Shown here: piece by piece, positions 1 through 64,000 of the stretch
How the letters are laid out: each line of letters opens with the position of its first letter
Position numbering within the stretch: the stretch's first letter is position 1
Assembly (NCBI GenBank): GCA_002529455.1
Contig: NYMS01000063.1
Location: forward strand, 1 to 64,000
DNA from: Glycomyces fuscus
GTDB lineage: Bacteria; Actinomycetota; Actinomycetes; Streptosporangiales; Streptosporangiaceae
Direction of reading: 5' to 3'
DNA length: 64,000 nucleotides
Position numbers and translations under genes: made by a program
The notes under the pieces: model-generated
The model's database searches: none
Told to the model about the DNA's origin: nothing
What the model saw: only the letters and a program-made list of their open reading frames with translations

Positions 1-1
1 C

Positions 2-1105
2 TCCCTGCCCAAGCCGCGGGAGATCTACGAGTTCCTGGACTCGTACGTGATCGGTCAGGAGCAGGCCAAGAAGGCGTTGTCGGTGGCGGTGTACAACCAC
101 TACAAGCGGGTGCGTTCGGAGGGGGAGCGTCCGGGCGAGGAGGATGTGGAGATCGCCAAGTCCAACATCTTGCTGCTCGGGCCGACGGGGTCGGGCAAGA
201 CGTTGTTGGCGCAGACTCTGGCGCGGATCCTGAACGTGCCGTTCGCGATCGCGGACGCGACGGCGCTGACCGAGGCGGGGTATGTGGGGGAGGATGTGGA
301 GAACATCCTGCTCAAGTTGATCCAGGCGGCTGACTATGACGTGAAGAAGGCCGAGACGGGGATCATCTACATCGACGAGGTCGACAAGGTCGCGCGTAAG
401 AGTGAGAATCCCTCGATCACTCGGGATGTGTCGGGTGAGGGGGTGCAGCAGGCGTTGTTGAAGATCTTGGAGGGGACGACGGCGAGTGTGCCTCCGCAGG
501 GTGGGCGCAAGCATCCGCATCAGGAGTTCATCCAGATCGACACGACGAATGTGTTGTTCATCTGTGGTGGTGCGTTCGCGGGGTTGGAGAAGTTGATCGA
601 GTCGCGGACGGGTCAGCAGGGGATGGGGTTCAACGCGGTGTTGCGTCCCAAGGGTGAGCTGGGTGGTTCGGCGTTGTTCGGTGAGGTGATGCCGGAGGAT
701 CTGTTGAAGTTCGGGATGATTCCGGAGTTCGTGGGTCGGTTGCCGGTGATCACGAGTGTGCATGATCTGGATCGGGAGGCGTTGATCCGGATTTTGACGG
801 AGCCGCGGAATGCTTTGGTGAAGCAGTATCAGCGGTTGTTCGAGTTGGATGGTGTGGAGTTGGAGTTCACGCCGGGGGCGTTGGAGGCGGTGGCGGAGCA
901 GGGGATTATTCGGGGTACGGGTGCGCGTGGTTTGCGGGCGATTATCGAGGAGGTGTTGTTGTCGGTGATGTATGAGGTGCCTTCGCGTGAGGATGTGGGT
1001 CAGGTGATCATTACGCGGGAGACGGTGATCGACAACGTCAACCCCACCATCGTCCCCCGCATCCACTCCGACCGGGACGGGGAACGCCGCGACCGCTCGG
1101 CCTGA
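2..1105 (+). CDS. clpX: ATP-dependent Clp protease ATP-binding subunit ClpX (5' truncated)
   Basis: AAA+ unfoldase that recognises tagged substrates and feeds them into the ClpP peptidase. The frame is open to the left edge and reads [20 protein letters not shown], the conserved linker into the AAA+ domain, so the N-terminal zinc-binding domain lies outside the window. Visible motifs are Walker A GPTGSGKT, Walker [10 protein letters not shown], a pore or IGF-like loop GMGFNAV, sensor/arginine region [10 protein letters not shown], and the C-terminal [13 protein letters not shown]. It ends in a short charged tail. Base use shifts strongly inside the gene: from about position 400 to 1015 third positions favour G and T (TTG, GAT, TAT), then revert to C. 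Identity is secure. Codon 16 of the fragment is GTG (V), not a start. Confidence 0.97.
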
Positions 1106-1198
1106 GCCGGGTAAAGACCGGTCCCGTCACGGGACACGCGGCCCGTCCCGCCCCCTCGCCCGCGCCCGCGGTGTGAGACTGCTGGGGGAGGTGGGCAC

Positions 1199-2419
1199 AT
1201 GGACAGCGCTCCTGTCCCGGCCGGCGAGGCCGAGCAGCTGTTCGAGGAACTGGTCAGGTCCGTGCACGGGTGCGCCCCGATCGAGGTCCTCGAAGCCGCG
1301 GGCCGTTACGGCGAGCGGATCGGTCTGAGCAGCATCTCCGTGCACCTGGTCGACCTGCAGCAGCGCATCCTGGTCCCGCTGCTCGGCGGCCCGCCGCTGG
1401 AGGTCGACGCCAGCGTGGCGGGGGAGGCCTACCGCTCCGAGACACTGCGGCTGGTCGAGGGCGGCGACGGCGAGCTGAGCCTGTGGCTGCCCCTGCGCGA
1501 CGGCGCCGACCGCATGGGAGTCCTGCACATCAGCGCCCCCGTGCTCGACGAGTCGACCCTGCGCCGCTGCCACGCGCTCGCCTCGCTGCTGGCCCTGGTC
1601 GTCACCTCCAAACGCGCCTACAGCGACACCTACGTCCGCCACACCCGCACCCGCTCGATGGACCTGCGCACCGAGATGCTGCGGGCCTTCCTGCCGCCGC
1701 GCACCCTGGGCACCTCGCGGGGCGTGTCCACCGCCGTCCTCGAACCCGCCTACCAGCTCGGCGGCGACGCCTTCGACCACTCGGTCACCAAGGAGACCCT
1801 GCACGCCGCCATCCTCGACGCGATGGGCCACGACCTGGCCTCCGGGCTGACCGCGGCGGTGGCCATGGCGGGGGTCCGCAACGCCCGGCGCAACGGCGCC
1901 GACCTCGCCGAGCTGACCGACAGCGTGGAGAGGGCGCTCACCGCCTGGCTCCCCGACCGGTTCTGCACGGCCGTCTTCACCTCCCTGAACCTGTCCACCG
2001 GGGAGTTCTCCTGGGTCAACTGCGCCCACCCCGCGCCCCTGCTCCTGAGGCGCAACCTCCTGTTGGAGGACGCCCTGGAACGGGCCCCCGAGGTACCGCT
2101 CGGGCTCGGCGGGGTCCTGGGCGACACCGGGCAGCGCACCGTGCACCGGGTCCGGCTCGAACCCGGCGACCGGATCCTGCTCTACACCGACGGGGTGACC
2201 GAGGCGCACGACAGCGAGGGGCGCATGTTCGGCCTCGAACGGTTCGCCGACTTCATCATCCGCGCCACCGCCGCCGACGAACCCGCCCCGGAGACGCTGC
2301 GGCGCCTGATCCACGCCATCCACGAGCACCAGCGCGGCAGCTTCACCGACGACGCCACCATCATGCTGCTGGAGTGGCGTCCCGACGGCGGGGCGATGCC
2401 CCGGGTCGAGGGCTGCTGA
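1199..2419 (+). CDS. GAF/SpoIIE-type PP2C serine phosphatase (RsbU-like)
   Basis: Probable stress-signalling protein phosphatase that dephosphorylates an anti-sigma antagonist (STAS) protein. The first 140 residues resemble a GAF sensor domain. The rest is an SpoIIE/PP2C domain with metal-ligand signatures GGDAFDH (about residue 188), LDAMGHD (about 205), STGEFSWVNCAHPAPLLL, LLYTDGVTEA and a final DDATIMLL. At 406 residues it is typical for soluble RsbU-like proteins. The ATG follows GGGGGAGGT at good spacing. It stands alone between clpX and a convergent gene, with no anti-sigma factor or STAS partner next to it, so the target cannot be named from context. Confidence 0.9.
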   Translation: MDSAPVPAGEAEQLFEELVRSVHGCAPIEVLEAAGRYGERIGLSSISVHLVDLQQRILVPLLGGPPLEVDASVAGEAYRSETLRLVEGGDGELSLWLPLRDGADRMGVLHISAPVLDESTLRRCHALASLLALVVTSKRAYSDTYVRHTRTRSMDLRTEMLRAFLPPRTLGTSRGVSTAVLEPAYQLGGDAFDHSVTKETLHAAILDAMGHDLASGLTAAVAMAGVRNARRNGADLAELTDSVERALTAWLPDRFCTAVFTSLNLSTGEFSWVNCAHPAPLLLRRNLLLEDALERAPEVPLGLGGVLGDTGQRTVHRVRLEPGDRILLYTDGVTEAHDSEGRMFGLERFADFIIRATAADEPAPETLRRLIHAIHEHQRGSFTDDATIMLLEWRPDGGAMPRVEGC

Positions 2420-2422
2420 GCC

Positions 2423-2450
2423 CCCCGGCCCGGGCCGCTCCGGGCCGGGG
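2423..2450. terminator. Convergent GC-rich hairpin
   Basis: An 11-bp perfect inverted repeat (CCCCGGCCCGG/CCGGGCCGGGG) with a 6-nt loop sits between the stop codons of the phosphatase and the convergent cyclase gene. It could end transcription from both sides. No T-run is present. Confidence 0.6.
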
Positions 2451-2455
2451 CCGGG

Positions 2456-3262
2456 TCACCACAGGGCCAGGACCCGGCTGGGTCCGCCGGAGGCGTCCAG
2501 GCCGGGCATGACCCCGACGCTGAGCAGCGCCCCGGTCGGCGGCAGCTGCTCCAGGCCGGTCAGCGACTCCAGCCCCCAGCGGTCGGCTCTGCCCACCACC
2601 TCGTGCGCCGGGAAGTCGGTGGAGTCACCCGGGTCGGTGCTCAGGGTGTCCACACCCACCCCGACCACACCGCGCCGGTCGATCAGGAACTCACAGGCCT
2701 CGGGACCGAAGCCCGGGAAGTGCCAGGATCCGTCCGCGGCCACCCCGCGGACCGCCTCGTCGCCCTCCGCCCACCGGGAGCTCCAGCCCGAGTGCATCAG
2801 CACCGCGGCCCCCGCGGGTATCCGTCCGTGCGCGCGCTCGAAGGCCAGCACGTCGTCCACCGTCACCGTGGTGTCGGGGTCCTCGGCCGCCCTGGCGCGG
2901 ATGTCGATCACCGCGGCCGGGGCGATGAGTTCGTCCGGCCGGATGTCGGGCACCAGCCGTCCGCCGCCGATCACGTGCCCCGGCGCGTCCAGGTGCGTGC
3001 CCGAGTGCTCGTTGAACGTCCACTGCTGGAGGTAGAAGCCGAACTCGCCCTCGGGCACGGGCTCACCGGAGTTCTCGCGCCGGGGCTTGTCCTCCCCCCA
3101 GGAGGGCATCGTCGGCGACAGTACGTGGCTGAGGTCGGCCACCCTGCGAAAGCCCGCGGGCCACGGGCGCGGCCTGGCCGGGGAGCCGGGAGGCCCGGCG
3201 GGGCCCGACCGGGCCTCGCCGCTCCGGGAGCGGACGGTCTCACCGGTTCCGTTCAGGCACAT
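2456..3262 (-). CDS. Cyclase-family metal-dependent hydrolase (kynurenine formamidase-like fold)
   Basis: Member of the cyclase/KynB fold (Pfam Cyclase), which contains metal-dependent amidases and lactone hydrolases. The signature HxGTHxDxPxH appears as HSGTHLDAPGH near residue 90, and a second metal-site region GVGVDTLSTD lies downstream. At 268 residues it matches the family. The ATG lies 23 nt inside the end of the upstream MFS gene and is preceded by GAAGGGG, so the two are probably cotranscribed and translationally coupled. There are no kynurenine-pathway neighbours, so the substrate is open; a small amide or ester imported or exported by the MFS partner is possible. Confidence 0.85.
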   Translation of the reverse strand: MCLNGTGETVRSRSGEARSGPAGPPGSPARPRPWPAGFRRVADLSHVLSPTMPSWGEDKPRRENSGEPVPEGEFGFYLQQWTFNEHSGTHLDAPGHVIGGGRLVPDIRPDELIAPAAVIDIRARAAEDPDTTVTVDDVLAFERAHGRIPAGAAVLMHSGWSSRWAEGDEAVRGVAADGSWHFPGFGPEACEFLIDRRGVVGVGVDTLSTDPGDSTDFPAHEVVGRADRWGLESLTGLEQLPPTGALLSVGVMPGLDASGGPSRVLALW

Positions 3263-4624
3263 GGGGTCCCCTTCGTCGTGTGCGTCGGTTCCCGTATGCC
3301 CGGTCGTCGGCGCCCGCCAACCTGTCCTCGCCCTCCTGTGGAGAACTCCGCACCGCCGCCAGGTCGCGCACCGGCCGTACCAGCAGCAGCGCCAGCCCCA
3401 CCGCCACGGCGGCGGCCCCTCCCACCAGCAGCAGGGGCCGTGCGCCGAACGCCTGCGCCGCCGGACCGGCCAGGGCCTGGCCGACCGGCATCATCGCCAC
3501 CGAGCCGGCGACCTCGTAGGCGTGGATGCGGCCCAGCACCGGCCGGGGCACCTGGGTCTGCACGCTCGTCATCCACATGACGCCCCAGAACCCCAGCGCC
3601 GCACCGCTGACGGCGGCCCCCGCGGCCAGGGCGGGCACGGGCAGCGCCAGCCCCACACACGCCGAGAACACACCCCCGCCGAAAAGGGCGAACGTCCCCG
3701 CGCGCAGGGGGAAGCGCGGCCGGATCCGCATCGCCAGGACCCCGCCCAGGGCCGTACCGCCGCCCAGCGCCGAACTGACGAGGCCGAACGCCTCGGTGCC
3801 GTGTCCGGTGATGATCTCCGCCGCGGTCAGCGGTGTCTGCGGACCCCAGGTGACCACCATGAGCACCATCCACAGCAGGATCACCGACCACATCCACGTC
3901 CTGGCCCGGAACTCCCGCCACCCCTCGGCCAGGTCCGCCAGGTAGCCGGGGCGCGCGGCCCGGCGCCGCCGCGCACGCGGCAGGCGCACCAGGCCCAGGA
4001 GCAGGGCGCCCGCCGCGTAGGTGCCCGCGTGCACCGCGAGGACCGAGGCCGGGGAGAAGGCGGCGACCAGCAGGCCCGCCACCGCCGGACCCGCCAGCAT
4101 GGCCAGGGCCTCGGCGGTGCGCAGGACCCCGTTGGCGCCCTGCACGTCCCGGGCCACCCGCGGCACCACCGACGCCACCCCGGGCTGGAAGGCGCCCGCC
4201 GCGATCCCGTTGACGGCGCCGACCAGGCAGATCTGCCACAGCACCACGTGCCCGGTCAGGAACAGCGCCGCCGCCGTGCCCTGGGTGGCCACGCGCACCA
4301 GGTCGGCCGAGACCATCAGCCCCCGGGCGCCCCACCGGTCCGAGAGCACCCCGCCGAAGACCACGAAACCCACGAAGCACACCGAGAAGGAGGCCATCGC
4401 CAGGCCGATCCCGCCCCGAACCCGTGCGCGAGCAGCCCCGCCGACAGGGCCACCGGAAGCATCCCGTCACCCGCCTTGGCCACGGCGCGCGCGGAGAAGA
4501 ACAGCGCGAAGTCCCGTGACCACAGCGGCCGTCCGCCCCGCGGGCCGCCGCCCTCGGTCCGATCGGCCTCCCCCCGGCCGTCCCGCTCCCGGCCGCCCCG
4601 CCCCGGCGGTGTCGCGCGCCGCAT
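3240..4624 (-). pseudogene. MFS transporter, interrupted by a one-base frameshift
   Basis: Major facilitator superfamily protein of the exporter type. The N-terminal part (start ATG at 4624 behind GGAAGGGG) reads LWSRDFALFFSARAVAKAGDGML and continues to LLAHGFGAG in one frame. The rest, from GIGLAMASFSVCFVGF through the loop GGVLSDRWGARGLM to the C terminus, is in another frame. Adding one G in the run around 4408-4411 (GGGGCGGGATCGG on the minus strand) restores one open frame of 461 codons. Either the gene is inactivated or the assembly lost one base in a GC-rich homopolymer. Its 3' end overlaps the cyclase gene. Twelve hydrophobic segments would be expected of the repaired product. Confidence 0.8.
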
Positions 4625-4887
4625 GCCCGTCCCCTTCCGTGAGTGCGGCCGTCCCCGGCCGGGCCGGAGAGGCGACGGGGAGGGGCCGCCACCGTCGCCC
4701 GGCCCGCGACGGCGCCCCGTCGGCACCCGCACCGCCGCAGGGGGCAATCTGTCATCCCGCTCCCGTGCCCACAACCGGATAACCGCCGGTGTCGGCGGCC
4801 TCCGCGCCGGGTACTGCCGGTACGGGGTCCCGCGCCTCCGGCGGCCGGGGCCCGGCCGCCCCGCCCCCCTACGCACCGAGGACGTCC

Positions 4888-6558
4888 ATGCCCCTGGAGA
4901 GCAGCGCCGACTGGTGGAAGTCCAGCGTCGTCTACCAGATCTATCCCAGCAGCTTCAACGACAGCGACGGCGACGGCGTGGGCGACCTGCCCGGCGTCAT
5001 CGAGAGACTGGACTACCTCGAACTGCTGGGCGTGGACGTGGTGTGGCTGTCGCCCGTCTACCCCTCGCCCTGGGAGGACAACGGGTACGACATCAGCGAC
5101 TACCTGGACATCCATCCCAGGTTCGGCACCCTGGCCGACTGGGACCGCCTGCGCGACGGCCTCCACGAGCGCGGCATGCGCCTGGTGATGGACCTGGTCG
5201 TCAACCACACCAGCGACGAGCACCCCTGGTTCACCGCCTCACGGGAGGGGGACCCCGACCACCGGGACTTCTACTTCTGGCGACCCGGACGCGACGGCGG
5301 CCCGCCCAACAACTGGGGGTCGGTCTTCTCCGGGCCCGCCTGGACCCGCGACGAGGCCGGCGGGGAGTACTACCTGCACCTGTTCACCCGCCGCCAGCCC
5401 GATCTGAACTGGGAGAACCCCAGGGTGCGGGCGGCGGTGCACGACGTGGCGCGCTGGTGGTTGGACCGGGGCGCCGACGGCTTCCGCATGGACGTCATCA
5501 ACTTCGTCTCCAAGACCCCGGAGATGCCCGACGGCCCCCTGGCGGGGGACCACGGGGCCTTCGCCGACCACGCCGTCAACGGTCCCCGGCTGCACGAGTT
5601 CCTGCACGAGATGCACCGGGAGGTGTTCGAGGGCCGCGACGTGCTCACCGTCGGGGAGATGCCCGGGGTCGACGTGGAGCAGGCACTGCTGCACACCATG
5701 CCCGAGCGGCGCGAGCTGTCCATGGTCTTCCAGTTCGAGCACGTGGACCTGGACCACGGGCCAGGCGGGAAGTTCGACCCCCGGCCCCTGGACCTGGGCC
5801 GCCTCAGGCGCTCCCTCAACCGGTGGCAGACCGGCATGGGCGACCGCGGGTGGAACAGCCTGTACTGGAGCAACCACGACCAGCCCCGGGCGGTGTCGCG
5901 CTTCGGCGACGAGGAGCACCGGGTGGCGTCGGCCACGGCGCTGGCCACGACCCTGCACATGATGCGGGGCACCCCCTACGTCTACCAGGGCGAGGAACTG
6001 GGCATGACCAACGCCCACATGGGCGACATCGCCGACTACCGCGACGTGGAGACGCTCAACCACCACCGCGCGATGGTGGCCACGGGCAGGGTCGACCGCG
6101 GGGCGGCGATGGCGGCCGTCGCCCGGATGAGCCGTGACAACGCGCGCACGCCCATGCAGTGGGACGCCTCGCCGGGGGCGGGTTTCACCACCGGCACCCC
6201 GTGGATCGGGATCAACCCCAACCACACGCAGATCAACGCCGAGGCCGCCGTCGCCGACCCGGACTCGGTCTTCCACTACTACCGGCGGCTCATCGCGCTG
6301 CGCCGGGAGCACCCGGTGATCGTGCACGGCCGCTTCGAGCCGCTGCTGGAGGACGACCCGGCGGTGTACGCCTACAGGCGCGTCCTCGACGGCCGGGTGC
6401 TGCTGGTGGTGGCCAACTGGAGCGCGCGGACGGTGCCGCTGGAGCTGGACCCCTCCACCGCCGGGCGCGACCCGGTCCGACTCATCGGCAACCACCCCGA
6501 CGAGGGGGCCTTCGCGCCGCTGCGGCCCTGGGAGGCCCGCGTCCACCTGGGAGGCTGA
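4888..6558 (+). CDS. GH13 alpha-glucosidase (oligo-1,6-glucosidase type)
   Basis: Cytoplasmic glycoside hydrolase that releases glucose from maltose-, isomaltose- or trehalose-type oligosaccharides. The 556-residue length and start (SSVVYQIYPSSFNDSDGDGVGD) are typical of the alpha-glucosidase/oligo-1,6-glucosidase branch of GH13. Conserved regions are seen in order: DLVVNHTSDEHPWF, GFRMDVINF with nucleophile D202, TVGEMPG with acid/base E257, and NHDQPR with D331. The ATG at 4888 follows ACGCACCGAGGACGTCC; the frame stays open upstream but that part is low-complexity. It is transcribed away from the frameshifted MFS gene. No sugar ABC genes or LacI regulator lie next to it. Confidence 0.92.
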   Translation: MPLESSADWWKSSVVYQIYPSSFNDSDGDGVGDLPGVIERLDYLELLGVDVVWLSPVYPSPWEDNGYDISDYLDIHPRFGTLADWDRLRDGLHERGMRLVMDLVVNHTSDEHPWFTASREGDPDHRDFYFWRPGRDGGPPNNWGSVFSGPAWTRDEAGGEYYLHLFTRRQPDLNWENPRVRAAVHDVARWWLDRGADGFRMDVINFVSKTPEMPDGPLAGDHGAFADHAVNGPRLHEFLHEMHREVFEGRDVLTVGEMPGVDVEQALLHTMPERRELSMVFQFEHVDLDHGPGGKFDPRPLDLGRLRRSLNRWQTGMGDRGWNSLYWSNHDQPRAVSRFGDEEHRVASATALATTLHMMRGTPYVYQGEELGMTNAHMGDIADYRDVETLNHHRAMVATGRVDRGAAMAAVARMSRDNARTPMQWDASPGAGFTTGTPWIGINPNHTQINAEAAVADPDSVFHYYRRLIALRREHPVIVHGRFEPLLEDDPAVYAYRRVLDGRVLLVVANWSARTVPLELDPSTAGRDPVRLIGNHPDEGAFAPLRPWEARVHLGG

Positions 6559-6715
6559 GACCGTTCCGCACCCCGGGGGGGAGCGGCCTGTCGGGGCCGG
6601 GCGCGGCCCCGGCGAGGGGGAGCGACGACGCACGGGGCGGGAGCGGCGTACCACGGGCCGCCGCCACCGGTACGGGGGGCGGGCCCGCCCCGGCCCCCGC
6701 CGGGGCCGGACGCGC

Positions 6716-6752
6716 GGCGCGCCCGGTCGGAGCAGCTCCGACCGGGCGCGCC
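6716..6752. terminator. Perfect 18-bp inverted repeat between convergent genes
   Basis: GGCGCGCCCGGTCGGAGC is followed by a single central base and its exact reverse complement. The repeat lies between the alpha-glucosidase and the convergent small membrane protein gene, so it is probably a bidirectional terminator. Confidence 0.75.
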
Positions 6753-6797
6753 GCCCGTTCGCGTTCGGCCGGGTCTGCCGGCCCCCGCTGCGCGGCG

Positions 6798-7022
6798 CTA
6801 CTTCTTCCTGGACTCCTCCAACCGGAGTGCGACGCCGATCGCGAAGAAGGTGGGCGCCCACTCACCGATGAAGATCCCCCAGCGGTCGGCGCGGTCCAGT
6901 CCGGCCTCCTCCTCCTTCTTCAGGGAGACGGCCCAGGTCACGAAGGAGAGGCCGATGGAGGCGAGTCCGGCCCCGTAGGCCATCTCGGACGTGACACCCA
7001 TCTCGGACAGTTTGGCGATCAT
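6798..7022 (-). CDS. Small two-helix membrane protein, unknown function
   Basis: A 74-residue protein not assigned to a family here. It has two hydrophobic stretches (AYGAGLASIGLSFVTWAVSL and WGIFIGEWAPTFFAIGVAL) joined by a charged linker KKEEEAGLDRADR, and ends with ESRKK, so a hairpin membrane topology with the charged parts on the cytoplasmic side is likely. The ATG at 7022 is chosen because GCGAGGAGC lies 3-4 nt upstream; a longer frame beginning at 7097 has no ribosome-binding site. It is read towards the alpha-glucosidase and away from the iron-uptake operon. Confidence 0.7.
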   Translation of the reverse strand: MIAKLSEMGVTSEMAYGAGLASIGLSFVTWAVSLKKEEEAGLDRADRWGIFIGEWAPTFFAIGVALRLEESRKK

Positions 7023-7157
7023 GGTGCTCCTCGCGTTGGTGGTTGCCTCTAGGGGCACTTCCCGAGGAGGTGGCGGACAAGCTCCATGGCAGGTCAAGGC
7101 TGTGTCAGGGAGGGGCCAGGGGAGGCGCTCGGGGCCCGCGCCCGGAGTTCAGAACTT

Positions 7158-7186
7158 TTGAAATCCGACCTGAGTGAGGTTAGACT
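7158..7186 (+). promoter_or_regulatory. Predicted promoter of the iron-uptake operon
   Basis: TTGAAA at 7158-7163 and TAGACT at 7181-7186 are separated by exactly 17 nt, fitting a vegetative sigma-factor promoter. The -10 element lies inside the iron box. Confidence 0.6.
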
Positions 7187-7193
7187 AACCTTG
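7175..7193. promoter_or_regulatory. Iron box (IdeR/DmdR-type operator)
   Basis: TGAGGTTAGACTAACCTTG matches the 19-bp actinobacterial iron box TTAGGTTAGGCTAACCTAA at most positions, with the AGGTTAG-CTAACCT arms intact. It overlaps the -10 element and lies about 115 bp upstream of the siderophore-binding lipoprotein gene. Repression by an iron-loaded DtxR-family regulator is expected; none is encoded in this window. Confidence 0.9.
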
Positions 7194-7307
7194 GTTTTGC
7201 CGGGATTCTCCCGTTCTGTCCTCCGTGTTTCCCCCTCGGGACGCCCCCTGCGCGGAAACGGCCCGCCGGAATACGACGCGGCCACTCCCCGTGACGAAGA
7301 AAGCAGT

Positions 7308-8345
7308 GTGAGCATGGCCTCCACCCTTCGCCGTGTCAGCGGCATCGCCTTCACCGCCCTCCTCGCCGTCGGCCTCACCTCGTGCGGCAACGCGGAGGAG
7401 AGCGCCGGCGGGGGCGGCGGCGACACCGCCGGCGGCCGGTTCCCGGTCAGCATCGACAGCGCCCTGGGGACCGCCGAGATCCCCGAGCAGCCCGAGCGCG
7501 TGGTCACCCTCGGCCAGGGCTCCGCCGAGACCGCCATCGCCCTCGGCGTGGTGCCCGTCGGCGTCGAGAGCTACGAGTGGGGCAGCGACGACACCGGCTA
7601 CCTGCCGTGGATCCACGAGGCGGTCACCGAGGCGGGCGAGGAGCTGCCCACCCAGTTCGCCGGCGCCGACGACATCGACTTCGAGGCGATCATCGAGCTG
7701 GAGCCCGACGTCATCCTCGCCCCCTGGTCCGGAGTCACCCAGGAGCAGTACGACATCCTGAGCGACATCGCCCCCACGGTCGCCTACCCCGAACTGCCCT
7801 GGAGCACCGACTGGGACCAGCAGATCGAGATCATCGGCGAGGCGCTCGGCCAGCCCGAGGAGGCCCGGGGCCTCATCCAGGACATCGAGGCGCAGTTCGA
7901 CGAGGCCGCGGCGGCCAACGAGCAGTTCGCCGACCTGACCTTCTCCTACGTCTACACCGACGGCCCCGGCACCCTCGGCGTGTTCCTGCCCGACGAGCAG
8001 CGCGTGGCCATGGTCCGCGGACTGGGCCTGACCGTCGACCCGGTCGTGGAGACCTTCCCCGAGACCGAGGGCACCGACTCGGCCATCATCGGCCTGGAGA
8101 ACGCCGACCAGCTCTCCGGGAGCGACCTGCTCTTCACGTTCTACACCGACCCCGAGACCCGCGCCGAGATCGAGTCCCAGGACCTGTACGCGGCCATCCC
8201 CGCGATCGAGAACGGCGCCGTGGTCGCCTCCGAGGACAACTCCTTCGTCACCGCCTCCTCGATCATCAACCCGCTGACCGTCCCCTGGGTCATCGACCGC
8301 TACGTGCCCATGATCGAAGAGGCCGCCCAGAACGTCGAGGACTAG
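7308..8345 (+). CDS. Iron-siderophore ABC transporter substrate-binding lipoprotein
   Basis: FecB/FhuD-like periplasmic-binding-type receptor, anchored outside the membrane, that delivers ferric siderophore to the permeases encoded next. The N terminus has basic residues, a hydrophobic stretch and a lipobox LTSC with the lipidated cysteine near residue 25, followed by an acidic Gly-rich linker. Typical family segments are PERVVTLGQGSAETAIALGVVPVGV and a long interdomain helix region. GTG at 7308 after GACGAAGAAAGC is used; ATG at 7314 is an equally possible start. It is the first gene of a four-gene operon behind an iron box, so it should be induced under iron limitation. The siderophore is unknown, and no siderophore synthesis genes are present. 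Confidence 0.93.
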   Translation: MSMASTLRRVSGIAFTALLAVGLTSCGNAEESAGGGGGDTAGGRFPVSIDSALGTAEIPEQPERVVTLGQGSAETAIALGVVPVGVESYEWGSDDTGYLPWIHEAVTEAGEELPTQFAGADDIDFEAIIELEPDVILAPWSGVTQEQYDILSDIAPTVAYPELPWSTDWDQQIEIIGEALGQPEEARGLIQDIEAQFDEAAAANEQFADLTFSYVYTDGPGTLGVFLPDEQRVAMVRGLGLTVDPVVETFPETEGTDSAIIGLENADQLSGSDLLFTFYTDPETRAEIESQDLYAAIPAIENGAVVASEDNSFVTASSIINPLTVPWVIDRYVPMIEEAAQNVED

Positions 8346-8352
8346 TCCTTCC

Positions 8353-9378
8353 ATGGTCAGGGCGAAGACACCCGCTGCCGCGCCCCGCACACGCCCCGCC
8401 CGCACCGCGCTCGTGCTCGGTGCGGGCGCCGCGGCCCTGGCGGGGGCGGTCCTGCTCAGCCTCGTCATGGGCAGCAGGCCCACACCGGTGGCCGACGTGT
8501 GGGCGGCGCTCACCGGCGGGGCGGACTCCTTCACCACCACGGTGGTGCAGAGCCGCTACCCGCGCACCGTCCTGGGGGTGGTGGCCGGGGCGGCCCTGGC
8601 CCTGGCGGGCACCCTCATGCAGGGCGTCACCCGCAACCCCCTCGCCGACCCCGGCCTGCTGGGCGTCAACGCGGGGGCCGCCGCGGCGGTGGTCACCGCC
8701 ACCGCGCTGTTCGGCCCCACCTCGGTCACCGGAACGGTCTGGTGGGCGCTGCCCGGGGCCCTGGTCGCGGGGCTGGCCGCCTACACGGTGGGCAGCCGCG
8801 GCGGCGACGGCGGCATGGTCCGCCTGGTCCTGGCGGGCGCGGTGGTCTCCGCCGTGCTCACCGCCTACGTCCAGGCGGTGGCCCTGAGCCTGCCCGAGAC
8901 CTTCGACAGCTACCGCTACTGGGTGGTCGGCTCCCTGGCCGGACGCGGCTACGACGTCATCTGGTCCGTGCTGCCGGTCATCGGCGTCGGCGTCCTGCTC
9001 GCCCTCGCGGTCTGCGGCGGCCTCAACGCCCTGGCCCTGGGGGAGGAGGCCGCGGTCGCCACCGGCGCCAACACGCTGTGGACCCGCTCGGCCGGGCTCG
9101 TCGCGGGAACCCTGCTCGCCGCCGGAGCCACCGCCGCCGCCGGCCCCATCGCCTTCGTCGGCCTGGCCGTGCCCCACGTGGTGCGCGCCCTGGTCGGCGT
9201 CGACTTCCGCGCGCAGGTGCCCTTCGCGCTGCTGGTGGGCCCCACCCTGCTGCTGCTCGCCGACGTCGTCGGCCGTACCATCGTGCGCCCCACCGAACTC
9301 ATGGTCGGCGTCGTCACCGCGTTCGTCGGTGCGCCCGTCCTGTTGTACGCGGTCCGCAGGATGCGGAGTACCCCATGA
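8353..9378 (+). CDS. Iron-siderophore ABC transporter permease (FecCD family), first subunit
   Basis: Inner-membrane permease of the BtuC/FecCD family, 341 residues, with the expected many hydrophobic helices. Family landmarks are TVLGVVAGAALALAGTLMQGVTRNPLADPGLLG near the N-terminal third and GPIAFVGLAVPHVVR before the last helices (the coupling-helix region that contacts the ATPase). It starts 7 nt after the lipoprotein stop codon, and its GAGGAC ribosome-binding site lies across that stop. The downstream permease overlaps it by 4 nt, so the subunits are translationally coupled. Confidence 0.94.
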   Translation: MVRAKTPAAAPRTRPARTALVLGAGAAALAGAVLLSLVMGSRPTPVADVWAALTGGADSFTTTVVQSRYPRTVLGVVAGAALALAGTLMQGVTRNPLADPGLLGVNAGAAAAVVTATALFGPTSVTGTVWWALPGALVAGLAAYTVGSRGGDGGMVRLVLAGAVVSAVLTAYVQAVALSLPETFDSYRYWVVGSLAGRGYDVIWSVLPVIGVGVLLALAVCGGLNALALGEEAAVATGANTLWTRSAGLVAGTLLAAGATAAAGPIAFVGLAVPHVVRALVGVDFRAQVPFALLVGPTLLLLADVVGRTIVRPTELMVGVVTAFVGAPVLLYAVRRMRSTP

Positions 9379-10487
9379 CCCGAACCACCCGCCCGGCCCC
9401 GTCCCGGGCCCCGGCGGCCCCGGTGCGGCGCGGGCACGGTCGGCCCCGGCCCCCGGCCCCCTCCACGCCCGTGCTGAGGCTGGGCCCGGTCGCGCTGCCC
9501 GTCCACCCGCGCTCGCTGCTGTGGGCGGCCGCGCTCCTGCTCCTGTTGGCCGCCGCCGCGGCCGCCACGCTCACCCTCGGACGGCTCGGCGTGCCCCTCA
9601 CCCGCCTGCCCACCGTCCTGGCGGGCGGGGGAGAGGCCACCGAGTCCTTCGTGCTCGAACGGCTGCGCGGCCCCCGGCTGGCGGTGGCCGCGGGCACCGG
9701 CGCCGCACTGGGCCTGGCGGGCGCGCTCTTCCAGTCCGTCACCCGCAACCCCCTGGGCAGCCCCGACGTCATCGGCCTCGGCGCCGGCGCCGGGGCGGGC
9801 GCGGCCTTCGCCGCCCTCGTCCTGCCCGGCGTGCTCCCCGTGCCGCTGGGCGCCCTGGCCGGCGCCGCCCTGGCCATGGTCGTCGTGGCCACGGTGACCG
9901 GGACCGGGCTGCGCCACCCCGGCCGCCTCATCGTGGCGGGCATCGGCGTGGCGGCCATGGCGCAGGCCTTCACCCACTTCGTCGTGTCCGTGATGGCCCG
10001 GGACCAGGCCAGCGTCCTGTCCGCCTACGTCAACGGCAGCCTGGGCGCCCGTTCCTGGGAGCACGCCACCACCATCTGGGCGGTCCTGCTCCTGGCGCTG
10101 CCGTTCGTGGCGGCGCTGGCCGGACCGGTCCGCGTCAACGAGATGGGCGACGAGCTCGCCGACGCCCTCGGCGCGCGGGCCGCCCCCACCCGCACCGCCG
10201 CCGTCTGCCTGTCGGTGGTGCTGTCCGCGGCCGCGGTGAGCGTGGCCGGTCCGATCGCGTTCGTGTCCCTGACCGCGCCGCAGATCGCGCGCAGGCTCTC
10301 CGCCGCGCCGGGCCCCAACATGGTGCTGTCGGCCCTGGTCGGCGCCCTCCTGCTGGTGGCGGCCGACCTGGCCGTCCAGCAGTCCCCGGTCGGCGACGGG
10401 CTGCCGGTCGGCGTCTTCACCATGGCGCTCGGCGGCGTCTACCTGGGCTACCTGCTGGTTCGTGAATGGCGAAAGGGTGTGCTGTGA
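9375..10487 (+). CDS. Iron-siderophore ABC transporter permease (FecCD family), second subunit
   Basis: Second BtuC/FecCD-type permease, 370 residues, partner of the preceding one in a heterodimeric channel. The ATGA overlap with the previous stop fixes the start. A Pro/Arg/Ala-rich cytoplasmic N-terminal extension of about 40 residues precedes the first helix (SLLWAAALLLLLAAAAAA). The family motif GLAGALFQSVTRNPLGSPDVIG and the C-terminal GPIAFVSLTAPQIARRL are clear. Many reading frames are open here because of the base composition; homology and the coupled start select this one. Confidence 0.94.
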   Translation: MTRTTRPAPSRAPAAPVRRGHGRPRPPAPSTPVLRLGPVALPVHPRSLLWAAALLLLLAAAAAATLTLGRLGVPLTRLPTVLAGGGEATESFVLERLRGPRLAVAAGTGAALGLAGALFQSVTRNPLGSPDVIGLGAGAGAGAAFAALVLPGVLPVPLGALAGAALAMVVVATVTGTGLRHPGRLIVAGIGVAAMAQAFTHFVVSVMARDQASVLSAYVNGSLGARSWEHATTIWAVLLLALPFVAALAGPVRVNEMGDELADALGARAAPTRTAAVCLSVVLSAAAVSVAGPIAFVSLTAPQIARRLSAAPGPNMVLSALVGALLLVAADLAVQQSPVGDGLPVGVFTMALGGVYLGYLLVREWRKGVL

Positions 10488-11287
10488 GTCTGGTGCTGTC
10501 CGCGGAGGGACTGACCCTGGGGTACGGGGCCCAGCCTGTCGTGCGCGACCTCGACCTGGGGGTGGCCGAGGGAGAGTTCACCGTCATCGTCGGCCCCAAC
10601 GGCTGCGGCAAGTCCACGCTGCTCAAGGCCCTGGGCCGGGTGAACAAGCCGCTCTCGGGACGGGTGCTGCTGCACGGCAGGGACGTGCGCGGCCAGCGCG
10701 CCAAGGCGGTGGCGCGCCAGATGGCGCTGCTGCCGCAGAGCCCGTCGGCCCCCGAGGGCATCACCGTGCGGGCCCTGGCCGCGCGCGGCCGCTTCCCGCA
10801 CCACACGCTGGTGCGCCAGTGGAGCCCCCGGGACGAGACGGCGATCCGGCGCGCGCTGGAGCTGACCGGGCTGGCCGACCTGGCCGACGCCCAGGTGGGC
10901 TCGCTCTCCGGCGGCCAGCGCCAGCGCGCCTGGGTGGCGATGGTCCTGGCCCAGGACACCGGCGTCCTCCTGCTGGACGAGCCCACCACCTACCTGGACA
11001 TCGCCCACCAGTACGACCTGCTGGAGCTGTTCGCCGACCTGCACCGCCAGGGGCGCACCGTGGTCGCGGTCCTGCACGACCTGGCCCAGGCCGCCCGGTT
11101 CGCCACCCGCCTGGTGCTGATGGAGGCGGGCAGGGTGGTCGCCGACGGACCTCCGGAGGAGGTCGTGACCGCCCGCCTGGTGGAGGAGGTGTTCGGGCTG
11201 CCCTGCGACGTGGTACCCGACCCGCGCACCCGCACGCCGCTGGTCATCCCGCACGAGAGGGGGTGTCGCGCCGGAGGCGTCGGTTGA
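10484..11287 (+). CDS. Iron-siderophore ABC transporter ATPase
   Basis: FepC/FecE-type ATP-binding subunit that powers siderophore import. Walker A GPNGCGKST at about residues 37-45, Q-loop LLPQS, signature LSGGQRQR, Walker B VLLLDEPT, D-loop TYLD and H-loop VLHD are all intact. GTG at 10484 overlaps the permease stop (GTGA) and has GAAAGGG upstream; an in-frame ATG at 10466 would lie deep in the permease gene. It is the last gene of the iron-box operon. Confidence 0.95.
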   Translation: MSLVLSAEGLTLGYGAQPVVRDLDLGVAEGEFTVIVGPNGCGKSTLLKALGRVNKPLSGRVLLHGRDVRGQRAKAVARQMALLPQSPSAPEGITVRALAARGRFPHHTLVRQWSPRDETAIRRALELTGLADLADAQVGSLSGGQRQRAWVAMVLAQDTGVLLLDEPTTYLDIAHQYDLLELFADLHRQGRTVVAVLHDLAQAARFATRLVLMEAGRVVADGPPEEVVTARLVEEVFGLPCDVVPDPRTRTPLVIPHERGCRAGGVG

Positions 11288-11350
11288 GGGTGTCCCGCCC
11301 TCCGCGAAGCGGCTCCCGGGCGGTGGCGGGCGACGGGCGGGTCTGAGCCC

Positions 11351-11851
11351 TCAGTCCCGCCGGGCCTTGTACTCCTCCCAGGAGGACAGCAGGGTGTCGT
11401 GGTAGTCGTCCAGCCAGGTCATGTAGTCGTGCATGTTGCGCAGCCGGTTGCGCGCGGGCGGGCTCAGGCCGGGCAGGCGCTCCAGCGCCGACGCCGCGAG
11501 CTCCTTCTGCCGCTTGAGGTAGGAGCGCTCGTTGCGCAGGAACCCGCCCCAGACGTCCTCGTCCATGGCGACCAGCCGTGAGCGGCGTTCGGGGGAGGCG
11601 ACCAGCTCCACGAAGCCCATCTCGCGCAGGCGGCGCACCGACTGCGACACCGACCCCCGGCTGACCCGGGCACCGTCGGCGATCTCCTCGGCGCTCACCG
11701 CGTCGCGGTCGGCGACGAGCAGGTAGCCCACGATGCGGCCCTCGGCGCGGGGGCGGCCCTGCGACTGCCAGTACTCGGAGAAGCGCCCGACGAACTCGTC
11801 GCGGAACCGTGTGTCCTCGTCCGTCTGCGCGCTCTCCCCCATGGGGGCCAC
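11351..11851 (-). CDS. GbsR/MarR-type winged-helix transcriptional regulator
   Basis: A 166-residue DNA-binding regulator. A winged helix-turn-helix spans about residues 25-90 (AEEIADGARVSRGSVSQSVRRLREMGFVE), followed by a basic wing and a helical C terminus (LKRQKELAASALERL) expected to dimerise. This arrangement resembles the GbsR/PadR-like branch of MarR regulators. The start is GTG at 11851, with ATG at 11842 as an alternative; neither has a strong ribosome-binding site. It is convergent with the iron-uptake operon, and its target is not evident from context. Confidence 0.75.
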   Translation of the reverse strand: MAPMGESAQTDEDTRFRDEFVGRFSEYWQSQGRPRAEGRIVGYLLVADRDAVSAEEIADGARVSRGSVSQSVRRLREMGFVELVASPERRSRLVAMDEDVWGGFLRNERSYLKRQKELAASALERLPGLSPPARNRLRNMHDYMTWLDDYHDTLLSSWEEYKARRD

Positions 11852-11921
11852 GATAGCGCCTGCCGCAGGGCGCCCCGAGCCCTCCCCGAGGCCCCGGCGC
11901 CCCCGCCCGGGAACGTCCGTT

Positions 11922-12518
11922 TCAGGGACGGCGCAGGGACTCCAGCATGCGCGACAGCGCCGCCCACACCTCCTCCAGGTCCCGGGGGTCGTCGCTGTCG
12001 GCCAGCCACAGCGCGGCCTCGTTCATCGCCCCCGAGAGCAGGCGGGCCAGGGGCGTGACCGGCCGCGGCTCCAGGACACCCGCCTCCACCAGTTCGGAGA
12101 GCGCCTCGGCCAGGTGGCGGGCCGAGGCGGCCTCGTCCAGGGCCCGCCAGGTGCTCCAGCCCAGGACGGCGGGCCCGTCCACCAGCATGATCCGCCGCAC
12201 GTCCGGCGCGGTGCTGGCGGTGAGGAAGGCCCGGCACCCGGCGGTCAGGCGGTCCCACGGGTCGCGGTGCGCGTCCGCGGCCCGAGCCACGGCGTCGCCG
12301 ACCTCGGACTGCACCTGCTCCAGGACCGCGCGGAACAGGTCCGGCTTGCCCTCGAAGTGGTGGTAGAGGGCGCCCTTGGTGACCGCGGAGTCCGCCACGA
12401 TCCGGGCGAGCCCCACCCCGCCGTACCCGTGCTCGGTGAACAGCCTGCGCGCCTCGCGCAGCAGGAGCCCCCTGGTGCGCTCCCGCTGCCGGGCGCGGCT
12501 TCCCGCTTCCGGGGCCAT
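11922..12518 (-). CDS. TetR-family transcriptional repressor
   Basis: A 198-residue TetR regulator. The N-terminal helix-turn-helix is ARRLFTEHGYGGVGLARIVADSAVTKGALYHHFEGKPDLF. The remainder is the helical ligand-binding and dimerisation domain, with the DVRRIMLVDGPAVLG segment common to this subgroup. ATG at 12518 follows GGGGGAGGA. It is divergent from a VOC-family gene, and the 83-bp gap contains two copies of a palindrome, so it most likely represses itself and that neighbour. The ligand is unknown. Confidence 0.93.
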   Translation of the reverse strand: MAPEAGSRARQRERTRGLLLREARRLFTEHGYGGVGLARIVADSAVTKGALYHHFEGKPDLFRAVLEQVQSEVGDAVARAADAHRDPWDRLTAGCRAFLTASTAPDVRRIMLVDGPAVLGWSTWRALDEAASARHLAEALSELVEAGVLEPRPVTPLARLLSGAMNEAALWLADSDDPRDLEEVWAALSRMLESLRRP

Positions 12519-12540
12519 GTCCGGTCCTCCCCCTTGTTGA

Positions 12541-12587
12541 CATACCGAAGGTATGCCAATAGCGTACCTTCACATACCGAAGGTACG
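12541..12587. promoter_or_regulatory. Double TetR operator between divergent genes
   Basis: Two near-identical 15-mers, CATACCGAAGGTATG (12541-12555) and CATACCGAAGGTACG (12573-12587), lie 32 bp apart, about three helical turns. Each is a dyad with arms CATACC/GGTATG around GAA. An inverted half-site CGTACCTT lies between them. The position between the TetR and VOC starts indicates autoregulation and control of the divergent gene. Confidence 0.75.
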
Positions 12588-12601
12588 TGAAAGGTGGACC
12601 C

Positions 12602-13018
12602 ATGCGGCTCAGCAGCTTCTATCCGGTGGTCGGCACGCCCCGTCTGGCCGAGTCCCGGGACTTCTACGTCGGCCTGTTCGGCTTCGAGGAGACCTTCGCC
12701 GCCGACTGGTACGTGAGCCTGCGCAGGCCCGGCCCGCCCGAGTACGAGCTGGCCCTGCTCGACCCCGGCCACCCCACCGTCCCCGAGGGCTACCGCAGGC
12801 CCGTCCAGGGCCTGCTGCTCAACTTCGAGGTGGAGGACGTGGACGCCGAGTGGGAGCGCCTGGTGGTGCGCGGCGGCCTGCGGCCCGAGCTGGAGATCCG
12901 CACCGAGGCGTTCGGCCAGAGGCACTTCATCGTCGCCGACCCCGGCGGGGTCCTGGTCGACGTCATCACGCCCGTCGCGCCCTCGGCCGAGTACGGGGAC
13001 CACTTCGTGCGGGGTTGA
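12602..13018 (+). CDS. VOC (glyoxalase/bleomycin-resistance) family protein
   Basis: A 138-residue vicinal-oxygen-chelate fold protein with two beta-alpha-beta-beta-beta modules. The start [27 protein letters not shown] and the end [13 protein letters not shown] are typical. Members are metal-dependent isomerases or dioxygenases, or drug-binding resistance proteins. ATG at 12602 follows GAAAGGTGG. The adjacent double operator suggests induction by a ligand of the divergent TetR, as for antibiotic- or aldehyde-responsive VOC proteins. The substrate cannot be told from sequence. Confidence 0.85.
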
Positions 13019-13074
13019 GGCCGACCGGCCCCCGCCCGCCCGGTACGGTCGGCGTGACGGGGAGGGGCGGGGCG

Positions 13075-13836
13075 GTGGAGATGACGCTGGAGCAGGCCTC
13101 GCGCCTGGCGGAGGAGGCCCACGCGGGGCAGGTGGACCGGGCGGGCCGGCCCTACGCCGAGCACGTGTTCGCGGTGCGCGACCTGCTCGCCGGGCACGGG
13201 CAGCGCGCCCAGATGGCCGGGGTGCTGCACGACGTGCTGGAGGACACCCCGCTCACCGCCGACGACCTGCGCGCGAGGGGCTGTCCGGAGGAGGTCGTGC
13301 GCGCGGTGGAGTCGGTGACCCGGCGCGCGGGGGAGCCCTACGGGGAACTGGTGCGCCGTGCCGCCGCCGACCCGCTGGGCAGGCTGGTCAAGCTCGCCGA
13401 CAACGCCCACAACTCCGACGGGCGCCGCCTGGCCCTGCTGCCCGCCGAGCAGGCGGAGCGTCTGCGCGCCAAGTACGCCCGGGCCCGGCGGATCCTGGAG
13501 GAGGGCGCGGAGGAGGGCCGGCCCCCGGGGGAGGCGCTCCCGCGCGCCACGCTCCTGGTCCTCTACACCGACCGCGTCGAGGAGTGCCGCGCCTTCTACT
13601 CCGGACTGGGTCTGCGCCTCGTCCGCGAGCGGCACGGTGCGGGGCCCGAGCACCACGCGGCCGAGCTGGCCGACGGTATGGTCCTGGAGATCTACCCGGC
13701 CACGGCCGACCGCTCCACCGGCGCGGCGCGCCTCGGGTTCGCCGTGGACGGGCGCCGCGCCGTGCCGCCCCTGGAGCCCGGGCGCCGCGTGCTCACCGAC
13801 CCCGACGGGCGGAAGGTGGACCTGCGGGTCCTGTGA
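13075..13836 (+). CDS. HD-domain hydrolase fused to a VOC-like domain
   Basis: Two-domain protein of 253 residues. Residues 1-150 are an HD phosphohydrolase of the SpoT/MESH1 type (ASRLAEEAHAGQVDRAGRPYAEH, then the metal motif HDVLEDT, and KLADNAHNS), a family that removes pyrophosphate from (p)ppGpp or related nucleotides. Residues 165-253 look like half of a glyoxalase/VOC fold (TLLVLYTDRVEECRAFYSGLGLRLV... TDPDGRKVDLRVL). GTG at 13075 has GGAGGGG 7 nt upstream; ATG at 13081 is an alternative. The gene follows a complete VOC gene, so the fusion could reflect local duplication. Confidence 0.8.
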   Translation: MEMTLEQASRLAEEAHAGQVDRAGRPYAEHVFAVRDLLAGHGQRAQMAGVLHDVLEDTPLTADDLRARGCPEEVVRAVESVTRRAGEPYGELVRRAAADPLGRLVKLADNAHNSDGRRLALLPAEQAERLRAKYARARRILEEGAEEGRPPGEALPRATLLVLYTDRVEECRAFYSGLGLRLVRERHGAGPEHHAAELADGMVLEIYPATADRSTGAARLGFAVDGRRAVPPLEPGRRVLTDPDGRKVDLRVL

Positions 13837-13868
13837 GCGGCGGTGGCCCCGTCCGCGCGTGGCGTCGG

Positions 13869-13887
13869 GTACCAGCCGGTCGGTATG
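13869..13887. promoter_or_regulatory. TetR operator site A
   Basis: GTACCAGCCGGTCGGTATG; its reverse complement CATACCGACCGGCTGGTAC closely matches sites at 18420-18438 and 19992-20011. It lies about 50 bp upstream of the second TetR gene and indicates autoregulation. Confidence 0.65.
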
Positions 13888-13937
13888 CTGTCCCGGCCGG
13901 TACTTCCGGGACGACGGGGCACGAGGTGGGGCAGCAC

Positions 13938-14552
13938 ATGGCGCGAGGACAGCAGACGGCCGAGGCCGACACGGGGAACAGGTCGGTGCCCGAGCGCCTC
14001 CTGGGGGCGGCGACCCGCCTGTTCGCCTCCAACGGCTACGAGGGCACCTCGGTGCAGGAGGTCGTGTCCGCCGCGGGCGTCACCAAGGGCGCCATGTACC
14101 ACTACTTCGGCTCCAAGGACGACCTGCTCTACGAGGTCTACGCGCGCGTGCTGCGCATGCAGACCGAGCACCTGGTGCGGATCGCCTCCCGGGACGAGCC
14201 GGTGGCCGACCGCGTGCACGCCGCCGCGGCCGACGTCATCGTCACCAGCATCGCCAACCTCGACGACACCGTCATCTTCTTCCGCTCCATGCACCAGCTG
14301 AGCGAGGACAAGCAGCGCGCCGTGCGCGCCGAGCGCCGCCGCTACCACGAGATCTTCCGGGACATGGTCGCCCAGGGGCAGGACGAGGGGGTCTTTCGCA
14401 CCGACCTCTCCGCCGACCTGGCGGTGAACTACTTCTTCGGCTCGGTGCACCACCTGAGCACCTGGTACCACCCGGGCGGCGCGCTCAGCGGCGAGGACGT
14501 GGGGCGCCACTTCGCCGACCTGCTCGTGGCGGGACTGCGCCCCGCGGCCTGA
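13938..14552 (+). CDS. TetR-family regulator of the adjacent acyl-CoA cluster
   Basis: A 204-residue TetR protein. The helix-turn-helix region is AATRLFASNGYEGTSVQEVVSAAGVTKGAMYHYFGSKDDLL, followed by a helical sensor domain with SMHQLSEDKQRAVRAERRRYHEIF. This is close to the FadR/KstR2-like regulators of fatty-acyl-CoA catabolism. ATG at 13938 follows CGAGGTGGGG. It is convergent with an operon encoding acyl-CoA dehydrogenase, kinase-like and SDR proteins. Its own promoter and the promoters of that operon and of a quinone oxidoreductase share a palindrome, so an acyl-CoA ligand is likely (inference). Confidence 0.9.
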   Translation: MARGQQTAEADTGNRSVPERLLGAATRLFASNGYEGTSVQEVVSAAGVTKGAMYHYFGSKDDLLYEVYARVLRMQTEHLVRIASRDEPVADRVHAAAADVIVTSIANLDDTVIFFRSMHQLSEDKQRAVRAERRRYHEIFRDMVAQGQDEGVFRTDLSADLAVNYFFGSVHHLSTWYHPGGALSGEDVGRHFADLLVAGLRPAA

Positions 14553-14575
14553 GGGCGGGAGCCGGGAACGGGGAG

Positions 14576-14615
14576 ACGAGGGGGCCGGACACGACACCGT
14601 GTCCGGCCCCCTCGT
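14576..14615. terminator. Perfect 18-bp hairpin between convergent genes
   Basis: ACGAGGGGGCCGGACACG, loop ACAC, then the exact reverse complement. It lies between the TetR gene and the end of the acyl-CoA dehydrogenase operon and would serve both directions. Confidence 0.8.
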
Positions 14616-14635
14616 GCGCTTGCAGGACGGCCCCG

Positions 14636-15847
14636 CTAGCGGTACTTGCGCAGCTCCGCGCGGCCCAGCGAGCGCAGGTGCACCTCGTCGGGCCCGTCGG
14701 CCAGCCGCAGCGACCGCACGCCCGCCAGCCATCCGGCCAGCGGCAGGTCCTGGCTGACCCCCGCCGCGCCGTGCGCCTGGATGGCCTTGTCCAGGATCCA
14801 CTCCACCGTGCGCGGGGTGGCGATCTTGATCGCCTGGATCTCGGTGTGCGCGCCCTTGTTGCCCACCGTGTCCATCAGGTAGGCGGTCTTGAGCACCAGC
14901 AGCCGCAACTGCTCGATGGCCACGCGCGCCTCGGCGATCCACTCGCGGACCACGCCCTGCTCGGCCAGGGGCCGCCCGAACGCCACGCGGTCCAGCACCC
15001 GGCGGCAGGTGAGCTCCAGGGCCCGCTCCGCCATGCCGATGCTGCGCATGCAGTGGTGGATGCGGCCCGGCCCCAGCCGGGCCTGGGCGATGGCGAAGCC
15101 CTCGCCCTCGCCGCCGACGAGGTTCTCCACGGGCACGCGCACGTCCTCGAACACCACCTCGGCGTGGCCGCCGTGGTCGCTGTCGTCGTAGCCGTACACC
15201 TGCATGCCGCGCCTGACCGTCAGCCCGGGGGTGTCGCGCGGCACCAGCACCATGCTCTGCTGTTTGTGCCGCTCGGCGTCGGGGTCGGTCTTGCCCATCA
15301 CGATGAAGACGGCGCACTCGGGGTTGAGGGCCCCGGTGATGTACCACTTGCGCCCGTTGACGACGTACTCGTCGCCGTCGCGGACGATGCTGGTGGTGAT
15401 GTTGGTGGCGTCGGAGGAGGCCACCGCGGGCTCGGTCATCGCGAACGCCGACCGGATCTCGGCGGCGAGCAGGGGCTTCAGCCAGCGCTCGCGCTGCTCC
15501 GGGGTGCCGAACATCGTCAGCACCTCCATGTTCCCGGTGTCGGGCGCGGCGCAGTTGAGCGCGATCGGGGCCAGGCGCGGACTGCGCCCGGTGATCTCGG
15601 CCAGCGGCGCGTACCGCAGGTTGGGCAGGCCGCCGTGCTCGGGGTGGCCCGCCAGGAACAGGTTCCACAGCCCGCGCTCGCGCGCCTCGGCCTGGAGCTC
15701 GCGCACCACCGGCGCGGTCGACCAGCGGTCCTCGCGCGCGGCCAGCTGCTCCCGCAGGACCGCCTCGGCCGGGTAGACGCGCTCGTCCATGAAGGCGAGC
15801 AGCCGCTCGCGCAGCTCCTCGGTCTCCCTGTCGTGGGCGAAGTCCAT
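14636..15847 (-). CDS. Acyl-CoA dehydrogenase family protein (ACAD10/11-like)
   Basis: FAD flavoprotein of 403 residues. FAD/substrate segments FAMTEPAVASSDATNI and YVVNGRKWYITGA are present. The C-terminal region HGAAGVSQDLPLAG and RLADGPDEVHL matches the ACAD10/ACAD11 subgroup rather than ordinary beta-oxidation enzymes, which carry an EGTxEI motif there. ATG follows a perfect AGGAGG, and the gene starts 1 bp after the stop of the phosphotransferase gene. In animals and Pseudomonas the same pair processes 4-hydroxyacyl-CoA by phosphorylation and elimination; the same role is inferred here. It is the last gene of a four-gene operon. Confidence 0.93.
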   Translation of the reverse strand: MDFAHDRETEELRERLLAFMDERVYPAEAVLREQLAAREDRWSTAPVVRELQAEARERGLWNLFLAGHPEHGGLPNLRYAPLAEITGRSPRLAPIALNCAAPDTGNMEVLTMFGTPEQRERWLKPLLAAEIRSAFAMTEPAVASSDATNITTSIVRDGDEYVVNGRKWYITGALNPECAVFIVMGKTDPDAERHKQQSMVLVPRDTPGLTVRRGMQVYGYDDSDHGGHAEVVFEDVRVPVENLVGGEGEGFAIAQARLGPGRIHHCMRSIGMAERALELTCRRVLDRVAFGRPLAEQGVVREWIAEARVAIEQLRLLVLKTAYLMDTVGNKGAHTEIQAIKIATPRTVEWILDKAIQAHGAAGVSQDLPLAGWLAGVRSLRLADGPDEVHLRSLGRAELRKYR

Positions 15848-15848
15848 A

Positions 15849-16877
15849 TCAGTCCTCCTTGAGCATGGTGTGCGCGCGCTCCACCAGGGGTGCGACCATC
15901 TCGCCGACCCGGTCGAAGCCCGCCCCGACGGTCAGCCCCTGGCTGTGGCGGAAGTGGATGCCCTCAGCGATCACCGCGAGCTTGAAGCAGCCGAGGGCCA
16001 CGTACCAGCCCAGCCGGGACACGTCGCGGCCGGTCGCGGCGGCGTACATGCCCACCAGCTCCTCGGGGGAGGGGTAGCCCTCGGCGGAGGTGGCGGGCGC
16101 GACGCCCGGGCCCACGGGCTGCGCCTGGTAGACGAGCATCAGGCCCAGGTCCACGAGCGGGTCGCCGAGCGTGGCCATCTCCCAGTCCAGGACCGCGCTG
16201 ATGCGGCCCCCGGAGGTGACCAGCACGTTGTCCAGGCGGTAGTCGCCGTGCACGATGGCGGGCGCCGACTGCTCGGGCAGCGTCGCGGCGAGCCTTGCGT
16301 GGAGTTCGTCGATGCCGGGGATGTCCCGGCTGCGGGAGGCGTCCAGCTGCTTGCCCCAGCGGCGCACCTGGCGCTCCAGGAACCCCCGCGGGCGGCCGAA
16401 GTCACCCAGACCGACCTCCTCGGGCGCCACCGCGTGCAGCTCGCCCAGGGTGGCGATCAGCGACTCGGCCACCCCGCGGACGGCCTCGGCGCCCAGCGGG
16501 GCGATCTCGTCCCGGGTGCGGAAGGGGGTGCCCTCCACGTACTCCATGACGTAGAACGGCGCGCCCAGCACCTCGGTGTCCTCGCACAGCACGTGCGTGC
16601 GGGGGACGGGCACGGCGGTCTCGCGCAGCGCGGTCATCACCCGGTACTCGCGGGGCATGTCGTGCGCGGTGGCCAGAACGTGGCCCAGCGGCGGGCGGCG
16701 CACCACCCAGCTGCCGGTGCCGTCGGTGACCACGTAGGTCAGGTTGGACTTGCCGCCCGCGACGATCCGGCCCTCCAGCGGGCCCGAGACCAGGCCGGGC
16801 ACGGCCGTGTCCAGGTAGGCGCGCAGGCGCTCGGGATCCAGGCCCGGGAGCCGCCCGTCGGTGGGTTCTCCGCTCAC
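15849..16877 (-). CDS. Phosphotransferase (APH-fold kinase, ACAD10/11 N-domain-like)
   Basis: Aminoglycoside-phosphotransferase-fold kinase of 342 residues. Visible motifs are GGKSNLTYVV, IVHGDYRLDNVLV with the catalytic Asp, and AVLDWEMATLGDPLVDLGLM with the Mg-binding Asp. This DYRLDN/DWEMATLGDP combination is typical of the kinase domain fused to ACAD in human ACAD10/11 and of LvaA-type 4-hydroxyacyl-CoA kinases, not of antibiotic-resistance enzymes. GTG at 16877 overlaps the upstream SDR stop by 4 nt (GTGA), and the ACAD gene follows after 1 bp, so the two probably act in sequence on one substrate. Confidence 0.9.
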   Translation of the reverse strand: MSGEPTDGRLPGLDPERLRAYLDTAVPGLVSGPLEGRIVAGGKSNLTYVVTDGTGSWVVRRPPLGHVLATAHDMPREYRVMTALRETAVPVPRTHVLCEDTEVLGAPFYVMEYVEGTPFRTRDEIAPLGAEAVRGVAESLIATLGELHAVAPEEVGLGDFGRPRGFLERQVRRWGKQLDASRSRDIPGIDELHARLAATLPEQSAPAIVHGDYRLDNVLVTSGGRISAVLDWEMATLGDPLVDLGLMLVYQAQPVGPGVAPATSAEGYPSPEELVGMYAAATGRDVSRLGWYVALGCFKLAVIAEGIHFRHSQGLTVGAGFDRVGEMVAPLVERAHTMLKED

Positions 16878-17650
16878 GCCTGCCCCTCGAAGACCTTGGC
16901 CTGCAGGCGGCGCATCCCCGCGAGCCAGCGGTCGGTGTCGTCGGCCCGGGCCGCGTAGTAGTCGGCGACCTGCGGGTGCGGCAGGATCAGGAAGCGCCCG
17001 TCGGCCAGGCCGACCATCACCGCGTCGGCGACCTCCTCGGGGGTGATCGCCTCCGGGGCCAGGATGGCCTTGCCGGTGTCACCGCTGTTCTCCAGCAGGT
17101 TGGTGTGCACGCCCAGCGGGCACACGCACTGCACGGTGATCCCGCGGCCGCCGTAGGTGGCCGACATCCACTCGCCGAAGGCCAGCGCGGCGTGCTTGGT
17201 CACCGAGTAGGGCGCGCTGCCCAGCATGGTGAGCAGGCCCGCCGCCGACACGGTGGTCAGGAAGCGGCCGTGGCCGCGCTCCAGCCAGCCGGGCAGCAGC
17301 TCGCGGGCGGCGCGCACGTGGGCCATCACGTTGACCTGCCAGGCCAGGTCCCAGTCGGCCTCGGGGGCCTCGGGCCCGCCGCCCACGCCCACCCCCGCGT
17401 TGGCCACGTACAGGTCGATGCCGCCCAGGTGCGCTCCGGCCTCGGCCACGAGCGCGGTGACGCCCGCCTCTCCTGCGGCGTCGCCGGGGACGGCCACCCC
17501 GCCGATCTCGGCGGCCACGGCCTCGGCCGCTCCCGCGTCCAGGTCGTTGACCACGACGCGCGCCCCGGCTCCGGCGAGCCTGCGGGCGATCGCGGCGCCG
17601 ATCCCGTTGCCCGCGCCGGTGACGACGGCTCCGGTGTCGGTCAGGTCCAT
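16874..17650 (-). CDS. Short-chain dehydrogenase/reductase (SDR)
   Basis: NAD(P)-dependent classical SDR of 258 residues. Cofactor motif TGAGNGIGAAIARRL, acidic NDLDAG after strand 2 (suggesting NAD preference), NAG motif VANAGVG, and catalytic Ser/Tyr/Lys in TTVSAAGLL and YSVTKHAAL are present. ATG at 17650 lies 7 nt after GGAGGT; a GTG 9 nt earlier overlaps that site. It starts 1 bp after the preceding SDR and overlaps the phosphotransferase by 4 nt. It probably oxidises or reduces a hydroxyacyl intermediate of the pathway served by this operon. Confidence 0.92.
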   Translation of the reverse strand: MDLTDTGAVVTGAGNGIGAAIARRLAGAGARVVVNDLDAGAAEAVAAEIGGVAVPGDAAGEAGVTALVAEAGAHLGGIDLYVANAGVGVGGGPEAPEADWDLAWQVNVMAHVRAARELLPGWLERGHGRFLTTVSAAGLLTMLGSAPYSVTKHAALAFGEWMSATYGGRGITVQCVCPLGVHTNLLENSGDTGKAILAPEAITPEEVADAVMVGLADGRFLILPHPQVADYYAARADDTDRWLAGMRRLQAKVFEGQA

Positions 17651-17651
17651 G

Positions 17652-18407
17652 TCACACACCTCCGGTGAGAGTGAGGCCGCCGTCGAGGACGAGTGTGCGG
17701 CCGGTGATCCAGGAGGCGTCCTCGGAGAGCAGGAAGGCCACCGCGCCCGCCACGTCCTCGGGTTCGCCCAGGCGTCCCAGGGGGTACTGGGCCGCGATCT
17801 TCTCCTCGCGGCCCTCGTAGAGGGCGGCGGCGAACCTGGTCTTGACCACGGCCGGGGCGACGCCGTTCACGCGGATCCCCGGGCCCAGCTCGACGGCCAG
17901 CTCCTCGGTGATGTGGATGAGCATCGCCTTGGTGGCGCCGTAGAAGCCGATGCCGGGGGAGGGCTTGGTCCCCGCGACGGAGGAGACGTTGACGACGGCG
18001 CCGCCGTGCTCGGACATCCAGGCCCGGTAGGCCCTCTGCGTCCACGAGATCGCGGACAGGGCGTTGACCTCGAAGATCTTGCGGGCCGCGTCCAGGTTGA
18101 GGTCGATCATCCGCCCGTAGACGGGGTTGATGCCGGTGTTGTTGACGAGCATGTCGACGCTGCCGAAGGCCTCCAGGGTGGCGGCGACGGCCGCGTCCTG
18201 GTGCTCGGGGTCGTCGGCCCGGCCGGGGACGCCGATGGCGTGCTCGGGGCCGCCCAGGGCCGTGACGGCCTCTTCCAGGGCCTCGGGCCTGCGCGCCGTG
18301 ACGCACACGCGCGCGCCCTCGTCGACGAGCTGCTGGGCGATGGCCAGGCCGATGCCCCGGCTCGCGCCGGTGACGATGGCGGTCCGCCCGCCGAACCGGG
18401 ATGTCAT
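17652..18407 (-). CDS. Short-chain dehydrogenase/reductase, first gene of the acyl-CoA operon
   Basis: Classical SDR of 251 residues. Cofactor motif TGASRGIGLAIAQQL, NNTG motif in VNNTGINPVYG, catalytic VSSVAG and YGATKAML, and a C-terminal SEDASWITGRTLVLDGG typical of FabG-like oxidoreductases are all present. ATG at 18407 has TAAGGAGA 7 nt upstream. A perfect palindrome ACCGACTAGTCGGT lies just upstream of this start, so the operon is probably repressed by the nearby TetR protein. It is followed by a second SDR, a phosphotransferase and an acyl-CoA dehydrogenase, all tightly coupled. Confidence 0.92.
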   Translation of the reverse strand: MTSRFGGRTAIVTGASRGIGLAIAQQLVDEGARVCVTARRPEALEEAVTALGGPEHAIGVPGRADDPEHQDAAVAATLEAFGSVDMLVNNTGINPVYGRMIDLNLDAARKIFEVNALSAISWTQRAYRAWMSEHGGAVVNVSSVAGTKPSPGIGFYGATKAMLIHITEELAVELGPGIRVNGVAPAVVKTRFAAALYEGREEKIAAQYPLGRLGEPEDVAGAVAFLLSEDASWITGRTLVLDGGLTLTGGV

Positions 18408-18419
18408 TCCGTTCTCCTT

Positions 18420-18438
18420 AAACCGACTAGTCGGTATG
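18420..18438. promoter_or_regulatory. TetR operator site B
   Basis: On the minus strand this reads CATACCGACTAGTCGGTTT, with a perfect 14-bp palindrome ACCGACTAGTCGGT at 18422-18435. It lies 13-31 bp upstream of the first SDR start, matching sites at 13869 and 19992. Confidence 0.75.
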
Positions 18439-18557
18439 CCAGGGCGACTCTATGTCGCGCGAGGTGCGCGCCGCAAGGGGCGAAAGGGACGCCGAGGCGC
18501 GACAATGGCGGCGCGGGCCAACGATGTCCCCCCGCGGACCGGGAAGTGAGGACTGTC

Positions 18558-18851
18558 ATGACGACCGACGTGGTCGACGTACGGGACCAGAAACGCTACG
18601 AGATCAGGGTCGAGGGGGAGGTGGCCGGATTCGCCGACTACATCCTCACCGACGACCTGATCACCTTCACCCACACCGAGATCGACCCCGCCTACGAGGG
18701 GCGCGGCCTGGGCGGGACCCTGGTCAGGGAGGCCCTGGACGACGTGCGGCCGCGGAACCTGGCGGTGCTGCCGCTGTGTCCCTTCGTCAAGGGGTGGATC
18801 CAGCGCCACCCCGACTACACCGACCTCGTCTACCGCGCCCCCGCGGAGTAG
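18558..18851 (+). CDS. GNAT-type N-acetyltransferase (YjdJ-like, short)
   Basis: A 97-residue acetyltransferase-like protein of the short GNAT group (often labelled Gcn5-related or YJDJ). It contains TFTHTEIDPAYEGRGLGGTLVREAL, the acetyl-CoA pyrophosphate-binding loop (GRGLGG), and the ending LAVLPLCPFVKGWIQRHPDYTDLV, which is highly characteristic of this group. ATG at 18558 is preceded by GTGAGGA. It is divergent from the SDR operon, and the gap holds a TetR operator close to the SDR start, so joint control is possible. The physiological substrate is unknown for the family. Confidence 0.87.
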   Translation: MTTDVVDVRDQKRYEIRVEGEVAGFADYILTDDLITFTHTEIDPAYEGRGLGGTLVREALDDVRPRNLAVLPLCPFVKGWIQRHPDYTDLVYRAPAE

Positions 18852-18907
18852 GGCCGGGCACGCGGAGCCCTCCCCCCGGGGCCTCGCGGGAGGGCCGTGC
18901 CGCCCTG

Positions 18908-18947
18908 GCGGACCGGCGCGGGCGCGCGGACGCCCGCGCCGGTCCGC
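18908..18947. terminator. Perfect 17-bp hairpin
   Basis: GCGGACCGGCGCGGGCG, 6-nt loop, then the exact reverse complement. It lies between the GNAT gene and the convergent quinone oxidoreductase. Confidence 0.75.
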
Positions 18948-19011
18948 ACGGGGAACACGAAGCCCGACAGGTCGGACATTTCGTGATCTACACCGTCAAG
19001 GTAGTGCTTCC

Positions 19012-19968
19012 CTACGCGGTGGTGTCGAGGGTGAGCTTGCCGATGGTCCCCCTGGAGCGCAGGGCCTCGTGCGCCCGCGCGGCCTCCGCCAGGGGATAGG
19101 CGCCGCCCAGGACCGGCCTCAGGTGGCCCTCGGCCACCAGGGTGAACAGCTCGGCCATCGCCCGGCTCATCACGTCGCCCGGCAGCGTCCACACGTGCGG
19201 CAGCCACATGCCGCCCACGGTGGTGGAGAAGCGCATGAGATTGGCGGGCTGCACGGGGGCGGGCAGCTCGCGCGAGGCCATCCCGTAGAAGGCCAGGCGT
19301 CCGAACGGGGCCAGCGCCCGCACGCTCTGGTCGGTGACGCGTCCGCCCACCATGTCCAGGACGGTGTCCACGCGCTGTCCGCCGTTGGCCTCCATCAGGG
19401 CCTCGGTCATGTCGGGGGCGGAGGAGTCCACGGCGGCGTCCGCGCCCAGCTCCAGCGCCAGTGCGCGCTTGTCCTCGCTGCTGGCCACGGCGATGACCCG
19501 TCCGGCGCCGAAGCGCTTGGCCAGCTGGACGGCGAGCGTGCCCACGCCGCCGGCCGCCGCGTGCACCACGACCGACTCGCCCGGGTCCATCCGCACGGAC
19601 TTGCGCAGCAGCACCCAGGCGGTGGCGCCCTGCACGACCAGGGCGAGCGCGTCCTCGTCCGAGACCCCGTCGGGGATGTCGAAGGCCATGGCGGGGGTGG
19701 CGACGGCCTTCTCGGCGTAGCCGCCGCTGGTGGTCAGGGCGACCACGCGGCGGCCGTCGGGGGTGCGTCCGGCGATCTCCATGCCGGGGACCAGCGGGAG
19801 CGTGGCGGGGGCCAGGTAGCTGTTCTCGGCCTGGTGGGTGTCGGCGAAGTTGACCCCGGCGCGGGTGACGTCGACGAGGACCTCGTCGGGGCCCGCCTCG
19901 GGATCGGGCAGTTCGGTGAGGTTGAGGACCTCGGGTCCGCCGAACTCGGTGATCTGGATGGCGCGCAT
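19012..19968 (-). CDS. NADPH:quinone oxidoreductase (zinc-independent MDR family)
   Basis: Medium-chain dehydrogenase/reductase of 318 residues, QOR type. The N-terminal RAIQITEFGGPEVL and GVNFADTHQAENSY are characteristic, the nucleotide-binding motif is AAAGGVGTLAVQLAKRFGA, and structural-zinc cysteines are absent. Such enzymes reduce quinones or enoyl groups with NADPH. ATG at 19968 follows GAAGGAGAGG. The promoter carries the same palindrome as the TetR gene and the SDR/ACAD operon, so it is likely part of that regulon, perhaps reducing an enoyl intermediate or recycling electrons. Confidence 0.92.
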   Translation of the reverse strand: MRAIQITEFGGPEVLNLTELPDPEAGPDEVLVDVTRAGVNFADTHQAENSYLAPATLPLVPGMEIAGRTPDGRRVVALTTSGGYAEKAVATPAMAFDIPDGVSDEDALALVVQGATAWVLLRKSVRMDPGESVVVHAAAGGVGTLAVQLAKRFGAGRVIAVASSEDKRALALELGADAAVDSSAPDMTEALMEANGGQRVDTVLDMVGGRVTDQSVRALAPFGRLAFYGMASRELPAPVQPANLMRFSTTVGGMWLPHVWTLPGDVMSRAMAELFTLVAEGHLRPVLGGAYPLAEAARAHEALRSRGTIGKLTLDTTA

Positions 19969-19991
19969 GTGCGACCTCTCCTTCGTCTGTT

Positions 19992-20011
19992 CATACCGAC
20001 CAGGTGGTATG
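19992..20011. promoter_or_regulatory. TetR operator site C
   Basis: CATACCGACCAGGTGGTATG, a dyad with arms CATACC/GGTATG, lies 24-43 bp upstream of the quinone oxidoreductase start. A further related half-site (ACCGGTCGGT) follows at 20014-20023. Confidence 0.7.
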
Positions 20012-20117
20012 TTACCGGTCGGTTGGGCTCCGGTGTCCGTGGCGTCCCGCCTGATCGGACGGGTGTCGCGCGGCCGGGCTCCGCCGCGCGGTCGCTCCCG
20101 GGTCTTGCGCCCGTCTG

Positions 20118-20132
20118 CCTAACGTTGTTAGG
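20118..20132. promoter_or_regulatory. Candidate operator upstream of the carboxylesterase
   Basis: CCTAACGTTGTTAGG is a dyad with perfect 6-bp arms and a 3-bp centre, 34 bp before the GTG start. It differs from the TetR sites nearby, so another regulator, not encoded next to it, probably binds. Confidence 0.5.
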
Positions 20133-20166
20133 TGTGGGGTGCCGCGCACCGATGGGGAGGACGCAC

Positions 20167-21672
20167 GTGGACGCCGAGCACACAGTGACGACAGCAGGCG
20201 GACGGGTCCGGGGCACCGCCTCGCCGCGCTCCGAGAGCGGCGGGGTCTCCGTCTACCGGGGGGTGCCCTACGCCGCCGCCCCCTTCGGCGAGCACCGTTT
20301 CGCCGCCCCCGCGCCCCCGCCCGCCTGGGACGGCGTCCGCGACTGCACCTCCTTCGGCCCGCCGCCCCCGCAGGGCGACCAGCTCCTGGGGGCCGCGCCC
20401 TGGAACCCGCAGACGTCCCTGGACTGCCTGTCGCTCAACGTGTGGACCGCCGCCCGCGAGGGCGACCGGGCTCCGGTGCTCGTGTGGATCCACGGGGGCG
20501 CCTACATCGTCGGGGCGGCCTCCGAGGTGGTCTACGACGGCACACGGCTCGCCGAGAGCGGCCTGGTCGTGGTGGGGATCAACTACCGGCTGGGCTTCGA
20601 GGGCTTCGGCCACGTGCCCGGCCGCCCCGACAACCGCGGCCTGCTCGACCAGGCCGCCGCCCTGCGGTGGGTGCGGGAGAACGTCTCCGCCTTCGGCGGC
20701 GACCCCGACAACGTGACGGTGGCGGGGGAGTCCGCCGGGGCCGGTTCGGTCGCGTGTCTGATGGCCTCGCCGCACGCCCGAGGACTCTTCCGGCGCGCGA
20801 TCGGGCACAGCGTTCCGGGGGACATGCTCACCGTGGACACCGCGCGGCTGGTCTCCGAGCGGATCGCCGCGGCCGCGGGCGTCCCGCTGGAGGCCGAGGC
20901 CCTGGCCGCGCTGCCGCCGGAGAGGCTGTTGGAGGCCACCGACGCGGTGCTCGCCTCCGCCCCGGCCGGGAGCTCGGGGGGCGTGCGCACCAAGCCCTTC
21001 ACCTGCTTCGCGCCCGTGGTCGGCGGGCCCGAACTGCCCGAGGCCCCGCTGGAGGCGGTCGCGCGCGGCGCCGCCTCGGGGGTGGACCTGCTGGTCGGTC
21101 ACAACGCCCACGAGTACCGGCTGTTCACCGAGCTGGGGCAGAGCGTGGAGATCGACGGCGAGTCCTCCCTGGCGGTGACCGCCTCCCGCCTGGGACTGGG
21201 GGAGGAGGCGGTGGCCGCCTACCGGTCCGTGCACCCGGAGGCCACGCTGCGCGAGCTGTACGCCGCGATCCAGGGTGACGCCCTGTTCTGCGAGTACACG
21301 GCGCGCTTCGCCGAGGCGCACGCCGCGGCCGGGGGCCGCGCCCACTTCTTCCGGCTGGCCGCGGAGAGCCCGGCCATGGAGGGGCGCCTGGGGGCCTGCC
21401 ACGCCTTCGACCTGCCGTTCGCGTTCGGCAACCTGGACACCGACTTCGGGCGGTTCCTGCTCGGCGGTGAGGCCGGTGAGGCCCACCGGGCTCTGTCGGA
21501 GCGGATGGTCGCGGCCTGGCGCGACTTCGCCGCCACCGGCGACCCGGGCTGGCCCGCGGTGACCGCCGAGGCCACCGCGGTCAAGGTGTGGGACACCGAC
21601 GACCTGCTGCACACCCGTGACGTCTCGCCGGTGCGGCAGCTGTGGGCCGGGGTGTCCCTGGTTCCCCGGTAG
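20167..21672 (+). CDS. Type-B carboxylesterase (alpha/beta hydrolase)
   Basis: Carboxylesterase/lipase of the cholinesterase-like family, 501 residues. Features include YRGVPYAAAPFGEHRF, the disulfide-region DCLSLNVW, oxyanion-hole HGGAY, nucleophile elbow GESAGAGS with S189, and a C-terminal histidine region GACHAFDLPFAF. No signal peptide is seen, so it is probably cytoplasmic. GTG at 20167 lies 7 nt after GGGGAGGA; an in-frame ATG at 20152 overlaps that site. It hydrolyses carboxylic esters, but the natural substrate is not evident. The upstream dyad suggests it is inducible. Confidence 0.92.
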   Translation: MDAEHTVTTAGGRVRGTASPRSESGGVSVYRGVPYAAAPFGEHRFAAPAPPPAWDGVRDCTSFGPPPPQGDQLLGAAPWNPQTSLDCLSLNVWTAAREGDRAPVLVWIHGGAYIVGAASEVVYDGTRLAESGLVVVGINYRLGFEGFGHVPGRPDNRGLLDQAAALRWVRENVSAFGGDPDNVTVAGESAGAGSVACLMASPHARGLFRRAIGHSVPGDMLTVDTARLVSERIAAAAGVPLEAEALAALPPERLLEATDAVLASAPAGSSGGVRTKPFTCFAPVVGGPELPEAPLEAVARGAASGVDLLVGHNAHEYRLFTELGQSVEIDGESSLAVTASRLGLGEEAVAAYRSVHPEATLRELYAAIQGDALFCEYTARFAEAHAAAGGRAHFFRLAAESPAMEGRLGACHAFDLPFAFGNLDTDFGRFLLGGEAGEAHRALSERMVAAWRDFAATGDPGWPAVTAEATAVKVWDTDDLLHTRDVSPVRQLWAGVSLVPR

Positions 21673-21692
21673 GGCCGGCGGGCCCGTGCCCT

Positions 21693-21725
21693 CGGCCCTA
21701 CCGGCCCCGGCGGACCGGTAGGCCG
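21693..21725 (+). terminator. Hairpin after the carboxylesterase
   Basis: CGGCCCTACCGG pairs with CCGGTAGGCCG (one bulge) across a 10-nt loop, starting 21 bp after the stop codon. The rest of the gap to 21909 shows no gene. Confidence 0.5.
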
Positions 21726-21909
21726 GCGGGCCCCGCCCGACGGCGGCGGTAAAGGTTCGGGAAACCCTCACGGTCGGGCCGGGCCCGGCGGGGGAGGTGG
21801 GCACCCTCACAGGTAGGGGCGGGTGGCGCCGGTTCCCGGGCACCGGGGAGACGGCCTTCCACACCGGTGGTGCCGTCACCGGCGGGCACCGTCCCGCCGG
21901 AGGTGAGCG

Positions 21910-23238
21910 GTGACCACGAACGTCTTCGTCCTGGGACTCGACGCCCAGAACCACGAGGTCCTGCTCTCGCTGCCCGACGACGACGGCGGCGGCTACCGCT
22001 TCCTCCCGCTGCTCGGCCTCGACGAGATCGGCCAGGACCGCAGGGTGGACATGCCCGGCCTGCTGGCCCTGGCGGGCCGGAGGCTGGACTCCTTCGAGGG
22101 CGCGGTCGACGCGGTCATCGGCTTCTGGGACTTTCCGGTCAGCTCGCTGGTGCCGCTGCTCTGCCGGGAGCGGGGGCTGCCCTGCGCGCCCCTGGAGGCC
22201 GTCGTGCGGTGCGAGCACAAGTACTGGAGCCGGCTGGAGCAGCGGGCCGTCATCCCCGAGGCCGTCCCCCCGTTCGGAGGAGTCGGCCTCGGCGCCACGG
22301 CCAAGCCGGAGGGGCTCTCCTACCCGCTGTGGGTCAAACCGGTGAAGTCGTTCTCCTCCGAACTGGCCTTCCGCGTCACCGACGACGCCGGGTTCCGCGA
22401 GGCGATGGACAGGATCAGGGCGGGCGCCGGGCGCCTCGGCGAGTCCTTCCAGTGGGTGATGGACCGGGTGCGGCCGCCTCCCGAGGTCGCCGAGCTCGGG
22501 GGCACGGCCGCACTGGCCGAGGAGGAGGTCACGGGCGACCAGCTCACCGTGGAGGGCTACGTCCGCGGCGGTGTCCCGCACGTGTACGGGATCGTCGACT
22601 CCCACCGCTATCAGGGCTCGTCGAGCTTCCTGCGCTACGAGTACCCGTCCAAGGTGCCCGAGGAGGCCGGGGACCGCCTGACCGAGCTGAGCGAGCGCGT
22701 GGTCTCCCGGGTCGGCCTGGACAACGTGACCTTCAACATCGAGTACTTCCACGATCCGCGCAGCGGCGCCGTCCGGCTCCTGGAGATCAACCCGCGGCAC
22801 TCCCAGTCGCACGCCAGGCTGTTCGAACTCGTGCGCGGGGTGTCCAACCACGAGATCTGCCTGAGGGTCGTCCTGGGGCGGGATCCCGAACCGGAGCGCG
22901 CCGGAGGGTACGCGGTGGCCGCCAAGTGGTTCCTGCGCCGCTTCCGTGACGGCTTCGTCTCGGCGGTGCCCACCGAGGAGGACGTCGCGCGCGCGGAGGG
23001 CACGGCACCGGGCACGAAGGTGGAGATCGTCGCGCGCCGGGGCCGGTGGCTCTCCGACCTTCCCTTCCAGGACAGCTACAGCTTCGAACTGGCCCACGTG
23101 TTCGTGGGCGCCCGGGACAGCGCGGAGTGCGAGCGCCGGTACCGGGACTGCGTGGGACAACTGCCCTTCACGATTCGTGACACCGACGAGGAGCCCCGGG
23201 CACGGAGAGGAGCCGGTGACGATGAGAACCGTCAGTGA
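21910..23238 (+). CDS. ATP-grasp ligase, substrate unknown
   Basis: A 442-residue protein of the ATP-grasp superfamily (carboxylate-amine/thiol ligases that pass through an acyl phosphate). ATP-binding lysine region PLWVKPVKSFSSELAF, clamp residues EGYVRGG, and the Mg-binding end FNIEYF... LLEINPRHSQSHARLF resemble the biotin-carboxylase-like and peptide-ligase branches. The N-terminal 100 residues are a Rossmann-like preATP-grasp domain. There is no biotin-carboxylase C-terminal domain and no biotin carrier nearby. GTG at 21910 follows GGAGGTGAG. It overlaps the next gene (CocE/S15 hydrolase) by 17 nt, implying a joint pathway. Confidence 0.82.
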   Translation: MTTNVFVLGLDAQNHEVLLSLPDDDGGGYRFLPLLGLDEIGQDRRVDMPGLLALAGRRLDSFEGAVDAVIGFWDFPVSSLVPLLCRERGLPCAPLEAVVRCEHKYWSRLEQRAVIPEAVPPFGGVGLGATAKPEGLSYPLWVKPVKSFSSELAFRVTDDAGFREAMDRIRAGAGRLGESFQWVMDRVRPPPEVAELGGTAALAEEEVTGDQLTVEGYVRGGVPHVYGIVDSHRYQGSSSFLRYEYPSKVPEEAGDRLTELSERVVSRVGLDNVTFNIEYFHDPRSGAVRLLEINPRHSQSHARLFELVRGVSNHEICLRVVLGRDPEPERAGGYAVAAKWFLRRFRDGFVSAVPTEEDVARAEGTAPGTKVEIVARRGRWLSDLPFQDSYSFELAHVFVGARDSAECERRYRDCVGQLPFTIRDTDEEPRARRGAGDDENRQ

Positions 23239-25255
23239 CCTGCCCAACGAGGTCCATGAGGACGAGTACGTCCTGATCCCGATCAGCGACGGCGTCCGGC
23301 TCGCAGCGCGGATCTGGCGCCCGGTGGGGAGTGAGGGGGACCCGGTGCCGGCCGTACTGGAGTTCATCCCGTACCGCAGACGCGACCTGACGGCGCAGCG
23401 CGACTCGGTGCACCACCCCTACATGGCCGGACACGGGTACGCGTGCGCCCGCGTGGACCTGCGCGGCAGCGGCGACTCCGAGGGCGTGCTCACCGACGAG
23501 TACCTGGAACGCGAGCTCCTGGACGCCGAGGAGGTGCTCGCCTGGCTCGCCGACCAGCCCTGGTGTGACGGACGCACCGGCATGATGGGCATCTCCTGGG
23601 GCGGGTTCAACGCCCTCCAGGTCGCCGCGCGGCGGCCCGAGAGCCTGCGCGCGATCATGACGGCCTGCTCCACCGACGACCGGTACTCCGACGACGTGCA
23701 CTTCATGGGCGGGTGCCTGCTGGGGGACAACCTGTCCTGGGCCTCCACGATGTTCGCCTACAACTCCTGCCCGCCCGATCCGGACCTGGTCGGTGAGCGG
23801 TGGCGCGACATGTGGCACGAGCGGCTGGAGCACAGCGGCCTGTGGCTCGACACCTGGCTGCGGCACCAGCACCGGGACGGGTACTGGAGGCACGGTTCGG
23901 TGATCGAGGACCTGGGCGCGATCCAGGTGCCCGTCATGGCCGTCAGCGGTTGGGCCGACGGCTACTCCAACTCGGTCTTCCGGCTGCTGGCGGGACTGGG
24001 GGTCCCCTGCCTCGGGCTGCTGGGCCCCTGGTCGCACAAGTACCCGCACCTGGGCCAGCCCGGCCCCGCAGTCGGCTTCCTCCAGGAACTGGTGCGCTGG
24101 TGGGACCGCTGGCTCAAGGGCGTCGACAACGACGTGATGGACGCACCCGCCCTGCGGGCCTGGATGCAGGAGAGCGCGGTCCCCTCCACCGCCTACGAGG
24201 ATCGGCCCGGGCGCTGGGTCGGTGAGCGGGAGTGGCCGTCACCGAACATCGTGTTCGAGTCACGCTCGCTGGGGGCCGGCCGGGTGCTCGGGGAGGGGGA
24301 GCGGGAGAGGAGGGAGGACGCCCTGACCCTGTCCTCTCCGCTGTCCACGGGACAGCACGCGGGCAAGTGGTGCTCCTACAACGCCCCTCCGGACCTGCCC
24401 TACGACCAGCGCGAGGACGACGGCGGCTCCATCGTCTTCGACAGCGTGCCGCTCCCGGAGCGGTTGGAGATCCTCGGCTCCGCGGTGGTCGAACTCGAAC
24501 TCGCCGTGGACCGGCCCGACGCGATGATCGCGGTACGGCTGAGCGACGTCACGCCCAAGGGCCAGGCCACGCGCGTGACCTACGGGCTGCTGAACCTCAC
24601 CCACGCCGAAGGCCACGAGAGGCCGCAGAAGCTGGTGCCGGGGCGCAGGTACCGCGTCTCGGTCCCCCTCAACGGTGTGGCGCAGACGTTCCCGCCCGGA
24701 CACCGGGTGAGGATCTCGGTCTCCACCTCCTACTGGCCGCTCGTGTGGCCCTCGCCCGAACCGGTGACCCTCTCCGTGTTCCAGGGGGAGCACACCCGCG
24801 TCCACCTTCCGGTACGCCCCGCCGAAAGCGGGGGCGACGGGCGCGAGGTGGCGCCCTTCGGCGAGCCCGAGGGCACCGCCCCCCTCACGACGAGCCGGAT
24901 CGAGGCGGGCGAGGAGCGGTGGGACCTCAACCAGGACCTCGTGAACTACGAGTCCTCGCTGAACGTGGTCAAGGACCTGGGAACGGTGTGCTTCGACGAC
25001 ATCGGCCTGGAGGTGACCCGGCGCGCGGACGAGCGCTACAGCCATGTCCACGACGACTACGACTCGGTCCGGGGCGAGACGGCGTGGACGATGGGCTTCG
25101 CCCGCGGCGACTGGTCGGTGCGGACCGAGACCCGTACGGTGCTCACGTCCACGGCCACCGACTTCCACCTGCACGCGATACTCGACGCCTACGAGGGCAC
25201 GAGGCGCGTGGCCACGAAGATCTACACCTCGGTGATCCCGCGGGACTGCGTCTGA
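23222..25255 (+). CDS. CocE/NonD family (S15-type) alpha/beta hydrolase
   Basis: A 677-residue hydrolase related to cocaine esterase and X-Pro dipeptidyl peptidase. The N-terminal alpha/beta domain holds DLRGSGDSEG, nucleophile GISWGGF (S125), Asp in SGWADGYSN (D246) and His in WSHKYPHLG (H272). A PepX C-terminal jelly-roll spans about residues 330-540, and about 120 further residues (WDLNQDLVNYESS to the end) form an extra domain. ATG at 23222 has AGGAG 9 nt upstream; GTG at 23216 is an alternative. No signal peptide is seen. It overlaps the ATP-grasp gene, so it may act on the same amide or ester, as tailoring or release enzyme, or as its antagonist. Confidence 0.88.
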   Translation: MRTVSDLPNEVHEDEYVLIPISDGVRLAARIWRPVGSEGDPVPAVLEFIPYRRRDLTAQRDSVHHPYMAGHGYACARVDLRGSGDSEGVLTDEYLERELLDAEEVLAWLADQPWCDGRTGMMGISWGGFNALQVAARRPESLRAIMTACSTDDRYSDDVHFMGGCLLGDNLSWASTMFAYNSCPPDPDLVGERWRDMWHERLEHSGLWLDTWLRHQHRDGYWRHGSVIEDLGAIQVPVMAVSGWADGYSNSVFRLLAGLGVPCLGLLGPWSHKYPHLGQPGPAVGFLQELVRWWDRWLKGVDNDVMDAPALRAWMQESAVPSTAYEDRPGRWVGEREWPSPNIVFESRSLGAGRVLGEGERERREDALTLSSPLSTGQHAGKWCSYNAPPDLPYDQREDDGGSIVFDSVPLPERLEILGSAVVELELAVDRPDAMIAVRLSDVTPKGQATRVTYGLLNLTHAEGHERPQKLVPGRRYRVSVPLNGVAQTFPPGHRVRISVSTSYWPLVWPSPEPVTLSVFQGEHTRVHLPVRPAESGGDGREVAPFGEPEGTAPLTTSRIEAGEERWDLNQDLVNYESSLNVVKDLGTVCFDDIGLEVTRRADERYSHVHDDYDSVRGETAWTMGFARGDWSVRTETRTVLTSTATDFHLHAILDAYEGTRRVATKIYTSVIPRDCV

Positions 25256-25366
25256 GCCGGGCGGAGGCCGGCCGGTGCGGGCCCGGGACCCGGGGGCCGC
25301 ACCGCCCGCGACGCCGGGTGCGCGTGGCGTCCGCGGCGCGCCGGAGCGCCTCGGCGCCGGGCCCGC

Positions 25367-25402
25367 CGACGGGTGCGGGAGGCGCCGCCCCCGCACCCGC
25401 CG
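25367..25402. terminator. Hairpin between convergent genes
   Basis: CGACGGGTGCGGG pairs with CCCGCACCCGCCG (one mismatch). It separates the CocE hydrolase from the end of tex. Confidence 0.55.
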
Positions 25403-25412
25403 GGAGCGGGGC

Positions 25413-27785
<2,373 letters not shown>

Positions 27786-28175
27786 TGGTTAAACGTCCAC
27801 TCTCTGGCTGTTCGGTGCGGGGACATTCTGGTGGCGGGGAAGGACATTGTCATCCCGCAGGCCCCGTGTCCCAGGTTCGCGCACTGTGGCGGTGGTCTCG
27901 CACCGGAGCCCCCGCGGAGGGCGCCGGCCGGACGCGGAGGGGCCCCGGTGGGGCGGTCGTGCAAAGAACGGGGGCGGGCGGCTCCGTGCGCGGGGCCGGA
28001 TTCTGCGGTCGGCGAGGTCCGGAGGCGGCCGGGGGAGGGGACCCGGGAGCGGCGGTGCCCGGGACCCCCGCTTCCAGGAAAGCGGAAGGGGCCGGTCGGC
28101 GGTAGCCCCCGTCCCCGTCTGTGGACGGGCGCGCCGCGGCCCCCGCCCAGGGGCACGGGACGAACCCGCGCCGGG
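27786..28175. other. Intergenic stretch without a supported gene
   Basis: About 390 bp between tex and the small Cys/His membrane protein gene, both on the minus strand. Open frames here are composition-driven and lack ribosome-binding sites and recognisable protein. It should contain the tex promoter, but I could not pick out convincing -35/-10 elements. Confidence 0.5.
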
Positions 28176-28526
28176 TCAGCCGTCGGTCTCGTTCAGGTAG
28201 TCGGGGGCGTAGTACTCGTCGAGGGGGAGCGGGCCCCGGTAGCCCTGGCACATGCACTGGCGGTAGGTGGAGCTGGACTGCCCGGTCCAGCGGCCGGGGA
28301 TGACCACCTGGGTCTGGCACCTCTTGGTCTGCTGGTCGTGGAAGACCAGGTGGTGGCCGCATCCGCAGAGGGGCTGGGGGTTCTGCGGTGAGCCCAGGGC
28401 CCTGGCCTGCTCCTGCTTGCGCTGCTGGTCGAGCGCCTCCCGCGCCTGGCGCTTGGTCAGCAGGCGGCCGAACAGGAACCCGCCGAGAGCGATCGTGGCT
28501 CCGAAGACCATGGAGACCGGATCCAT
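28176..28526 (-). CDS. Membrane-anchored protein with C-terminal Cys/His cluster
   Basis: A 116-residue protein, family not recognised. One N-terminal hydrophobic helix (MVFGATIALGGFLFGRLL) is followed by a basic, helical linker (TKRQAREALDQQRKQEQ) and then a cytoplasmic region with CGCGHHLVFHDQQTKRC and TYRQCMCQGY. Five cysteines and three histidines in this short stretch suggest a metal-binding (zinc) knuckle. The last residues PLDEYYAPDYLNETDG are acidic. ATG at 28526 has AGGTG 8 nt upstream; the longer frame to 28586 has no supporting site. A sensory or scaffold role is possible but not shown. Confidence 0.7.
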   Translation of the reverse strand: MDPVSMVFGATIALGGFLFGRLLTKRQAREALDQQRKQEQARALGSPQNPQPLCGCGHHLVFHDQQTKRCQTQVVIPGRWTGQSSSTYRQCMCQGYRGPLPLDEYYAPDYLNETDG

Positions 28527-28699
28527 CCGGCGACACCTCATTCCTTGAGCCGGGACCCGCCCCGGGGGCCGGGGCGTCCTCCCCATTGTCGCCCATAACG
28601 CGCTTACGGGTACGGCGCGGTCGGCCCCGATCGCCGGCTCCTCCGTGTGAGGAGGTGGTTGCCGAAAGTGCTACAAAGGAGTTTTTGCAGACTTATCTT

Positions 28700-28717
28700 T
28701 GCAAAGAAAACTTTGTC
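28700..28717. promoter_or_regulatory. ArsR-type operator upstream of the MFS gene
   Basis: TGCAAAGAAAACTTTGTC, a dyad TGCAAAG/CTTTGTC with a 4-bp A-rich centre, matches 30091-30108 almost perfectly. It lies 36-54 bp upstream of the MFS start within an unusually AT-rich segment. Confidence 0.75.
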
Positions 28718-28753
28718 TTACGGTGGGGGCACACCGACTCCCGGAGGATCCGC

Positions 28754-30055
28754 ATGACTGCCCCCCGTTCCGCCTCGCCGCCGAGCACCGACCGCCTCGG
28801 CGGGACGTTCCACCGCTTCTGGGCGGCCGGAACCCTGACCAACCTCGGCGACGGCATGCTCTCCACCGCGCTGCCGCTCATCGCCGCCACCCTGACCCAC
28901 GACCCGCTCGCCGTCTCCGGCCTGGTGGTGGCCCGCTACCTGCCCTGGCTGCTCGTCGCGCCGTTCTCGGGCGTGCTGCTGGACCGGGTCGACCGCCTCC
29001 GCGCCATGACGGTCTCCAGTACGGTCGCCGCGCTCGCCGTCACCGCCCTGGCCCTGCTGGTCGCCACCGGAGGCGCTACCCTCTGGGCCCTGTACGCCAC
29101 GATCTTCGTGGTGATCTGCTGCGAGACGGTCACCGACCCCGTCACCCGGATCACCGTGTCGCGGATCGTGCCCGGCCGCCTGCTGGACCGCGCCAACGGC
29201 AGGCTGGAGGGCGGTCGCCTGGTCGCCCAGGACTGTGTGGCCACCCCCGTCGCCGGTGTGCTCTTCGCGGTCGCCGCCGCCCTGCCCGTGGCCGGGACGG
29301 CTCTGTCCTACGCCCTGTGCGCCGTGCTCGTGGTGACCGTCGCCCTCATGCTGCGGCGTGTTCCCGACCCGGCCGGGTCCACCGGCGCCACGGAGAGCGG
29401 TGAGGGCACGGAGTCCGGCCAGGGCGTACTGCGCTCCTTGCGGGAGGGCTTCGCCTATGTCTTCGGGCAGCCGCTGACGCGGGGTCTGGCGTTCAACAAC
29501 GCCGGAATGATGATCGGCGCCCAGATGGCCACCTCGGTGCTGGTCCTCTACGCCCGGGACGTACTGGGCGTTCCCGCGGCGCTGTACGGGCTCTTCCTGG
29601 CGTCGATCGCGATCGGAGGCGTCCTGGGGGCGATGCTGGCCTCCCGGCTCGTCGCGAACTTCGGCCGCAGGACGGCCATGATGGGCGGTTACCTGGGGAT
29701 GGGGGCGTGCCTGTTGGCGGTGGGCCTGGTGCCCGACGCCTGGTCCGCAGCCCTCGCCTGGGGCGTGCTGGGTCTGTGCATGACGGTGACCAACGTTTCC
29801 GGTTCCCTGTTCTTCCAGGCCGTGGTCCCCTCCCACGTGCGCGGTCGGGCGACCGCCGCCTTCCGCATGATCGGCTGGGGACTGTCACCGGTCGGCGCGC
29901 TGCTCGGCGGTCTGCTGGGCCGGGTCGACCTCGCCCTGCCCTTCCTGGTCGGCGGGCTGCTCATGGTGGTCACGCCCCTGGCCTTCCGCGGGGCCGTCGC
30001 CGGGTGCGCGAGGCTGTCCGACGAGGCCGCCGCGTCCGCCGCCGGCGACCGCTGA
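28754..30055 (+). CDS. MFS transporter, probable drug/metabolite exporter
   Basis: Twelve-helix-type major facilitator protein of 433 residues resembling the Bcr/EntS-like exporters (FHRFWAAGTLTNLGDGMLSTALPLIA, then the loop GVLLDRVDRLRAM after helix 2). A Gly/Ser/Glu-rich cytoplasmic loop (GSTGATESGEGTESGQG) divides the two six-helix halves, and the second half repeats LASRLVANFGRRTAMM. ATG at 28754 follows CGGAGGATC. It is followed by an ArsR-type regulator gene, and both share a palindromic operator, so export is likely induced by the regulator's ligand. Confidence 0.9.
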   Translation: MTAPRSASPPSTDRLGGTFHRFWAAGTLTNLGDGMLSTALPLIAATLTHDPLAVSGLVVARYLPWLLVAPFSGVLLDRVDRLRAMTVSSTVAALAVTALALLVATGGATLWALYATIFVVICCETVTDPVTRITVSRIVPGRLLDRANGRLEGGRLVAQDCVATPVAGVLFAVAAALPVAGTALSYALCAVLVVTVALMLRRVPDPAGSTGATESGEGTESGQGVLRSLREGFAYVFGQPLTRGLAFNNAGMMIGAQMATSVLVLYARDVLGVPAALYGLFLASIAIGGVLGAMLASRLVANFGRRTAMMGGYLGMGACLLAVGLVPDAWSAALAWGVLGLCMTVTNVSGSLFFQAVVPSHVRGRATAAFRMIGWGLSPVGALLGGLLGRVDLALPFLVGGLLMVVTPLAFRGAVAGCARLSDEAAASAAGDR

Positions 30056-30090
30056 CCCCGCCCCGCGTTCCCGCGCACCCCCGCCCGTGC

Positions 30091-30108
30091 TGCAAAGAGA
30101 ACTTTGCA
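30091..30108. promoter_or_regulatory. Operator upstream of the ArsR-type regulator
   Basis: TGCAAAGAGAACTTTGCA is a perfect dyad (TGCAAAG/CTTTGCA) with a 4-bp centre, 43 bp before the regulator start. It is the twin of the site at 28700-28717. Confidence 0.8.
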
Positions 30109-30150
30109 ACACACTGTTTGTGGAGGGGACGCCCCAGTACGGTGAGGGTC

Positions 30151-30813
30151 ATGACCGACGACGACGCCGACGTCCCCGCCGACTCCCACCAGCGGATGCG
30201 GGTCGACGCCCAGGCCCTGCGGGGGCTGGCCCACCCGCTGCGCGCCCGCCTGCTGGACGAGCTCAGGCTCAACGGCCCGGCCACCGCGACCATCCTGGGC
30301 CGGCGCCTGGGGGAGAGCAGCGGCGCCACCAGCTACCACCTGCGCCAGCTGTCGCGTTACGGCTTCATCGACAACGAACCCGGGCGCGCGGGCGGACGCG
30401 AGCGCTGGTGGCGGTTGCGGCCCGGCGGCTGGAGCATGTCGGGGCACGAGTTCCTCAGCAACCCCGAGACCCGGGTCGCCGCCCGAACCGTCCTCGACCG
30501 CCTCTACCAGCAGAGGCAGAAACGGTTCGCGGACTGGACCGCGCTGGTCCGTGACAGCCCGGACCTGCCCGCGGTACGGCGCTGGAAGGACGCCGCCAAC
30601 GACTCCACGAGCCACGCCCGGATGACCCCGGAGGAGGCGGCCGAGTTCGCCGATGCGCTCAACGACTTCCTCAGCTCCTGGGGGAGACGCTTCCAGGGGC
30701 GGACCCCCGAGAGCCACCCCGACACCGACGTCGTCCAGGTGGACACCGCCCTCTTCCCGATCCTGCCCGAGGCGGAGAACGGGTCGGGCGGGACCACCGC
30801 CGAGGAGGGCTGA
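30151..30813 (+). CDS. ArsR-like winged-helix regulator of the MFS gene
   Basis: A 220-residue helix-turn-helix regulator. The winged helix (RGLAHPLRARLLDELRLNGPATATILGRRLGESSGATSYHLRQLSRYGFI) is of the ArsR/HTH_20 type, followed by a long helical C-terminal part with WTALVRDSPDLPAVRRW, probably sensory or for dimerisation. Metal-binding cysteines of classic ArsR proteins are absent, so an organic ligand is more likely. ATG at 30151 follows GGTGAGGG; a GTG 9 nt earlier is possible. Twin palindromes in its own and the MFS promoter support control of both. Confidence 0.88.
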   Translation: MTDDDADVPADSHQRMRVDAQALRGLAHPLRARLLDELRLNGPATATILGRRLGESSGATSYHLRQLSRYGFIDNEPGRAGGRERWWRLRPGGWSMSGHEFLSNPETRVAARTVLDRLYQQRQKRFADWTALVRDSPDLPAVRRWKDAANDSTSHARMTPEEAAEFADALNDFLSSWGRRFQGRTPESHPDTDVVQVDTALFPILPEAENGSGGTTAEEG

Positions 30814-30828
30814 CCGCTCCGGAGGAGG

Positions 30829-31692
30829 TCAGGCCTCGCGCAGCTTCTTGAGCGCGGCCACGTCGGCGGCGTGCGGACCGGCCGGGCCGGGGGTCTCCAG
30901 GATGAGCGGCACCCCGGCGCTCACCGGGTGGCGGAAGAGCTCACCGAACGGCTCCGCGCCGATGTGCCCGGCACCGATGTTCTCGTGCCGGTCCTTGCAG
31001 CTGCCGCACGCGGCCTTGGAGTCGTTGCAGTGCACGACCCTCAGCCGGTCGGCGCCGACCGCCTCGCCGAAGCGGTCCAGGGCGGCGCGCATGCCCTCCA
31101 CCGTGGAGATGTCGTGTCCGGCGGCGAACATGTGCGCGGTGTCCAGGCACACACCCACGCGCGGGTGCCACTCCAGCACCTCCAGGTAGGCGGCCAGGTC
31201 GTCGATGGTCGCGCACAGCACCTGGCCCTGACCGGCCATCGGCTCCAGCAGCACCGGCGGGACGTCCTCGCCCAGCTTCTCCAGCAGCGGCATCAGCCGT
31301 TCACGGGTGCGCGTCAGACCCGCCTCGCGCCCGCCGGAGACGGCCGATCCGGTGTGCACGACCACGCCCAGCGCGTCGATCCGGGCCGCTCGGCGCAGCG
31401 CGTGCTCCAGGGAGCGCACCGACTTCTCGGCGGTCTCCTCGCCGGGGGTGCCCAGGTTGACCAGGTACGGGGCGTGCACGAACACGGGCAGGTCGGTGCG
31501 CTCGCGCATCCGCGCGTCCTGGGCGGGGTCGCCCCCGTTGGTCGCCCACCCGCGCGGGTTGGACACGAAGACCTGGACGGTCTCGGCGCCGATCTCCTCG
31601 GCGTAGGCCAGGCCCCTGTCGGCCATGCCGCCCGCGACCGGGACGTGTGCGCCGACCGGGGACGGGGGCCGCTGCTGCTCGCTGTCGTTCAT
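30829..31692 (-). CDS. nfo: Deoxyribonuclease IV (AP endonuclease, Nfo family)
   Basis: Endonuclease IV cuts the DNA backbone at abasic sites in base-excision repair with a trinuclear zinc centre. The 287-residue TIM-barrel shows GAHVPVAGG, QVFVSNPRGW, FVHAPYLVNLG, the metal-ligand motifs VCLDTAHMFAAGHD, VHCNDSKAACGSCKDRHENIGAGHIG (two parts) and the final LILETPG. The stop lies 15 bp from that of the convergent ArsR-type gene. ATG at 31692 starts MNDSEQQRP with little ribosome-binding signal. Confidence 0.95.
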   Translation of the reverse strand: MNDSEQQRPPSPVGAHVPVAGGMADRGLAYAEEIGAETVQVFVSNPRGWATNGGDPAQDARMRERTDLPVFVHAPYLVNLGTPGEETAEKSVRSLEHALRRAARIDALGVVVHTGSAVSGGREAGLTRTRERLMPLLEKLGEDVPPVLLEPMAGQGQVLCATIDDLAAYLEVLEWHPRVGVCLDTAHMFAAGHDISTVEGMRAALDRFGEAVGADRLRVVHCNDSKAACGSCKDRHENIGAGHIGAEPFGELFRHPVSAGVPLILETPGPAGPHAADVAALKKLREA

Positions 31693-31766
31693 CGCCAGAC
31701 CAGCCTAGGGGCCGTGCGGGGCGGCCGGTCCGTGCCGGTGCTCACACCGGCGGCCCCGGGCCGGAG

Positions 31767-31794
31767 CCGCCGGGGGCGTGTGCGCCCCCGGCGG
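31767..31794 (-). terminator. Perfect 12-bp hairpin with TGTG loop
   Basis: CCGCCGGGGGCG/CGCCCCCGGCGG around 4 nt, 27 bp downstream of the FAD oxidoreductase stop, so it likely ends that transcript. Confidence 0.65.
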
Positions 31795-31820
31795 ACGGCC
31801 CCGCGCGGGCGCGGTCCCGG

Positions 31821-33224
31821 TCACCAGCCCCCGGGCGGGATCGGGCGGTTGGAGTGGAACACCGCGCGCGGGTCGTACTCGGCCTTGACCCGGGCGAGCC
31901 GTGCGCGGTCGGGCCCGTCGAACACCTCGCGGACCCCGGCCTCGTCCATCGGCCCGAAGCCCAGCGTGAACGAGCGCCCCACCGCGTGCGGACCGAACAG
32001 CGCCGCGGCCTCCTCGCGCAGGTCGCGCATCGCCCCGGTGTCCCCGGCGTCCTCGTCGTCGGCGAAGGTGAGGACCGTCAGCGCGTAGGCGGCGCCGCGG
32101 TGCCCGACGGCGTTGGCGACCCGCGGCTCCCGGGCCAGCGCCCCGCCCAGGTGGCGCAGCCAGACCGCGCAGAAGAACGGCGCCGTCCCCGTCAACCGGG
32201 CCAGTTCGGCCAGGGCCTCTCCGTCCAGCCGGTCCACCAGCACGTTGCGGCCCCGGAAGCCCGCCTGGTCGTGGTGCTCGTCGAAGACCGCGCCCGACTC
32301 GCCGTAGGGCAGCTCGCGCAGGGTGTCCGCCAGCACCGGGGCGGCCGAGCGCAGCGGCTCCACCACCTTCGCCCCCTCCTCCGAGGGGCCCGACCAGGCC
32401 ACCGACACCTGGGCCACCTGACGGCCGCGCATTGGCTCGGGCACGCCTTCCATGTCCGGGTAGACCAGCACGGACACCCCCGAGGTCAGCTCCTCGGGCA
32501 CCGTCTCGGTCCACCGCCGCCACGCCTCCAGCGCACCGGGGTCCGCCGTCATGTCGAGGTAGAGGCTTCCGCCGTAGATCCGCGGCACCGGGAACAGGTC
32601 GATCTCCATGCCGGTGACCACGCCGAACGCGCCCGCGCCGCCGCCGCGCACCGCCCAGAACAGGTCCGGGTCGCTGTCCTTGGTGATCTGCCGGAGGCGT
32701 CCGTCGGCGGTGACCAGGTCCACGCGCCGCACGTGGTCGGCGGCGAACCCGTACCGGCGGGCCAACAGCCCCACGCCGCCGCCGAGCGTGTAGGAGACCG
32801 CGCCCACCTCCGGCGAGCTGCCCGACAGGGGCGCCAGCCCGTGCTCGGCGGCCGCCTCGGCCACCGTCCGCCAGGTGGCCCCGGCCTCCACCCACGCCGT
32901 GCTCCGCCCGGGGTCCACCCGCACCCCGTCCAGCCGGCGGGTGGCGACCAGGAGGCCGCCCTCCAGTCCCGCGCCGAGCCCGTGTCCGGTGAGCTGCGCC
33001 GACACCCGCAGCCCCCGCTCCGAGGCCCAGGCCACGGCGGCGCACACGTCCTGGGAGCCGGCCGCCTCCACCACGGCGTCGGGCCGGTGCCGGTCCAGCA
33101 GCTGCATTCCCGTGCGGGTCTCGTCGTAGGCGCGGGTCCCGGGCGCGTGCACCGGTCCGCTCACCCGTCCGGCCAGGTCACGCAGCATGTCCGTGTTGCC
33201 CGTCGTGCTCGTCGTCTCGTTCAT
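31821..33224 (-). CDS. FAD-binding oxidoreductase (BBE/PCMH type)
   Basis: Berberine-bridge-enzyme-like flavoprotein of 467 residues. The PCMH FAD domain shows QLTGHGLGAGLEGGLLVATRRL, VEAGATW and VGAVSYTLGGGVGLLARRYGFAADHVR; the histidine in TGHGLG is the probable covalent FAD site, while the cysteine used for a second bond in bicovalent members is absent. The C-terminal YDPRAVFHSNRPIPP is the BBE motif. ATG at 33224 is preferred over a GTG at 33254. No signal peptide is seen. It is divergent from a WYL regulator 62 bp away, which probably controls it. The substrate (sugar, alkaloid or polyketide) is unknown. Confidence 0.9.
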   Translation of the reverse strand: MNETTSTTGNTDMLRDLAGRVSGPVHAPGTRAYDETRTGMQLLDRHRPDAVVEAAGSQDVCAAVAWASERGLRVSAQLTGHGLGAGLEGGLLVATRRLDGVRVDPGRSTAWVEAGATWRTVAEAAAEHGLAPLSGSSPEVGAVSYTLGGGVGLLARRYGFAADHVRRVDLVTADGRLRQITKDSDPDLFWAVRGGGAGAFGVVTGMEIDLFPVPRIYGGSLYLDMTADPGALEAWRRWTETVPEELTSGVSVLVYPDMEGVPEPMRGRQVAQVSVAWSGPSEEGAKVVEPLRSAAPVLADTLRELPYGESGAVFDEHHDQAGFRGRNVLVDRLDGEALAELARLTGTAPFFCAVWLRHLGGALAREPRVANAVGHRGAAYALTVLTFADDEDAGDTGAMRDLREEAAALFGPHAVGRSFTLGFGPMDEAGVREVFDGPDRARLARVKAEYDPRAVFHSNRPIPPGGW

Positions 33225-33286
33225 GTCGGCCACCGTAGGGACCCATGCGGTCACAACACGGCCGCGATCTCTGGCAGTCTGCGTCC

Positions 33287-34249
33287 ATGGGCGAATCCGT
33301 ACGCGGGGAGATGCCGCAGCGGCTGCTGCGCCTGCTGTCCCTGCTCCAGGTCCGGCGCGAGTGGAGCGGCGCGGAGCTCACCGAGCGGCTCGGCGTCAGC
33401 GCCCGCACACTGCGCCGCGACGTCGAACGGCTCCGCGGGCTCGACTACCAGGTGGAGGGCACGCCCGGGGTGGCGGGCGGCTACCGCCTCGCCTCCGGGC
33501 GGGACCTGCCCCCGCTGCTGCTGGACGACGAGGAGGCCGTCGCGATCGCCCTGGGCCTGGTCACCGCCACCGGCGTCCAGGACAGCGCGCTGCGCGCCCT
33601 GGCCAAGCTCGAACGCGTCCTGCCCGCCCGCCTGCGCCCGCGGCTGGCCGCCGTGGGAGGCGCCACCAGCGCGGTGCCCCACCCCGACGTCCCCGGTGTG
33701 GACCCCTCCGTCCTGGGGGTGCTGGCCTCCTGCTGCCGCGACCGCGCCGTCACCGCCTTCGGCTACCGCGACCGGGAGGGCAACGCCCGCGAGCGCCGGG
33801 CCGAGCCGCACCACCTGGTCTCCCACGGCGGGCACTGGTACCTGATCGCGCACGACACCGACCGCGACGACTGGCGCACCTTCCGGGTGGACCGCGTCAG
33901 CGACCCGCGGCCCACCCACCGGCGGTTCGAGCCGAGGCCGCTGTCCGCGCCCGACCCGGCGGCCTTCCTCACCCGCCTCTTCGCCGCGGGGGTCTACAGC
34001 CACACCGTGCACCTCACCCTGGAGCTGTCCGCCGAGGCCTTCCGCGCCCGCTTCCACGGCCCCCTGCCGGGCCGGGTCGAACCCCTGGGTGAGCACCGCT
34101 GCCGGGTCCGGATCAGCGCCGACTCCCTCGACCTGGTGTGCCAGTACGCGGCCGCCGCCCTGGCCCTCGGCGTCCCCTTCGCCCTGGACGCCCCGCCCGG
34201 GGTCGCCGAGCGCCTGCGGGGCCTCGGCGAGCGCCTCACCCGTTCGTGA
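33287..34249 (+). CDS. YafY-type helix-turn-helix/WYL-domain regulator
   Basis: DeoR/YafY-like regulator of 320 residues. The HTH_11 domain (RLLRLLSLLQVRREWSGAELTERLGVSARTLRRDVERLRGLDY) is followed by the WYL ligand-sensing domain (AFGYRDREGNARERRAEPHHLVSHGGHWYLIAHDTDRDDWRTFRVDRV) and a C-terminal WCX-like extension. The first 8 residues depend on the start: ATG at 33287 is used, and MPQRLL at 33311 is possible. It is divergent from the FAD oxidoreductase gene. Other YafY/WYL regulators control redox or detoxification genes next to them. Confidence 0.92.
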   Translation: MGESVRGEMPQRLLRLLSLLQVRREWSGAELTERLGVSARTLRRDVERLRGLDYQVEGTPGVAGGYRLASGRDLPPLLLDDEEAVAIALGLVTATGVQDSALRALAKLERVLPARLRPRLAAVGGATSAVPHPDVPGVDPSVLGVLASCCRDRAVTAFGYRDREGNARERRAEPHHLVSHGGHWYLIAHDTDRDDWRTFRVDRVSDPRPTHRRFEPRPLSAPDPAAFLTRLFAAGVYSHTVHLTLELSAEAFRARFHGPLPGRVEPLGEHRCRVRISADSLDLVCQYAAAALALGVPFALDAPPGVAERLRGLGERLTRS

Positions 34250-34284
34250 ACCGCGACCGCTCGCGGGGCGCTAGGGTCGGGGCC

Positions 34285-35148
34285 GTGAACACCGAGACCG
34301 CGCACCTGACCCTGTCCGACGTGACCGCCGCCTTCGAGCGGGTCTATCCGCCCGCGTGGGCCGCCTCCTGGGACGCGGTCGGGCTCGTGGCGGGCGATCC
34401 CGCGCAGCCGGTCGCACGGGTCCTGTTCGCCGTCGACCCGGTCGACGCGGTCGTCGACGAGGCCCTGACCTGGGGCGCCGACCTGATCATCACCCACCAC
34501 CCGCTGATGCTGCGCGGCGTCACCAGCGTGGCCGCCGACACCCCCAAGGGGCGGATCGTGCACCGGCTCATCCGCTCGGGGACCGCCCTGTACACCGCGC
34601 ACACCAACGCCGACACCGCCTCGCCCGGTGTGTCCGACGCGCTGGCCCGGGCCGTCGGCCTCACCGGGCCGCTGCGCCCCCTGGACCCCGACGCCACCGA
34701 CCCCGAGGGGCGCCGCGGCATCGGCCGGATCGGCGCCCTGGACCGGCCGGTGCTCCTGCGCGAGTTCGCCGAGCAGGTCGCCCGCGGGCTGCCCTCCACC
34801 GCGGGCGGGATCCGTGTCGCCGGGGACCCCGACCGCCTCGTGAGCACCGTCGCGGTGTCCGGGGGCGCGGGGGACTCCCTGCTCGGCGCGGCCCGGGCCG
34901 CCGACGTGGACGTGTTCGTCACCTCCGACCTGCGCCACCACCCCGCCTCGGAGTTCGTGGAGAACCCGGGCGGTCCCGCCCTGGTCGACACCGCCCACTT
35001 CGCCAGCGAGTGGCCCTGGCTGGCCGACGGTGCGCGCCACCTGGTCGACGCACTCGGGCGCGCGGGCGGCCCGGATGGGGCTAACGTGGAGGTCCGCGTC
35101 TCGACGACGGTCACGGACGCCTGGTCACAGGCCGTCTCACACGTCTGA
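34285..35148 (+). CDS. Nif3-like dinuclear metal centre protein
   Basis: Nif3/YqfO/GTP-cyclohydrolase-I-type-2-like protein of 287 residues. Metal-ligand regions are ADLIITHHPLMLRG, the middle HTNADTA and the C-terminal VDTAHFASEW. The WDAVGLVAGDP start is characteristic. The biochemical role is unsettled in all bacteria. GTG at 34285 follows GGGTCGGGG. It is the first of three genes (Nif3, C4 zinc ribbon, histidine phosphatase) whose order is conserved in actinobacteria, including mycobacteria. Confidence 0.93.
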   Translation: MNTETAHLTLSDVTAAFERVYPPAWAASWDAVGLVAGDPAQPVARVLFAVDPVDAVVDEALTWGADLIITHHPLMLRGVTSVAADTPKGRIVHRLIRSGTALYTAHTNADTASPGVSDALARAVGLTGPLRPLDPDATDPEGRRGIGRIGALDRPVLLREFAEQVARGLPSTAGGIRVAGDPDRLVSTVAVSGGAGDSLLGAARAADVDVFVTSDLRHHPASEFVENPGGPALVDTAHFASEWPWLADGARHLVDALGRAGGPDGANVEVRVSTTVTDAWSQAVSHV

Positions 35149-35246
35149 GAGAGCCCACAGGCCCCACAGGCACGCCGACCAAACTGCACAGAGTAGAGCG
35201 CGGGCGGCGTACTCGCCCTCCCCAGCCATCCCAGGAGACGTCACAC

Positions 35247-36008
35247 GTGAAAGCCGAACCCGCCGCACAGGCCAGACTGCTCACCCTCCAGGAGCTGGAC
35301 ACCGAGCTCCAGCGCCTGGACCACCGCGCGCGTACCCTGCCCGAGGTCGCCGAGGCGGCCCGGCTCAAGGAGCGGGTGGACCAGATCGACAGCGAGCTGA
35401 TCACCGCGCAGACCGGGGTCTCCGACGTCGAACGCCAGCAGCGCAAGGCCGAGAGCGACGTCGACCAGGTGCGCACGCGCGCCGACCGGGACGCCAAGCG
35501 CCTGGAGTCCGGGCAGATCACCAACGCCAAGGAACTGCAGAACCTCCAGTCGGAGATCGTCTCGCTGGGACGCCGCCAGGCCGAGCTGGAGGAGACCGTC
35601 CTGGAGGTGATGGAGCGCGCCGAGGAGCTCAACGCCGAGGTGGCCCGCCTGACCGCCGAGCGCGAGCGCGTCGTGGCCGAGTACACCGAGGTGGTGGCCC
35701 GCCGCGACACCGCCGCCGCCGGGATCCAGTGGGACCGCGACCGGGCCGTCCAGGACCGCGAGCGCGTGGCCGGGGACATCCCCGCCGACCTGCTCGCCCT
35801 CTACGACAAGATGCGCGCCCAGTACGACGGCGTGGGCGCTGCGCCGCTGCGCTACGGCCGCTGCGGGGGCTGCAAGCTCGCGCTGAGCACCGTCGAGCTC
35901 AACGAGATCCGCGCCCAGGCCGCCGACGAGGTCGTGCGCTGCGAGGACTGCCGCCGCATCCTGGTCCGCACCGAGGAGTCGGGCCTGGGCGGCCGGGCCG
36001 AGCAGTGA
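35247..36008 (+). CDS. C4-type zinc-ribbon coiled-coil protein
   Basis: A 253-residue protein. Residues 5-175 form a long antiparallel coiled coil rich in Glu/Arg/Ala heptads (LQRLDHRARTLPEVAEAARLKERVDQID and so on). The C terminus carries a zinc ribbon CGGCKLALSTVELNEIR...CEDCRRIL. This is the CT398/YhcB-like family (DUF164-type), suggested to assist protein or nucleic-acid complexes but not settled. GTG at 35247 lies behind CCAGGAGACG. The next gene overlaps its stop by 4 nt. Confidence 0.92.
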   Translation: MKAEPAAQARLLTLQELDTELQRLDHRARTLPEVAEAARLKERVDQIDSELITAQTGVSDVERQQRKAESDVDQVRTRADRDAKRLESGQITNAKELQNLQSEIVSLGRRQAELEETVLEVMERAEELNAEVARLTAERERVVAEYTEVVARRDTAAAGIQWDRDRAVQDRERVAGDIPADLLALYDKMRAQYDGVGAAPLRYGRCGGCKLALSTVELNEIRAQAADEVVRCEDCRRILVRTEESGLGGRAEQ

Positions 36009-36646
36009 GCACCGGCTGGGGGGCGCCGCCCGACACCGAGCCGACCCGGCTGGTCCTGCTGCGGCACGGGCAGACGCCGCTGTCGGTGGAGCGCCGTTTC
36101 GCGGGCCGGGGCGACATCCCCCTGACCGAGGACGGGCACGCGCAGGCCAAGGCGGCCGCCTGCCGCCTGGCCCCGCGGCCCTTCGACGCGGTGGTGTCCT
36201 CGCCGCTGCGGCGCACCAGGGACACCGCGGCCCACGCCGCCGAGGCGCTCGGGCTGCCGGTGGAGATCGACGAGGGGTTCGTCGAGACCGACTTCGGCGC
36301 CTGGGAGGGGATGACGTTCGCCGAGGCGCGGGCGCAGGCCCCGGCCGAGGTGGACCGGTGGCTGGCAGACCCCGAGACGGCGCCGCCCGGCGGGGAGAGC
36401 TTCGCCGCGGCGTCCCGCAGGGTGGCCGCCGCCCGCCGGGCCCTGGTCGAGCGGCACCGCGGGCGCACCGTCCTGGTGGTCACCCACGTGACCCCCATCA
36501 AGGCGGTGGTGCAGCAGGCCCTGCTCGCCCCGCTGGAGGCGCTGTACCGGATGCACCTGGACACCGCGTGCCTGACCGAGGTGGACGTGTTCGCCGACGG
36601 GCCCATGGTGGTGCGCTCCCTCAACGACACCGCCCACCTGGGGTGA
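36005..36646 (+). CDS. Histidine phosphatase (phosphoglycerate-mutase fold)
   Basis: A 213-residue phosphatase with the RHG motif LVLLRHGQTPLSVERRFAGRGDIPLTEDGHAQA, SSPLRRTRDTA, the phosphate-site Glu in DFGAWEGMTF and the second His in VVTHVTPIKAVV. This is the C-terminal acid-phosphatase half of the actinobacterial RNase H/phosphatase (CobC-like) proteins. Here the N-terminal RNase HI half is missing: GTG at 36005 overlaps the zinc-ribbon stop (GTGA), leaving no room for it. It may act in cobalamin metabolism or as a general phosphatase. Confidence 0.9.
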   Translation: MSTGWGAPPDTEPTRLVLLRHGQTPLSVERRFAGRGDIPLTEDGHAQAKAAACRLAPRPFDAVVSSPLRRTRDTAAHAAEALGLPVEIDEGFVETDFGAWEGMTFAEARAQAPAEVDRWLADPETAPPGGESFAAASRRVAAARRALVERHRGRTVLVVTHVTPIKAVVQQALLAPLEALYRMHLDTACLTEVDVFADGPMVVRSLNDTAHLG

Positions 36647-36681
36647 GGGCCCGCGGGGCGACGGGACCGCGGCGACGGGCG

Positions 36682-36687
36682 TAGGAT
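36682..36687 (+). promoter_or_regulatory. Candidate -10 element for rnpB
   Basis: TAGGAT lies 8 nt before the first paired base of the RNase P RNA. No clear -35 element is seen at the expected distance. Confidence 0.4.
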
Positions 36688-36694
36688 GGACGCC

Positions 36695-37085
36695 GAGGGG
36701 AGTCGGCCAGGCGGTCGCGGACCGCGCCTGGTGCGCGTGTTCGAGGAAAGTCCGGACTCCACAGGGCAGGGTGGTCGGTAACACCGACCCGGGGTGACCC
36801 GCGGGACAGTGCCACAGAAAACAGACCGCCACCGCTCGCGGTGGTAAGGGTGAAACGGTGGTGTAAGAGACCACCAGCGGCCGGAGTGATCCGGCCGGCT
36901 CGGTAAACCCCACCCGGAGCAAGGTCAAAAAGGGAACCTCCGGGTTCCCGCGCGGATGTTCGAGGGCGGCCCGCCCGAGTCCGCGGGTAGACCGCACCGA
37001 GGCCGTCGGCAACGACGGTCCCAGATGGATGGCCGCCCGGTTCCTCGGAACCGACAGAATCCGGCTTACCGGCCGACTCCCCCTC
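36695..37085 (+). ncRNA. rnpB: RNase P RNA (bacterial class A)
   Basis: Catalytic RNA that matures the 5' ends of tRNAs. Nearly invariant blocks are present in order: GAGGAAAGTCCGGACTCCAC with CAGGGCAGGGTGG (P4 5' strand region), GGGTGACCCGCGGGACAGTG, CACAGAAAACAGACCGCC, GGTAAGGGTGAAACGGTGG, CGGTAAACCCCACCCGGAGCAA, and the 3' ACAGAATCCGGCTTA. The ends pair: GAGGGGAGTCGGCC at 36695 with GGCCGACTCCCCCTC ending at 37085 (P1). The size of about 390 nt fits actinobacterial type A RNAs. Exact ends may differ by a few bases. Confidence 0.96.
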
Positions 37086-37368
37086 ACACACCCTTCTGAC
37101 CAGGCGCGCAGCGCGGGGGAGACGGCCGTGTTCGCTCTCCGTTCGCTCCGGCGGGCCGACCGTGCGCAGCCGCGCCGCTCCGGCGGGCCGCCCCCGGCGC
37201 ACGGGTACGGTCCTACAGCCCGCCGGTGATGGCCCCGTGCCCGTGCGCACCGATAGATTGGCCCCTGCGCTCCCTACCCCGGGCGAGCTCCGGAGCGCGT
37301 ACGCCCGTGGGCCGACGTCCGGGGTCGACGGCCCAGCGGGCATCCGCGTTCACGGGAATGGGTGACTC
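37086..37368. other. Region between rnpB and the tiny membrane gene
   Basis: About 280 bp with no supported gene. A 13-bp direct repeat CTCCGGCGGGCCG occurs near 37147 and 37178. GATAGATTG near 37251 could be part of a promoter for the following small gene. No clear rnpB terminator is visible. Confidence 0.4.
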
Positions 37369-37518
37369 TTGTTCGACTCCACCACCTTCTGGGTGGCTCT
37401 CTTCGGTCTACCGGTCCTGGCCATCGTGGTGATCGTCCTGCTCGCCTCGTACCAGGCCTCGGGCGTTCAGCAGGACGGCCGCGACGACGCGCCCGACGAG
37501 GACTCCTCCACCAGCTGA
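37369..37518 (+). CDS. Tiny single-pass membrane protein
   Basis: A 49-residue product, LFDSTTFWVALFGLPVLAIV then VIVLLASYQASG, followed by an acidic hydrophilic tail (QQDGRDDAPDEDSSTS). One clear transmembrane helix spans about residues 8-28. The only start in frame is TTG at 37369, since a stop lies two codons earlier, and a weak ribosome-binding site (GGGAATGGG) precedes it. Its last 52 bases overlap the convergent SulP-carbonic anhydrase gene. The sharp helix-plus-acidic-tail pattern argues for a real gene, but function is unknown. Confidence 0.5.
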   Translation: MFDSTTFWVALFGLPVLAIVVIVLLASYQASGVQQDGRDDAPDEDSSTS

Positions 37519-39830
37519 TCCCCGTGCTCCGCGCCCGGCCTCGGGTGGGGCACGGGGTCGTCCACGTCCTGGACGCCCTGCACGGGGACGAACTCCCCCG
37601 TCTCGGTGTCCAGGAGGTGCACCCTCGCCGTCTCCAGGTCGTAGTACATCCCCGTCAGCGTCAGCTGGCCCGCCTCCACCCGTTCGCCGACCACCGGGTA
37701 GCTCATGAGGTTGCCGATCTGCGCCTCCACGTTGGCCTGGGACAGGCGGCGCAGCGCCTCCGCCTTGGGCAGGCCCGCCAGGGTGCCCGACGCCTCTCCC
37801 GCGCGCACCAGGCTCTCCGAGCCGTTGGACAGCCAGCGGCACATGTGCGATGCCGCCTCGTCCGGCTCCAGGTGCGCCTTCTCCAGCAGGGCCTGCATCG
37901 CGCCGCAGTGGGAGTGGCCGCACACCACGATCGAGGGCACCCGCAGCACGTTCACCGCGTACTCGATCGCCGCGCCCACCGACCCGTTGTCGGGGGTGTC
38001 CCGCGGCGGCACCAGGTTGCCGAGGTTGCGCACGGTGAACAGGTCGCCGGGCCCGCTCGCGGTGATGAGGTTGGGCACCACGCGCGAGTCGGCGCAGGTG
38101 ATGAACAGCGCGGTCGGGTTCTGGCCGTGCGACAGGCGGTTCATCACCGACCGCATCCGGTCGGTCGTGCCGGAGTGGTACTCGCGGGCGCCGGCCGCCA
38201 GCAGGCCCAGAGCGTTCACCTCGCGGTCGCCGTCACCGCGCATGTCCCAGGGGGCCCACCACCGGGCCAGGCCGCCGGGCGCGGTCTTGGTGGCGGGCGC
38301 CGACCGCGTGGAGCTGCGCGTGTACCACTTCTCGTGCACCTCGTCGATGTCGACGCTGCCGCCGGTGCGCTCGTGGTCCACCCGCCAGGCGTGGATGGCC
38401 TCGAACGCGGCGTGGTCCATGAAGTCCACGTGCAGGTCCAGGTCGACCCGGGCGCCCGCGGGGACGGTGCGCAGCACGTGCGCGAGCCGGGGCACGCCCA
38501 GGAAGGTGAGCGATCCGTGCACGGTGATGTGCACCCGGTCGGCGCGCTCCTCGGTGGTCACGGTCAGCTTGGTGAGCCTGCGCAGGGAGACGACCATGGC
38601 CAGCCCGAAGCCGATGAACACGCCCTCCAGGAGCCCGAGGAACACCACGCCGAACAGGGTCACCAGGTAGACGCTGGCCTCGTGGTGGCGGCGCAGGTCG
38701 CGCAGGTGGGCGATCGAGAGCATCTGTACGCCGATGAACACCAGCAGCGCCGCCAGCGCGGGCATCGGGATCAGCTCGACCACGTGCGCGAACAGGGCGA
38801 CGAACAGCAGGATCCACACGCCGTGCAGGATGGTCGAGAGCGGGGAGCGCGCCCCGGCGCGCACGTTGGTGGTGCTGCGCACGATCACACCGGCCACCGG
38901 CAGCCCGCCCAGGGCGCCGCTGAGGGTGTTGGCCGCGCCCTGGCCGCACAGCTCGCGGTTGAGCATGACCCGGCGGCCGCTGTGCATGCGGTCCACGGCG
39001 ATCGCGGCGAGAAGGGACTCGACGCTGGCGACCATGGCCACGGCGGCCACGCTCAGGGCGATGCCGTCCCACTGCCCGGCCTCGGGCAGCATCGGACCGT
39101 TCCAGGCGTCGGCGAAGGAGTCGGGCAGGGCGACGGTCTGCACCTGCCAGCCGCTCGTGGTGGAGATGACGGTCGCGGTGGCCACGGCGACCAGCGCGGC
39201 GGGCACCGCTGCGGGCCGCAGCCGGCCGAGGGAGGGCAGCTTGTTCCAGGAGAACATGATCGCGATGGTGATGACGCCGACCGCGACGGCCGGGGTGTGG
39301 TTGTTGGCGATCTGGTGGGGCAGGTCGGCGATGTTGGCCAACGCCGAGCTCTGCGGCTCCCCGCCCAGGACCACGTGCAGCTGGGCGAGGGCGATGGTGA
39401 CGCCGACCCCGGCGAGCATGCCGTGTACCACGGCGGGGGAGACGGCCAGGGCCGCCCGGGCGATGCGGAAGGCGCCGAGGGCGAGCTGGACCAGTCCGGC
39501 CAGCAGGGTGATCAGGCAGGTCACCCGCCAGCCGTAGGTCATGACCAGGTCGGCGACGATGATGGTCAGACCGGCGGCGGGGCCGCTGACCTGGACCGCG
39601 GAGCCGCCGACGAGTCCGGCGACGATCCCGCCGACCGCGGCGGCGATGATCCCGGCGATGAGGGGGGCGCCGGAGGCGACGGCGATCCCCAGGGACAGGG
39701 GGACGGCGACCAGGAAGACCACCAGTGAGGCGCCGACGTCGGCTGCGATGCCCCTGCGGTGGTCGGTGCGGGGCCCGGGCGGGGCCGCTGGCGGCCTCTC
39801 GGGCGTTACTCCCTGGGCGTCGTTGCGCAT
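37467..39830 (-). CDS. SulP anion transporter fused to beta-carbonic anhydrase
   Basis: Membrane protein of 787 residues joining three parts. Residues about 25-400 are a SulP/SLC26 transporter with many helices (VGGSAVQVSGPAAGLTIIV is the conserved anion-binding region). Residues about 430-520 are a STAS-like domain. Residues about 535-760 are a beta-carbonic anhydrase with zinc ligands in ITCADSRVVP (C579, D581) and VVCGHSHCGAM. Such fusions are expected to couple bicarbonate uptake with CO2 hydration. ATG at 39830 follows CGGAG. The gene is preceded by a 340-bp AT-richer upstream region. Confidence 0.94.
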   Translation of the reverse strand: MRNDAQGVTPERPPAAPPGPRTDHRRGIAADVGASLVVFLVAVPLSLGIAVASGAPLIAGIIAAAVGGIVAGLVGGSAVQVSGPAAGLTIIVADLVMTYGWRVTCLITLLAGLVQLALGAFRIARAALAVSPAVVHGMLAGVGVTIALAQLHVVLGGEPQSSALANIADLPHQIANNHTPAVAVGVITIAIMFSWNKLPSLGRLRPAAVPAALVAVATATVISTTSGWQVQTVALPDSFADAWNGPMLPEAGQWDGIALSVAAVAMVASVESLLAAIAVDRMHSGRRVMLNRELCGQGAANTLSGALGGLPVAGVIVRSTTNVRAGARSPLSTILHGVWILLFVALFAHVVELIPMPALAALLVFIGVQMLSIAHLRDLRRHHEASVYLVTLFGVVFLGLLEGVFIGFGLAMVVSLRRLTKLTVTTEERADRVHITVHGSLTFLGVPRLAHVLRTVPAGARVDLDLHVDFMDHAAFEAIHAWRVDHERTGGSVDIDEVHEKWYTRSSTRSAPATKTAPGGLARWWAPWDMRGDGDREVNALGLLAAGAREYHSGTTDRMRSVMNRLSHGQNPTALFITCADSRVVPNLITASGPGDLFTVRNLGNLVPPRDTPDNGSVGAAIEYAVNVLRVPSIVVCGHSHCGAMQALLEKAHLEPDEAASHMCRWLSNGSESLVRAGEASGTLAGLPKAEALRRLSQANVEAQIGNLMSYPVVGERVEAGQLTLTGMYYDLETARVHLLDTETGEFVPVQGVQDVDDPVPHPRPGAEHGDQLVEESSSGASSRPSC

Positions 39831-40060
39831 GGTTACTCCGTTCGGGTTGGACCAGGCAAGTGATGCGTGGGCGCACGGGGACTGTGGTGTCCGGATCGGG
39901 GGGTACGCGTGGGAACGCGGGGTGGGAGGACCTCCCGAAGGGTGTCCTTACCATCACCAACTGTAGCCAGTCTCCGCCACGGAGTGTTACGGACTGTTGC
40001 TCGTTTGGTAACCATTTTCCTGTCTTCACACGGCGTTGGGACAAACCCGGACAGAGAAAA
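39831..40060. other. Upstream region of the SulP-carbonic anhydrase gene
   Basis: About 230 bp without a gene, with lower GC than its surroundings around 39950-40030 (for example GTTTGGTAACCATTTTCC). It should hold the minus-strand promoter for the transporter gene, but I could not fix the elements. Confidence 0.4.
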
Positions 40061-40094
40061 CCCCGAGGTGGTGGGTTCGCCCACCGCCTCGGGG
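40061..40094 (-). terminator. Intrinsic terminator of the repeat-rich membrane protein gene
   Basis: A 15-bp stem (CCCCGAGGCGGTGGG/CCCACCACCTCGGGG on the minus strand, one G-T pair) with a 4-nt loop, followed on the minus strand by TTTTCTCT. It lies 76 bp after the stop codon. Confidence 0.8.
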
Positions 40095-40170
40095 TGTGAA
40101 GTGATGTACCTCTCGTGCCGCCGGGAGGTCCGGAAAGGTCCGCTACTGATTGTTGCGGATGCCCGGAAGG

Positions 40171-42333
40171 TCAGATGAAGCGGCCGTCCTCGTACCCGCC
40201 CTCGTAACGGTTGCGGCCGTACCCCTGCGGGTCGTGGGGATCGGCCGGGTACGGCCCCGGGGCCTGCGGCCCGCTGGAGTGCCGGTCCTCCTCACCGGGC
40301 CGCCAGTCCTGTGCGGGCGGGAGACCGCCGTGGTCGGGCTGCTGGGGCCGGTCGGCCGGGTAGTCGCCCGGGGCGCCGGAGTAGCCGCCCGGACCCGCGG
40401 GCGGATAGCCGAACGGCGGCTGCTCGCCGTAGCCCGCGGCGCTGCCCCCGCGCATCGGCTCCACCGCGTGGCCGCCCGTCGGGTAGCCGCCCTGCGGATA
40501 CCCCGGAGCCTCACCGGGGAAGGCGGACGGGGACCGGCCGGGCCGGCCGTACGGCGGGGGAGTGCCCGGGGCGCCGGATCCGCCCGGGAAGCCCGCCGTG
40601 CCCGGGGCGCCGGGGGCCCCGAAGGCGCCTCCGCCCTCCTGTTCGCCCCACAGCGGGGGGTTGGGGTCCGGCTGGGCCGGACGGCTGTGGGAGCCGGTGT
40701 CGTAGGGGGAGCGGTGGTGGGTGCCGGTGTCGTAGTCGTTGCGGTTGAAGGAGTCGGTGTCGTAGGAGGGGCGGGTGTGGTTGCCGGTGTCGAACTCGGG
40801 TCGTCCGGTGCCGGGGAAGCCGTAGTCGGCGTGGCTGTGGTTGCCGGTGTCGTAGGGGGAGCGTTGGTGCGTGCCGGTGTCGTAGGAGGGGCGCTGGTGC
40901 GTCCCGCTGTCGTAGGAGGACCGCTGGTGCGCCCCGGTGTCGTGGGACTCCGGCCGCGGGCGGTAGCCGCCTGAGAGGGGGTCGGCGGGGTCGCCCGCAC
41001 CGCCGGGGTACGCCTGGCCGGAACCCGGTGCCGTGCCCGCGCCGCCCGGCCCGCCGCCGAAGCCGAGATCGGATCGCTGGTGCGCGCCGGTGTCCACGCT
41101 GGACCATATCGGCGAGTTCGCGCCGGTCTCCGACGCGGGGGACGAGGGTCGAAACGTCGGGGCGAGCGGGTCGTCGAAGGACGTGCTCCGCGCGCCGGCG
41201 GTTCCCGGGTAGTCCGAGCGGTTCATCGATCCGCTGTCGTAGGACGAGCGGACCGGGAAGGGCTCTCCCGCGGCCGGAGCGGCGCCGGACCCGCCCAGCG
41301 GGTCGCGGTCGGCGGAGGGGGACCCCAGCGGGTCGCGTGTACCGGGGGAGGACCCCAGCGGGTCGCGGTCGGCGGAGGGGGACCCCAGCGGGTCGCGCGT
41401 ACCGGAGGAGGACCCCAGCGGGTCGGCCGACGAGGGCGAGTAGGAGGAGCCGGGCGACCACGAACCGGTGCCCAGGGGGTCGTCGGCGACCGGAGCGGCC
41501 GGTGCGGCGGGCCGGGGGAACCCCTGCGGGGGCGTGGCCTCCCGCGCGGGGGGAAGCGCGGAACGCGGCGGGGTCCCCGACGGCAGGGCGCGCTCGTCGC
41601 CGTCGGAGGGCTCCGCCTCGCGCCGCCTCCGGCCGCGGGCCCGTGACGGGCCCTCCTCGTCCTCCACCGGCTGGGGGCCGCTGGCCTGGCCCAGGCTGGC
41701 CAGCAACGCCAGGTCCGCGGAGGGGTCGCTCCCGCGGCTTCCCGCGGCGGGCAGGACCGTGGTGGCTCCGGGAGGGCCGGACGCCTCCTCGTCCTCGTAG
41801 TCCCCGTACCCGTCGTCGTAGCCGTCGTCCTCGTACTCGTGCGCGGTGACGGTGACGGCGGAGCCCCGTTCCCCGCGCCCGTCCCGCTGCTCGGAGGGCC
41901 GCTGCTCCGGGTCGTCCTCGCCCAGGCTCGACCAGAAGTCGTTGTCGGACAGGGAGTCGTCATCGTCGTCCCAGTCAGCGTCGAGCCTGCGCCTGGCCCG
42001 GGGGCGCCGCTCCGCCCTGGCGCCGCCCTCCTGGCGGGACCGGCGGGAGCGTCCGCGCGGCTCCGGTTCCCCGTCGTCCTCGTCCTCGTCCCGGTCGAGG
42101 TCCCGACCCCGGCCCCGACCCCGGTCGCGGGCCCGCTCCCGGCCGCGGCCGCGGCCGCGGCCGCGCGGACGCTCCTCGTCGCGGTCGTCGCCCTCGGCGT
42201 CCTCGTGCTCGTACTCGTCGTCGTAGTCGTCCTCACGGGAGCCGGAACTCAGTGCGCGCATGCCCAGCAGCAGGAGCACGAGCACGGCGAGCACGACGAT
42301 GACGGCGATGATGATGATGACGGTGACGGTCAT
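40171..42333 (-). CDS. Membrane-anchored low-complexity repeat protein, unknown function
   Basis: A 720-residue protein, family not recognised. The N terminus is a single strong helix (MTVTVIIIIAVIVVLAVLVL), then a highly charged Arg/Glu/Asp segment (EDDYDDEYEHEDAEGDDRDE, then RGRGRGRGRERARDRGRGRG). About residues 285-350 hold 10-residue repeats DPLGSPSADR/DPLGSSPGTR, and about residues 460-550 hold repeats built on YDTGTHQR (variants YDSGTHQR, YDTGNHSH, YDTGSHSR). The tail is Gly/Pro/Tyr-rich. Without catalytic motifs, a scaffold or condensate-forming role with the long tail in the cytoplasm is the best guess. ATG at 42333 has AAGG about 12 nt upstream. Confidence 0.75.
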   Translation of the reverse strand: MTVTVIIIIAVIVVLAVLVLLLLGMRALSSGSREDDYDDEYEHEDAEGDDRDEERPRGRGRGRGRERARDRGRGRGRDLDRDEDEDDGEPEPRGRSRRSRQEGGARAERRPRARRRLDADWDDDDDSLSDNDFWSSLGEDDPEQRPSEQRDGRGERGSAVTVTAHEYEDDGYDDGYGDYEDEEASGPPGATTVLPAAGSRGSDPSADLALLASLGQASGPQPVEDEEGPSRARGRRRREAEPSDGDERALPSGTPPRSALPPAREATPPQGFPRPAAPAAPVADDPLGTGSWSPGSSYSPSSADPLGSSSGTRDPLGSPSADRDPLGSSPGTRDPLGSPSADRDPLGGSGAAPAAGEPFPVRSSYDSGSMNRSDYPGTAGARSTSFDDPLAPTFRPSSPASETGANSPIWSSVDTGAHQRSDLGFGGGPGGAGTAPGSGQAYPGGAGDPADPLSGGYRPRPESHDTGAHQRSSYDSGTHQRPSYDTGTHQRSPYDTGNHSHADYGFPGTGRPEFDTGNHTRPSYDTDSFNRNDYDTGTHHRSPYDTGSHSRPAQPDPNPPLWGEQEGGGAFGAPGAPGTAGFPGGSGAPGTPPPYGRPGRSPSAFPGEAPGYPQGGYPTGGHAVEPMRGGSAAGYGEQPPFGYPPAGPGGYSGAPGDYPADRPQQPDHGGLPPAQDWRPGEEDRHSSGPQAPGPYPADPHDPQGYGRNRYEGGYEDGRFI
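40681..40960 (-). repeat. Coding repeats (YDTGTHQR units)
   Basis: Degenerate tandem repeats of about 30 bp and multiples of 3 encode YDTGTHQR-like motifs, many sharing GGTGCCGGTGTCGTA-type DNA on the plus strand. They lie in the 720-residue membrane protein gene. Confidence 0.75.
41278..41430 (-). repeat. 30-bp coding tandem repeats (DPLGS units)
   Basis: At least four near-identical 30-bp units encode alternating DPLGSSPGTR and DPLGSPSADR. Units two apart are almost identical, indicating expansion by duplication of 60 bp. It lies inside the 720-residue membrane protein gene and keeps the frame. Confidence 0.8.
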
Positions 42334-42684
42334 GGTTACGCACTACCTTGAGGAGGTCGGCCGCGCCCGGGTCGCACCGGGGACCGGCCCGGAGGAGGCC
42401 GGTCGGGGGGAGGCGGTGACCTCCGGGGACCGCGGTGATCCGGTGGGTTCGGCCTGTGCTGGCGGGGGGACGCAGGCGGTCCGGTGCGGTTTCGGGTCAG
42501 GGCGCCGCGCGGCGAGTGGACGAATATCGGTCATCTGAAATGGGGCGGGGGCACAGAACCACTGTATGCGTTGTCGTGCTCCGTGTGCAGAGGGCGACGG
42601 GAGCTTCCTCCAGGAATCACCGCGACCCCGGATCCGTCCGGTCATCCGGGGCCGATCTGGAGGGAACACCCACGGTGAACTATG
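42334..42684. other. Intergenic stretch with one hairpin, no gene
   Basis: About 350 bp between the repeat-protein gene and the PEBP lipoprotein gene, both minus strand. It should hold the promoter of the former. CCCCGGAT/ATCCGGGG at 42626-42651 with a 10-nt loop is a possible terminator of the lipoprotein gene. No open frame here has protein-like character. Confidence 0.5.
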
Positions 42685-43377
42685 TCACTCGCTGCTCGTG
42701 ACCAGGGAACCGCGGGCGACGGCCTGGTCCGCGATCGCCTCCAGGGACGCGCTCAGTGCCGCGCCCTCGGGCAGGTCCAGCGGGCTCCTGAGGGCGTACA
42801 CGGTGAACCGGTACTCGTAGGCCTCGCCGGGCTCGGGGCAGGGCGGGTCGTAGGCGGACACGCCCAGGCTGTTCTGGCCCTGCTTGGCGTCGGCCGGCAC
42901 GGTGTTCTGGCGCAGCTCGACCAGCTGCGGGTCCAGGTCGTAGACCACCCAGAACACCTGCGCCTCCTGGGGGTCGTCCATCACCAGCGCGATGGACCCG
43001 GCCTCGTCGGGAAGACCCGACCAGCTCAGCGGCGGCGAGTACGCCTGCTGGGCCTCCTCGGGGTCCTCCGAGCCGCCCGACCCCTCCCCGCCCTCCGCGG
43101 CGGTCTCGGACGCGCCCTCGCAGGAGTAGGCCGCGGGAAGCGGCTCGCCCTCCTGCATCAGCGGGCTGGTGACGTTGATGTCGTCGGGCATGTCGCCGTT
43201 CTGCGCGGGGGAGAGGATCCCGCAGCCCGTGGTCAGGGCCACGACGGCCCCGGCCGCCACCGCGCCCGCGCGCGTACCGGGGGACGGGCGGGCCGTACGC
43301 GGTGCACCGGTGGTCCGGGGGAAGGGGAGGGCCGGGAACAATGGGACTCCTGCTTTTCGGGCCGTGGAGGCGGACAT
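42685..43377 (-). CDS. YbhB/YbcL-type PEBP lipoprotein
   Basis: Phosphatidylethanolamine-binding/Raf-kinase-inhibitor-like protein of 230 residues. A long Pro/Arg-rich N terminus leads to a hydrophobic signal segment AGAVAAGAVVALTTGC with a lipobox cysteine near residue 56, then an acidic linker and the PEBP fold (SPPLSWSGLPDEAGSIALVMDDPQ, VFWVVYDLDP, YEYRFTVYALRSPLDL). The usual ligand-pocket motif DPDAP is replaced by DDPQ. The protein is likely anchored on the outer face of the membrane. The start is uncertain: ATG at 43377 is used, GTG at 43464 is possible, and neither has a strong ribosome-binding site. Confidence 0.85.
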   Translation of the reverse strand: MSASTARKAGVPLFPALPFPRTTGAPRTARPSPGTRAGAVAAGAVVALTTGCGILSPAQNGDMPDDINVTSPLMQEGEPLPAAYSCEGASETAAEGGEGSGGSEDPEEAQQAYSPPLSWSGLPDEAGSIALVMDDPQEAQVFWVVYDLDPQLVELRQNTVPADAKQGQNSLGVSAYDPPCPEPGEAYEYRFTVYALRSPLDLPEGAALSASLEAIADQAVARGSLVTSSE

Positions 43378-43636
43378 CTCGGTGACGCGGGCGCGGCGTT
43401 CGGAGGAGACCCGGCGCCGGACCGGCGGGGAACAGGCGGCGCCGCGGGCGGGCGCCGACAACACGTTCCCCAGCGAACCCTACTGCGGTCAGGCGGGCGC
43501 TCGGTCTTTCCGTCCACGCTCACACGGCCCCGCGCGGGCCGCGGGCGCGCTCCGCCGGTTTCAGCCCGGCGAGAACGGGACGGAAGGGGCACCGTAACGG
43601 AGAGCGTCCGTCCGTACGATCGGTGATCATGGGTCG

Positions 43637-46600
43637 GTGCGGTTCTCCATCCTGGGGCCCCTGGCGGTCCACGACGCGACCGGGCGGCCCGTCGCCATCG
43701 GCGGTGCGCGCCTGCGCACGCTGCTCACCCTCCTGCTGCTCCGGCCCGGGCAGCGGATCGCCAACGACGAGCTCACCGACGCCATCTGGGCGGGGAGTCC
43801 GCCCGCGTCGGCGGGCAACGCCCTCCAGGCCCTGGTCTCCCGCCTGCGCCGCGCGCTGGGGGAGGGCGCGCGGATCGACGGGGACGCCTCGGGCTACCGG
43901 CTGGCGGTCGAGCCCCGCCAGGTGGACCTGGCCGAGTTCGAGTCCCTGGTCAGGCGGGGACGGGCCGGACTCGCCGCGGGAAGGGCCGCCGACGCCGCCC
44001 GCGACCTGGGCGAGGCCCTCGCCCTGTGGCGCGGACCGGCCCTGTCGGACCTGACCGCGCACGGACTGGCCGAGGACACGGCCCTGCGCCTGTCCGAGAC
44101 CCGCAGCGCGGCCCTGGAGGACCGCCTGGCGGCCCTGGCCGACCTGGGACTGTACACCGAGGTCCTGCCCGAGGCGGAGGCCCTGTGCCGACGCGAACCG
44201 CACCGCGAGGGCCCCCTCGCGCTCCTCGTGCGCGCGCTGGCCGCCACCGGCCGCACCGCCGACGCCCTGGCCGCCTACGAGCGCTTCCGCTCCCACCTGG
44301 CCGACGAGTTGGGCCTGGACCCCTCCTCCCAGCTGCGCGACCTGCACCTGAGGCTGCTGCGGGGCGAACTCGACGCGCCCCGCCCCGCCGGGGCCGCCCC
44401 GCCCGCGCCCACCGCCACGCAGGCCCCCGCCGTCCCGTCCGTGACCGCCCTCCCACCCGGTTCCGCGGTCCCGCCGGACCCCGCCGGGCCCCCGCCCCTG
44501 CGCATGCCCGCCGCCCTGACCAGCTTCGTGCCGCGCGACAACGAGGTGGACACCGCCGTCGACCTGCTCACCCGCGGGCGCCTGGTCACCCTGCTGGGCC
44601 CCGGCGGCGCTGGCAAGACCCGCCTGGCGATCGAGAGCGCCTCCGCGCTGGCCGCGCGGGCGCCGTCCCTGCTCGCCCGCGGCGGCTGGTTCGTCGAACT
44701 CGTCTCCAGGACGGCCGCGGACATCCCCCAGGCCCTGGCCTCCGCTCTGGAACTGCGCGAACACGCCGTGATCCAGGCGCGCTCCGCCGCCCCCGCCACG
44801 CCCGTCCCGCTCCTGGAACGGGTGGTCTCCTTCGTCGGCGACCGCCCCGTCCTCCTGGTCCTGGACAACTGCGAGCACATCGTCGAGGACGTGGCCCTCA
44901 CCGTGGCGCCGCTGCTGGCCCGGTGCCCCGGCCTGCGGATCCTGGCCACCTCCCGCGAGCCCCTGGGCGTGCCCGGCGAACAGCTCCTGGCCGTCCCCTC
45001 CCTGGACCTGCCGCCCGAGGGCGCCAGCGCCGACCGGGCCGCCGCCTGCTCCTCGGTCATCCTCTTCGCCGAACGCGCCGCCGCCGCGCGCCCCGGCTTC
45101 CGCGTCACCCCCGACAACGTGGCCCACGTCGTCCGTATCGCCCGCGAGCTGGACGGCATGCCGCTGGCGCTGGAGCTGGCCGCCGCGCGTCTGCGCTCCA
45201 TGAGCACCGCCCAGCTCGCCGACCGCCTCTGCGACCGCTTCCGGCTCCTCACCGGCGGCACCCGTTCGGCGCTGCCGCGCCACCGCACCCTGCGCGCCGT
45301 CGTCGACTGGAGCTGGGACCTCCTCGACGAACCCGAGCGCCGCCTGCTGCGCCGCCTGTCGGTCTTCGCCGGGGGCGCCACCCTGGAGGCCGTCGAGCGG
45401 GTCTGCGCCGACCCCGGCGCCGAGGGCGAGATCGGCGGCCACGACGCGTGGACCGTCCTGTTCGCCCTGGTCGACAAGTCCCTGGTGGTCGCGGAGAACC
45501 CCGCCCGGGACGACACCCCGCCCCGCTACCGGCAGCTGGAGACCGTGCGCGCCTACGCCGCCGAACGCCTGGCGGGCAGCGGGGAGGAGGGGCACGTCCG
45601 CGACGCCCACGCCCGCTACGTCCGCGACCTGTGGTGCTGGGCCGACCCGCTGCTGCGCGGTCCGCGCCAGGGGGAACTCCTCACCCGGCTGTCCGCCGAG
45701 GCCGACAACTGCGGCGCCGCCGTGCGCTGGGCCGTCGAGCGCCGCGACAGCGGACTGGCCCTGGACCTGGTCGAGTGCACCCAGTGGTACTGGACCCTGT
45801 GCGGCTCCTGGCGCCAGCTCCACCAGTGGGCCGTGGACGTCCTGGACATGGTCGGCGACCGGGTGCCCGAGGGGCGCGCCGTCGCCTACGCCAGCTGCCT
45901 GTTCCAGCGGGCCGACACGACCACTGACCACGAGACGGTGCTGGAGCGCATACGCGGGGTCGAGGCCGTCCTGGAGGAGGCCGGGGAACGGGCCGAGGAG
46001 CACCACATGCTCGTCTACGGCCTGGTGTACCGGGCGCTGCTGGAGGGCAGCACCGGCACCGCCCACGAACGCCTCGCCGCCGCTGCCGACCAGCCCGACC
46101 CGTGGATGCGGGCCCTCGTGGGGCTGCTGCTGTCCCTGTTCGACGCGGTCAACGGGCGCATCGAGCGGTCCATGGAGCGCGCGGGCACCGCCCTGAACCA
46201 GTTCCGCGCGTGCGGCGACACCTGGGGCGAGTGCCAGGCGCTCTTCCACGTCGTGGACGTGTACCGGTTCGAGGACCTCGACCGCTGCCGTGAACTCCTC
46301 ACCTCGGGCGTCCGCAGGGCCGAGCACGCGGGGCTGGAGGCGCTGGCCTCGGTGTTCCGCATCCGCCGGGCCCAGGTCCTGACCGACCTCGGCGACCTGG
46401 GGGCGGCGCGCGACGACCTGGGGGAACTCCTCGGTTCGGAGCGGCCCGTCGAGAAGGAGCACATGGTGCTGCTGCGCCTGGCCGAGGGCCAGTGGCTGCG
46501 GGAGGCGGGGGAGCTGGACGCGGCCCGCGAGGTCCTGGACCGGGTGGGTGAGGACCTGAAGGTCCTGGGCGGGTTCTCCCCCGTCTACGTGGAGGCGGGC

Positions 46601-46984
46601 TGGCGGACCCTGTACGCCACCGTCGCCTGGAGCGCCGGTGACGCCGAGGAGGCCTGGCGACACGCCCGGCGCGCGTGGCGGCTGGCCGACGGCGGCCTGG
46701 GGCCGATGTGCGCGGAGGTCCTGGACGTCCTCGCGGTGATGGTCGTCGGACAGGACCCGCGGCGCGGCGCCTGGCTGCTGGCCTGCTCCGAGGCGCTGCG
46801 CGGCACGGCCGACTCCACCACCCCCCTCGTGGTGCGGGCCCGCGAGAGCGCGCGCCGGGAGCTGGGCGGACGGGAGTACGACCTCGTCATCGCCGGGGTC
46901 CGGGGCGCCGGTGCCGACCGGGTCCGCGGGCTCGTGGACGAGTGGTGGGCCACGGCCGCGCCCGGTGGCGGGGAACGCCCCTGA
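43637..46984 (+). CDS. AfsR/SARP-type large regulator (BTAD, NB-ARC, TPR)
   Basis: A 1115-residue regulator. Residues 1-90 are an OmpR-like winged helix (LGPLAVHDATGRPVAIGGARLRTLLTLLLL). Residues 95-245 are the bacterial transcriptional activation domain. After a Pro/Ala linker there is an AAA/NB-ARC ATPase with Walker A LLGPGGAGKTRLA (about residue 325), Walker B VLLVLDNCEH and GMPLALELAAARLR. The C-terminal 450 residues are TPR-like helices. GTG at 43637 has a weak site. SARP proteins activate secondary-metabolite clusters, but none is next to it. The convergent neighbour is a DrrAB-type exporter. Confidence 0.93.
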   Translation: MRFSILGPLAVHDATGRPVAIGGARLRTLLTLLLLRPGQRIANDELTDAIWAGSPPASAGNALQALVSRLRRALGEGARIDGDASGYRLAVEPRQVDLAEFESLVRRGRAGLAAGRAADAARDLGEALALWRGPALSDLTAHGLAEDTALRLSETRSAALEDRLAALADLGLYTEVLPEAEALCRREPHREGPLALLVRALAATGRTADALAAYERFRSHLADELGLDPSSQLRDLHLRLLRGELDAPRPAGAAPPAPTATQAPAVPSVTALPPGSAVPPDPAGPPPLRMPAALTSFVPRDNEVDTAVDLLTRGRLVTLLGPGGAGKTRLAIESASALAARAPSLLARGGWFVELVSRTAADIPQALASALELREHAVIQARSAAPATPVPLLERVVSFVGDRPVLLVLDNCEHIVEDVALTVAPLLARCPGLRILATSREPLGVPGEQLLAVPSLDLPPEGASADRAAACSSVILFAERAAAARPGFRVTPDNVAHVVRIARELDGMPLALELAAARLRSMSTAQLADRLCDRFRLLTGGTRSALPRHRTLRAVVDWSWDLLDEPERRLLRRLSVFAGGATLEAVERVCADPGAEGEIGGHDAWTVLFALVDKSLVVAENPARDDTPPRYRQLETVRAYAAERLAGSGEEGHVRDAHARYVRDLWCWADPLLRGPRQGELLTRLSAEADNCGAAVRWAVERRDSGLALDLVECTQWYWTLCGSWRQLHQWAVDVLDMVGDRVPEGRAVAYASCLFQRADTTTDHETVLERIRGVEAVLEEAGERAEEHHMLVYGLVYRALLEGSTGTAHERLAAAADQPDPWMRALVGLLLSLFDAVNGRIERSMERAGTALNQFRACGDTWGECQALFHVVDVYRFEDLDRCRELLTSGVRRAEHAGLEALASVFRIRRAQVLTDLGDLGAARDDLGELLGSERPVEKEHMVLLRLAEGQWLREAGELDAAREVLDRVGEDLKVLGGFSPVYVEAGWRTLYATVAWSAGDAEEAWRHARRAWRLADGGLGPMCAEVLDVLAVMVVGQDPRRGAWLLACSEALRGTADSTTPLVVRARESARRELGGREYDLVIAGVRGAGADRVRGLVDEWWATAAPGGGERP

Positions 46985-47042
46985 GGCCCGCCCCGCCGTG
47001 CCCGGAGCCGTTGCCGGTCCCTGCCGGGGCCAGGGGCCGCAC

Positions 47043-47080
47043 GGCGCCGCCGCCCCGGTCCCTGCCGGGGCGGCGGCGCC
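47043..47080. terminator. Perfect 16-bp hairpin between convergent genes
   Basis: GGCGCCGCCGCCCCGG, loop TCCCTG, then its exact reverse complement, between the AfsR-like gene and the exporter operon. Confidence 0.8.
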
Positions 47081-47098
47081 GGTTCCGCCGGGAGCGGG

Positions 47099-47932
47099 TC
47101 AGGTGCGGCGCCGGTAGGCCCACACGGCCAGCGGGAAGAAGACCGCGGTGATGATCGCGGCCCACACCACGGTCCACACCACCGGGCCGGCGGCCTCCCC
47201 GGAGCCCAGCATCAGGGCGCGCATGGCGTCCACGACGTGGGTGACCGGGTTGTTGGCGGCCACCGCCTGGAGCCAGCTGGGCATGTCGTCGGGACTGACG
47301 AACGCCGAGCTGCTGAAGGTCAGCGGGAACATCAGGATCATCCCGAACGCCTGCACCGCCATGGGGGTGCGCACGATCATGCCGATGAAGGCCGACATCC
47401 AGCACAACGCGAACGCGAACAGCAGCACCAGGGCGGCCGCCACGACCACGCCCACCACGCCGCCCTCGGGGCGGAACCCGATGACCATGCCCACCAGCAG
47501 CACCATCACCACGGTGATCGAGTACCGGACCAGGTCGCCGAGGATGGCGCCCGTCAGCGGGGCCGAGCGGGCGATGGGCAGCGACCGGAAGCGGTCGAAG
47601 ATGCCCTTCTCCACGTCCTGGCTCAGCGAGAAGCCCGTGCCCAGCGTGGCGAAGATGACCGACTGGGCGATGATGCCGGGCATCAGGAAGTCGCGGTAGC
47701 TCTGCCAGTCGCCCATCATCGCCTGTCCGAAGACGAAGACGAACAGGGTCACGAACATGACCGGCTGCAGCATCAGCCCGAAGACCTCTTCGGGGTTGGC
47801 CTTGATCTTCAGCACGCTGCGCGAGGCCAGCTGCAGGCCGTTGCGCACGGTGATCAGCGGGCTGATCCGTTGCGGAGTGGTCGGCGCGTCCTCCGGCCGC
47901 GCCGACGGCGTCCGGGTCGTCACGGCGCTCAT
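47099..47932 (-). CDS. ABC-2 type exporter permease (DrrB-like)
   Basis: Daunorubicin-resistance-type ABC permease of 277 residues with six expected helices. It contains EEVFGLMLQPVMFVTLFVFVFG, DFLMPGIIAQSVIFA and the conserved DVEKGIFDRFRSLPIARSA between helices 2 and 3. ATG at 47932 overlaps the ATPase stop (ATGA) and has AAGGGA 8 nt upstream. Together with the upstream ATPase it forms a DrrAB-type efflux pump for drugs or lipids. The substrate is unknown. Confidence 0.94.
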   Translation of the reverse strand: MSAVTTRTPSARPEDAPTTPQRISPLITVRNGLQLASRSVLKIKANPEEVFGLMLQPVMFVTLFVFVFGQAMMGDWQSYRDFLMPGIIAQSVIFATLGTGFSLSQDVEKGIFDRFRSLPIARSAPLTGAILGDLVRYSITVVMVLLVGMVIGFRPEGGVVGVVVAAALVLLFAFALCWMSAFIGMIVRTPMAVQAFGMILMFPLTFSSSAFVSPDDMPSWLQAVAANNPVTHVVDAMRALMLGSGEAAGPVVWTVVWAAIITAVFFPLAVWAYRRRT

Positions 47933-48903
47933 GCTCGGGTCCCTTCGTTCACGGCCCCCCGCGGGGCCTCCTCCTCGGCGGCGTGCCCGGTCAGGGCGAG
48001 GAAGACCTCGTCCAGGCTGGGCTTGCGCAGCGACAGCTCGGCGACGGCCACGCCCTGTTCGTCCAGACGGCGCACCACCTCGGGCAGGATCCCCGAGTCG
48101 GTGACCGGGGCGCTGGCGAGCAGGCCGTCGGAGGACACCGGCGCGCTGGTGACCGCCTCGATGATCCTGGTGGCCAGGGGCAGCTGCCCGGGCTCGACGG
48201 TGCGCACCTCCAGCACCTGGTTGCCCGCCCGGCTCTTGAGCTCCTCGGGTGTGCCCTCGCTGATCACCCGGCCGTGGTCGAGCACCATGAGGTCGTCGGC
48301 CAGCTGGTCGGCCTCCTCCAGGTACTGGGTGGTGAGCAGGACGGTCACCCCGTCCTCGACCAGCCCGCGCACCACGTCCCACAGCCCGTTGCGGCTGTGC
48401 GGGTCCAGGCCGGTGGTCGGCTCGTCCAGGTACAGCAGCGACGGGCGGCCGACCAGGCTCGCGGCCAGGTCCAGCCGTCGGCGCATACCGCCCGAGTAGG
48501 TCTTGGCGGGGCGGCCTGCGGCGTCGGTGAGCTCGAAGCGCTCCATCAGCTCGGCCGAGCGCGCCCGAGCCCCGGCCCGGTCGTAGCCCAGCAGCCGGGC
48601 GATGAGCACCAGGTTCTGGGTTCCGGTCAGGTCGGCGTCGACCGCCGCGTACTGGCCGGTCAGTCCGATCAGGCGGCGTACCTCGTGGGGCTGGCGCGCG
48701 ACGTCGAAGCCGCCCACCTCGGCGTGCCCCTCGTCGGGGCGCAGCAGGGTCGCCAGGATGCGCACCGTCGTGGTCTTCCCGGAGCCGTTGGGTCCCAGGA
48801 CGCCCAGCACGGCCCCCGTCCTGGCCCTCAGGTCCACACCGTCCAGGGCCCGTTTGCCCTTGAACTGCTTGACCAGGCCCTCCGCGCGGATGGCGTCAGT
48901 CAT
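47929..48903 (-). CDS. ABC-2 type exporter ATPase (DrrA-like)
   Basis: Daunorubicin-resistance-type ATPase of 324 residues. Walker A LGPNGSGKTTTVR, signature YSGGMRRRLDLAASL, Walker B LLYLDEPTTGLD and the H-loop region LLTTQYLEEAD are intact. The DrrA-specific C-terminal assembly domain follows (LRKPSLDEVFLALTGH). ATG at 48903 lies 3 nt after GGAGGAGCG; the frame extends to 48921 without a better start. It is coupled to the permease by a 4-nt overlap. No regulator is directly adjacent, although an AfsR-like gene converges. Confidence 0.95.
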   Translation of the reverse strand: MTDAIRAEGLVKQFKGKRALDGVDLRARTGAVLGVLGPNGSGKTTTVRILATLLRPDEGHAEVGGFDVARQPHEVRRLIGLTGQYAAVDADLTGTQNLVLIARLLGYDRAGARARSAELMERFELTDAAGRPAKTYSGGMRRRLDLAASLVGRPSLLYLDEPTTGLDPHSRNGLWDVVRGLVEDGVTVLLTTQYLEEADQLADDLMVLDHGRVISEGTPEELKSRAGNQVLEVRTVEPGQLPLATRIIEAVTSAPVSSDGLLASAPVTDSGILPEVVRRLDEQGVAVAELSLRKPSLDEVFLALTGHAAEEEAPRGAVNEGTRA

Positions 48904-49122
48904 CGCTCCTCCATGTCTCAACGTCTGCTGTCAAGTCTGGCCAACCGGTCTGACAGAACGCTGACAGCACCGAACGGGGAAACCGTGAGGAAGCGGGCGC
49001 CGGTGTCAGCGGCCGTCAGGCCGCCCGCCCCGCCGCGGACCCGCCGGGGGAGGGCGCCGCCGCTCCGTCCGCGGCCCCGCGGCCGAGGGGCGCGCGAACG
49101 GTGAGGCCCTAGACTCGGTCGC

Positions 49123-49704
49123 GTGATGAACACCCCCGCAGCCTCCGGCCCCCAGGGGCCACCCCAACCGCCCGAGCCCGACGCGGGCGCGACCGCGCGG
49201 CTGCGGCCGCCGCTGCGCCGCGTGAGCGGTCGGGCGGTGGGCGTGTGGACCCTGCGCCTGCTGTTCGCCAGCGTGTTCGTCCTGGTCCTGCTGTCGGCGG
49301 CGGCCTGGGCGGCCTCGTCCCTGGGCTGGACGTGGATCCCCCCGTGGGCGCGGGACAACGCCTGGATGCTGCCGGCCGTCTACGCGGTCTACGCCCTGGT
49401 CAGGATCGCCGTCGTCCCGTCCTGGAGGTACCGGGTGCACCGCTGGGAGGTGGCCGGGGACGTCATCTACACCCGGACGGGCTGGGTCAGCCGCTCCTGG
49501 CAGCTGGTCCCGGTCAGCCGCCTGCAGACGGTCGACCACACGCAGGGGTGGCTGGAGCGCGTGTTCGGCGTGGCGACGCTGGAGGTGCAGACCGCCTCCT
49601 ACGCGGGGTCGTCCACGATCGAGGGGCTGGACGCCGAGGAGGCGCGCCGCCTGAGCGAGGAGCTGGCCGTGCGCGCCGGGGCACTGAGGGACGACGCGAC
49701 CTGA
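49123..49704 (+). CDS. Bacterial PH-domain membrane protein (YdbS-like)
   Basis: A 193-residue membrane protein of the bPH_2 (DUF304) family. A Pro/Ala-rich N terminus is followed by two helices (WTLRLLFASVFVLVLLSAAAWAAS; NAWMLPAVYAVYALVRIAVV) and a PH-like domain (YRVHRWEVAGDVIYTRTGWVSRSWQLVPVSRLQTVDHTQGWLERVFG), including the conserved VPVSRLQTVDH motif. The GTG-ATG at 49123-49128 gives two adjacent starts and a weak site. The next gene starts within its stop codon (TGATG). In Bacillus such pairs contribute to resistance against antimicrobial compounds. Confidence 0.9.
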   Translation: MMNTPAASGPQGPPQPPEPDAGATARLRPPLRRVSGRAVGVWTLRLLFASVFVLVLLSAAAWAASSLGWTWIPPWARDNAWMLPAVYAVYALVRIAVVPSWRYRVHRWEVAGDVIYTRTGWVSRSWQLVPVSRLQTVDHTQGWLERVFGVATLEVQTASYAGSSTIEGLDAEEARRLSEELAVRAGALRDDAT

Positions 49705-51656
49705 TGGGCGGACACGGCGAACACCACGGGCCCCCGGAACCGGCGGCCCCCGACGGCCGGGGCGGCTGGGTCGCCCCCGGGGCCGCCTCCGCGCCGTCGG
49801 ACCCGGGAGCCGGGGACCGGTGCCCGCCTCCCGCTCCGGGCGGACCCGCCGCTGCGGGTGAACCCGGTCCGCGCACCGGTCCGGCGCCCGCCGGGCACCG
49901 GGACGGGGCCGGGCGGGCCGAAGGCGGGGTGCGGGAGGCCGCGGCGGGGGACGGGAGAGGCCGGACCCCCGACCGGAGCGCCCCCGCCGGCGCCCACGCG
50001 CCCCAGGATCCCGGCGGCGACCTCTCCGAGGGCCCCCGTGACTGGTGGGGCGGGCAGGAGGGGGACGGCACGAAGCTCTTCGGGGCCGAGCGCGCCCGCC
50101 GGCTCAGCCCCCGCAGCGTGGTCGTGGGCCCCATCAACCAGCTCAAGGGCCTCCTGGTGCCGATCGCCGCAGGGCTGGTGCTCGGCGGGTTCAACGCCTG
50201 GGTGCTCGCCGCCACGGGAGCGACCGTCGTGGTCCTGCTCGTGGGAGGGTTCGTCACCTGGCGCACCACCCGCTACGAGGTCGCCGGGGACCGGCTGGAG
50301 ATCCGCCGGGGCCTGCTCCGCCGCTCCCAGCGCACCATCCCGCTGGAGCGGGTGCGCGGCGTGGACGTCACCAGCACCCTGTTGCACCGGCTGCTGGGCG
50401 TGGCCGTGGTCCGGGTGGAGGCCGCCGCGGGATCGGCGGGCGCCACCGAGGACGGCAAGCTCGACGCCGTGTCGGCGGATGAGGCCGACCGCCTGCGCCG
50501 GGTGCTGCTGCACCGCAGGGCGGTGCTCACCGGTCGCGGGGCCGGGACCGCCGACGCGCCCGCCGCGGCGGGCGCGTCGGCGCGAGAGGACGCCCCGGGG
50601 GCCGGGGAGGGGCCCGCGGACCCCGGCGACGAGGACACCGTCACCCACTTCGCCATGCCCCGCTCGTGGTACCTGTACGGGGCGCTGAGCCTGGGGTACC
50701 TGCTCACCCCGTTCGCGGTCCTGGCCACCCTGTCCGGCATGGTCCAGCAGACCGCCGGGGAGCTGGCCACCGACTACTTCGTGGACTGGGTGACCACCTC
50801 CGACCACAACCTGCTCCTGCTGTCCGCGGCCGTCGCCGCCGGTGCGCTGGTGCTGCTGATGCCGGTGTTCGCCGTGGTCTCCTACGCGCTCACCCATTGG
50901 GGCTTCACCCTCAGGGAGCGCGACGGCTCCCTGGTCGCCGAGCGGGGGCTGCTCACCCGGCGCAGCGTGACACTGGAGAAGCGCCGCATCCGCGGGTACG
51001 AGCTCCTGGACAACCCCCTCGAACGCGTACGCGGGGCCGTGCGCCTGCGCGCCATCGTCACCGGGCTGGGCGACACCGCCAACCGCGCGGTGCTGCTGCC
51101 CATCGGGCCCCGCGCGGCGGTCGAGGAGATCGTGGACCGGGCGCTGGCCCGGTACCGGGGCGGCCTGAACCGGCATCCGCGCGCCGCCCTGTACCGCCGC
51201 CTGACCCGTTCCTCGGGGCCGTTCGCGGCGCTCCTGGTGGTCGCGCTGGCCGTGGACGCGGAGTGGCTGGCCTGGGCCGCCGGCGCCCTGGCGGTGCTGG
51301 GCGTGCCCCTGGGCGTGGACCGGTACCGCTCCCTGGGCCACGGCCGGGACGGCGAGCGGGTGAGCGTGCGCTCGGGTTCGCTGCGCCGCTCACAGGCGAC
51401 GGTGGAGCGTTCGGCGGTGATCGGCTGGACCTGGACCCAGACCCTCTTCCAGCGGTCGTCCTCGCTGGCCGACCTCCAGGTCACGGTCGGCGCGGGCGCG
51501 GGCGGCTACACCGTGCAGGACGCCTCGTTCGCGGGCTCGGTGGCCTTCGCCGCCGGGGTCACCCCCGAGATGGTGCGCCCGTTCCTGGTCGGTCCCGGGA
51601 ACGCGGGGCCGGAGGGCGGGGACGGGGAGCGCGCGGCGGGGCCCGCGCCGGCCTGA
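49704..51656 (+). CDS. Large bacterial PH-domain membrane protein (YdbT-like)
   Basis: A 650-residue protein with three bPH_2 modules. After about 110 low-complexity residues rich in Pro, Gly, Ala and Arg, module 1 includes TTRYEVAGDRLEIRRGLLRRSQRTIPLERVRGVDV, module 2 ALTHWGFTLRERDGSLVAERGLLTRRSVTLEKRRIRGY and module 3 RVSVRSGSLRRSQATVERSAVIGW, each paired with membrane helices. ATG shares a base with the preceding stop (TGATG), so expression is coupled to the YdbS-like gene. The two probably form a complex at the membrane. Confidence 0.9.
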   Translation: MGGHGEHHGPPEPAAPDGRGGWVAPGAASAPSDPGAGDRCPPPAPGGPAAAGEPGPRTGPAPAGHRDGAGRAEGGVREAAAGDGRGRTPDRSAPAGAHAPQDPGGDLSEGPRDWWGGQEGDGTKLFGAERARRLSPRSVVVGPINQLKGLLVPIAAGLVLGGFNAWVLAATGATVVVLLVGGFVTWRTTRYEVAGDRLEIRRGLLRRSQRTIPLERVRGVDVTSTLLHRLLGVAVVRVEAAAGSAGATEDGKLDAVSADEADRLRRVLLHRRAVLTGRGAGTADAPAAAGASAREDAPGAGEGPADPGDEDTVTHFAMPRSWYLYGALSLGYLLTPFAVLATLSGMVQQTAGELATDYFVDWVTTSDHNLLLLSAAVAAGALVLLMPVFAVVSYALTHWGFTLRERDGSLVAERGLLTRRSVTLEKRRIRGYELLDNPLERVRGAVRLRAIVTGLGDTANRAVLLPIGPRAAVEEIVDRALARYRGGLNRHPRAALYRRLTRSSGPFAALLVVALAVDAEWLAWAAGALAVLGVPLGVDRYRSLGHGRDGERVSVRSGSLRRSQATVERSAVIGWTWTQTLFQRSSSLADLQVTVGAGAGGYTVQDASFAGSVAFAAGVTPEMVRPFLVGPGNAGPEGGDGERAAGPAPA

Positions 51657-51661
51657 GCACA

Positions 51662-51708
51662 CGTGGGGGAGGGGCCGGCCGCACCGTGCGACCGGCCCCT
51701 CCCCCACG
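51662..51708. terminator. Perfect 17-bp hairpin between convergent genes
   Basis: CGTGGGGGAGGGGCCGG pairs exactly with CCGGCCCCTCCCCCACG across a 13-nt loop, between the PH-domain gene and sepH. Confidence 0.8.
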
Positions 51709-51720
51709 CGCACGCGGGCC

Positions 51721-53133
51721 CTACTCGTCCTTCTTGGAGCCGAACATGATCTCGTCCCAGGACGGGACCGAGGCGCGGCGGCCCCGGCCCTTGCGCTTGG
51801 CGGCGGCGGGACCGCCGTTGGCGGCGGCCGGGACCGCCGCCGCGGGCGGCTGCTCGGCCGCGCGGCGCGGGACGCCGTTGTCGTTGAGGTCGATGGTGGC
51901 GCGGCGGCGGCGCGGTGCCGGACGCTGCTGTGCTGGGCCCTCCGCCGCGGGCGGGGCGGCCTCGGGCTCGGCCGGCCTGGCGGGACGGGCCTCCAGCCAG
52001 TCCGCCCGCCGCTCGGGGCGGCGCCGCTCCTCCGCCGGGTGCTCGTCGTACGCGGCCGGTTCGGACCGCCGCTCGGGGCGGCGCCGCTCCTCCGCAGGGT
52101 GCTCGTCGCGGGCGGCGCTCTCGGCCCACCGCTCGGACTCGGCCCACCGCTCCGACTCCGTCCGGCGCTCGGTTCCCGCCCAGCGCTCGGGTCCGGCCCG
52201 GTACTCGGGCTCGGCCCGCGGGGCCGGCCGCTCCGGACGCGGTTGCGCGTACCGCTCCGCCTGCGGCTCCGGGTACCGGTCCCACTCCAGGGACCGGGAT
52301 CCGGCGGTGCGCTCGCGCTCGGCGGGCCGCTCCGGGGCCCGCTCGCGCTCGGTGGGACGGTGCTCGGCCGCGGCCGGACGCGCGGGCGGCGCCGAGCGCG
52401 GCGGCTCGTCGCGGTGCGCGGCGGAGGACGGGCGCAGGGGCGCGGGGCGTTCGCGCTCGGAGGTCGGCTGGGACTCGGACCGGGGCAGGTCCGCGGTGGT
52501 CTCGGTGCGGCGCGGGGCGAAGGGCGTCACGGTCGCGCCGGGGGAGGACACGGGCTCGGGGTCGGGGGAGGAGAACCGGGCCGCCTCCTCGTCGGCGGGG
52601 GCCACGCTGTTGTGTCTGGGCTCGTACAGCCAGTGGGCGACGCGCTCCTCGCCGCCGTACAGGAACACGAGCTTGAGCTGCCAGGACCGGTCCTCGCGCT
52701 TCCACGAGTCCCACACCGCGTCACCGGTCTCCAGTTGGTGCGCGCCGATCCGCTTGGTGACCAACTCCTCCAGAGAGGGGCCCGGGGCGGCGTCGCCGTG
52801 CGCGCGCACGCTCGCTCGCTGGGCCTGCTGGGCGATGTACTCGCGTTCCTGGAGGACGGGGCCCTCGAACCAGCGGACCCGTTCGATCGGGATACCGGAG
52901 ATCTCGGAGATGGCCTCCGCGGTCTCGCCGGACCGGATGCGGGCCTGGATTTCCTTGGGGCGCAACGGATTCTCCACTTCGATCTCGTACTGGCCGAGCC
53001 GGGAGAACTGGCCGCGTACTGCGGCGCGGAGGCGGTCGTCGACGGGCAGCGTGAAACGGGTTCCACGGCCGGCGCTGGCGAGCACCAGGTAGGTGCCGTC
53101 CTCGCTCACGGCCACGAGGCGAAGCTCGTGCAT
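51721..53133 (-). CDS. sepH: Cell-division protein SepH
   Basis: Actinobacterial FtsZ-binding division protein (DUF3071). The N-terminal domain MHELRLVAVSEDGTYLVLAS ... VWDSWKREDRSWQLKLVFLYGGEERVAHWLYEP includes a predicted helix-turn-helix (ETAEAISEISGIPIERVRWFEG). A long disordered Arg/Glu/Pro linker follows, with repeats such as AEERRRPERR and SERWAE. The conserved C-terminal peptide is RASVPSWDEIMFGSKKDE. At 470 residues it is longer than typical SepH because of the linker. ATG at 53133 lies 3 nt after AAAGGGAGGG; an upstream extension to 53277 is not supported. Confidence 0.95.
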   Translation of the reverse strand: MHELRLVAVSEDGTYLVLASAGRGTRFTLPVDDRLRAAVRGQFSRLGQYEIEVENPLRPKEIQARIRSGETAEAISEISGIPIERVRWFEGPVLQEREYIAQQAQRASVRAHGDAAPGPSLEELVTKRIGAHQLETGDAVWDSWKREDRSWQLKLVFLYGGEERVAHWLYEPRHNSVAPADEEAARFSSPDPEPVSSPGATVTPFAPRRTETTADLPRSESQPTSERERPAPLRPSSAAHRDEPPRSAPPARPAAAEHRPTERERAPERPAERERTAGSRSLEWDRYPEPQAERYAQPRPERPAPRAEPEYRAGPERWAGTERRTESERWAESERWAESAARDEHPAEERRRPERRSEPAAYDEHPAEERRRPERRADWLEARPARPAEPEAAPPAAEGPAQQRPAPRRRRATIDLNDNGVPRRAAEQPPAAAVPAAANGGPAAAKRKGRGRRASVPSWDEIMFGSKKDE

Positions 53134-53704
53134 CGCCCTCCCTTTCGCGTCCCGTCGAGGGCAGGTCCCGCGACCCACCCCCGCGTTCTCCAAGTCTGGT
53201 CGGCCGACAACTGTTCGGCCAGTACCGCGCCCGGCATGTCCGAACTGTGTGCCCGCCTCCCGATCCGCGGTGTCCACCGCGGTGGGAGCCGCCCCGGATG
53301 CCCGGGGCCCTCACGGTCGCTTCGTTGCCAATCTTGGCACGCTGACCCTTCCGCGACCGGGAGCGATCGCGGGGGAATGTCGCCGATCCCGCACGAGGGC
53401 TCAGCCGTGATGGTATCCCGCGTCTCCCGAATCACCCCAGGTCTGGGAAAAACTCCGATCCCGGACCGTTCCACGGGTACACGGACCCTCCAGGACGCAA
53501 CTCGACACGCCGATGTGTACCAGAGAGTGATGCTTCTTATTTCATGACGTTATCGGAAACCTGTCGCCCTTAGTCTGAGTTATCAAGCTATGGGCGAAAT
53601 GTGAAGTTCGGGGTCTGTGGGGCTGTATGCCCCACCACACGCCCATCCCGCGCTGACCAGTTCCCGTCGCGCCCGCGCGCGGCCGACGAAGGGGGGACGA
53701 CCGG
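53134..53704. other. Long divergent intergenic region
   Basis: About 570 bp between sepH and a divergent membrane-protein gene, with no supported gene. It contains a perfect palindrome TGCCAATCTTGGCA (53326-53339), a likely operator, and an AT-rich patch at 53515-53620 (for example TTATTTCATGACGTTATCGG, TTATCAAGCTATGGG) likely to hold the plus-strand promoter. Confidence 0.5.
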
Positions 53705-54769
53705 ATGGGTCGGACCGCACACCACGACGACCAGTCGGAAGGGGAGGAGGGTGGGAGGAAGAAGTTCGACCTGAGCGTCTCCCAGGTCGCCGGTGCCGGT
53801 GCCGCGACGCTGGCCGCGGCCACCGCGGCCTCCTACCTGAACGTGTACGGCACGGTCATCGGCGCCGCCGGCATGGCCGCGCTCAGCACACTCGTCAGCC
53901 CCCTGCTGCAGCACTGGTTCTCGCGCGGAGGGGAGCAGGCCAGGCAGCTGGCGGGGCGGGCCTCCGGCCACAACGGCGTCCCGGTGGTACCGGACGCCCC
54001 GGGGGCGCCGGTGGCACCGCCGCCCGAGGGCATCTCCGAGACCGCCCTGCTCAGGCAGGTCTCCGGAACCGGAACCCTCCCCCCGGCCCACGGGGACGGG
54101 GACTCCGACGCCACCCGCACCATGGCCCTGCCCGCGCTGGACGGCCGCACCGCGACACCGGCCGACCCCGTCGGCGCCACCGCGCGGTTCCCCGCGCCCG
54201 GCCCGGGGGACACGGGCCCGGGCGACCCCGGTGGCCCCGGCGACTCCGGCGGCGAGGGCGGCCGACGGCGCGGCTGGCGCTCCCTGGTCATCCCGGCCAC
54301 CGCGGTCTTCGTCCTGGTCATGCTGGTGATCCTGGTGTTCGAGCTGTTCACCGGGCGCTCGCTGACCTCCTGGACCCAGGGCTCGGAGGAGTCCAGCTCG
54401 CCCACCCTGTTCGGCGGCACCACCTCCGCGCCCCCGGCCGAGGAGGACGAGCCCGAGTACCCGGGGACCGGTGACGACACGTCCGACCCCTCGGTCGGAC
54501 GGCAGCAGGAGGAGGGCCCCGGCACCGACCAGCCGACCGCGCCCGACCCGGGGGCCGACACGCCCGAGGGCGGCGGGACCGGCGACGGCGGCGTCACCGA
54601 GGAGGACGCCCCCGAGGGCACCGGCGGGACCACCGAGCCCACCGCCCCGCCGGAGGGCGACGGCGGGACCCAGAACCCCGGCGGTCAGGCGCCCGACCCC
54701 GGAACCGGCGGGCAGGGCGGGGAGGAGGCCGTCCCCGCGCCCCAGCCCGCCGTGCCCCCGGCGGGCTGA
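53705..54769 (+). CDS. Bitopic membrane protein with acidic Pro/Gly-rich tail, unknown function
   Basis: A 354-residue protein, family not recognised. Residues 20-75 are well conserved-looking and hydrophobic or helical (FDLSVSQVAGAGAATLAAATAASYLNVYGTVIGAAGMAALSTL). A linker with Ala, Pro and Gly leads to a second clear helix at about residues 195-220 (SLVIPATAVFVLVMLVILVFELF), flanked by GRRRGW on the inner side. The last 130 residues are acidic, rich in Gly, Pro, Thr and Glu, and probably outside the cell. ATG follows GAAGGGGGGA. It is divergent from sepH; a link to cell envelope or division is only a guess. Confidence 0.75.
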   Translation: MGRTAHHDDQSEGEEGGRKKFDLSVSQVAGAGAATLAAATAASYLNVYGTVIGAAGMAALSTLVSPLLQHWFSRGGEQARQLAGRASGHNGVPVVPDAPGAPVAPPPEGISETALLRQVSGTGTLPPAHGDGDSDATRTMALPALDGRTATPADPVGATARFPAPGPGDTGPGDPGGPGDSGGEGGRRRGWRSLVIPATAVFVLVMLVILVFELFTGRSLTSWTQGSEESSSPTLFGGTTSAPPAEEDEPEYPGTGDDTSDPSVGRQQEEGPGTDQPTAPDPGADTPEGGGTGDGGVTEEDAPEGTGGTTEPTAPPEGDGGTQNPGGQAPDPGTGGQGGEEAVPAPQPAVPPAG

Positions 54770-54864
54770 GTGCACCCCGCGGCGGCCGGGCCCCTCAGCC
54801 GCCGGGTCCGGCGGTGCGTCCTCGTCCGTCCGTCGCCCTCCCCTCCGGCGCGGTGGCGCCGGGA

Positions 54865-54903
54865 CCGGCCCTCCGGTCGCGTCGGCCGCGCCCGGAGGGC
54901 CGG
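54865..54903. terminator. 12-bp hairpin between convergent genes
   Basis: CCGGCCCTCCGG and CCGGAGGGCCGG pair perfectly across a 15-nt loop, between the bitopic protein gene and the sugar-lactone oxidase. Confidence 0.7.
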
Positions 54904-54911
54904 ACGGGGGC

Positions 54912-56210
54912 TCAGTCCAGGACCCGCTCCAGGTAGGCGTTGCCGAACCGGCGCCCGGGGTCCACGCGGTCCCGCACCGCCAGGGCCCGGTCCAGCATCG
55001 GGTAGACCCCCTCCAGGTACGAACGGTCGCGGGTGTGCACCTTGCCCCAGTGCGGGCGCCCTCCCACGGAGGTGAACACCGCCTCCAGGTCGGCGAAGTA
55101 GGCGTCGTAGGGGGTCCCCTTGTACATGTGCACCGCCACGTAGGCGGTGTCGCGCCCGTAGGCGGTGGACAGCCACACGTCGTCGGCCGGGGCGAAGCGC
55201 ACCTCCACCGGGAAGCTCACCCGGTGGCCGCGCCGGTCCACGATCGACCTGGCCTCGCGCAGCACGTCCGCCAGGTGCTCGGCGGGGATCGCGTACTCCA
55301 TCTCCACGAACCGCACGTCGCGCACCGAGGCGAACACCCGGTGGGAGGCGTCGGTGTAGCTGCGCGCCGACAGCGCGCGCGAACTGATCCGGTTCACCGC
55401 GGGCACCGTCCGGGGGAAGCGGCGGCACACCCGGTTGACGCCCTCGAAGAGCGTGTTGGACAGGAACTCGTCGTCCAGCCACGCCCGGAAGGGCGACAGC
55501 GGCCGGGCCGGACCCGCGCTGATGTTGTTGCGCTTGGTGTTGGTGTTGCCGGTGTGCGGGAACCAGAAGAACTCGAAGTGGTCGTTGTCCGCGCGCAGCT
55601 CCGGCAGGCGCTCCAGCACCTCCTCCAGCCGCATCGGTTCCTCGCGCGCGTGCAGCAGGAAGGCGGGGCGCACCGCCATGGTCAGCGCGGTGACCACGCC
55701 GAACGCGCCCAGGCCCACCCGCGCCGCGTGGAACAGCTCCGGATCCCGCCCGGCCGAGCACTCCACCACCGAGCCGTCGGCGAGCACCATCTCCATGCCG
55801 ACCACCTGGGCGGCCAGCCCGCCCGCGTCCCGGCCGGTGCCGTGGGTGCCGGTCTGCACCGCGCCCGCCACGGTCTGCACGGCGATGTCGCCCATGTTGG
55901 CCAGGGCCGTCCCGTGCTCGGCCAGCACGTCGTTGAAGTCGCACAGGGGCAGGCCGGCCTCGACGGTGGCCGTGCCCGCGGCGGGGTCCACCGAGCGCAC
56001 CCGGGTCAGGGAGGTGGGGGAGAGGAGGAGGCCGTCGGTGACGGCCACGTCGGTGAAGGAGTGACCCGTGCCGACCATGCGGACCCGCAGGTCCTCGGCG
56101 GCGGCCGAGGAGACCGCCGCGGCGACCTCCGCGGTGCTCCCCGGAGCCGCCGTACGCCTGGGCCGGGCCCGGTGGGTGTCCGCCCATGTGTGCCACATCA
56201 CGTCTGTCAT
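54912..56210 (-). CDS. D-arabinono-1,4-lactone oxidase family FAD oxidoreductase
   Basis: A 432-residue aldonolactone oxidase related to L-gulono-1,4-lactone dehydrogenase. The FAD-binding domain shows VRMVGTGHSFTDVAVTDG, PLCDFNDVLAEHGTALANMGDIAVQTVAGAVQTGTHGTG (two parts), and the C-terminal ALO domain ends with HWGKVHTRD, YPMLDRAL, DPGRRFGNAYLERVL. The enzyme oxidises sugar lactones at C2-C3. ATG at 56210; a ribosome-binding site is not obvious (GGTAATGTCACCGC upstream). It is divergent from hemH by 159 bp. Confidence 0.92.
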   Translation of the reverse strand: MTDVMWHTWADTHRARPRRTAAPGSTAEVAAAVSSAAAEDLRVRMVGTGHSFTDVAVTDGLLLSPTSLTRVRSVDPAAGTATVEAGLPLCDFNDVLAEHGTALANMGDIAVQTVAGAVQTGTHGTGRDAGGLAAQVVGMEMVLADGSVVECSAGRDPELFHAARVGLGAFGVVTALTMAVRPAFLLHAREEPMRLEEVLERLPELRADNDHFEFFWFPHTGNTNTKRNNISAGPARPLSPFRAWLDDEFLSNTLFEGVNRVCRRFPRTVPAVNRISSRALSARSYTDASHRVFASVRDVRFVEMEYAIPAEHLADVLREARSIVDRRGHRVSFPVEVRFAPADDVWLSTAYGRDTAYVAVHMYKGTPYDAYFADLEAVFTSVGGRPHWGKVHTRDRSYLEGVYPMLDRALAVRDRVDPGRRFGNAYLERVLD

Positions 56211-56369
56211 GCGGTGACATTACCGACCGGTCACCCGCGTGGCCAGAGGCGGACAGCGCCTCGGACGCACCCCCGGACGCGGCGTCCGGCCGCGAGGAGG
56301 CCAAAACCACAGGACCCGCATCCGGGGGGTCGCGCGAGCGGGTCCGGCGGAGCTGGTTTCATAAGAGCC

Positions 56370-57389
56370 GTGAGCTACTACGACGCGTTTTTGCTGATCT
56401 CCTTCGGCGGCCCGGAGGGGGAGGACGAGGTCATCCCGTTCCTGGAGAACGTCACCCGGGGCCGCAACATCCCCCGCGAGCGGCTCGCCGAGGTCGGTGA
56501 GCACTACTTCCTCTTCGGCGGTGTCAGCCCGATCAACCAGCAGTGCCGCGACCTGCTCGCCGCGGTCACCGCCGACTTCGCCGCCAACGGGATCGACCTG
56601 CCCGTCTACTGGGGCAACCGGTTCTGGGCCCCGATGCTCACCGACACCCTCGCCCGGATGAAGGAGGACGGTGTGCGCCGCATCCTGGCGCTGCCCACCT
56701 CCGCGTACTGCAACTGGTCCAGCCGCACCGCCTACGAGGAGGACATCGCCCGCGCCCGCGCCGCGCTGGGCGAGGACGCCCCCGAGGTGGACCTGATCCG
56801 GCCCTTCTACGACCACCCGGGATTCGTCGAGCCGCTGGTCGAGCACACCCGCGCCGCCCTGGAGGCCCTGCCCGAGCAGCAGCGCGAGGGCGCGCACCTG
56901 CTCTTCTCCGCGCACTCCATCCCCACGTCGATGGCCGAGGCCAGCGGCGGCCCCGGCCAGGCCTTCGGACCCGAGGGCGCCTACGGGGCCCAGCTGGCCG
57001 AGGTGGCGCGCCTGGTGGTCGGGCGGCTGGACCGCGACCACCCCCACGAGGTCGTCTACCAGAGCCGCAGCGGCCCGCCCAGCCAGCCCTGGCTGGAGCC
57101 CGACGTCAACGACCGCATGGAGGAGCTGGCGGCCGAGGGCGTGCCCGCCGTGGTCGTGGTCCCGCACGGCTTCGTCTCCGACCACATGGAGGTCAAGTTC
57201 GACCTCGACGTGGAGGCCCGCGACACCGCCAAGAAGCTCGGCATCGGCTACGAGCGCGCGCTCAGCCCCGGCACGCACCCCGCGTTCGTGTCCATGGTGA
57301 CCGACCTGGTCCGCGAGTACACCGAACGGACCGGGCCCCGGCGCCTGAGCTCGCTCCCGCGCTGCACCGACTGCTCGTGCCCGGCCTGA
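56370..57389 (+). CDS. hemH: Ferrochelatase (coproporphyrin type)
   Basis: Inserts ferrous iron into coproporphyrin III in the actinobacterial coproporphyrin-dependent haem pathway (also called CpfC). The 339-residue protein shows YDAFLLISFGGPEG, GGVSPINQQC, YWGNRFWAP, the conserved His in LLFSAHSIP (H182) and Glu in FVSDHMEVKFDLD (E274). The C terminus has three cysteines, C332, C335 and C337 (CTDCSC), typical of the [2Fe-2S] cluster in actinobacterial enzymes; an internal cysteine, perhaps C114, would be the fourth ligand. GTG at 56370 is chosen by homology. The gene stands alone. Confidence 0.95.
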   Translation: MSYYDAFLLISFGGPEGEDEVIPFLENVTRGRNIPRERLAEVGEHYFLFGGVSPINQQCRDLLAAVTADFAANGIDLPVYWGNRFWAPMLTDTLARMKEDGVRRILALPTSAYCNWSSRTAYEEDIARARAALGEDAPEVDLIRPFYDHPGFVEPLVEHTRAALEALPEQQREGAHLLFSAHSIPTSMAEASGGPGQAFGPEGAYGAQLAEVARLVVGRLDRDHPHEVVYQSRSGPPSQPWLEPDVNDRMEELAAEGVPAVVVVPHGFVSDHMEVKFDLDVEARDTAKKLGIGYERALSPGTHPAFVSMVTDLVREYTERTGPRRLSSLPRCTDCSCPA

Positions 57390-57610
57390 GGCGCTGACGC
57401 CCGCGCCGCGGCCCGGGGCGGCGATCCTGGGGTGAGGGGACCGCGCGGTCCCGCGGGGGACCCGCGCCCCGGCCGGGCACGCGGCCCCGGAGGTGTGGGA
57501 GGGTAAACACCGCTGACACCGCCCGCGGGAGGGCGGGGACCACAGTCGCCCCACGGCCCGCTCGACAGTGTCCGCCCCGACCCCACGTCGACGTTCAGGG
57601 AGTATGTGTC

Positions 57611-59647
57611 TTGGTTCGTTCCTGGTATGAACTGCCGGAGTACGTCCGACTTCGCCGCGTCAACGGACTGCGCCTCTCACCGGACGGAACCCGTCTGGTC
57701 GCGCCCGTCAGCGGCCTCGCCCCCGACTCCAAGTCCTTCCGCAGCGCCCTGTGGGAGATCGACGTCGCCCCCGAGTCCGAGGGCGGGCGCGCCCCCCGGC
57801 GCCTCACCCGCTCGGCCAAGGGCGAGGGCGGCGTCGGCTTCCTCCCCGACGGCTCGGTCCTGTTCACCACCGGCCGCCCCGACCCCGAGGCCGAGGCCGA
57901 CGACAAGGCCGGGACAGCCCTGTGGCTCCTGCCCGCCGACGGCGGCGAGGCACGCCAGGTCGCCTCCCGCCCCGGCGGGATCGGCTCCTTCACGGTCGCC
58001 CGCGACTCCGGGCTGGTCGCCCTCACCGCCGACACCCTTCCGCGCAGCGAGGACGAGGAGGCCGACAGGCAGGCCCGCAAGGCCCGCGAGGAGGCCGGGG
58101 TCACCGCCATCCTGCACGAGGCGCTGCCCGTGCGCTCCTGGGACAGCGACATCGGTCCCGGCCACCCCCGCTACCTCGTCGCCGAACCGCCCGCCGACGA
58201 GGACTCCCGGCTCGGCGACCCGCGGGACCTGACCCCCGACGCCGGTATGGCGCTCGTCGGCGCGGGCGGCGCGCTCTCCCCCGACGGCGGACTCCTGGTC
58301 ACCGAGTGGCAGGTGCCCGTCGGACGGGGCGCCCGGCGCTCCGACGTCGTGGCCGTCGACACCGCCACGGGCGAGCGCCGCACCCTGGCCACCGACCCCG
58401 ACCACGACTTCGGCAGGCCGGCCGTCTCCCCGGACGGCCGCCACGTCCTGCTCGTGCGCGACTTCGAGGGCGCCTACGACGGCGAGCCCCGCGACACGAC
58501 CGCCTGGCTGGTCGACCTGGCCACCGGCCAGGGCCGCGACCTGCTCCCCGACCACGAGCTGTGGCCGCGCGAGCTCGCCTGGTCCGCCGACTCCGGCGCC
58601 GTGTTCGTCGTCGCCGACCAGGAGGGCCGCCGCCCCGTCTTCCGGATCGACCTGGCCAGCGGCGCGGTCACCCGCCTCACCGGCGACCACGGCGCCTACA
58701 GCAACCTCAACCCGTCCCCCGACGGCCGGTACGTGTACGCCCTGCGCGACGCCTGGGACGCCCCGCCCGCCCCCGTGCGCCTGGCCGCCGACGCCGCCGA
58801 CGGCCGGCCCGTGTACCTGCGCACCCCCGGCTCCGAGCTGACCATGCCCGGCACCCTCACCGAGATCGAGGCCACCGCCGACGACGGCACCCGGATCCGC
58901 TCCTGGCTGGTGCTGCCCGAGGACGCCTCGGCCGACTCGCCCGCCCCGCTCACGCTCTGGGTCCACGGCGGCCCCTACATGAGCTTCAACGGCTGGTCCT
59001 GGCGCTGGAACCCGTGGCTGCTGGCCGCGCGCGGCTACGCCGTCCTGCTGCCCGACCCCGCCCTGTCCACCGGTTACGGGCAGGACATGCTCCGCCGTGC
59101 CTGGGGCGCGTGGGGTCCGCGCACCTTCGCCGACGTCATGGCCGTCACCGACGCCGCCGAGGCGCGCGAGGACATCGACGCCGGGCGCACGGCCATGATG
59201 GGCGGCTCCTTCGGCGGCTACATGGCCAACTGGATCGCCGGGCACACCGACCGCTTCAAGGCCATCGTCTCCCACGCCTCCCTGTGGGGCCTGGACGGGT
59301 TCAGCGGCACCACCGACTACCCGCCGGTGTGGGAGCGCGAGTTCGGTACCCCGCTGGAGCGCCCCGAGCGCTACACCCTGAACTCCCCGCACCTGCACGC
59401 GGCCCGCATCCGCACCCCGATGCTCGTCATCCACGGCGACAAGGACTACCGGGTGCCCATCTCCGAGGGCCTGCGCCTGTGGCGCGACCTGCTGCTGCAC
59501 GAGGTGGACGCCAAGTTCCTCTACTTCCCGGACGAGAACCACTGGATCCTCACCCCCGGCAACGCCCGGATCTGGTACGAGACGATCCTCGCCTTCCTCG
59601 ACCACCACGTGCACGGCAAGGAGTGGAGCAGGCCCGAACTGCTCTGA
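57611..59647 (+). CDS. S9 family serine peptidase (acylaminoacyl-peptidase/DPP type)
   Basis: Prolyl-oligopeptidase-family enzyme of 678 residues that cleaves short peptides. The N-terminal beta-propeller (residues about 10-410, with TolB-like repeats such as RLSPDGTRLVAP and NPSPDGRYVYAL) caps a C-terminal alpha/beta hydrolase. The latter carries WVHGGPYMSFNG, nucleophile MMGGSFGGYMANW (S533), Asp in VIHGDKDYRVP (D612) and His in PDENHWIL (H644). No signal peptide is seen. Start is TTG at 57611: it is the only start in frame, with a fine ribosome-binding site CAGGGAG 8 nt upstream. Confidence 0.93.
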   Translation: MVRSWYELPEYVRLRRVNGLRLSPDGTRLVAPVSGLAPDSKSFRSALWEIDVAPESEGGRAPRRLTRSAKGEGGVGFLPDGSVLFTTGRPDPEAEADDKAGTALWLLPADGGEARQVASRPGGIGSFTVARDSGLVALTADTLPRSEDEEADRQARKAREEAGVTAILHEALPVRSWDSDIGPGHPRYLVAEPPADEDSRLGDPRDLTPDAGMALVGAGGALSPDGGLLVTEWQVPVGRGARRSDVVAVDTATGERRTLATDPDHDFGRPAVSPDGRHVLLVRDFEGAYDGEPRDTTAWLVDLATGQGRDLLPDHELWPRELAWSADSGAVFVVADQEGRRPVFRIDLASGAVTRLTGDHGAYSNLNPSPDGRYVYALRDAWDAPPAPVRLAADAADGRPVYLRTPGSELTMPGTLTEIEATADDGTRIRSWLVLPEDASADSPAPLTLWVHGGPYMSFNGWSWRWNPWLLAARGYAVLLPDPALSTGYGQDMLRRAWGAWGPRTFADVMAVTDAAEAREDIDAGRTAMMGGSFGGYMANWIAGHTDRFKAIVSHASLWGLDGFSGTTDYPPVWEREFGTPLERPERYTLNSPHLHAARIRTPMLVIHGDKDYRVPISEGLRLWRDLLLHEVDAKFLYFPDENHWILTPGNARIWYETILAFLDHHVHGKEWSRPELL

Positions 59648-59658
59648 GCCGACCACGA

Positions 59659-59691
59659 CCGGCCGGGAGCCGCGACCGCGGCCCCGGCCGG
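59659..59691 (+). terminator. Hairpin after the S9 peptidase
   Basis: CCGGCCGGG-A-GCCGCG pairs with CGCGGC-CCCGGCCGG (one bulge, tight loop), 11 bp after the stop codon. Confidence 0.5.
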
Positions 59692-59745
59692 ACCCGCGTC
59701 AGGGACGCAGCCCGACGCGCGACACCACGCCACGGAGGACAGCCA

Positions 59746-60558
59746 GTGAGTACCACCCACGCCGCACCCGACCGGGAGAGCCTGCGCGACCTCGCCGTGA
59801 GCGTGGCCGCGGAGGCGGGCGAGCTCGCCGCCGGGGGGCAGGCGGGCATCACCGTGCTCGACACCAAGTCCAGCCCCACCGACGTCGTCACCGAGATGGA
59901 CCGGGCCACCGAGGACCTCATCCGGGACCGCCTGCTCGCCGCGCGCCCCGACGACGCGATCCTGGGCGAGGAGGGCGGCGACGAGGGCGGCACCAGCGGG
60001 GTGCGCTGGGTCGTCGACCCCATCGACGGCACCGTCAACTACCTGTACGGCCAGCCCGACTGGGGCGTGGCCGTCGCCGCGGAGGTCGACGGCGTGGTGG
60101 TGGCCGCCGCGGTGAACGTCCCCCGGCGGGGCGAGATGTACGAGGCGGTGCTCGGCGGCGGCGCGCGCCTGAACGGCCGCGTCCTGGAGGCCCCGCCCGC
60201 CGTGCCGCTGGAGCAGGCCCTGGTGGCCACCGGCTTCGGGTACTTCCCCGAACGCCGCGTCCAGCAGGCCAGGGTCCTGCTGGAGGTGATCCCGCGCATC
60301 CGTGACATCCGCCGCGGCGGGTCGGCCGCGGTGGACCTGACCGGGCTCGCCGTCGGCCGCTACAACGCCTACTACGAGCGCGGCCTCCACGCCTGGGACT
60401 GGTGCGCCCCCGGCCTGGTGGCGAGCGAGGCGGGCCTGCGGGTGGGGGGCCTGCGCTCGGGTCCGCCCAGCAACGACCTGGTCATCGCGGCGCGCCCGGA
60501 GCTCTACGACGCCCTGGACGCCCTCCTGGCCCCGCTGGGCGCCGACACCGACGGCTGA
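59746..60558 (+). CDS. Inositol monophosphatase family protein
   Basis: Mg-dependent phosphatase of 270 residues. Metal-binding motifs are complete: KSSPTDVVTEMDRATE, GEEGGDEGG, WVVDPIDGTVNYLYG and ERGLHAWDWCAPGLVASEAG. It probably hydrolyses myo-inositol 1-phosphate for phosphatidylinositol and mycothiol, although histidinol phosphate or other sugar phosphates are possible in actinobacteria. GTG at 59746 has CGGAGGAC 5 nt upstream. It follows the S9 peptidase by 98 bp with a possible terminator between them. Confidence 0.93.
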   Translation: MSTTHAAPDRESLRDLAVSVAAEAGELAAGGQAGITVLDTKSSPTDVVTEMDRATEDLIRDRLLAARPDDAILGEEGGDEGGTSGVRWVVDPIDGTVNYLYGQPDWGVAVAAEVDGVVVAAAVNVPRRGEMYEAVLGGGARLNGRVLEAPPAVPLEQALVATGFGYFPERRVQQARVLLEVIPRIRDIRRGGSAAVDLTGLAVGRYNAYYERGLHAWDWCAPGLVASEAGLRVGGLRSGPPSNDLVIAARPELYDALDALLAPLGADTDG

Positions 60559-60586
60559 CGGGGCGCGGAAGGCCCCGGACACACGA

Positions 60587-60619
60587 GGGGCGCGGCGGGC
60601 AGTGTGCCCGCCGCGCCCC
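60587..60619. terminator. Perfect 14-bp hairpin between convergent genes
   Basis: GGGGCGCGGCGGGC, loop AGTGT, then its exact reverse complement, between the inositol monophosphatase and the 54-residue protein gene. Confidence 0.8.
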
Positions 60620-60628
60620 CCGGCGCTC

Positions 60629-60793
60629 TCAGGAGCAGGCGTCGACGCCGTTGCGAGCCGCGATGCGGTACAGATCCTCCAGTTCCGACGCGTGGGTGTC
60701 GGCGAGGAAGTCGTCTCCGGCGGCCTGAGCAGCCTGGAACGACCGGTAGGTCTCGTTGATGCGGACCTTGATCTCCGCGAGGAACTCGCCCAT
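60629..60793 (-). CDS. Small conserved-looking soluble protein (54 residues)
   Basis: MGEFLAEIKVRINETYRSFQ... ending NGVDACS, function unknown. It is predicted fully helical and amphipathic (AAQAAGDDFLADTHASELEDLYRIAA), with a C-terminal cysteine two residues from the end. ATG at 60793 has AGAGGTG just upstream; the longer frame to 61141 has no protein character. The good start and strong codon preference support a real gene. A dyad (TGTCAC/GTGACA) lies about 90 bp upstream. Confidence 0.65.
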   Translation of the reverse strand: MGEFLAEIKVRINETYRSFQAAQAAGDDFLADTHASELEDLYRIAARNGVDACS

Positions 60794-60882
60794 GGCACCT
60801 CTTCCAGGGGTAGGCACCGGGGCACGACGGTGCTCCGGTGCGGAATCCGTTCGCGCACGCCGCGGCGTCCGCACGATCGAAG

Positions 60883-60900
60883 TGTCACGTCCCTGTGACA
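60883..60900. promoter_or_regulatory. Candidate operator upstream of the 54-residue gene
   Basis: TGTCACGTCCCTGTGACA, a perfect 6-bp dyad with a 6-bp centre. Regulator unknown. Confidence 0.4.
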
Positions 60901-61210
60901 TGCGTGCACGTCGCGGTCCGGCCCGGGGCCGGTGTCCACGCGTGCATCTTCCTTCCGTACCCGCACCGCGCTCCGGCTCAAACCACCGCATCCCAGGCGT
61001 GATCCTTCCGTGATCCACCCCGTGCCCGAGCCCGCTTCCGGGGGGCGGTCCCGCCTGTGGGCGAGCGTCCCCGGGGCGTGGTGCCGAGGGTGTTCGGTGC
61101 GGATTGCACCACGTGTCGGACAAGGGTGTCCCATGACACATTTACCGGGGAGGGCCGGTGCTTACTTGTTTCTTATTCTTGATGTGTCAGATTTGAGATG
61201 TGCGGGGTTA

Positions 61211-61249
61211 AGTCGCTGCCGGCGGTTGGGGGATTCGCCGGCAGCGACT
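61211..61249. promoter_or_regulatory. Leader hairpin H1 upstream of the two-component genes
   Basis: Perfect 14-bp stem AGTCGCTGCCGGCG/CGCCGGCAGCGACT with loop GTTGGGGGATT; GGGG (61204) and CCCC (61250) can extend it past an internal loop. It follows an AT-rich segment (61160-61200) that could be a promoter. See also the related hairpin at 61403. Confidence 0.6.
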
Positions 61250-61402
61250 CCCCGTGCTCCAGGGGAGCGTGAAGCTCCCGGCCCAGCGCCCGCGCTCACG
61301 CGGGGCGAGGAGGGCGGGCGGTTCGCGCAACCGCCGCGGCGGGTTTACCGTCTCCTTACCCCGACTGTGAAAGAACGGATGACGCGGCCGGGACCAAGAA
61401 CG

Positions 61403-61450
61403 CCGCTGCCGGTGTGTTGGGGGATGCGCCGGCAGCGGCCCCCTTTCTTT
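61403..61450 (+). promoter_or_regulatory. Leader hairpin H2, terminator-like, before the response regulator
   Basis: A 12-bp stem (CCGCTGCCGGTG/CGCCGGCAGCGG, one G-T pair) with loop TGTTGGGGGATG, followed by CCCCCTTTCTTT. Stem and loop are clearly related to H1 at 61211-61249. It ends about 26 bp before the response-regulator start, so it may be an attenuator or upstream terminator. Confidence 0.6.
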
Positions 61451-61476
61451 GCGGACCAACGCTCGAGAAGGACAAC

Positions 61477-62130
61477 GTGCGCGTACTCGTGGTCGAAGAC
61501 GAACGGGTCCTGGCCGACACAGTGGCGGTCGGACTGCGGCGCGAGGCGATGGCCGTGGACGTGGTCTACGACGGCGACGCCGCCCTGGAGTACACCGCGG
61601 TCAACGACTACGACGTGGTCGTGCTGGACCGCGACCTGCCGGGCACCCACGGCGACGACGTGGCCCGCACCCTGGTCGGTGAGAGCTACAACGGCCGCAT
61701 CCTGATGCTCACCGCCTCCGACGGCGTCCAGGACAAGGTCGAGGGCCTCACCATCGGCGCCGACGACTACCTGGCCAAGCCCTTCGCCTTCGCAGAGCTC
61801 ATCGCCCGGGTCCACGCCCTCGGCCGCCGCTCGGCGCCCCCGCTGCCCCCGGTCCTGGAGCGCCACGGCATCACGCTCGACCCGGCCAACCACCGCGTCC
61901 ACCGCGACGGCCGCGAGGTCTCCCTCACGCCCAAGGAGTTCGCCGTCCTGCAGGTGCTCATGCGCGCCCAGGGAACCGTGGTCAGCGCCGAGGGGCTGTT
62001 GGAGAAGGCCTGGGACGAGAACGCCGACCCCTTCACCAACGTCGTCCGGGTCACCGTCATGACCCTGCGCAAGAAGCTCGGCGACCCGCCCGTCATCCAG
62101 ACCGTCCCCGGCGCCGGGTACCGGCTGTGA
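61477..62130 (+). CDS. OmpR/PhoB-family response regulator
   Basis: A 217-residue two-component regulator. The receiver domain (RVLVVEDERVLADTVAVGLRRE) has the phosphoacceptor D51 in VVVLDRDLPG and the signalling Lys in DDYLAKPFAFAELIARV. The C-terminal winged helix (VSLTPKEFAVLQVLMRAQGTVVSAEGLLEKAW, VVRVTVMTLRKKLGDP, VPGAGYRL) binds DNA. GTG at 61477 follows GAGAAGGA. The kinase gene overlaps it by 4 nt (GTGA). Two related hairpins precede it. Confidence 0.95.
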   Translation: MRVLVVEDERVLADTVAVGLRREAMAVDVVYDGDAALEYTAVNDYDVVVLDRDLPGTHGDDVARTLVGESYNGRILMLTASDGVQDKVEGLTIGADDYLAKPFAFAELIARVHALGRRSAPPLPPVLERHGITLDPANHRVHRDGREVSLTPKEFAVLQVLMRAQGTVVSAEGLLEKAWDENADPFTNVVRVTVMTLRKKLGDPPVIQTVPGAGYRL

Positions 62131-63377
62131 GACCGGCGGAGCGGGCCGAGCCGGGGCAGGTCGAGCCCACCCGCCCCGGCGACACCGGGACGTGGCGGCG
62201 CCTGAACACCCTGTCGCCCGAGGGCGCGGGAACCGAGCGCTCCGCGGCCGCCGCCCGGGTCCACCACTTCACCGACAACCTCAGCCTGCGCGCACGGCTC
62301 ACCCTCATCTACGGGATGCTGTTCTTCGCCGCGGGCTCCGTGCTGGTCCTGGTCAACTACCTGATCGTCGCGGTCCTGCTCAACGCGCTCCTGGTCGAGG
62401 AGAGCTTCGCCGAGCTGCGCGCGCACAGGGACCTCATCGAGCAGGTGCTCACCCACGTCACCCGGTTCTCGCTGCTCGCGCTGTTCCTGGTGGGCCTGCT
62501 CGCCGTCGCCCTGGGCTACGCGGTGGCCGGAAGGGCGCTGTCCCCGCTCCAGAAGATCACCCGCATCGCCCGCCGCCTGTCGGAGCGCTCCCTGCACGAG
62601 CGCATCGCCCTGTCCGGGCCCGACGACGAGATCCGCGAGCTCGCCGACACCTTCGACGGCATGCTGGAGCGCCTGGACCGGGCCTTCGACGGCCAACGCC
62701 GCTTCGTCGCCAACGCCTCGCACGAGCTGCGCACGCCGCTGGCGATCAACCGCACCCTGCTGGAGGTGGCGCTCAGCGCCCCCGACGTCTCGGCCGACCT
62801 CAAGAGCGTCGGACAGACCCTGCTGGAGACCAACGCCCGCCACGAACGCCTCATCGAGGGCCTGCTCCTGCTCGCCAAGAGCGACCGCGAGCTGGAGGTC
62901 CGCGCCAGGGTGGACCTGGGCGAGGTCGCCGGAACGGTGCTCAGCCAGCTCAGCGGTCCGCTGGCCGACTCCGGCCTGAGCCTGCGCCAGGACCTGCGCC
63001 CCGCCACGGTGGTCGGCGACCCCGTCCTGCTGGAGCGGCTCGTGGGCAACCTGGTGGAGAACGCCCTCAAGTACAACGTCGACGAAGGCGAGATCACCGT
63101 GCGCAGCGGCATGTACGAGGGCATGCCCGCCGTCCAGGTGGAGAACTCCGGCAAGGTCATCCCCGCCTACGAGATCGAGGGCCTGTTCGAGCCGTTCCGT
63201 CGCGGCTCCGGAGACCGGGTGGGCTCCGGCCGCAGCGCCGGACTGGGCCTGTCCATCGTCCGGTCCGTGGTGCGCGCGCACGAGGGCGCGGTGACCGCGT
63301 GGCCGCGCGCCGGCGGGGGGCTGGTCGTCACCGTCCGCCTCCCTCCGGCCCCCGCGGAGGGCCCCGAGCGGCGCTGA
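62127..63377 (+). CDS. Sensor histidine kinase
   Basis: Membrane kinase of 416 residues paired with the preceding regulator. Two helices (RLTLIYGMLFFAAGSVLVLVNYLIV; FSLLALFLVGLLAVALGYAV) enclose a short extracytoplasmic loop of about 35 residues, too small for a large ligand domain. HAMP (GRALSPLQKITRIARRLSERSL) and the H-box NASHELRTPLA with H199 follow, then ATPase boxes LVGNLVENALKYN, FEPFRRG and SGRSAGLGLSIVRSVV. GTG at 62127 overlaps the regulator stop. The stimulus is unknown; the architecture resembles envelope-stress sensors. Confidence 0.95.
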   Translation: MRPAERAEPGQVEPTRPGDTGTWRRLNTLSPEGAGTERSAAAARVHHFTDNLSLRARLTLIYGMLFFAAGSVLVLVNYLIVAVLLNALLVEESFAELRAHRDLIEQVLTHVTRFSLLALFLVGLLAVALGYAVAGRALSPLQKITRIARRLSERSLHERIALSGPDDEIRELADTFDGMLERLDRAFDGQRRFVANASHELRTPLAINRTLLEVALSAPDVSADLKSVGQTLLETNARHERLIEGLLLLAKSDRELEVRARVDLGEVAGTVLSQLSGPLADSGLSLRQDLRPATVVGDPVLLERLVGNLVENALKYNVDEGEITVRSGMYEGMPAVQVENSGKVIPAYEIEGLFEPFRRGSGDRVGSGRSAGLGLSIVRSVVRAHEGAVTAWPRAGGGLVVTVRLPPAPAEGPERR

Positions 63378-63385
63378 ACCCGCCC

Positions 63386-63411
63386 ACCGGGCCAAGCTGC
63401 GTTTGGCCGGT
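63386..63411 (+). terminator. Hairpin after the histidine kinase
   Basis: ACCGGGCCAA pairs with TTGGCCGGT (one bulge) across a 7-nt loop, starting 9 bp after the stop, followed by CTTCGTGG. Confidence 0.45.
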
Positions 63412-63836
63412 CTTCGTGGTATCTATACGTGTCCGAAGACACGCCCACCCGTGTCACGGGCGCCGACCCCGGGTGGGTATGCTTCCCCGGGCGTGGACAC
63501 GGAGGGAATCCCTCCTGACGTGGGCATGTCCTGCTTTTCGTCCGCCCCTGGGGGAGTGTTCCGCGCTTTGTCCGGAGTGGGCGAAAACGGATTTCCCAGG
63601 TCTACGAGGCATCCGACGTTGGGTAGTACACAGGGGGCGTCCCCGGCGCAGCCACATGTGGCCGCCTTCGGTCACGACCCCGTGAAAGTACTGCTGACCT
63701 GTGGACAGTGGCCCGGGAGGGGACACGGTCCGCCGACATCGGGAAAACTCGTCGGCCGAACCGGGCACAACCAAGGTCTCTCAAGCGTTACACCCGCGCG
63801 ACGAGGCACTGAACGAGGGGGATGGAGTTAGCAGAG
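63412..63836. other. Upstream region of the DUF4193 gene
   Basis: About 425 bp with no supported gene. It contains a 6-bp stem CGTGTC/GACACG with a CGAA loop at 63428-63443 and should hold the promoter of the following gene; I could not identify its elements with confidence. Confidence 0.4.
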
Positions 63837-64000
63837 ATGGCCACCGACTACGACAGCCCGCGCAAGACTGACGAGGACATCAACGAGGACAGCCTCCAGG
63901 AGCTGCAGGCGCGGCGCGTGGACAAGGGCACCGGCACGATCGACGTCGACCCCGACGAGGTGGCCGAGGGCATGGAACTGCCCGGTGCCGACCTGTCGGG
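63837..64000 (+). CDS. DUF4193 protein (3' truncated by the window)
   Basis: The first 54 residues, MATDYDSPRKTDEDINEDSL and so on to MELPGADLSG, match the start of the actinobacterial DUF4193 family, small acidic proteins of about 100 residues with C-terminal CxxC-type cysteines (that part lies outside the window). Function is unknown. ATG at 63837 is preceded by GGGGGATGGAG, about 9 nt upstream. The long upstream region suggests its own promoter. Confidence 0.88.
   Translation, partial: MATDYDSPRKTDEDINEDSLQELQARRVDKGTGTIDVDPDEVAEGMELPGADLS

Follow-up and report, generated by a model that had tools for sequence, protein, structure and literature searches.

The window (the whole stretch of 64,000 nucleotides analysed in this study) originates from a Nocardiopsis-type genome and carries two adjoining genes, encoding a predicted ATP-grasp ligase and a hydrolase of the CocE/NonD (peptidase S15) type (Table 1). 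Both reading frames, with their overlap of 17 nt, were found where the original prediction had placed them. This overlap is real in the window, but it is not a shared trait of the gene pair: of the 44 relatives that share this gene order (start sites chosen by our script), 10 show an overlap, and most have a short gap between the two genes. The idea that the overlap is a sign of translational coupling was dropped on these grounds. A scan of positions 21500-25500 for promoters and terminators detected nothing, and the pair has no third gene in the window. The carboxylesterase gene situated just upstream (20152-21672), which had been suggested as a possible pair member, was rejected, since it lies near the pair in only 10 of 48 loci, all of them in close Nocardiopsis relatives.

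Table 1. Coordinates of the gene pair and of its predicted functional residues within the window
Feature	Position	Strand	Description	Evidence
ATP-grasp ligase gene	21910..23238	+	GTG start, 442 aa; L-amino-acid-ligase-like fold	ORF, Pfam, AlphaFold, structure match
CocE/NonD (peptidase S15) hydrolase gene	23222..25255	+	ATG start, 677 aa; S15, PepX_C and C-terminal all-beta domains	
Reading-frame overlap, 17 nt	23222..23238	+	not conserved in most relatives	
Lys143 codon, ATP-binding lysine position (W-V-K-P)	22336..22338	+	invariant in 36 aligned sequences	role predicted from ATP-grasp fold
E292-I-N294-P-R296 codons, Mg-binding E-x-N motif position	22783..22797	+		role predicted from ATP-grasp fold
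Predicted catalytic Ser125 codon, hydrolase	23594..23596	+	invariant	aligned with cocaine esterase G-x-S motif
Predicted catalytic Asp246 codon, hydrolase	23957..23959	+	invariant	aligned with cocaine esterase GWYDG motif
Predicted catalytic His272 codon, hydrolase	24035..24037	+	invariant	aligned with cocaine esterase GPWSH motif

Predicted properties of the two enzymes

The only Pfam model matching the ATP-grasp protein above its cut-off is a general one (ATP-grasp_4; 41.7 bits, cut-off 27). CPSase_L_D2 scored 18.0 bits, below its cut-off of 19.8, and no NCBIfam model exceeded its cut-off; those for carbamoyl-phosphate synthase gave 12 bits (cut-off 599) and 10.8 bits (cut-off 1027). The question raised earlier, i.e. 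whether the protein falls within a characterised family, can thus be answered as follows: there is no family match above cut-off, and the nearest structure is that of an L-amino acid ligase. The AlphaFold model (pLDDT 92.6, pTM 0.90) is most similar to 3vot, the structure of such a ligase (Z 33.4, rmsd 3.1 over 368 residues), followed by 4dim (Z 30.3), with BacD at Z 29.4; the absence of a family from these match lists is not read as its exclusion. In a phmmer search of the PDB with the single sequence, 3vot was the first of two matches (E 0.0023). The ligase assignment is nevertheless based on the fold, because by sequence the family profile ranks a urea amidolyase-type chain (biotin-carboxylase type; E 4.1e-11) ahead of 3vot (E 1.4e-9). 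The protein shares the whole ATP-grasp fold with the L-amino acid ligases (BL00235/3vot, BacD/YwfE, RizA), but differs from them in sequence (18% identity), in the presence of a conserved N-terminal CEHKYWSR block and, in most rows of the core clade described below, in having a CocE partner. Residues E292, N294 and R296 are invariant in the 36 aligned sequences. As judged from the modelled fold, the enzyme probably joins small molecules.

The hydrolase contains the Peptidase_S15 (PF02129; 221 bits) and PepX_C (PF08530; 151 bits) domains, both above cut-off, and matches the NCBIfam model CocE_NonD (TIGR00976; 223.6 bits, cut-off 66.3). The best Foldseek matches are structures of cocaine esterase. 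The Ser-Asp-His triad claimed in the original prediction aligns with that of the latter enzyme (S125, D246, H272) and, together with Y51 at the oxyanion-hole position, is invariant in 27 aligned sequences. By sequence the protein belongs to the CocE/NonD family (cocaine esterase, alpha-amino acid ester hydrolase, PepX), with which it has in common the S15 and PepX_C domains, the triad and the oxyanion tyrosine, and it probably splits small molecules. It differs in its low identity to cocaine esterase (approximately 22%), in its genetic tie to an ATP-grasp ligase and in an added C-terminal all-beta domain. This additional domain, also pointed out in the original prediction, is not special: it is common in this CocE subfamily, including unpaired homologues of similar length; the best 40 of 431 plasmid homologue records align over 97-100% of the hydrolase length. 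In alpha-amino acid ester hydrolases the alpha-amino group is bound by a carboxylate cluster, D-x-E-D, located after the catalytic Asp. The window protein reads D246-G-Y-S, so the E-D is absent there, as read directly from its sequence.

Conservation and neighbourhood of the pair

The proposed search for neighbouring homologues in other genomes was strongly positive. In a scan of genome contigs of Actinomycetota and Proteobacteria (genes called by our own script rather than by a gene finder), a CocE homologue was present in 46 of 48 relative loci, in 44 cases downstream on the same strand. Altogether, 82 ATP-grasp/CocE pairs were found within 1.5 kb in 80 loci; 78 are separated by less than 300 nt, the widest distance being 1482 nt. 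The CocE gene is placed downstream on the same strand in 74 pairs, upstream on the same strand in five, divergently in two and convergently in one, and because the pairs occur in these four arrangements, the association evidently survives rearrangement. The trees of the two proteins mirror each other (r 0.89), and in seven genomes with two pairs the partner preference of the paralogues was concordant in 125 of 133 comparisons, which are not mutually independent. In the ATP-grasp tree (rows were thinned by hand, to 56, 79 and 60 in our three trees) all 53 paired rows fall within a single clade of 64, and none of the 15 rows outside this clade is paired. Here, a pair was defined by a CocE gene within 1.6 kb, and one locus (L176) with a CocE fragment 5.5 kb away was counted as unpaired.

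These data bear on the simplest alternative, namely that the neighbourhood is neutral, reflecting shared promoters or the recent transfer of genes with unrelated functions. The overlap and gene order do vary, and 11 of the 64 rows of the core clade lack a CocE gene within 1.6 kb (some of them lie at contig ends). However, the pair persists over two phyla, down to approximately 37% ATP-grasp identity, in four arrangements and with partner-matched duplication, and we regard this explanation, already disfavoured, as very improbable. On this comparative evidence, the ATP-grasp/CocE pair is a real functional unit.

The claim that just these two genes are involved holds for most loci. It does not hold for some lineages, in which the pair is accompanied by cyanophycin genes, an ArgE/DapE-type deacylase, an ectoine-synthase-like/ATP-grasp fusion, a cytochrome P450 or an Atg22/MFS-type transporter. 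Several other candidates were rejected: P450 and DUF326 genes are real neighbours but not general partners, being confined to pair II of Nocardiopsis (and, for P450, of Thermocrispum), and the genes for RNase E, GGDEF proteins, a histidine kinase and further Pfam-identified neighbours form no set that is repeated from one lineage to another. A copper/redox role, hinted at by distant plasmid ATP-grasp genes, was dropped for the window because these rows lie outside the paired clade.

It is known that in some antibiotic clusters hydrolases remove a protecting or self-immunity group. A comparable specialised-metabolite pathway, in which the ATP-grasp enzyme would build a dipeptide-like natural product and CocE would strip such a group, with tailoring enzymes acting in some lineages, is a plausible but rather unlikely explanation of our data. 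It would agree with the P450 gene beside pair II of Nocardiopsis and Thermocrispum (10 loci; Pfam p450 checked on one member, that of the window genome), with the patchy spread of the ATP-grasp gene (23/396, 20/369 and 12/385 genomes in three genome sets) and with the requirement for an ATP-grasp enzyme in the production of scleric acid in a Streptomyces host (PMC13307308). On the other hand, most loci consist of two genes only, the neighbour clusters contain no regulator or resistance gene recurring across lineages, and an Atg22/MFS-type transporter gene follows CocE in just two Halomonas genomes. Moreover, both the co-occurrence with CphA and the ectoine-synthase-like fusion, described below, speak for a role in primary metabolism, in the handling of a solute or reserve.

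Links to cyanophycin and ectoine-type enzymes

CphA (cyanophycin synthetase) is encoded in 10 of the 11 genomes of one ATP-grasp subclade (UFBoot 98, SH-aLRT 96), compared with none of 31 other ATP-grasp-positive and one of 38 ATP-grasp-negative genomes (raw counts, kinship ignored; control genomes for this and the ectoine-synthase counts were hand-picked from the drawn sets). Six of the 31 (G163, G390, G442, G306, G456, G580) are in neither tree, a CphA-like match in G827 (812 bits against a cut-off of 850) was scored as negative, and a copy in G355, although within the cphA clade, is outside the cphA count. In G737, cphA was not detected, though the ATP-grasp subclade is present there. The gene order cphB-cphA-iadA-ATP-grasp-CocE-M20 is found in G1224 and G1216, and a similar one, split over two contigs, in G1215, which was placed in the cphA clade by its near-identity to G1216 (99% for CocE and CphA). 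The order cphB-cphA-ATP-grasp-CocE occurs in an alphaproteobacterium (G841). In the two genomes scanned with NCBIfam equivalogs, cyanophycinase and CphA (G1224 and G841) and IadA (G1224) scored above cut-off. Cyanophycin operons (cphA-cphB plus isoaspartyl dipeptidase) follow the same logic as the pair, i.e. a synthetase and hydrolases in one operon, and four relatives of the pair reside inside such operons; by contrast, the search of the window genome gave no CphA match at E<=1e-100 (10 of 31 candidates scored). The main text of a survey of cyanophycin gene clusters (PMC10206079) makes no mention of ATP-grasp, CocE, S15 or ligase.

The second link is a fusion of an ectoine-synthase-like cupin with an ATP-grasp domain, present in five of 17 genomes of one gammaproteobacterial family (75-100% identity) and located, in four of the five, 1.3-1.5 kb from the CocE gene. 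None of the five cupins has the third iron ligand that is present in ectoine synthase, which makes ordinary ectoine synthase (cyclase) activity unlikely; to judge by this residue, they are probably not ordinary cyclases. Ectoine synthase itself is encoded by 11 of the 17 proteobacterial genomes that have an adjacent pair (six have no ectC), by none of 14 with an unpaired ATP-grasp gene, a group that includes distant ATP-grasp rows and contig ends, and by one of 34 without the gene (raw counts, kinship ignored; of the 20 gammaproteobacterial positives all except G723 were covered, and the 12 alphaproteobacterial ones in full). The link in Actinomycetota is weak: outside the class of the window, ectoine synthase is present in 4/19 ATP-grasp-positive versus 0/26 negative genomes, and inside it in 3/3 versus 10/20 (kinship ignored). 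The window genome contains this gene. The role of EctC-type proteins outside ectoine operons is called not yet clear in PMC6344544.

Possible function of the pair

We propose tentatively, with a probability of about 40%, that the pair is a ligase-hydrolase module that makes and breaks a small amide-linked metabolite, which would most likely serve as a solute inside the cell or as a nitrogen reserve. The observations behind this reading are the conserved pairing, the partner-matched duplication, the conserved catalytic residues, the fusion, and the association with cphA both in operons and in co-occurrence. The ATP-grasp enzyme would form an acyl phosphate from a carboxylate and couple this to an amine; the dipeptide-like product would be split again by CocE, acting as a serine hydrolase, and would be made and mobilised as conditions shift. 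We infer these reaction directions, the solute or reserve role, and a like chemistry in the clade of the window. Clades of the pair may differ in substrate: in one proteobacterial clade it would be linked to cyanophycin (Asp/Arg) metabolism, and the ectoine-synthase-like cupin is joined to a sister ATP-grasp enzyme. A CocE homologue nested among the paired ones (Roseivivax, L089) adjoins genes for a dipeptide-type ABC importer, and the stretch examined there contains no ATP-grasp match, an arrangement that fits a degradative enzyme. The original idea of a product that is made and then released or trimmed is compatible with our data but unproven, and we prefer the making and breaking of a solute or reserve.

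A precedent is the NAGGN osmolyte trio, composed of an ATP-grasp synthetase, an amidotransferase and an M42 hydrolase. The idea in common is that of a dedicated dipeptide osmolyte, synthesised by an ATP-grasp enzyme whose operon also encodes a hydrolase; at E<=1, the window ATP-grasp protein does not match TIGR03103, the model for the NAGGN synthetase. A bolder version of our proposal would place the pair at the centre of a so far undescribed type of peptide-solute metabolism in halophilic and soil bacteria, with the ligase making, and CocE breaking, an amide derived from an osmolyte-type amino acid. The altered fusion cupin would then bind or reshape the new amide to give ectoine-related peptides, and beta-Asp-Arg from cyanophycin would feed the same chemistry in the cphA clade. 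This version is improbable, its likelihood being reduced because the iron ligand is missing in all the fusions.

Both enzymes belong to well-known superfamilies. The open literature searched contained no paper combining ATP-grasp and CocE, and no description of how closely the two are associated in two phyla or of the cyanophycin and ectoine-type links; papers on ATP-grasp with ectoine, judged mostly from titles and abstract openings, included none on this pair. If correct, the proposed make-and-break function would define a novel kind of compatible solute or nitrogen reserve, complete with its own synthase and mobilising hydrolase, add an unexplained enzyme pair to cyanophycin metabolism and provide a setting for testing EctC-type proteins outside ectoine operons. 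The question also becomes assayable, i.e. which carboxylate and amine are joined by the ATP-grasp enzyme, and whether CocE cleaves the product.

The two enzymes might, instead, act sequentially rather than in opposite directions, in a salvage or remodelling pathway: CocE would first cut an ester or amide (e.g. a peptide taken up by the cell, or an ester of the betaine type), and the freed acid would then be re-ligated or activated by the ATP-grasp enzyme. CphA2, a ligase that re-uses beta-Asp-Arg, offers a precedent, and seven plasmid CocE homologues examined adjoin ABC importer genes (six with a dipeptide-importer layout, annotated as peptide transport in one case, and one of the glycine-betaine type), one of these homologues, on a Mesorhizobium plasmid, lying 5 kb from a distant ATP-grasp gene (39.8 bits). 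Since no importer is seen repeatedly next to the paired genes in different lineages, we consider this pathway unlikely.

Conservation of the ATP-grasp/CocE gene pair

In the window, the genes of an ATP-grasp enzyme and a CocE/S15 hydrolase overlap by 17 nt on the plus strand, as originally predicted. The only Pfam model matched above cut-off by the ATP-grasp protein is the general ATP-grasp_4, and no NCBIfam model scores above its cut-off; both NCBIfam and Pfam assign the hydrolase clearly to CocE/NonD, and the catalytic triad ascribed to it proved to be conserved in sequence alignments.

Coordinates of features at ATP-grasp/CocE loci and related loci (L, DNA stretches around loci; C32, a contig of the window genome G000)
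Feature	Location	Strand	Remark
ATP-grasp gene	window 21910-23238	+	ORF, 442 aa
CocE/S15 hydrolase gene	window 23222-25255	+	ORF, 677 aa
Convergent ORF downstream of pair	window 25413-27785	-	790 aa
Carboxylesterase-like ORF	window 20152-21672		237 nt upstream of pair; family judged from sequence
Weak S15-family match	window 58883-59290		31 bits; within a 749-aa open frame farther along
Second, diverged pair of window genome	G000:C32:67063-69201
ATP-grasp gene of second pair	L230:9913-11205
Ectoine-synthase-like cupin/ATP-grasp fusion	L195:11053-12735	-	also L269, L270, L271, L272
Atg22/MFS-type transporter genes, Halomonas	L214:7184-8539, L216:7455-8816
Metallo-beta-lactamase-fold hydrolase gene	L179:8093-9064		also L178, L181
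CocE and ABC transporter genes, Ancylobacter plasmid	L090:3781-10034
Extra EctC-type gene	L234:6877-7278	-
Extra EctC-type gene	L235:6358-6759	+

The adjacency expected of a two-enzyme pathway was upheld in relatives. A scan of genome contigs gave 48 ATP-grasp loci, 46 of which carry a CocE homologue, located directly downstream on the same strand in 44, upstream in Nocardia (L070) and divergently in Thermocrispum (L069); at the two other loci scanned (L078 and L086) no CocE homologue was found. Among 60 relatives, CocE adjoins ATP-grasp at 28 of the 29 loci examined besides that of the window. At E<=1e-30, the ATP-grasp family occurs in 23/396 Actinomycetota (window genome included), 20/369 Gammaproteobacteria and 12/385 Alphaproteobacteria genomes, with an adjacent CocE in 12/22 (window genome left out), 13/20 and 4/12 of the carriers, respectively; part of this shortfall is due to distant ATP-grasp proteins and contig ends. 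Some near relatives are unpaired within the stretch examined (e.g. L186, L188, L192, L193, L198 and L200).

Among the 79 ATP-grasp rows placed in a tree, a clade of 64 (SH-aLRT 100) contains all 53 paired rows (CocE within 1.6 kb) together with 11 unpaired ones, and the 15 rows outside this clade are all unpaired. The intergenic distance is below 300 nt in 78 of the 82 pairs recognized in 80 loci (maximum 1482 nt), and CocE is placed downstream on the same strand in 74, upstream on the same strand in five, divergently in two and convergently in one. The ATP-grasp and CocE distance matrices are correlated (r = 0.89), and in seven two-pair genomes the paralogue closer by ATP-grasp distance was also closer by CocE in 125 of 133 informative, though non-independent, comparisons. 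We take the association of the two genes to be functional and old.

Predicted structures and possible role of the pair

The AlphaFold model of the window ATP-grasp protein, built on a 36-sequence alignment, is confident (pLDDT 92.6, pTM 0.90). Its top fold match (Foldseek, VIA-align) is the L-amino acid ligase 3vot (Z 33.4, rmsd 3.1, 368 residues), followed by 4dim (Z 30.3), PurK/PurT-type enzymes and BacD (29.4), with biotin carboxylases also among the matches. By sequence profile, urea amidolyase-type chains (4.1e-11 and 1.5e-10) rank ahead of 3vot (1.4e-9), and it is therefore the predicted fold that suggests a ligase-like enzyme. Residues K143, E292, N294 and R296, at predicted ATP/Mg-binding positions, are invariant in all 36 aligned sequences. 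The best structural match of the hydrolase model (pLDDT 81.5) is cocaine esterase; its C-terminal all-beta domain is common to unpaired plasmid homologues, and in the best 40 of 431 plasmid hydrolase records the alignment covers 97-100% of the length.

The ATP-grasp enzyme would form an amide, which CocE would then cleave. A synthase and a hydrolase are likewise combined in one unit for storage compounds such as cyanophycin, and also in the NAGGN osmolyte trio. We tentatively regard the two genes as a make-and-break module for a solute or reserve compound (probability about 0.4). No description joining ATP-grasp and CocE was found in the open-licence literature searched, an absence that is not proof.

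CocE is also encountered without the ligase. Of seven plasmid homologues examined for gene context (best identity 49.6%), six adjoin ABC importer genes arranged as in dipeptide importers, a reading that agrees with the peptide-transport annotation in Roseivivax and was elsewhere made from gene order; the seventh, from Ancylobacter, adjoins glycine-betaine-type ABC genes and may act on imported betaine-type compounds. Only one of these seven stretches, that of Mesorhizobium (L091), matches the ATP-grasp profile; the match is distant (39.8 bits) and lies 5 kb away from CocE. The importer contexts, together with the nesting of the Roseivivax CocE among paired CocE proteins in the tree, fit a hydrolytic, degradative role of this enzyme. 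A sequential salvage route using both enzymes of the pair seems unlikely. The Ancylobacter plasmid has two CocE genes that flank ABC transporter genes; a gene for a glycine-betaine-type binding protein comes next.

Cyanophycin and ectoine genes

The make-and-break reading can be set beside loci at which the pair accompanies cyanophycin genes. The gene order is cyanophycinase, cyanophycin synthetase (CphA), ATP-grasp and CocE in one alphaproteobacterial genome (G841), and cyanophycinase, CphA, isoaspartyl dipeptidase, ATP-grasp, CocE and an ArgE/DapE-type M20 enzyme in G1224 and G1216, drawn from one gammaproteobacterial family; G1215 is similar, but is spread over two contigs, and the dipeptidase gene was not called there by our custom gene-calling script. 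The cyanophycin genes were identified by NCBIfam equivalogs above cut-off in G1224 and G841, and via similarity to these in G1216 and G1215.

CphA scored above cut-off in 11 of 80 genomes: 10/11 with the corresponding ATP-grasp subclade (UFBoot 98, SH-aLRT 96), 0/31 other ATP-grasp-positive genomes (Fisher p = 7.5e-9, uncorrected for kinship) and 1/38 ATP-grasp-negative genomes; a weaker match, below cut-off, was seen in G827. In six genomes (G452, G453, G454, G614, G820 and G1213) the CphA and ATP-grasp loci lie on separate contigs, and the link there is therefore one of co-occurrence only. The CphA search gave no match in the window genome. The main text of a survey of cyanophycin gene clusters (PMC10206079) contains no mention of ATP-grasp, CocE, S15, ectoine or ligase.

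A second link concerns ectoine. In G737, ATP-grasp is fused to a domain of the ectoine synthase family (PF06339, 133 bits vs 27), and the fusion gene lies 1.4 kb from CocE in a convergently oriented set of ATP-grasp, CocE and M20 genes. This fusion is present in 5/17 genomes of one gammaproteobacterial family at 75-100% identity and is therefore no assembly artefact; all 17 genomes have ectoine-synthase-type matches. In G1224, G1213 and G1216 it likewise points towards the ATP-grasp, CocE and M20 genes, with 1.3-1.5 kb separating it from CocE; in G1215 the two halves are on separate contigs. Judged by the iron ligands of ectoine synthase (EctC) given in PMC6344544, all five fusion cupins keep two positions (Glu, Tyr), but the third ligand, which is a histidine in all eight other EctC sequences aligned, is missing from each of them.

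Ectoine synthase was detected in 11/17 proteobacterial genomes with an adjacent pair, 0/14 with unpaired ATP-grasp and 1/34 without ATP-grasp. The corresponding figures for ATP-grasp-positive versus negative genomes were 4/19 and 0/26 in Actinomycetota outside the class of the window, and 3/3 and 10/20 within this class; the window genome itself has ectoine synthase. Many named carriers are salt-associated by name or habitat (Halomonas, Yaniella halotolerans, Halosaccharopolyspora and several Nocardiopsis), but no such association is known for the carriers Streptomyces albidoflavus, Nocardia veterana and Thermocrispum. Two genomes (L234, L235) carry extra EctC-type genes apart from ectAB-like neighbours, in addition to an ectABC-like set.

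Third genes and second pairs

Most pair loci consist of just two genes. The window genome contains a second pair, whose ATP-grasp and CocE proteins are 50% and 62% identical to the first, with cytochrome P450 and DUF326 cysteine-rich protein genes downstream. In this diverged type of pair (pair II) in Nocardiopsis, the P450 occurs at 10 loci (Thermocrispum and the second pair of the window genome included) and the DUF326 protein at eight; both counts come from clustering by similarity, with a Pfam scan of a single member per cluster. That the pair makes a specialised metabolite is a less probable reading, somewhat ahead of salvage. Two Halomonas genomes have, directly after CocE, a gene for an Atg22/MFS-type transporter that could serve product transport; a TelA-family gene lies upstream of ATP-grasp in both. 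In G605, two ATP-grasp genes precede a single CocE.

In an alphaproteobacterial sister clade, a metallo-beta-lactamase-fold hydrolase gene adjoins ATP-grasp, replacing CocE, and its product is perhaps another hydrolase partner of the enzyme. Distant ATP-grasp genes on Sphingobium and Paraburkholderia plasmids (L087, L088) belong to islands that also carry genes for copper, efflux and redox functions but no CocE.
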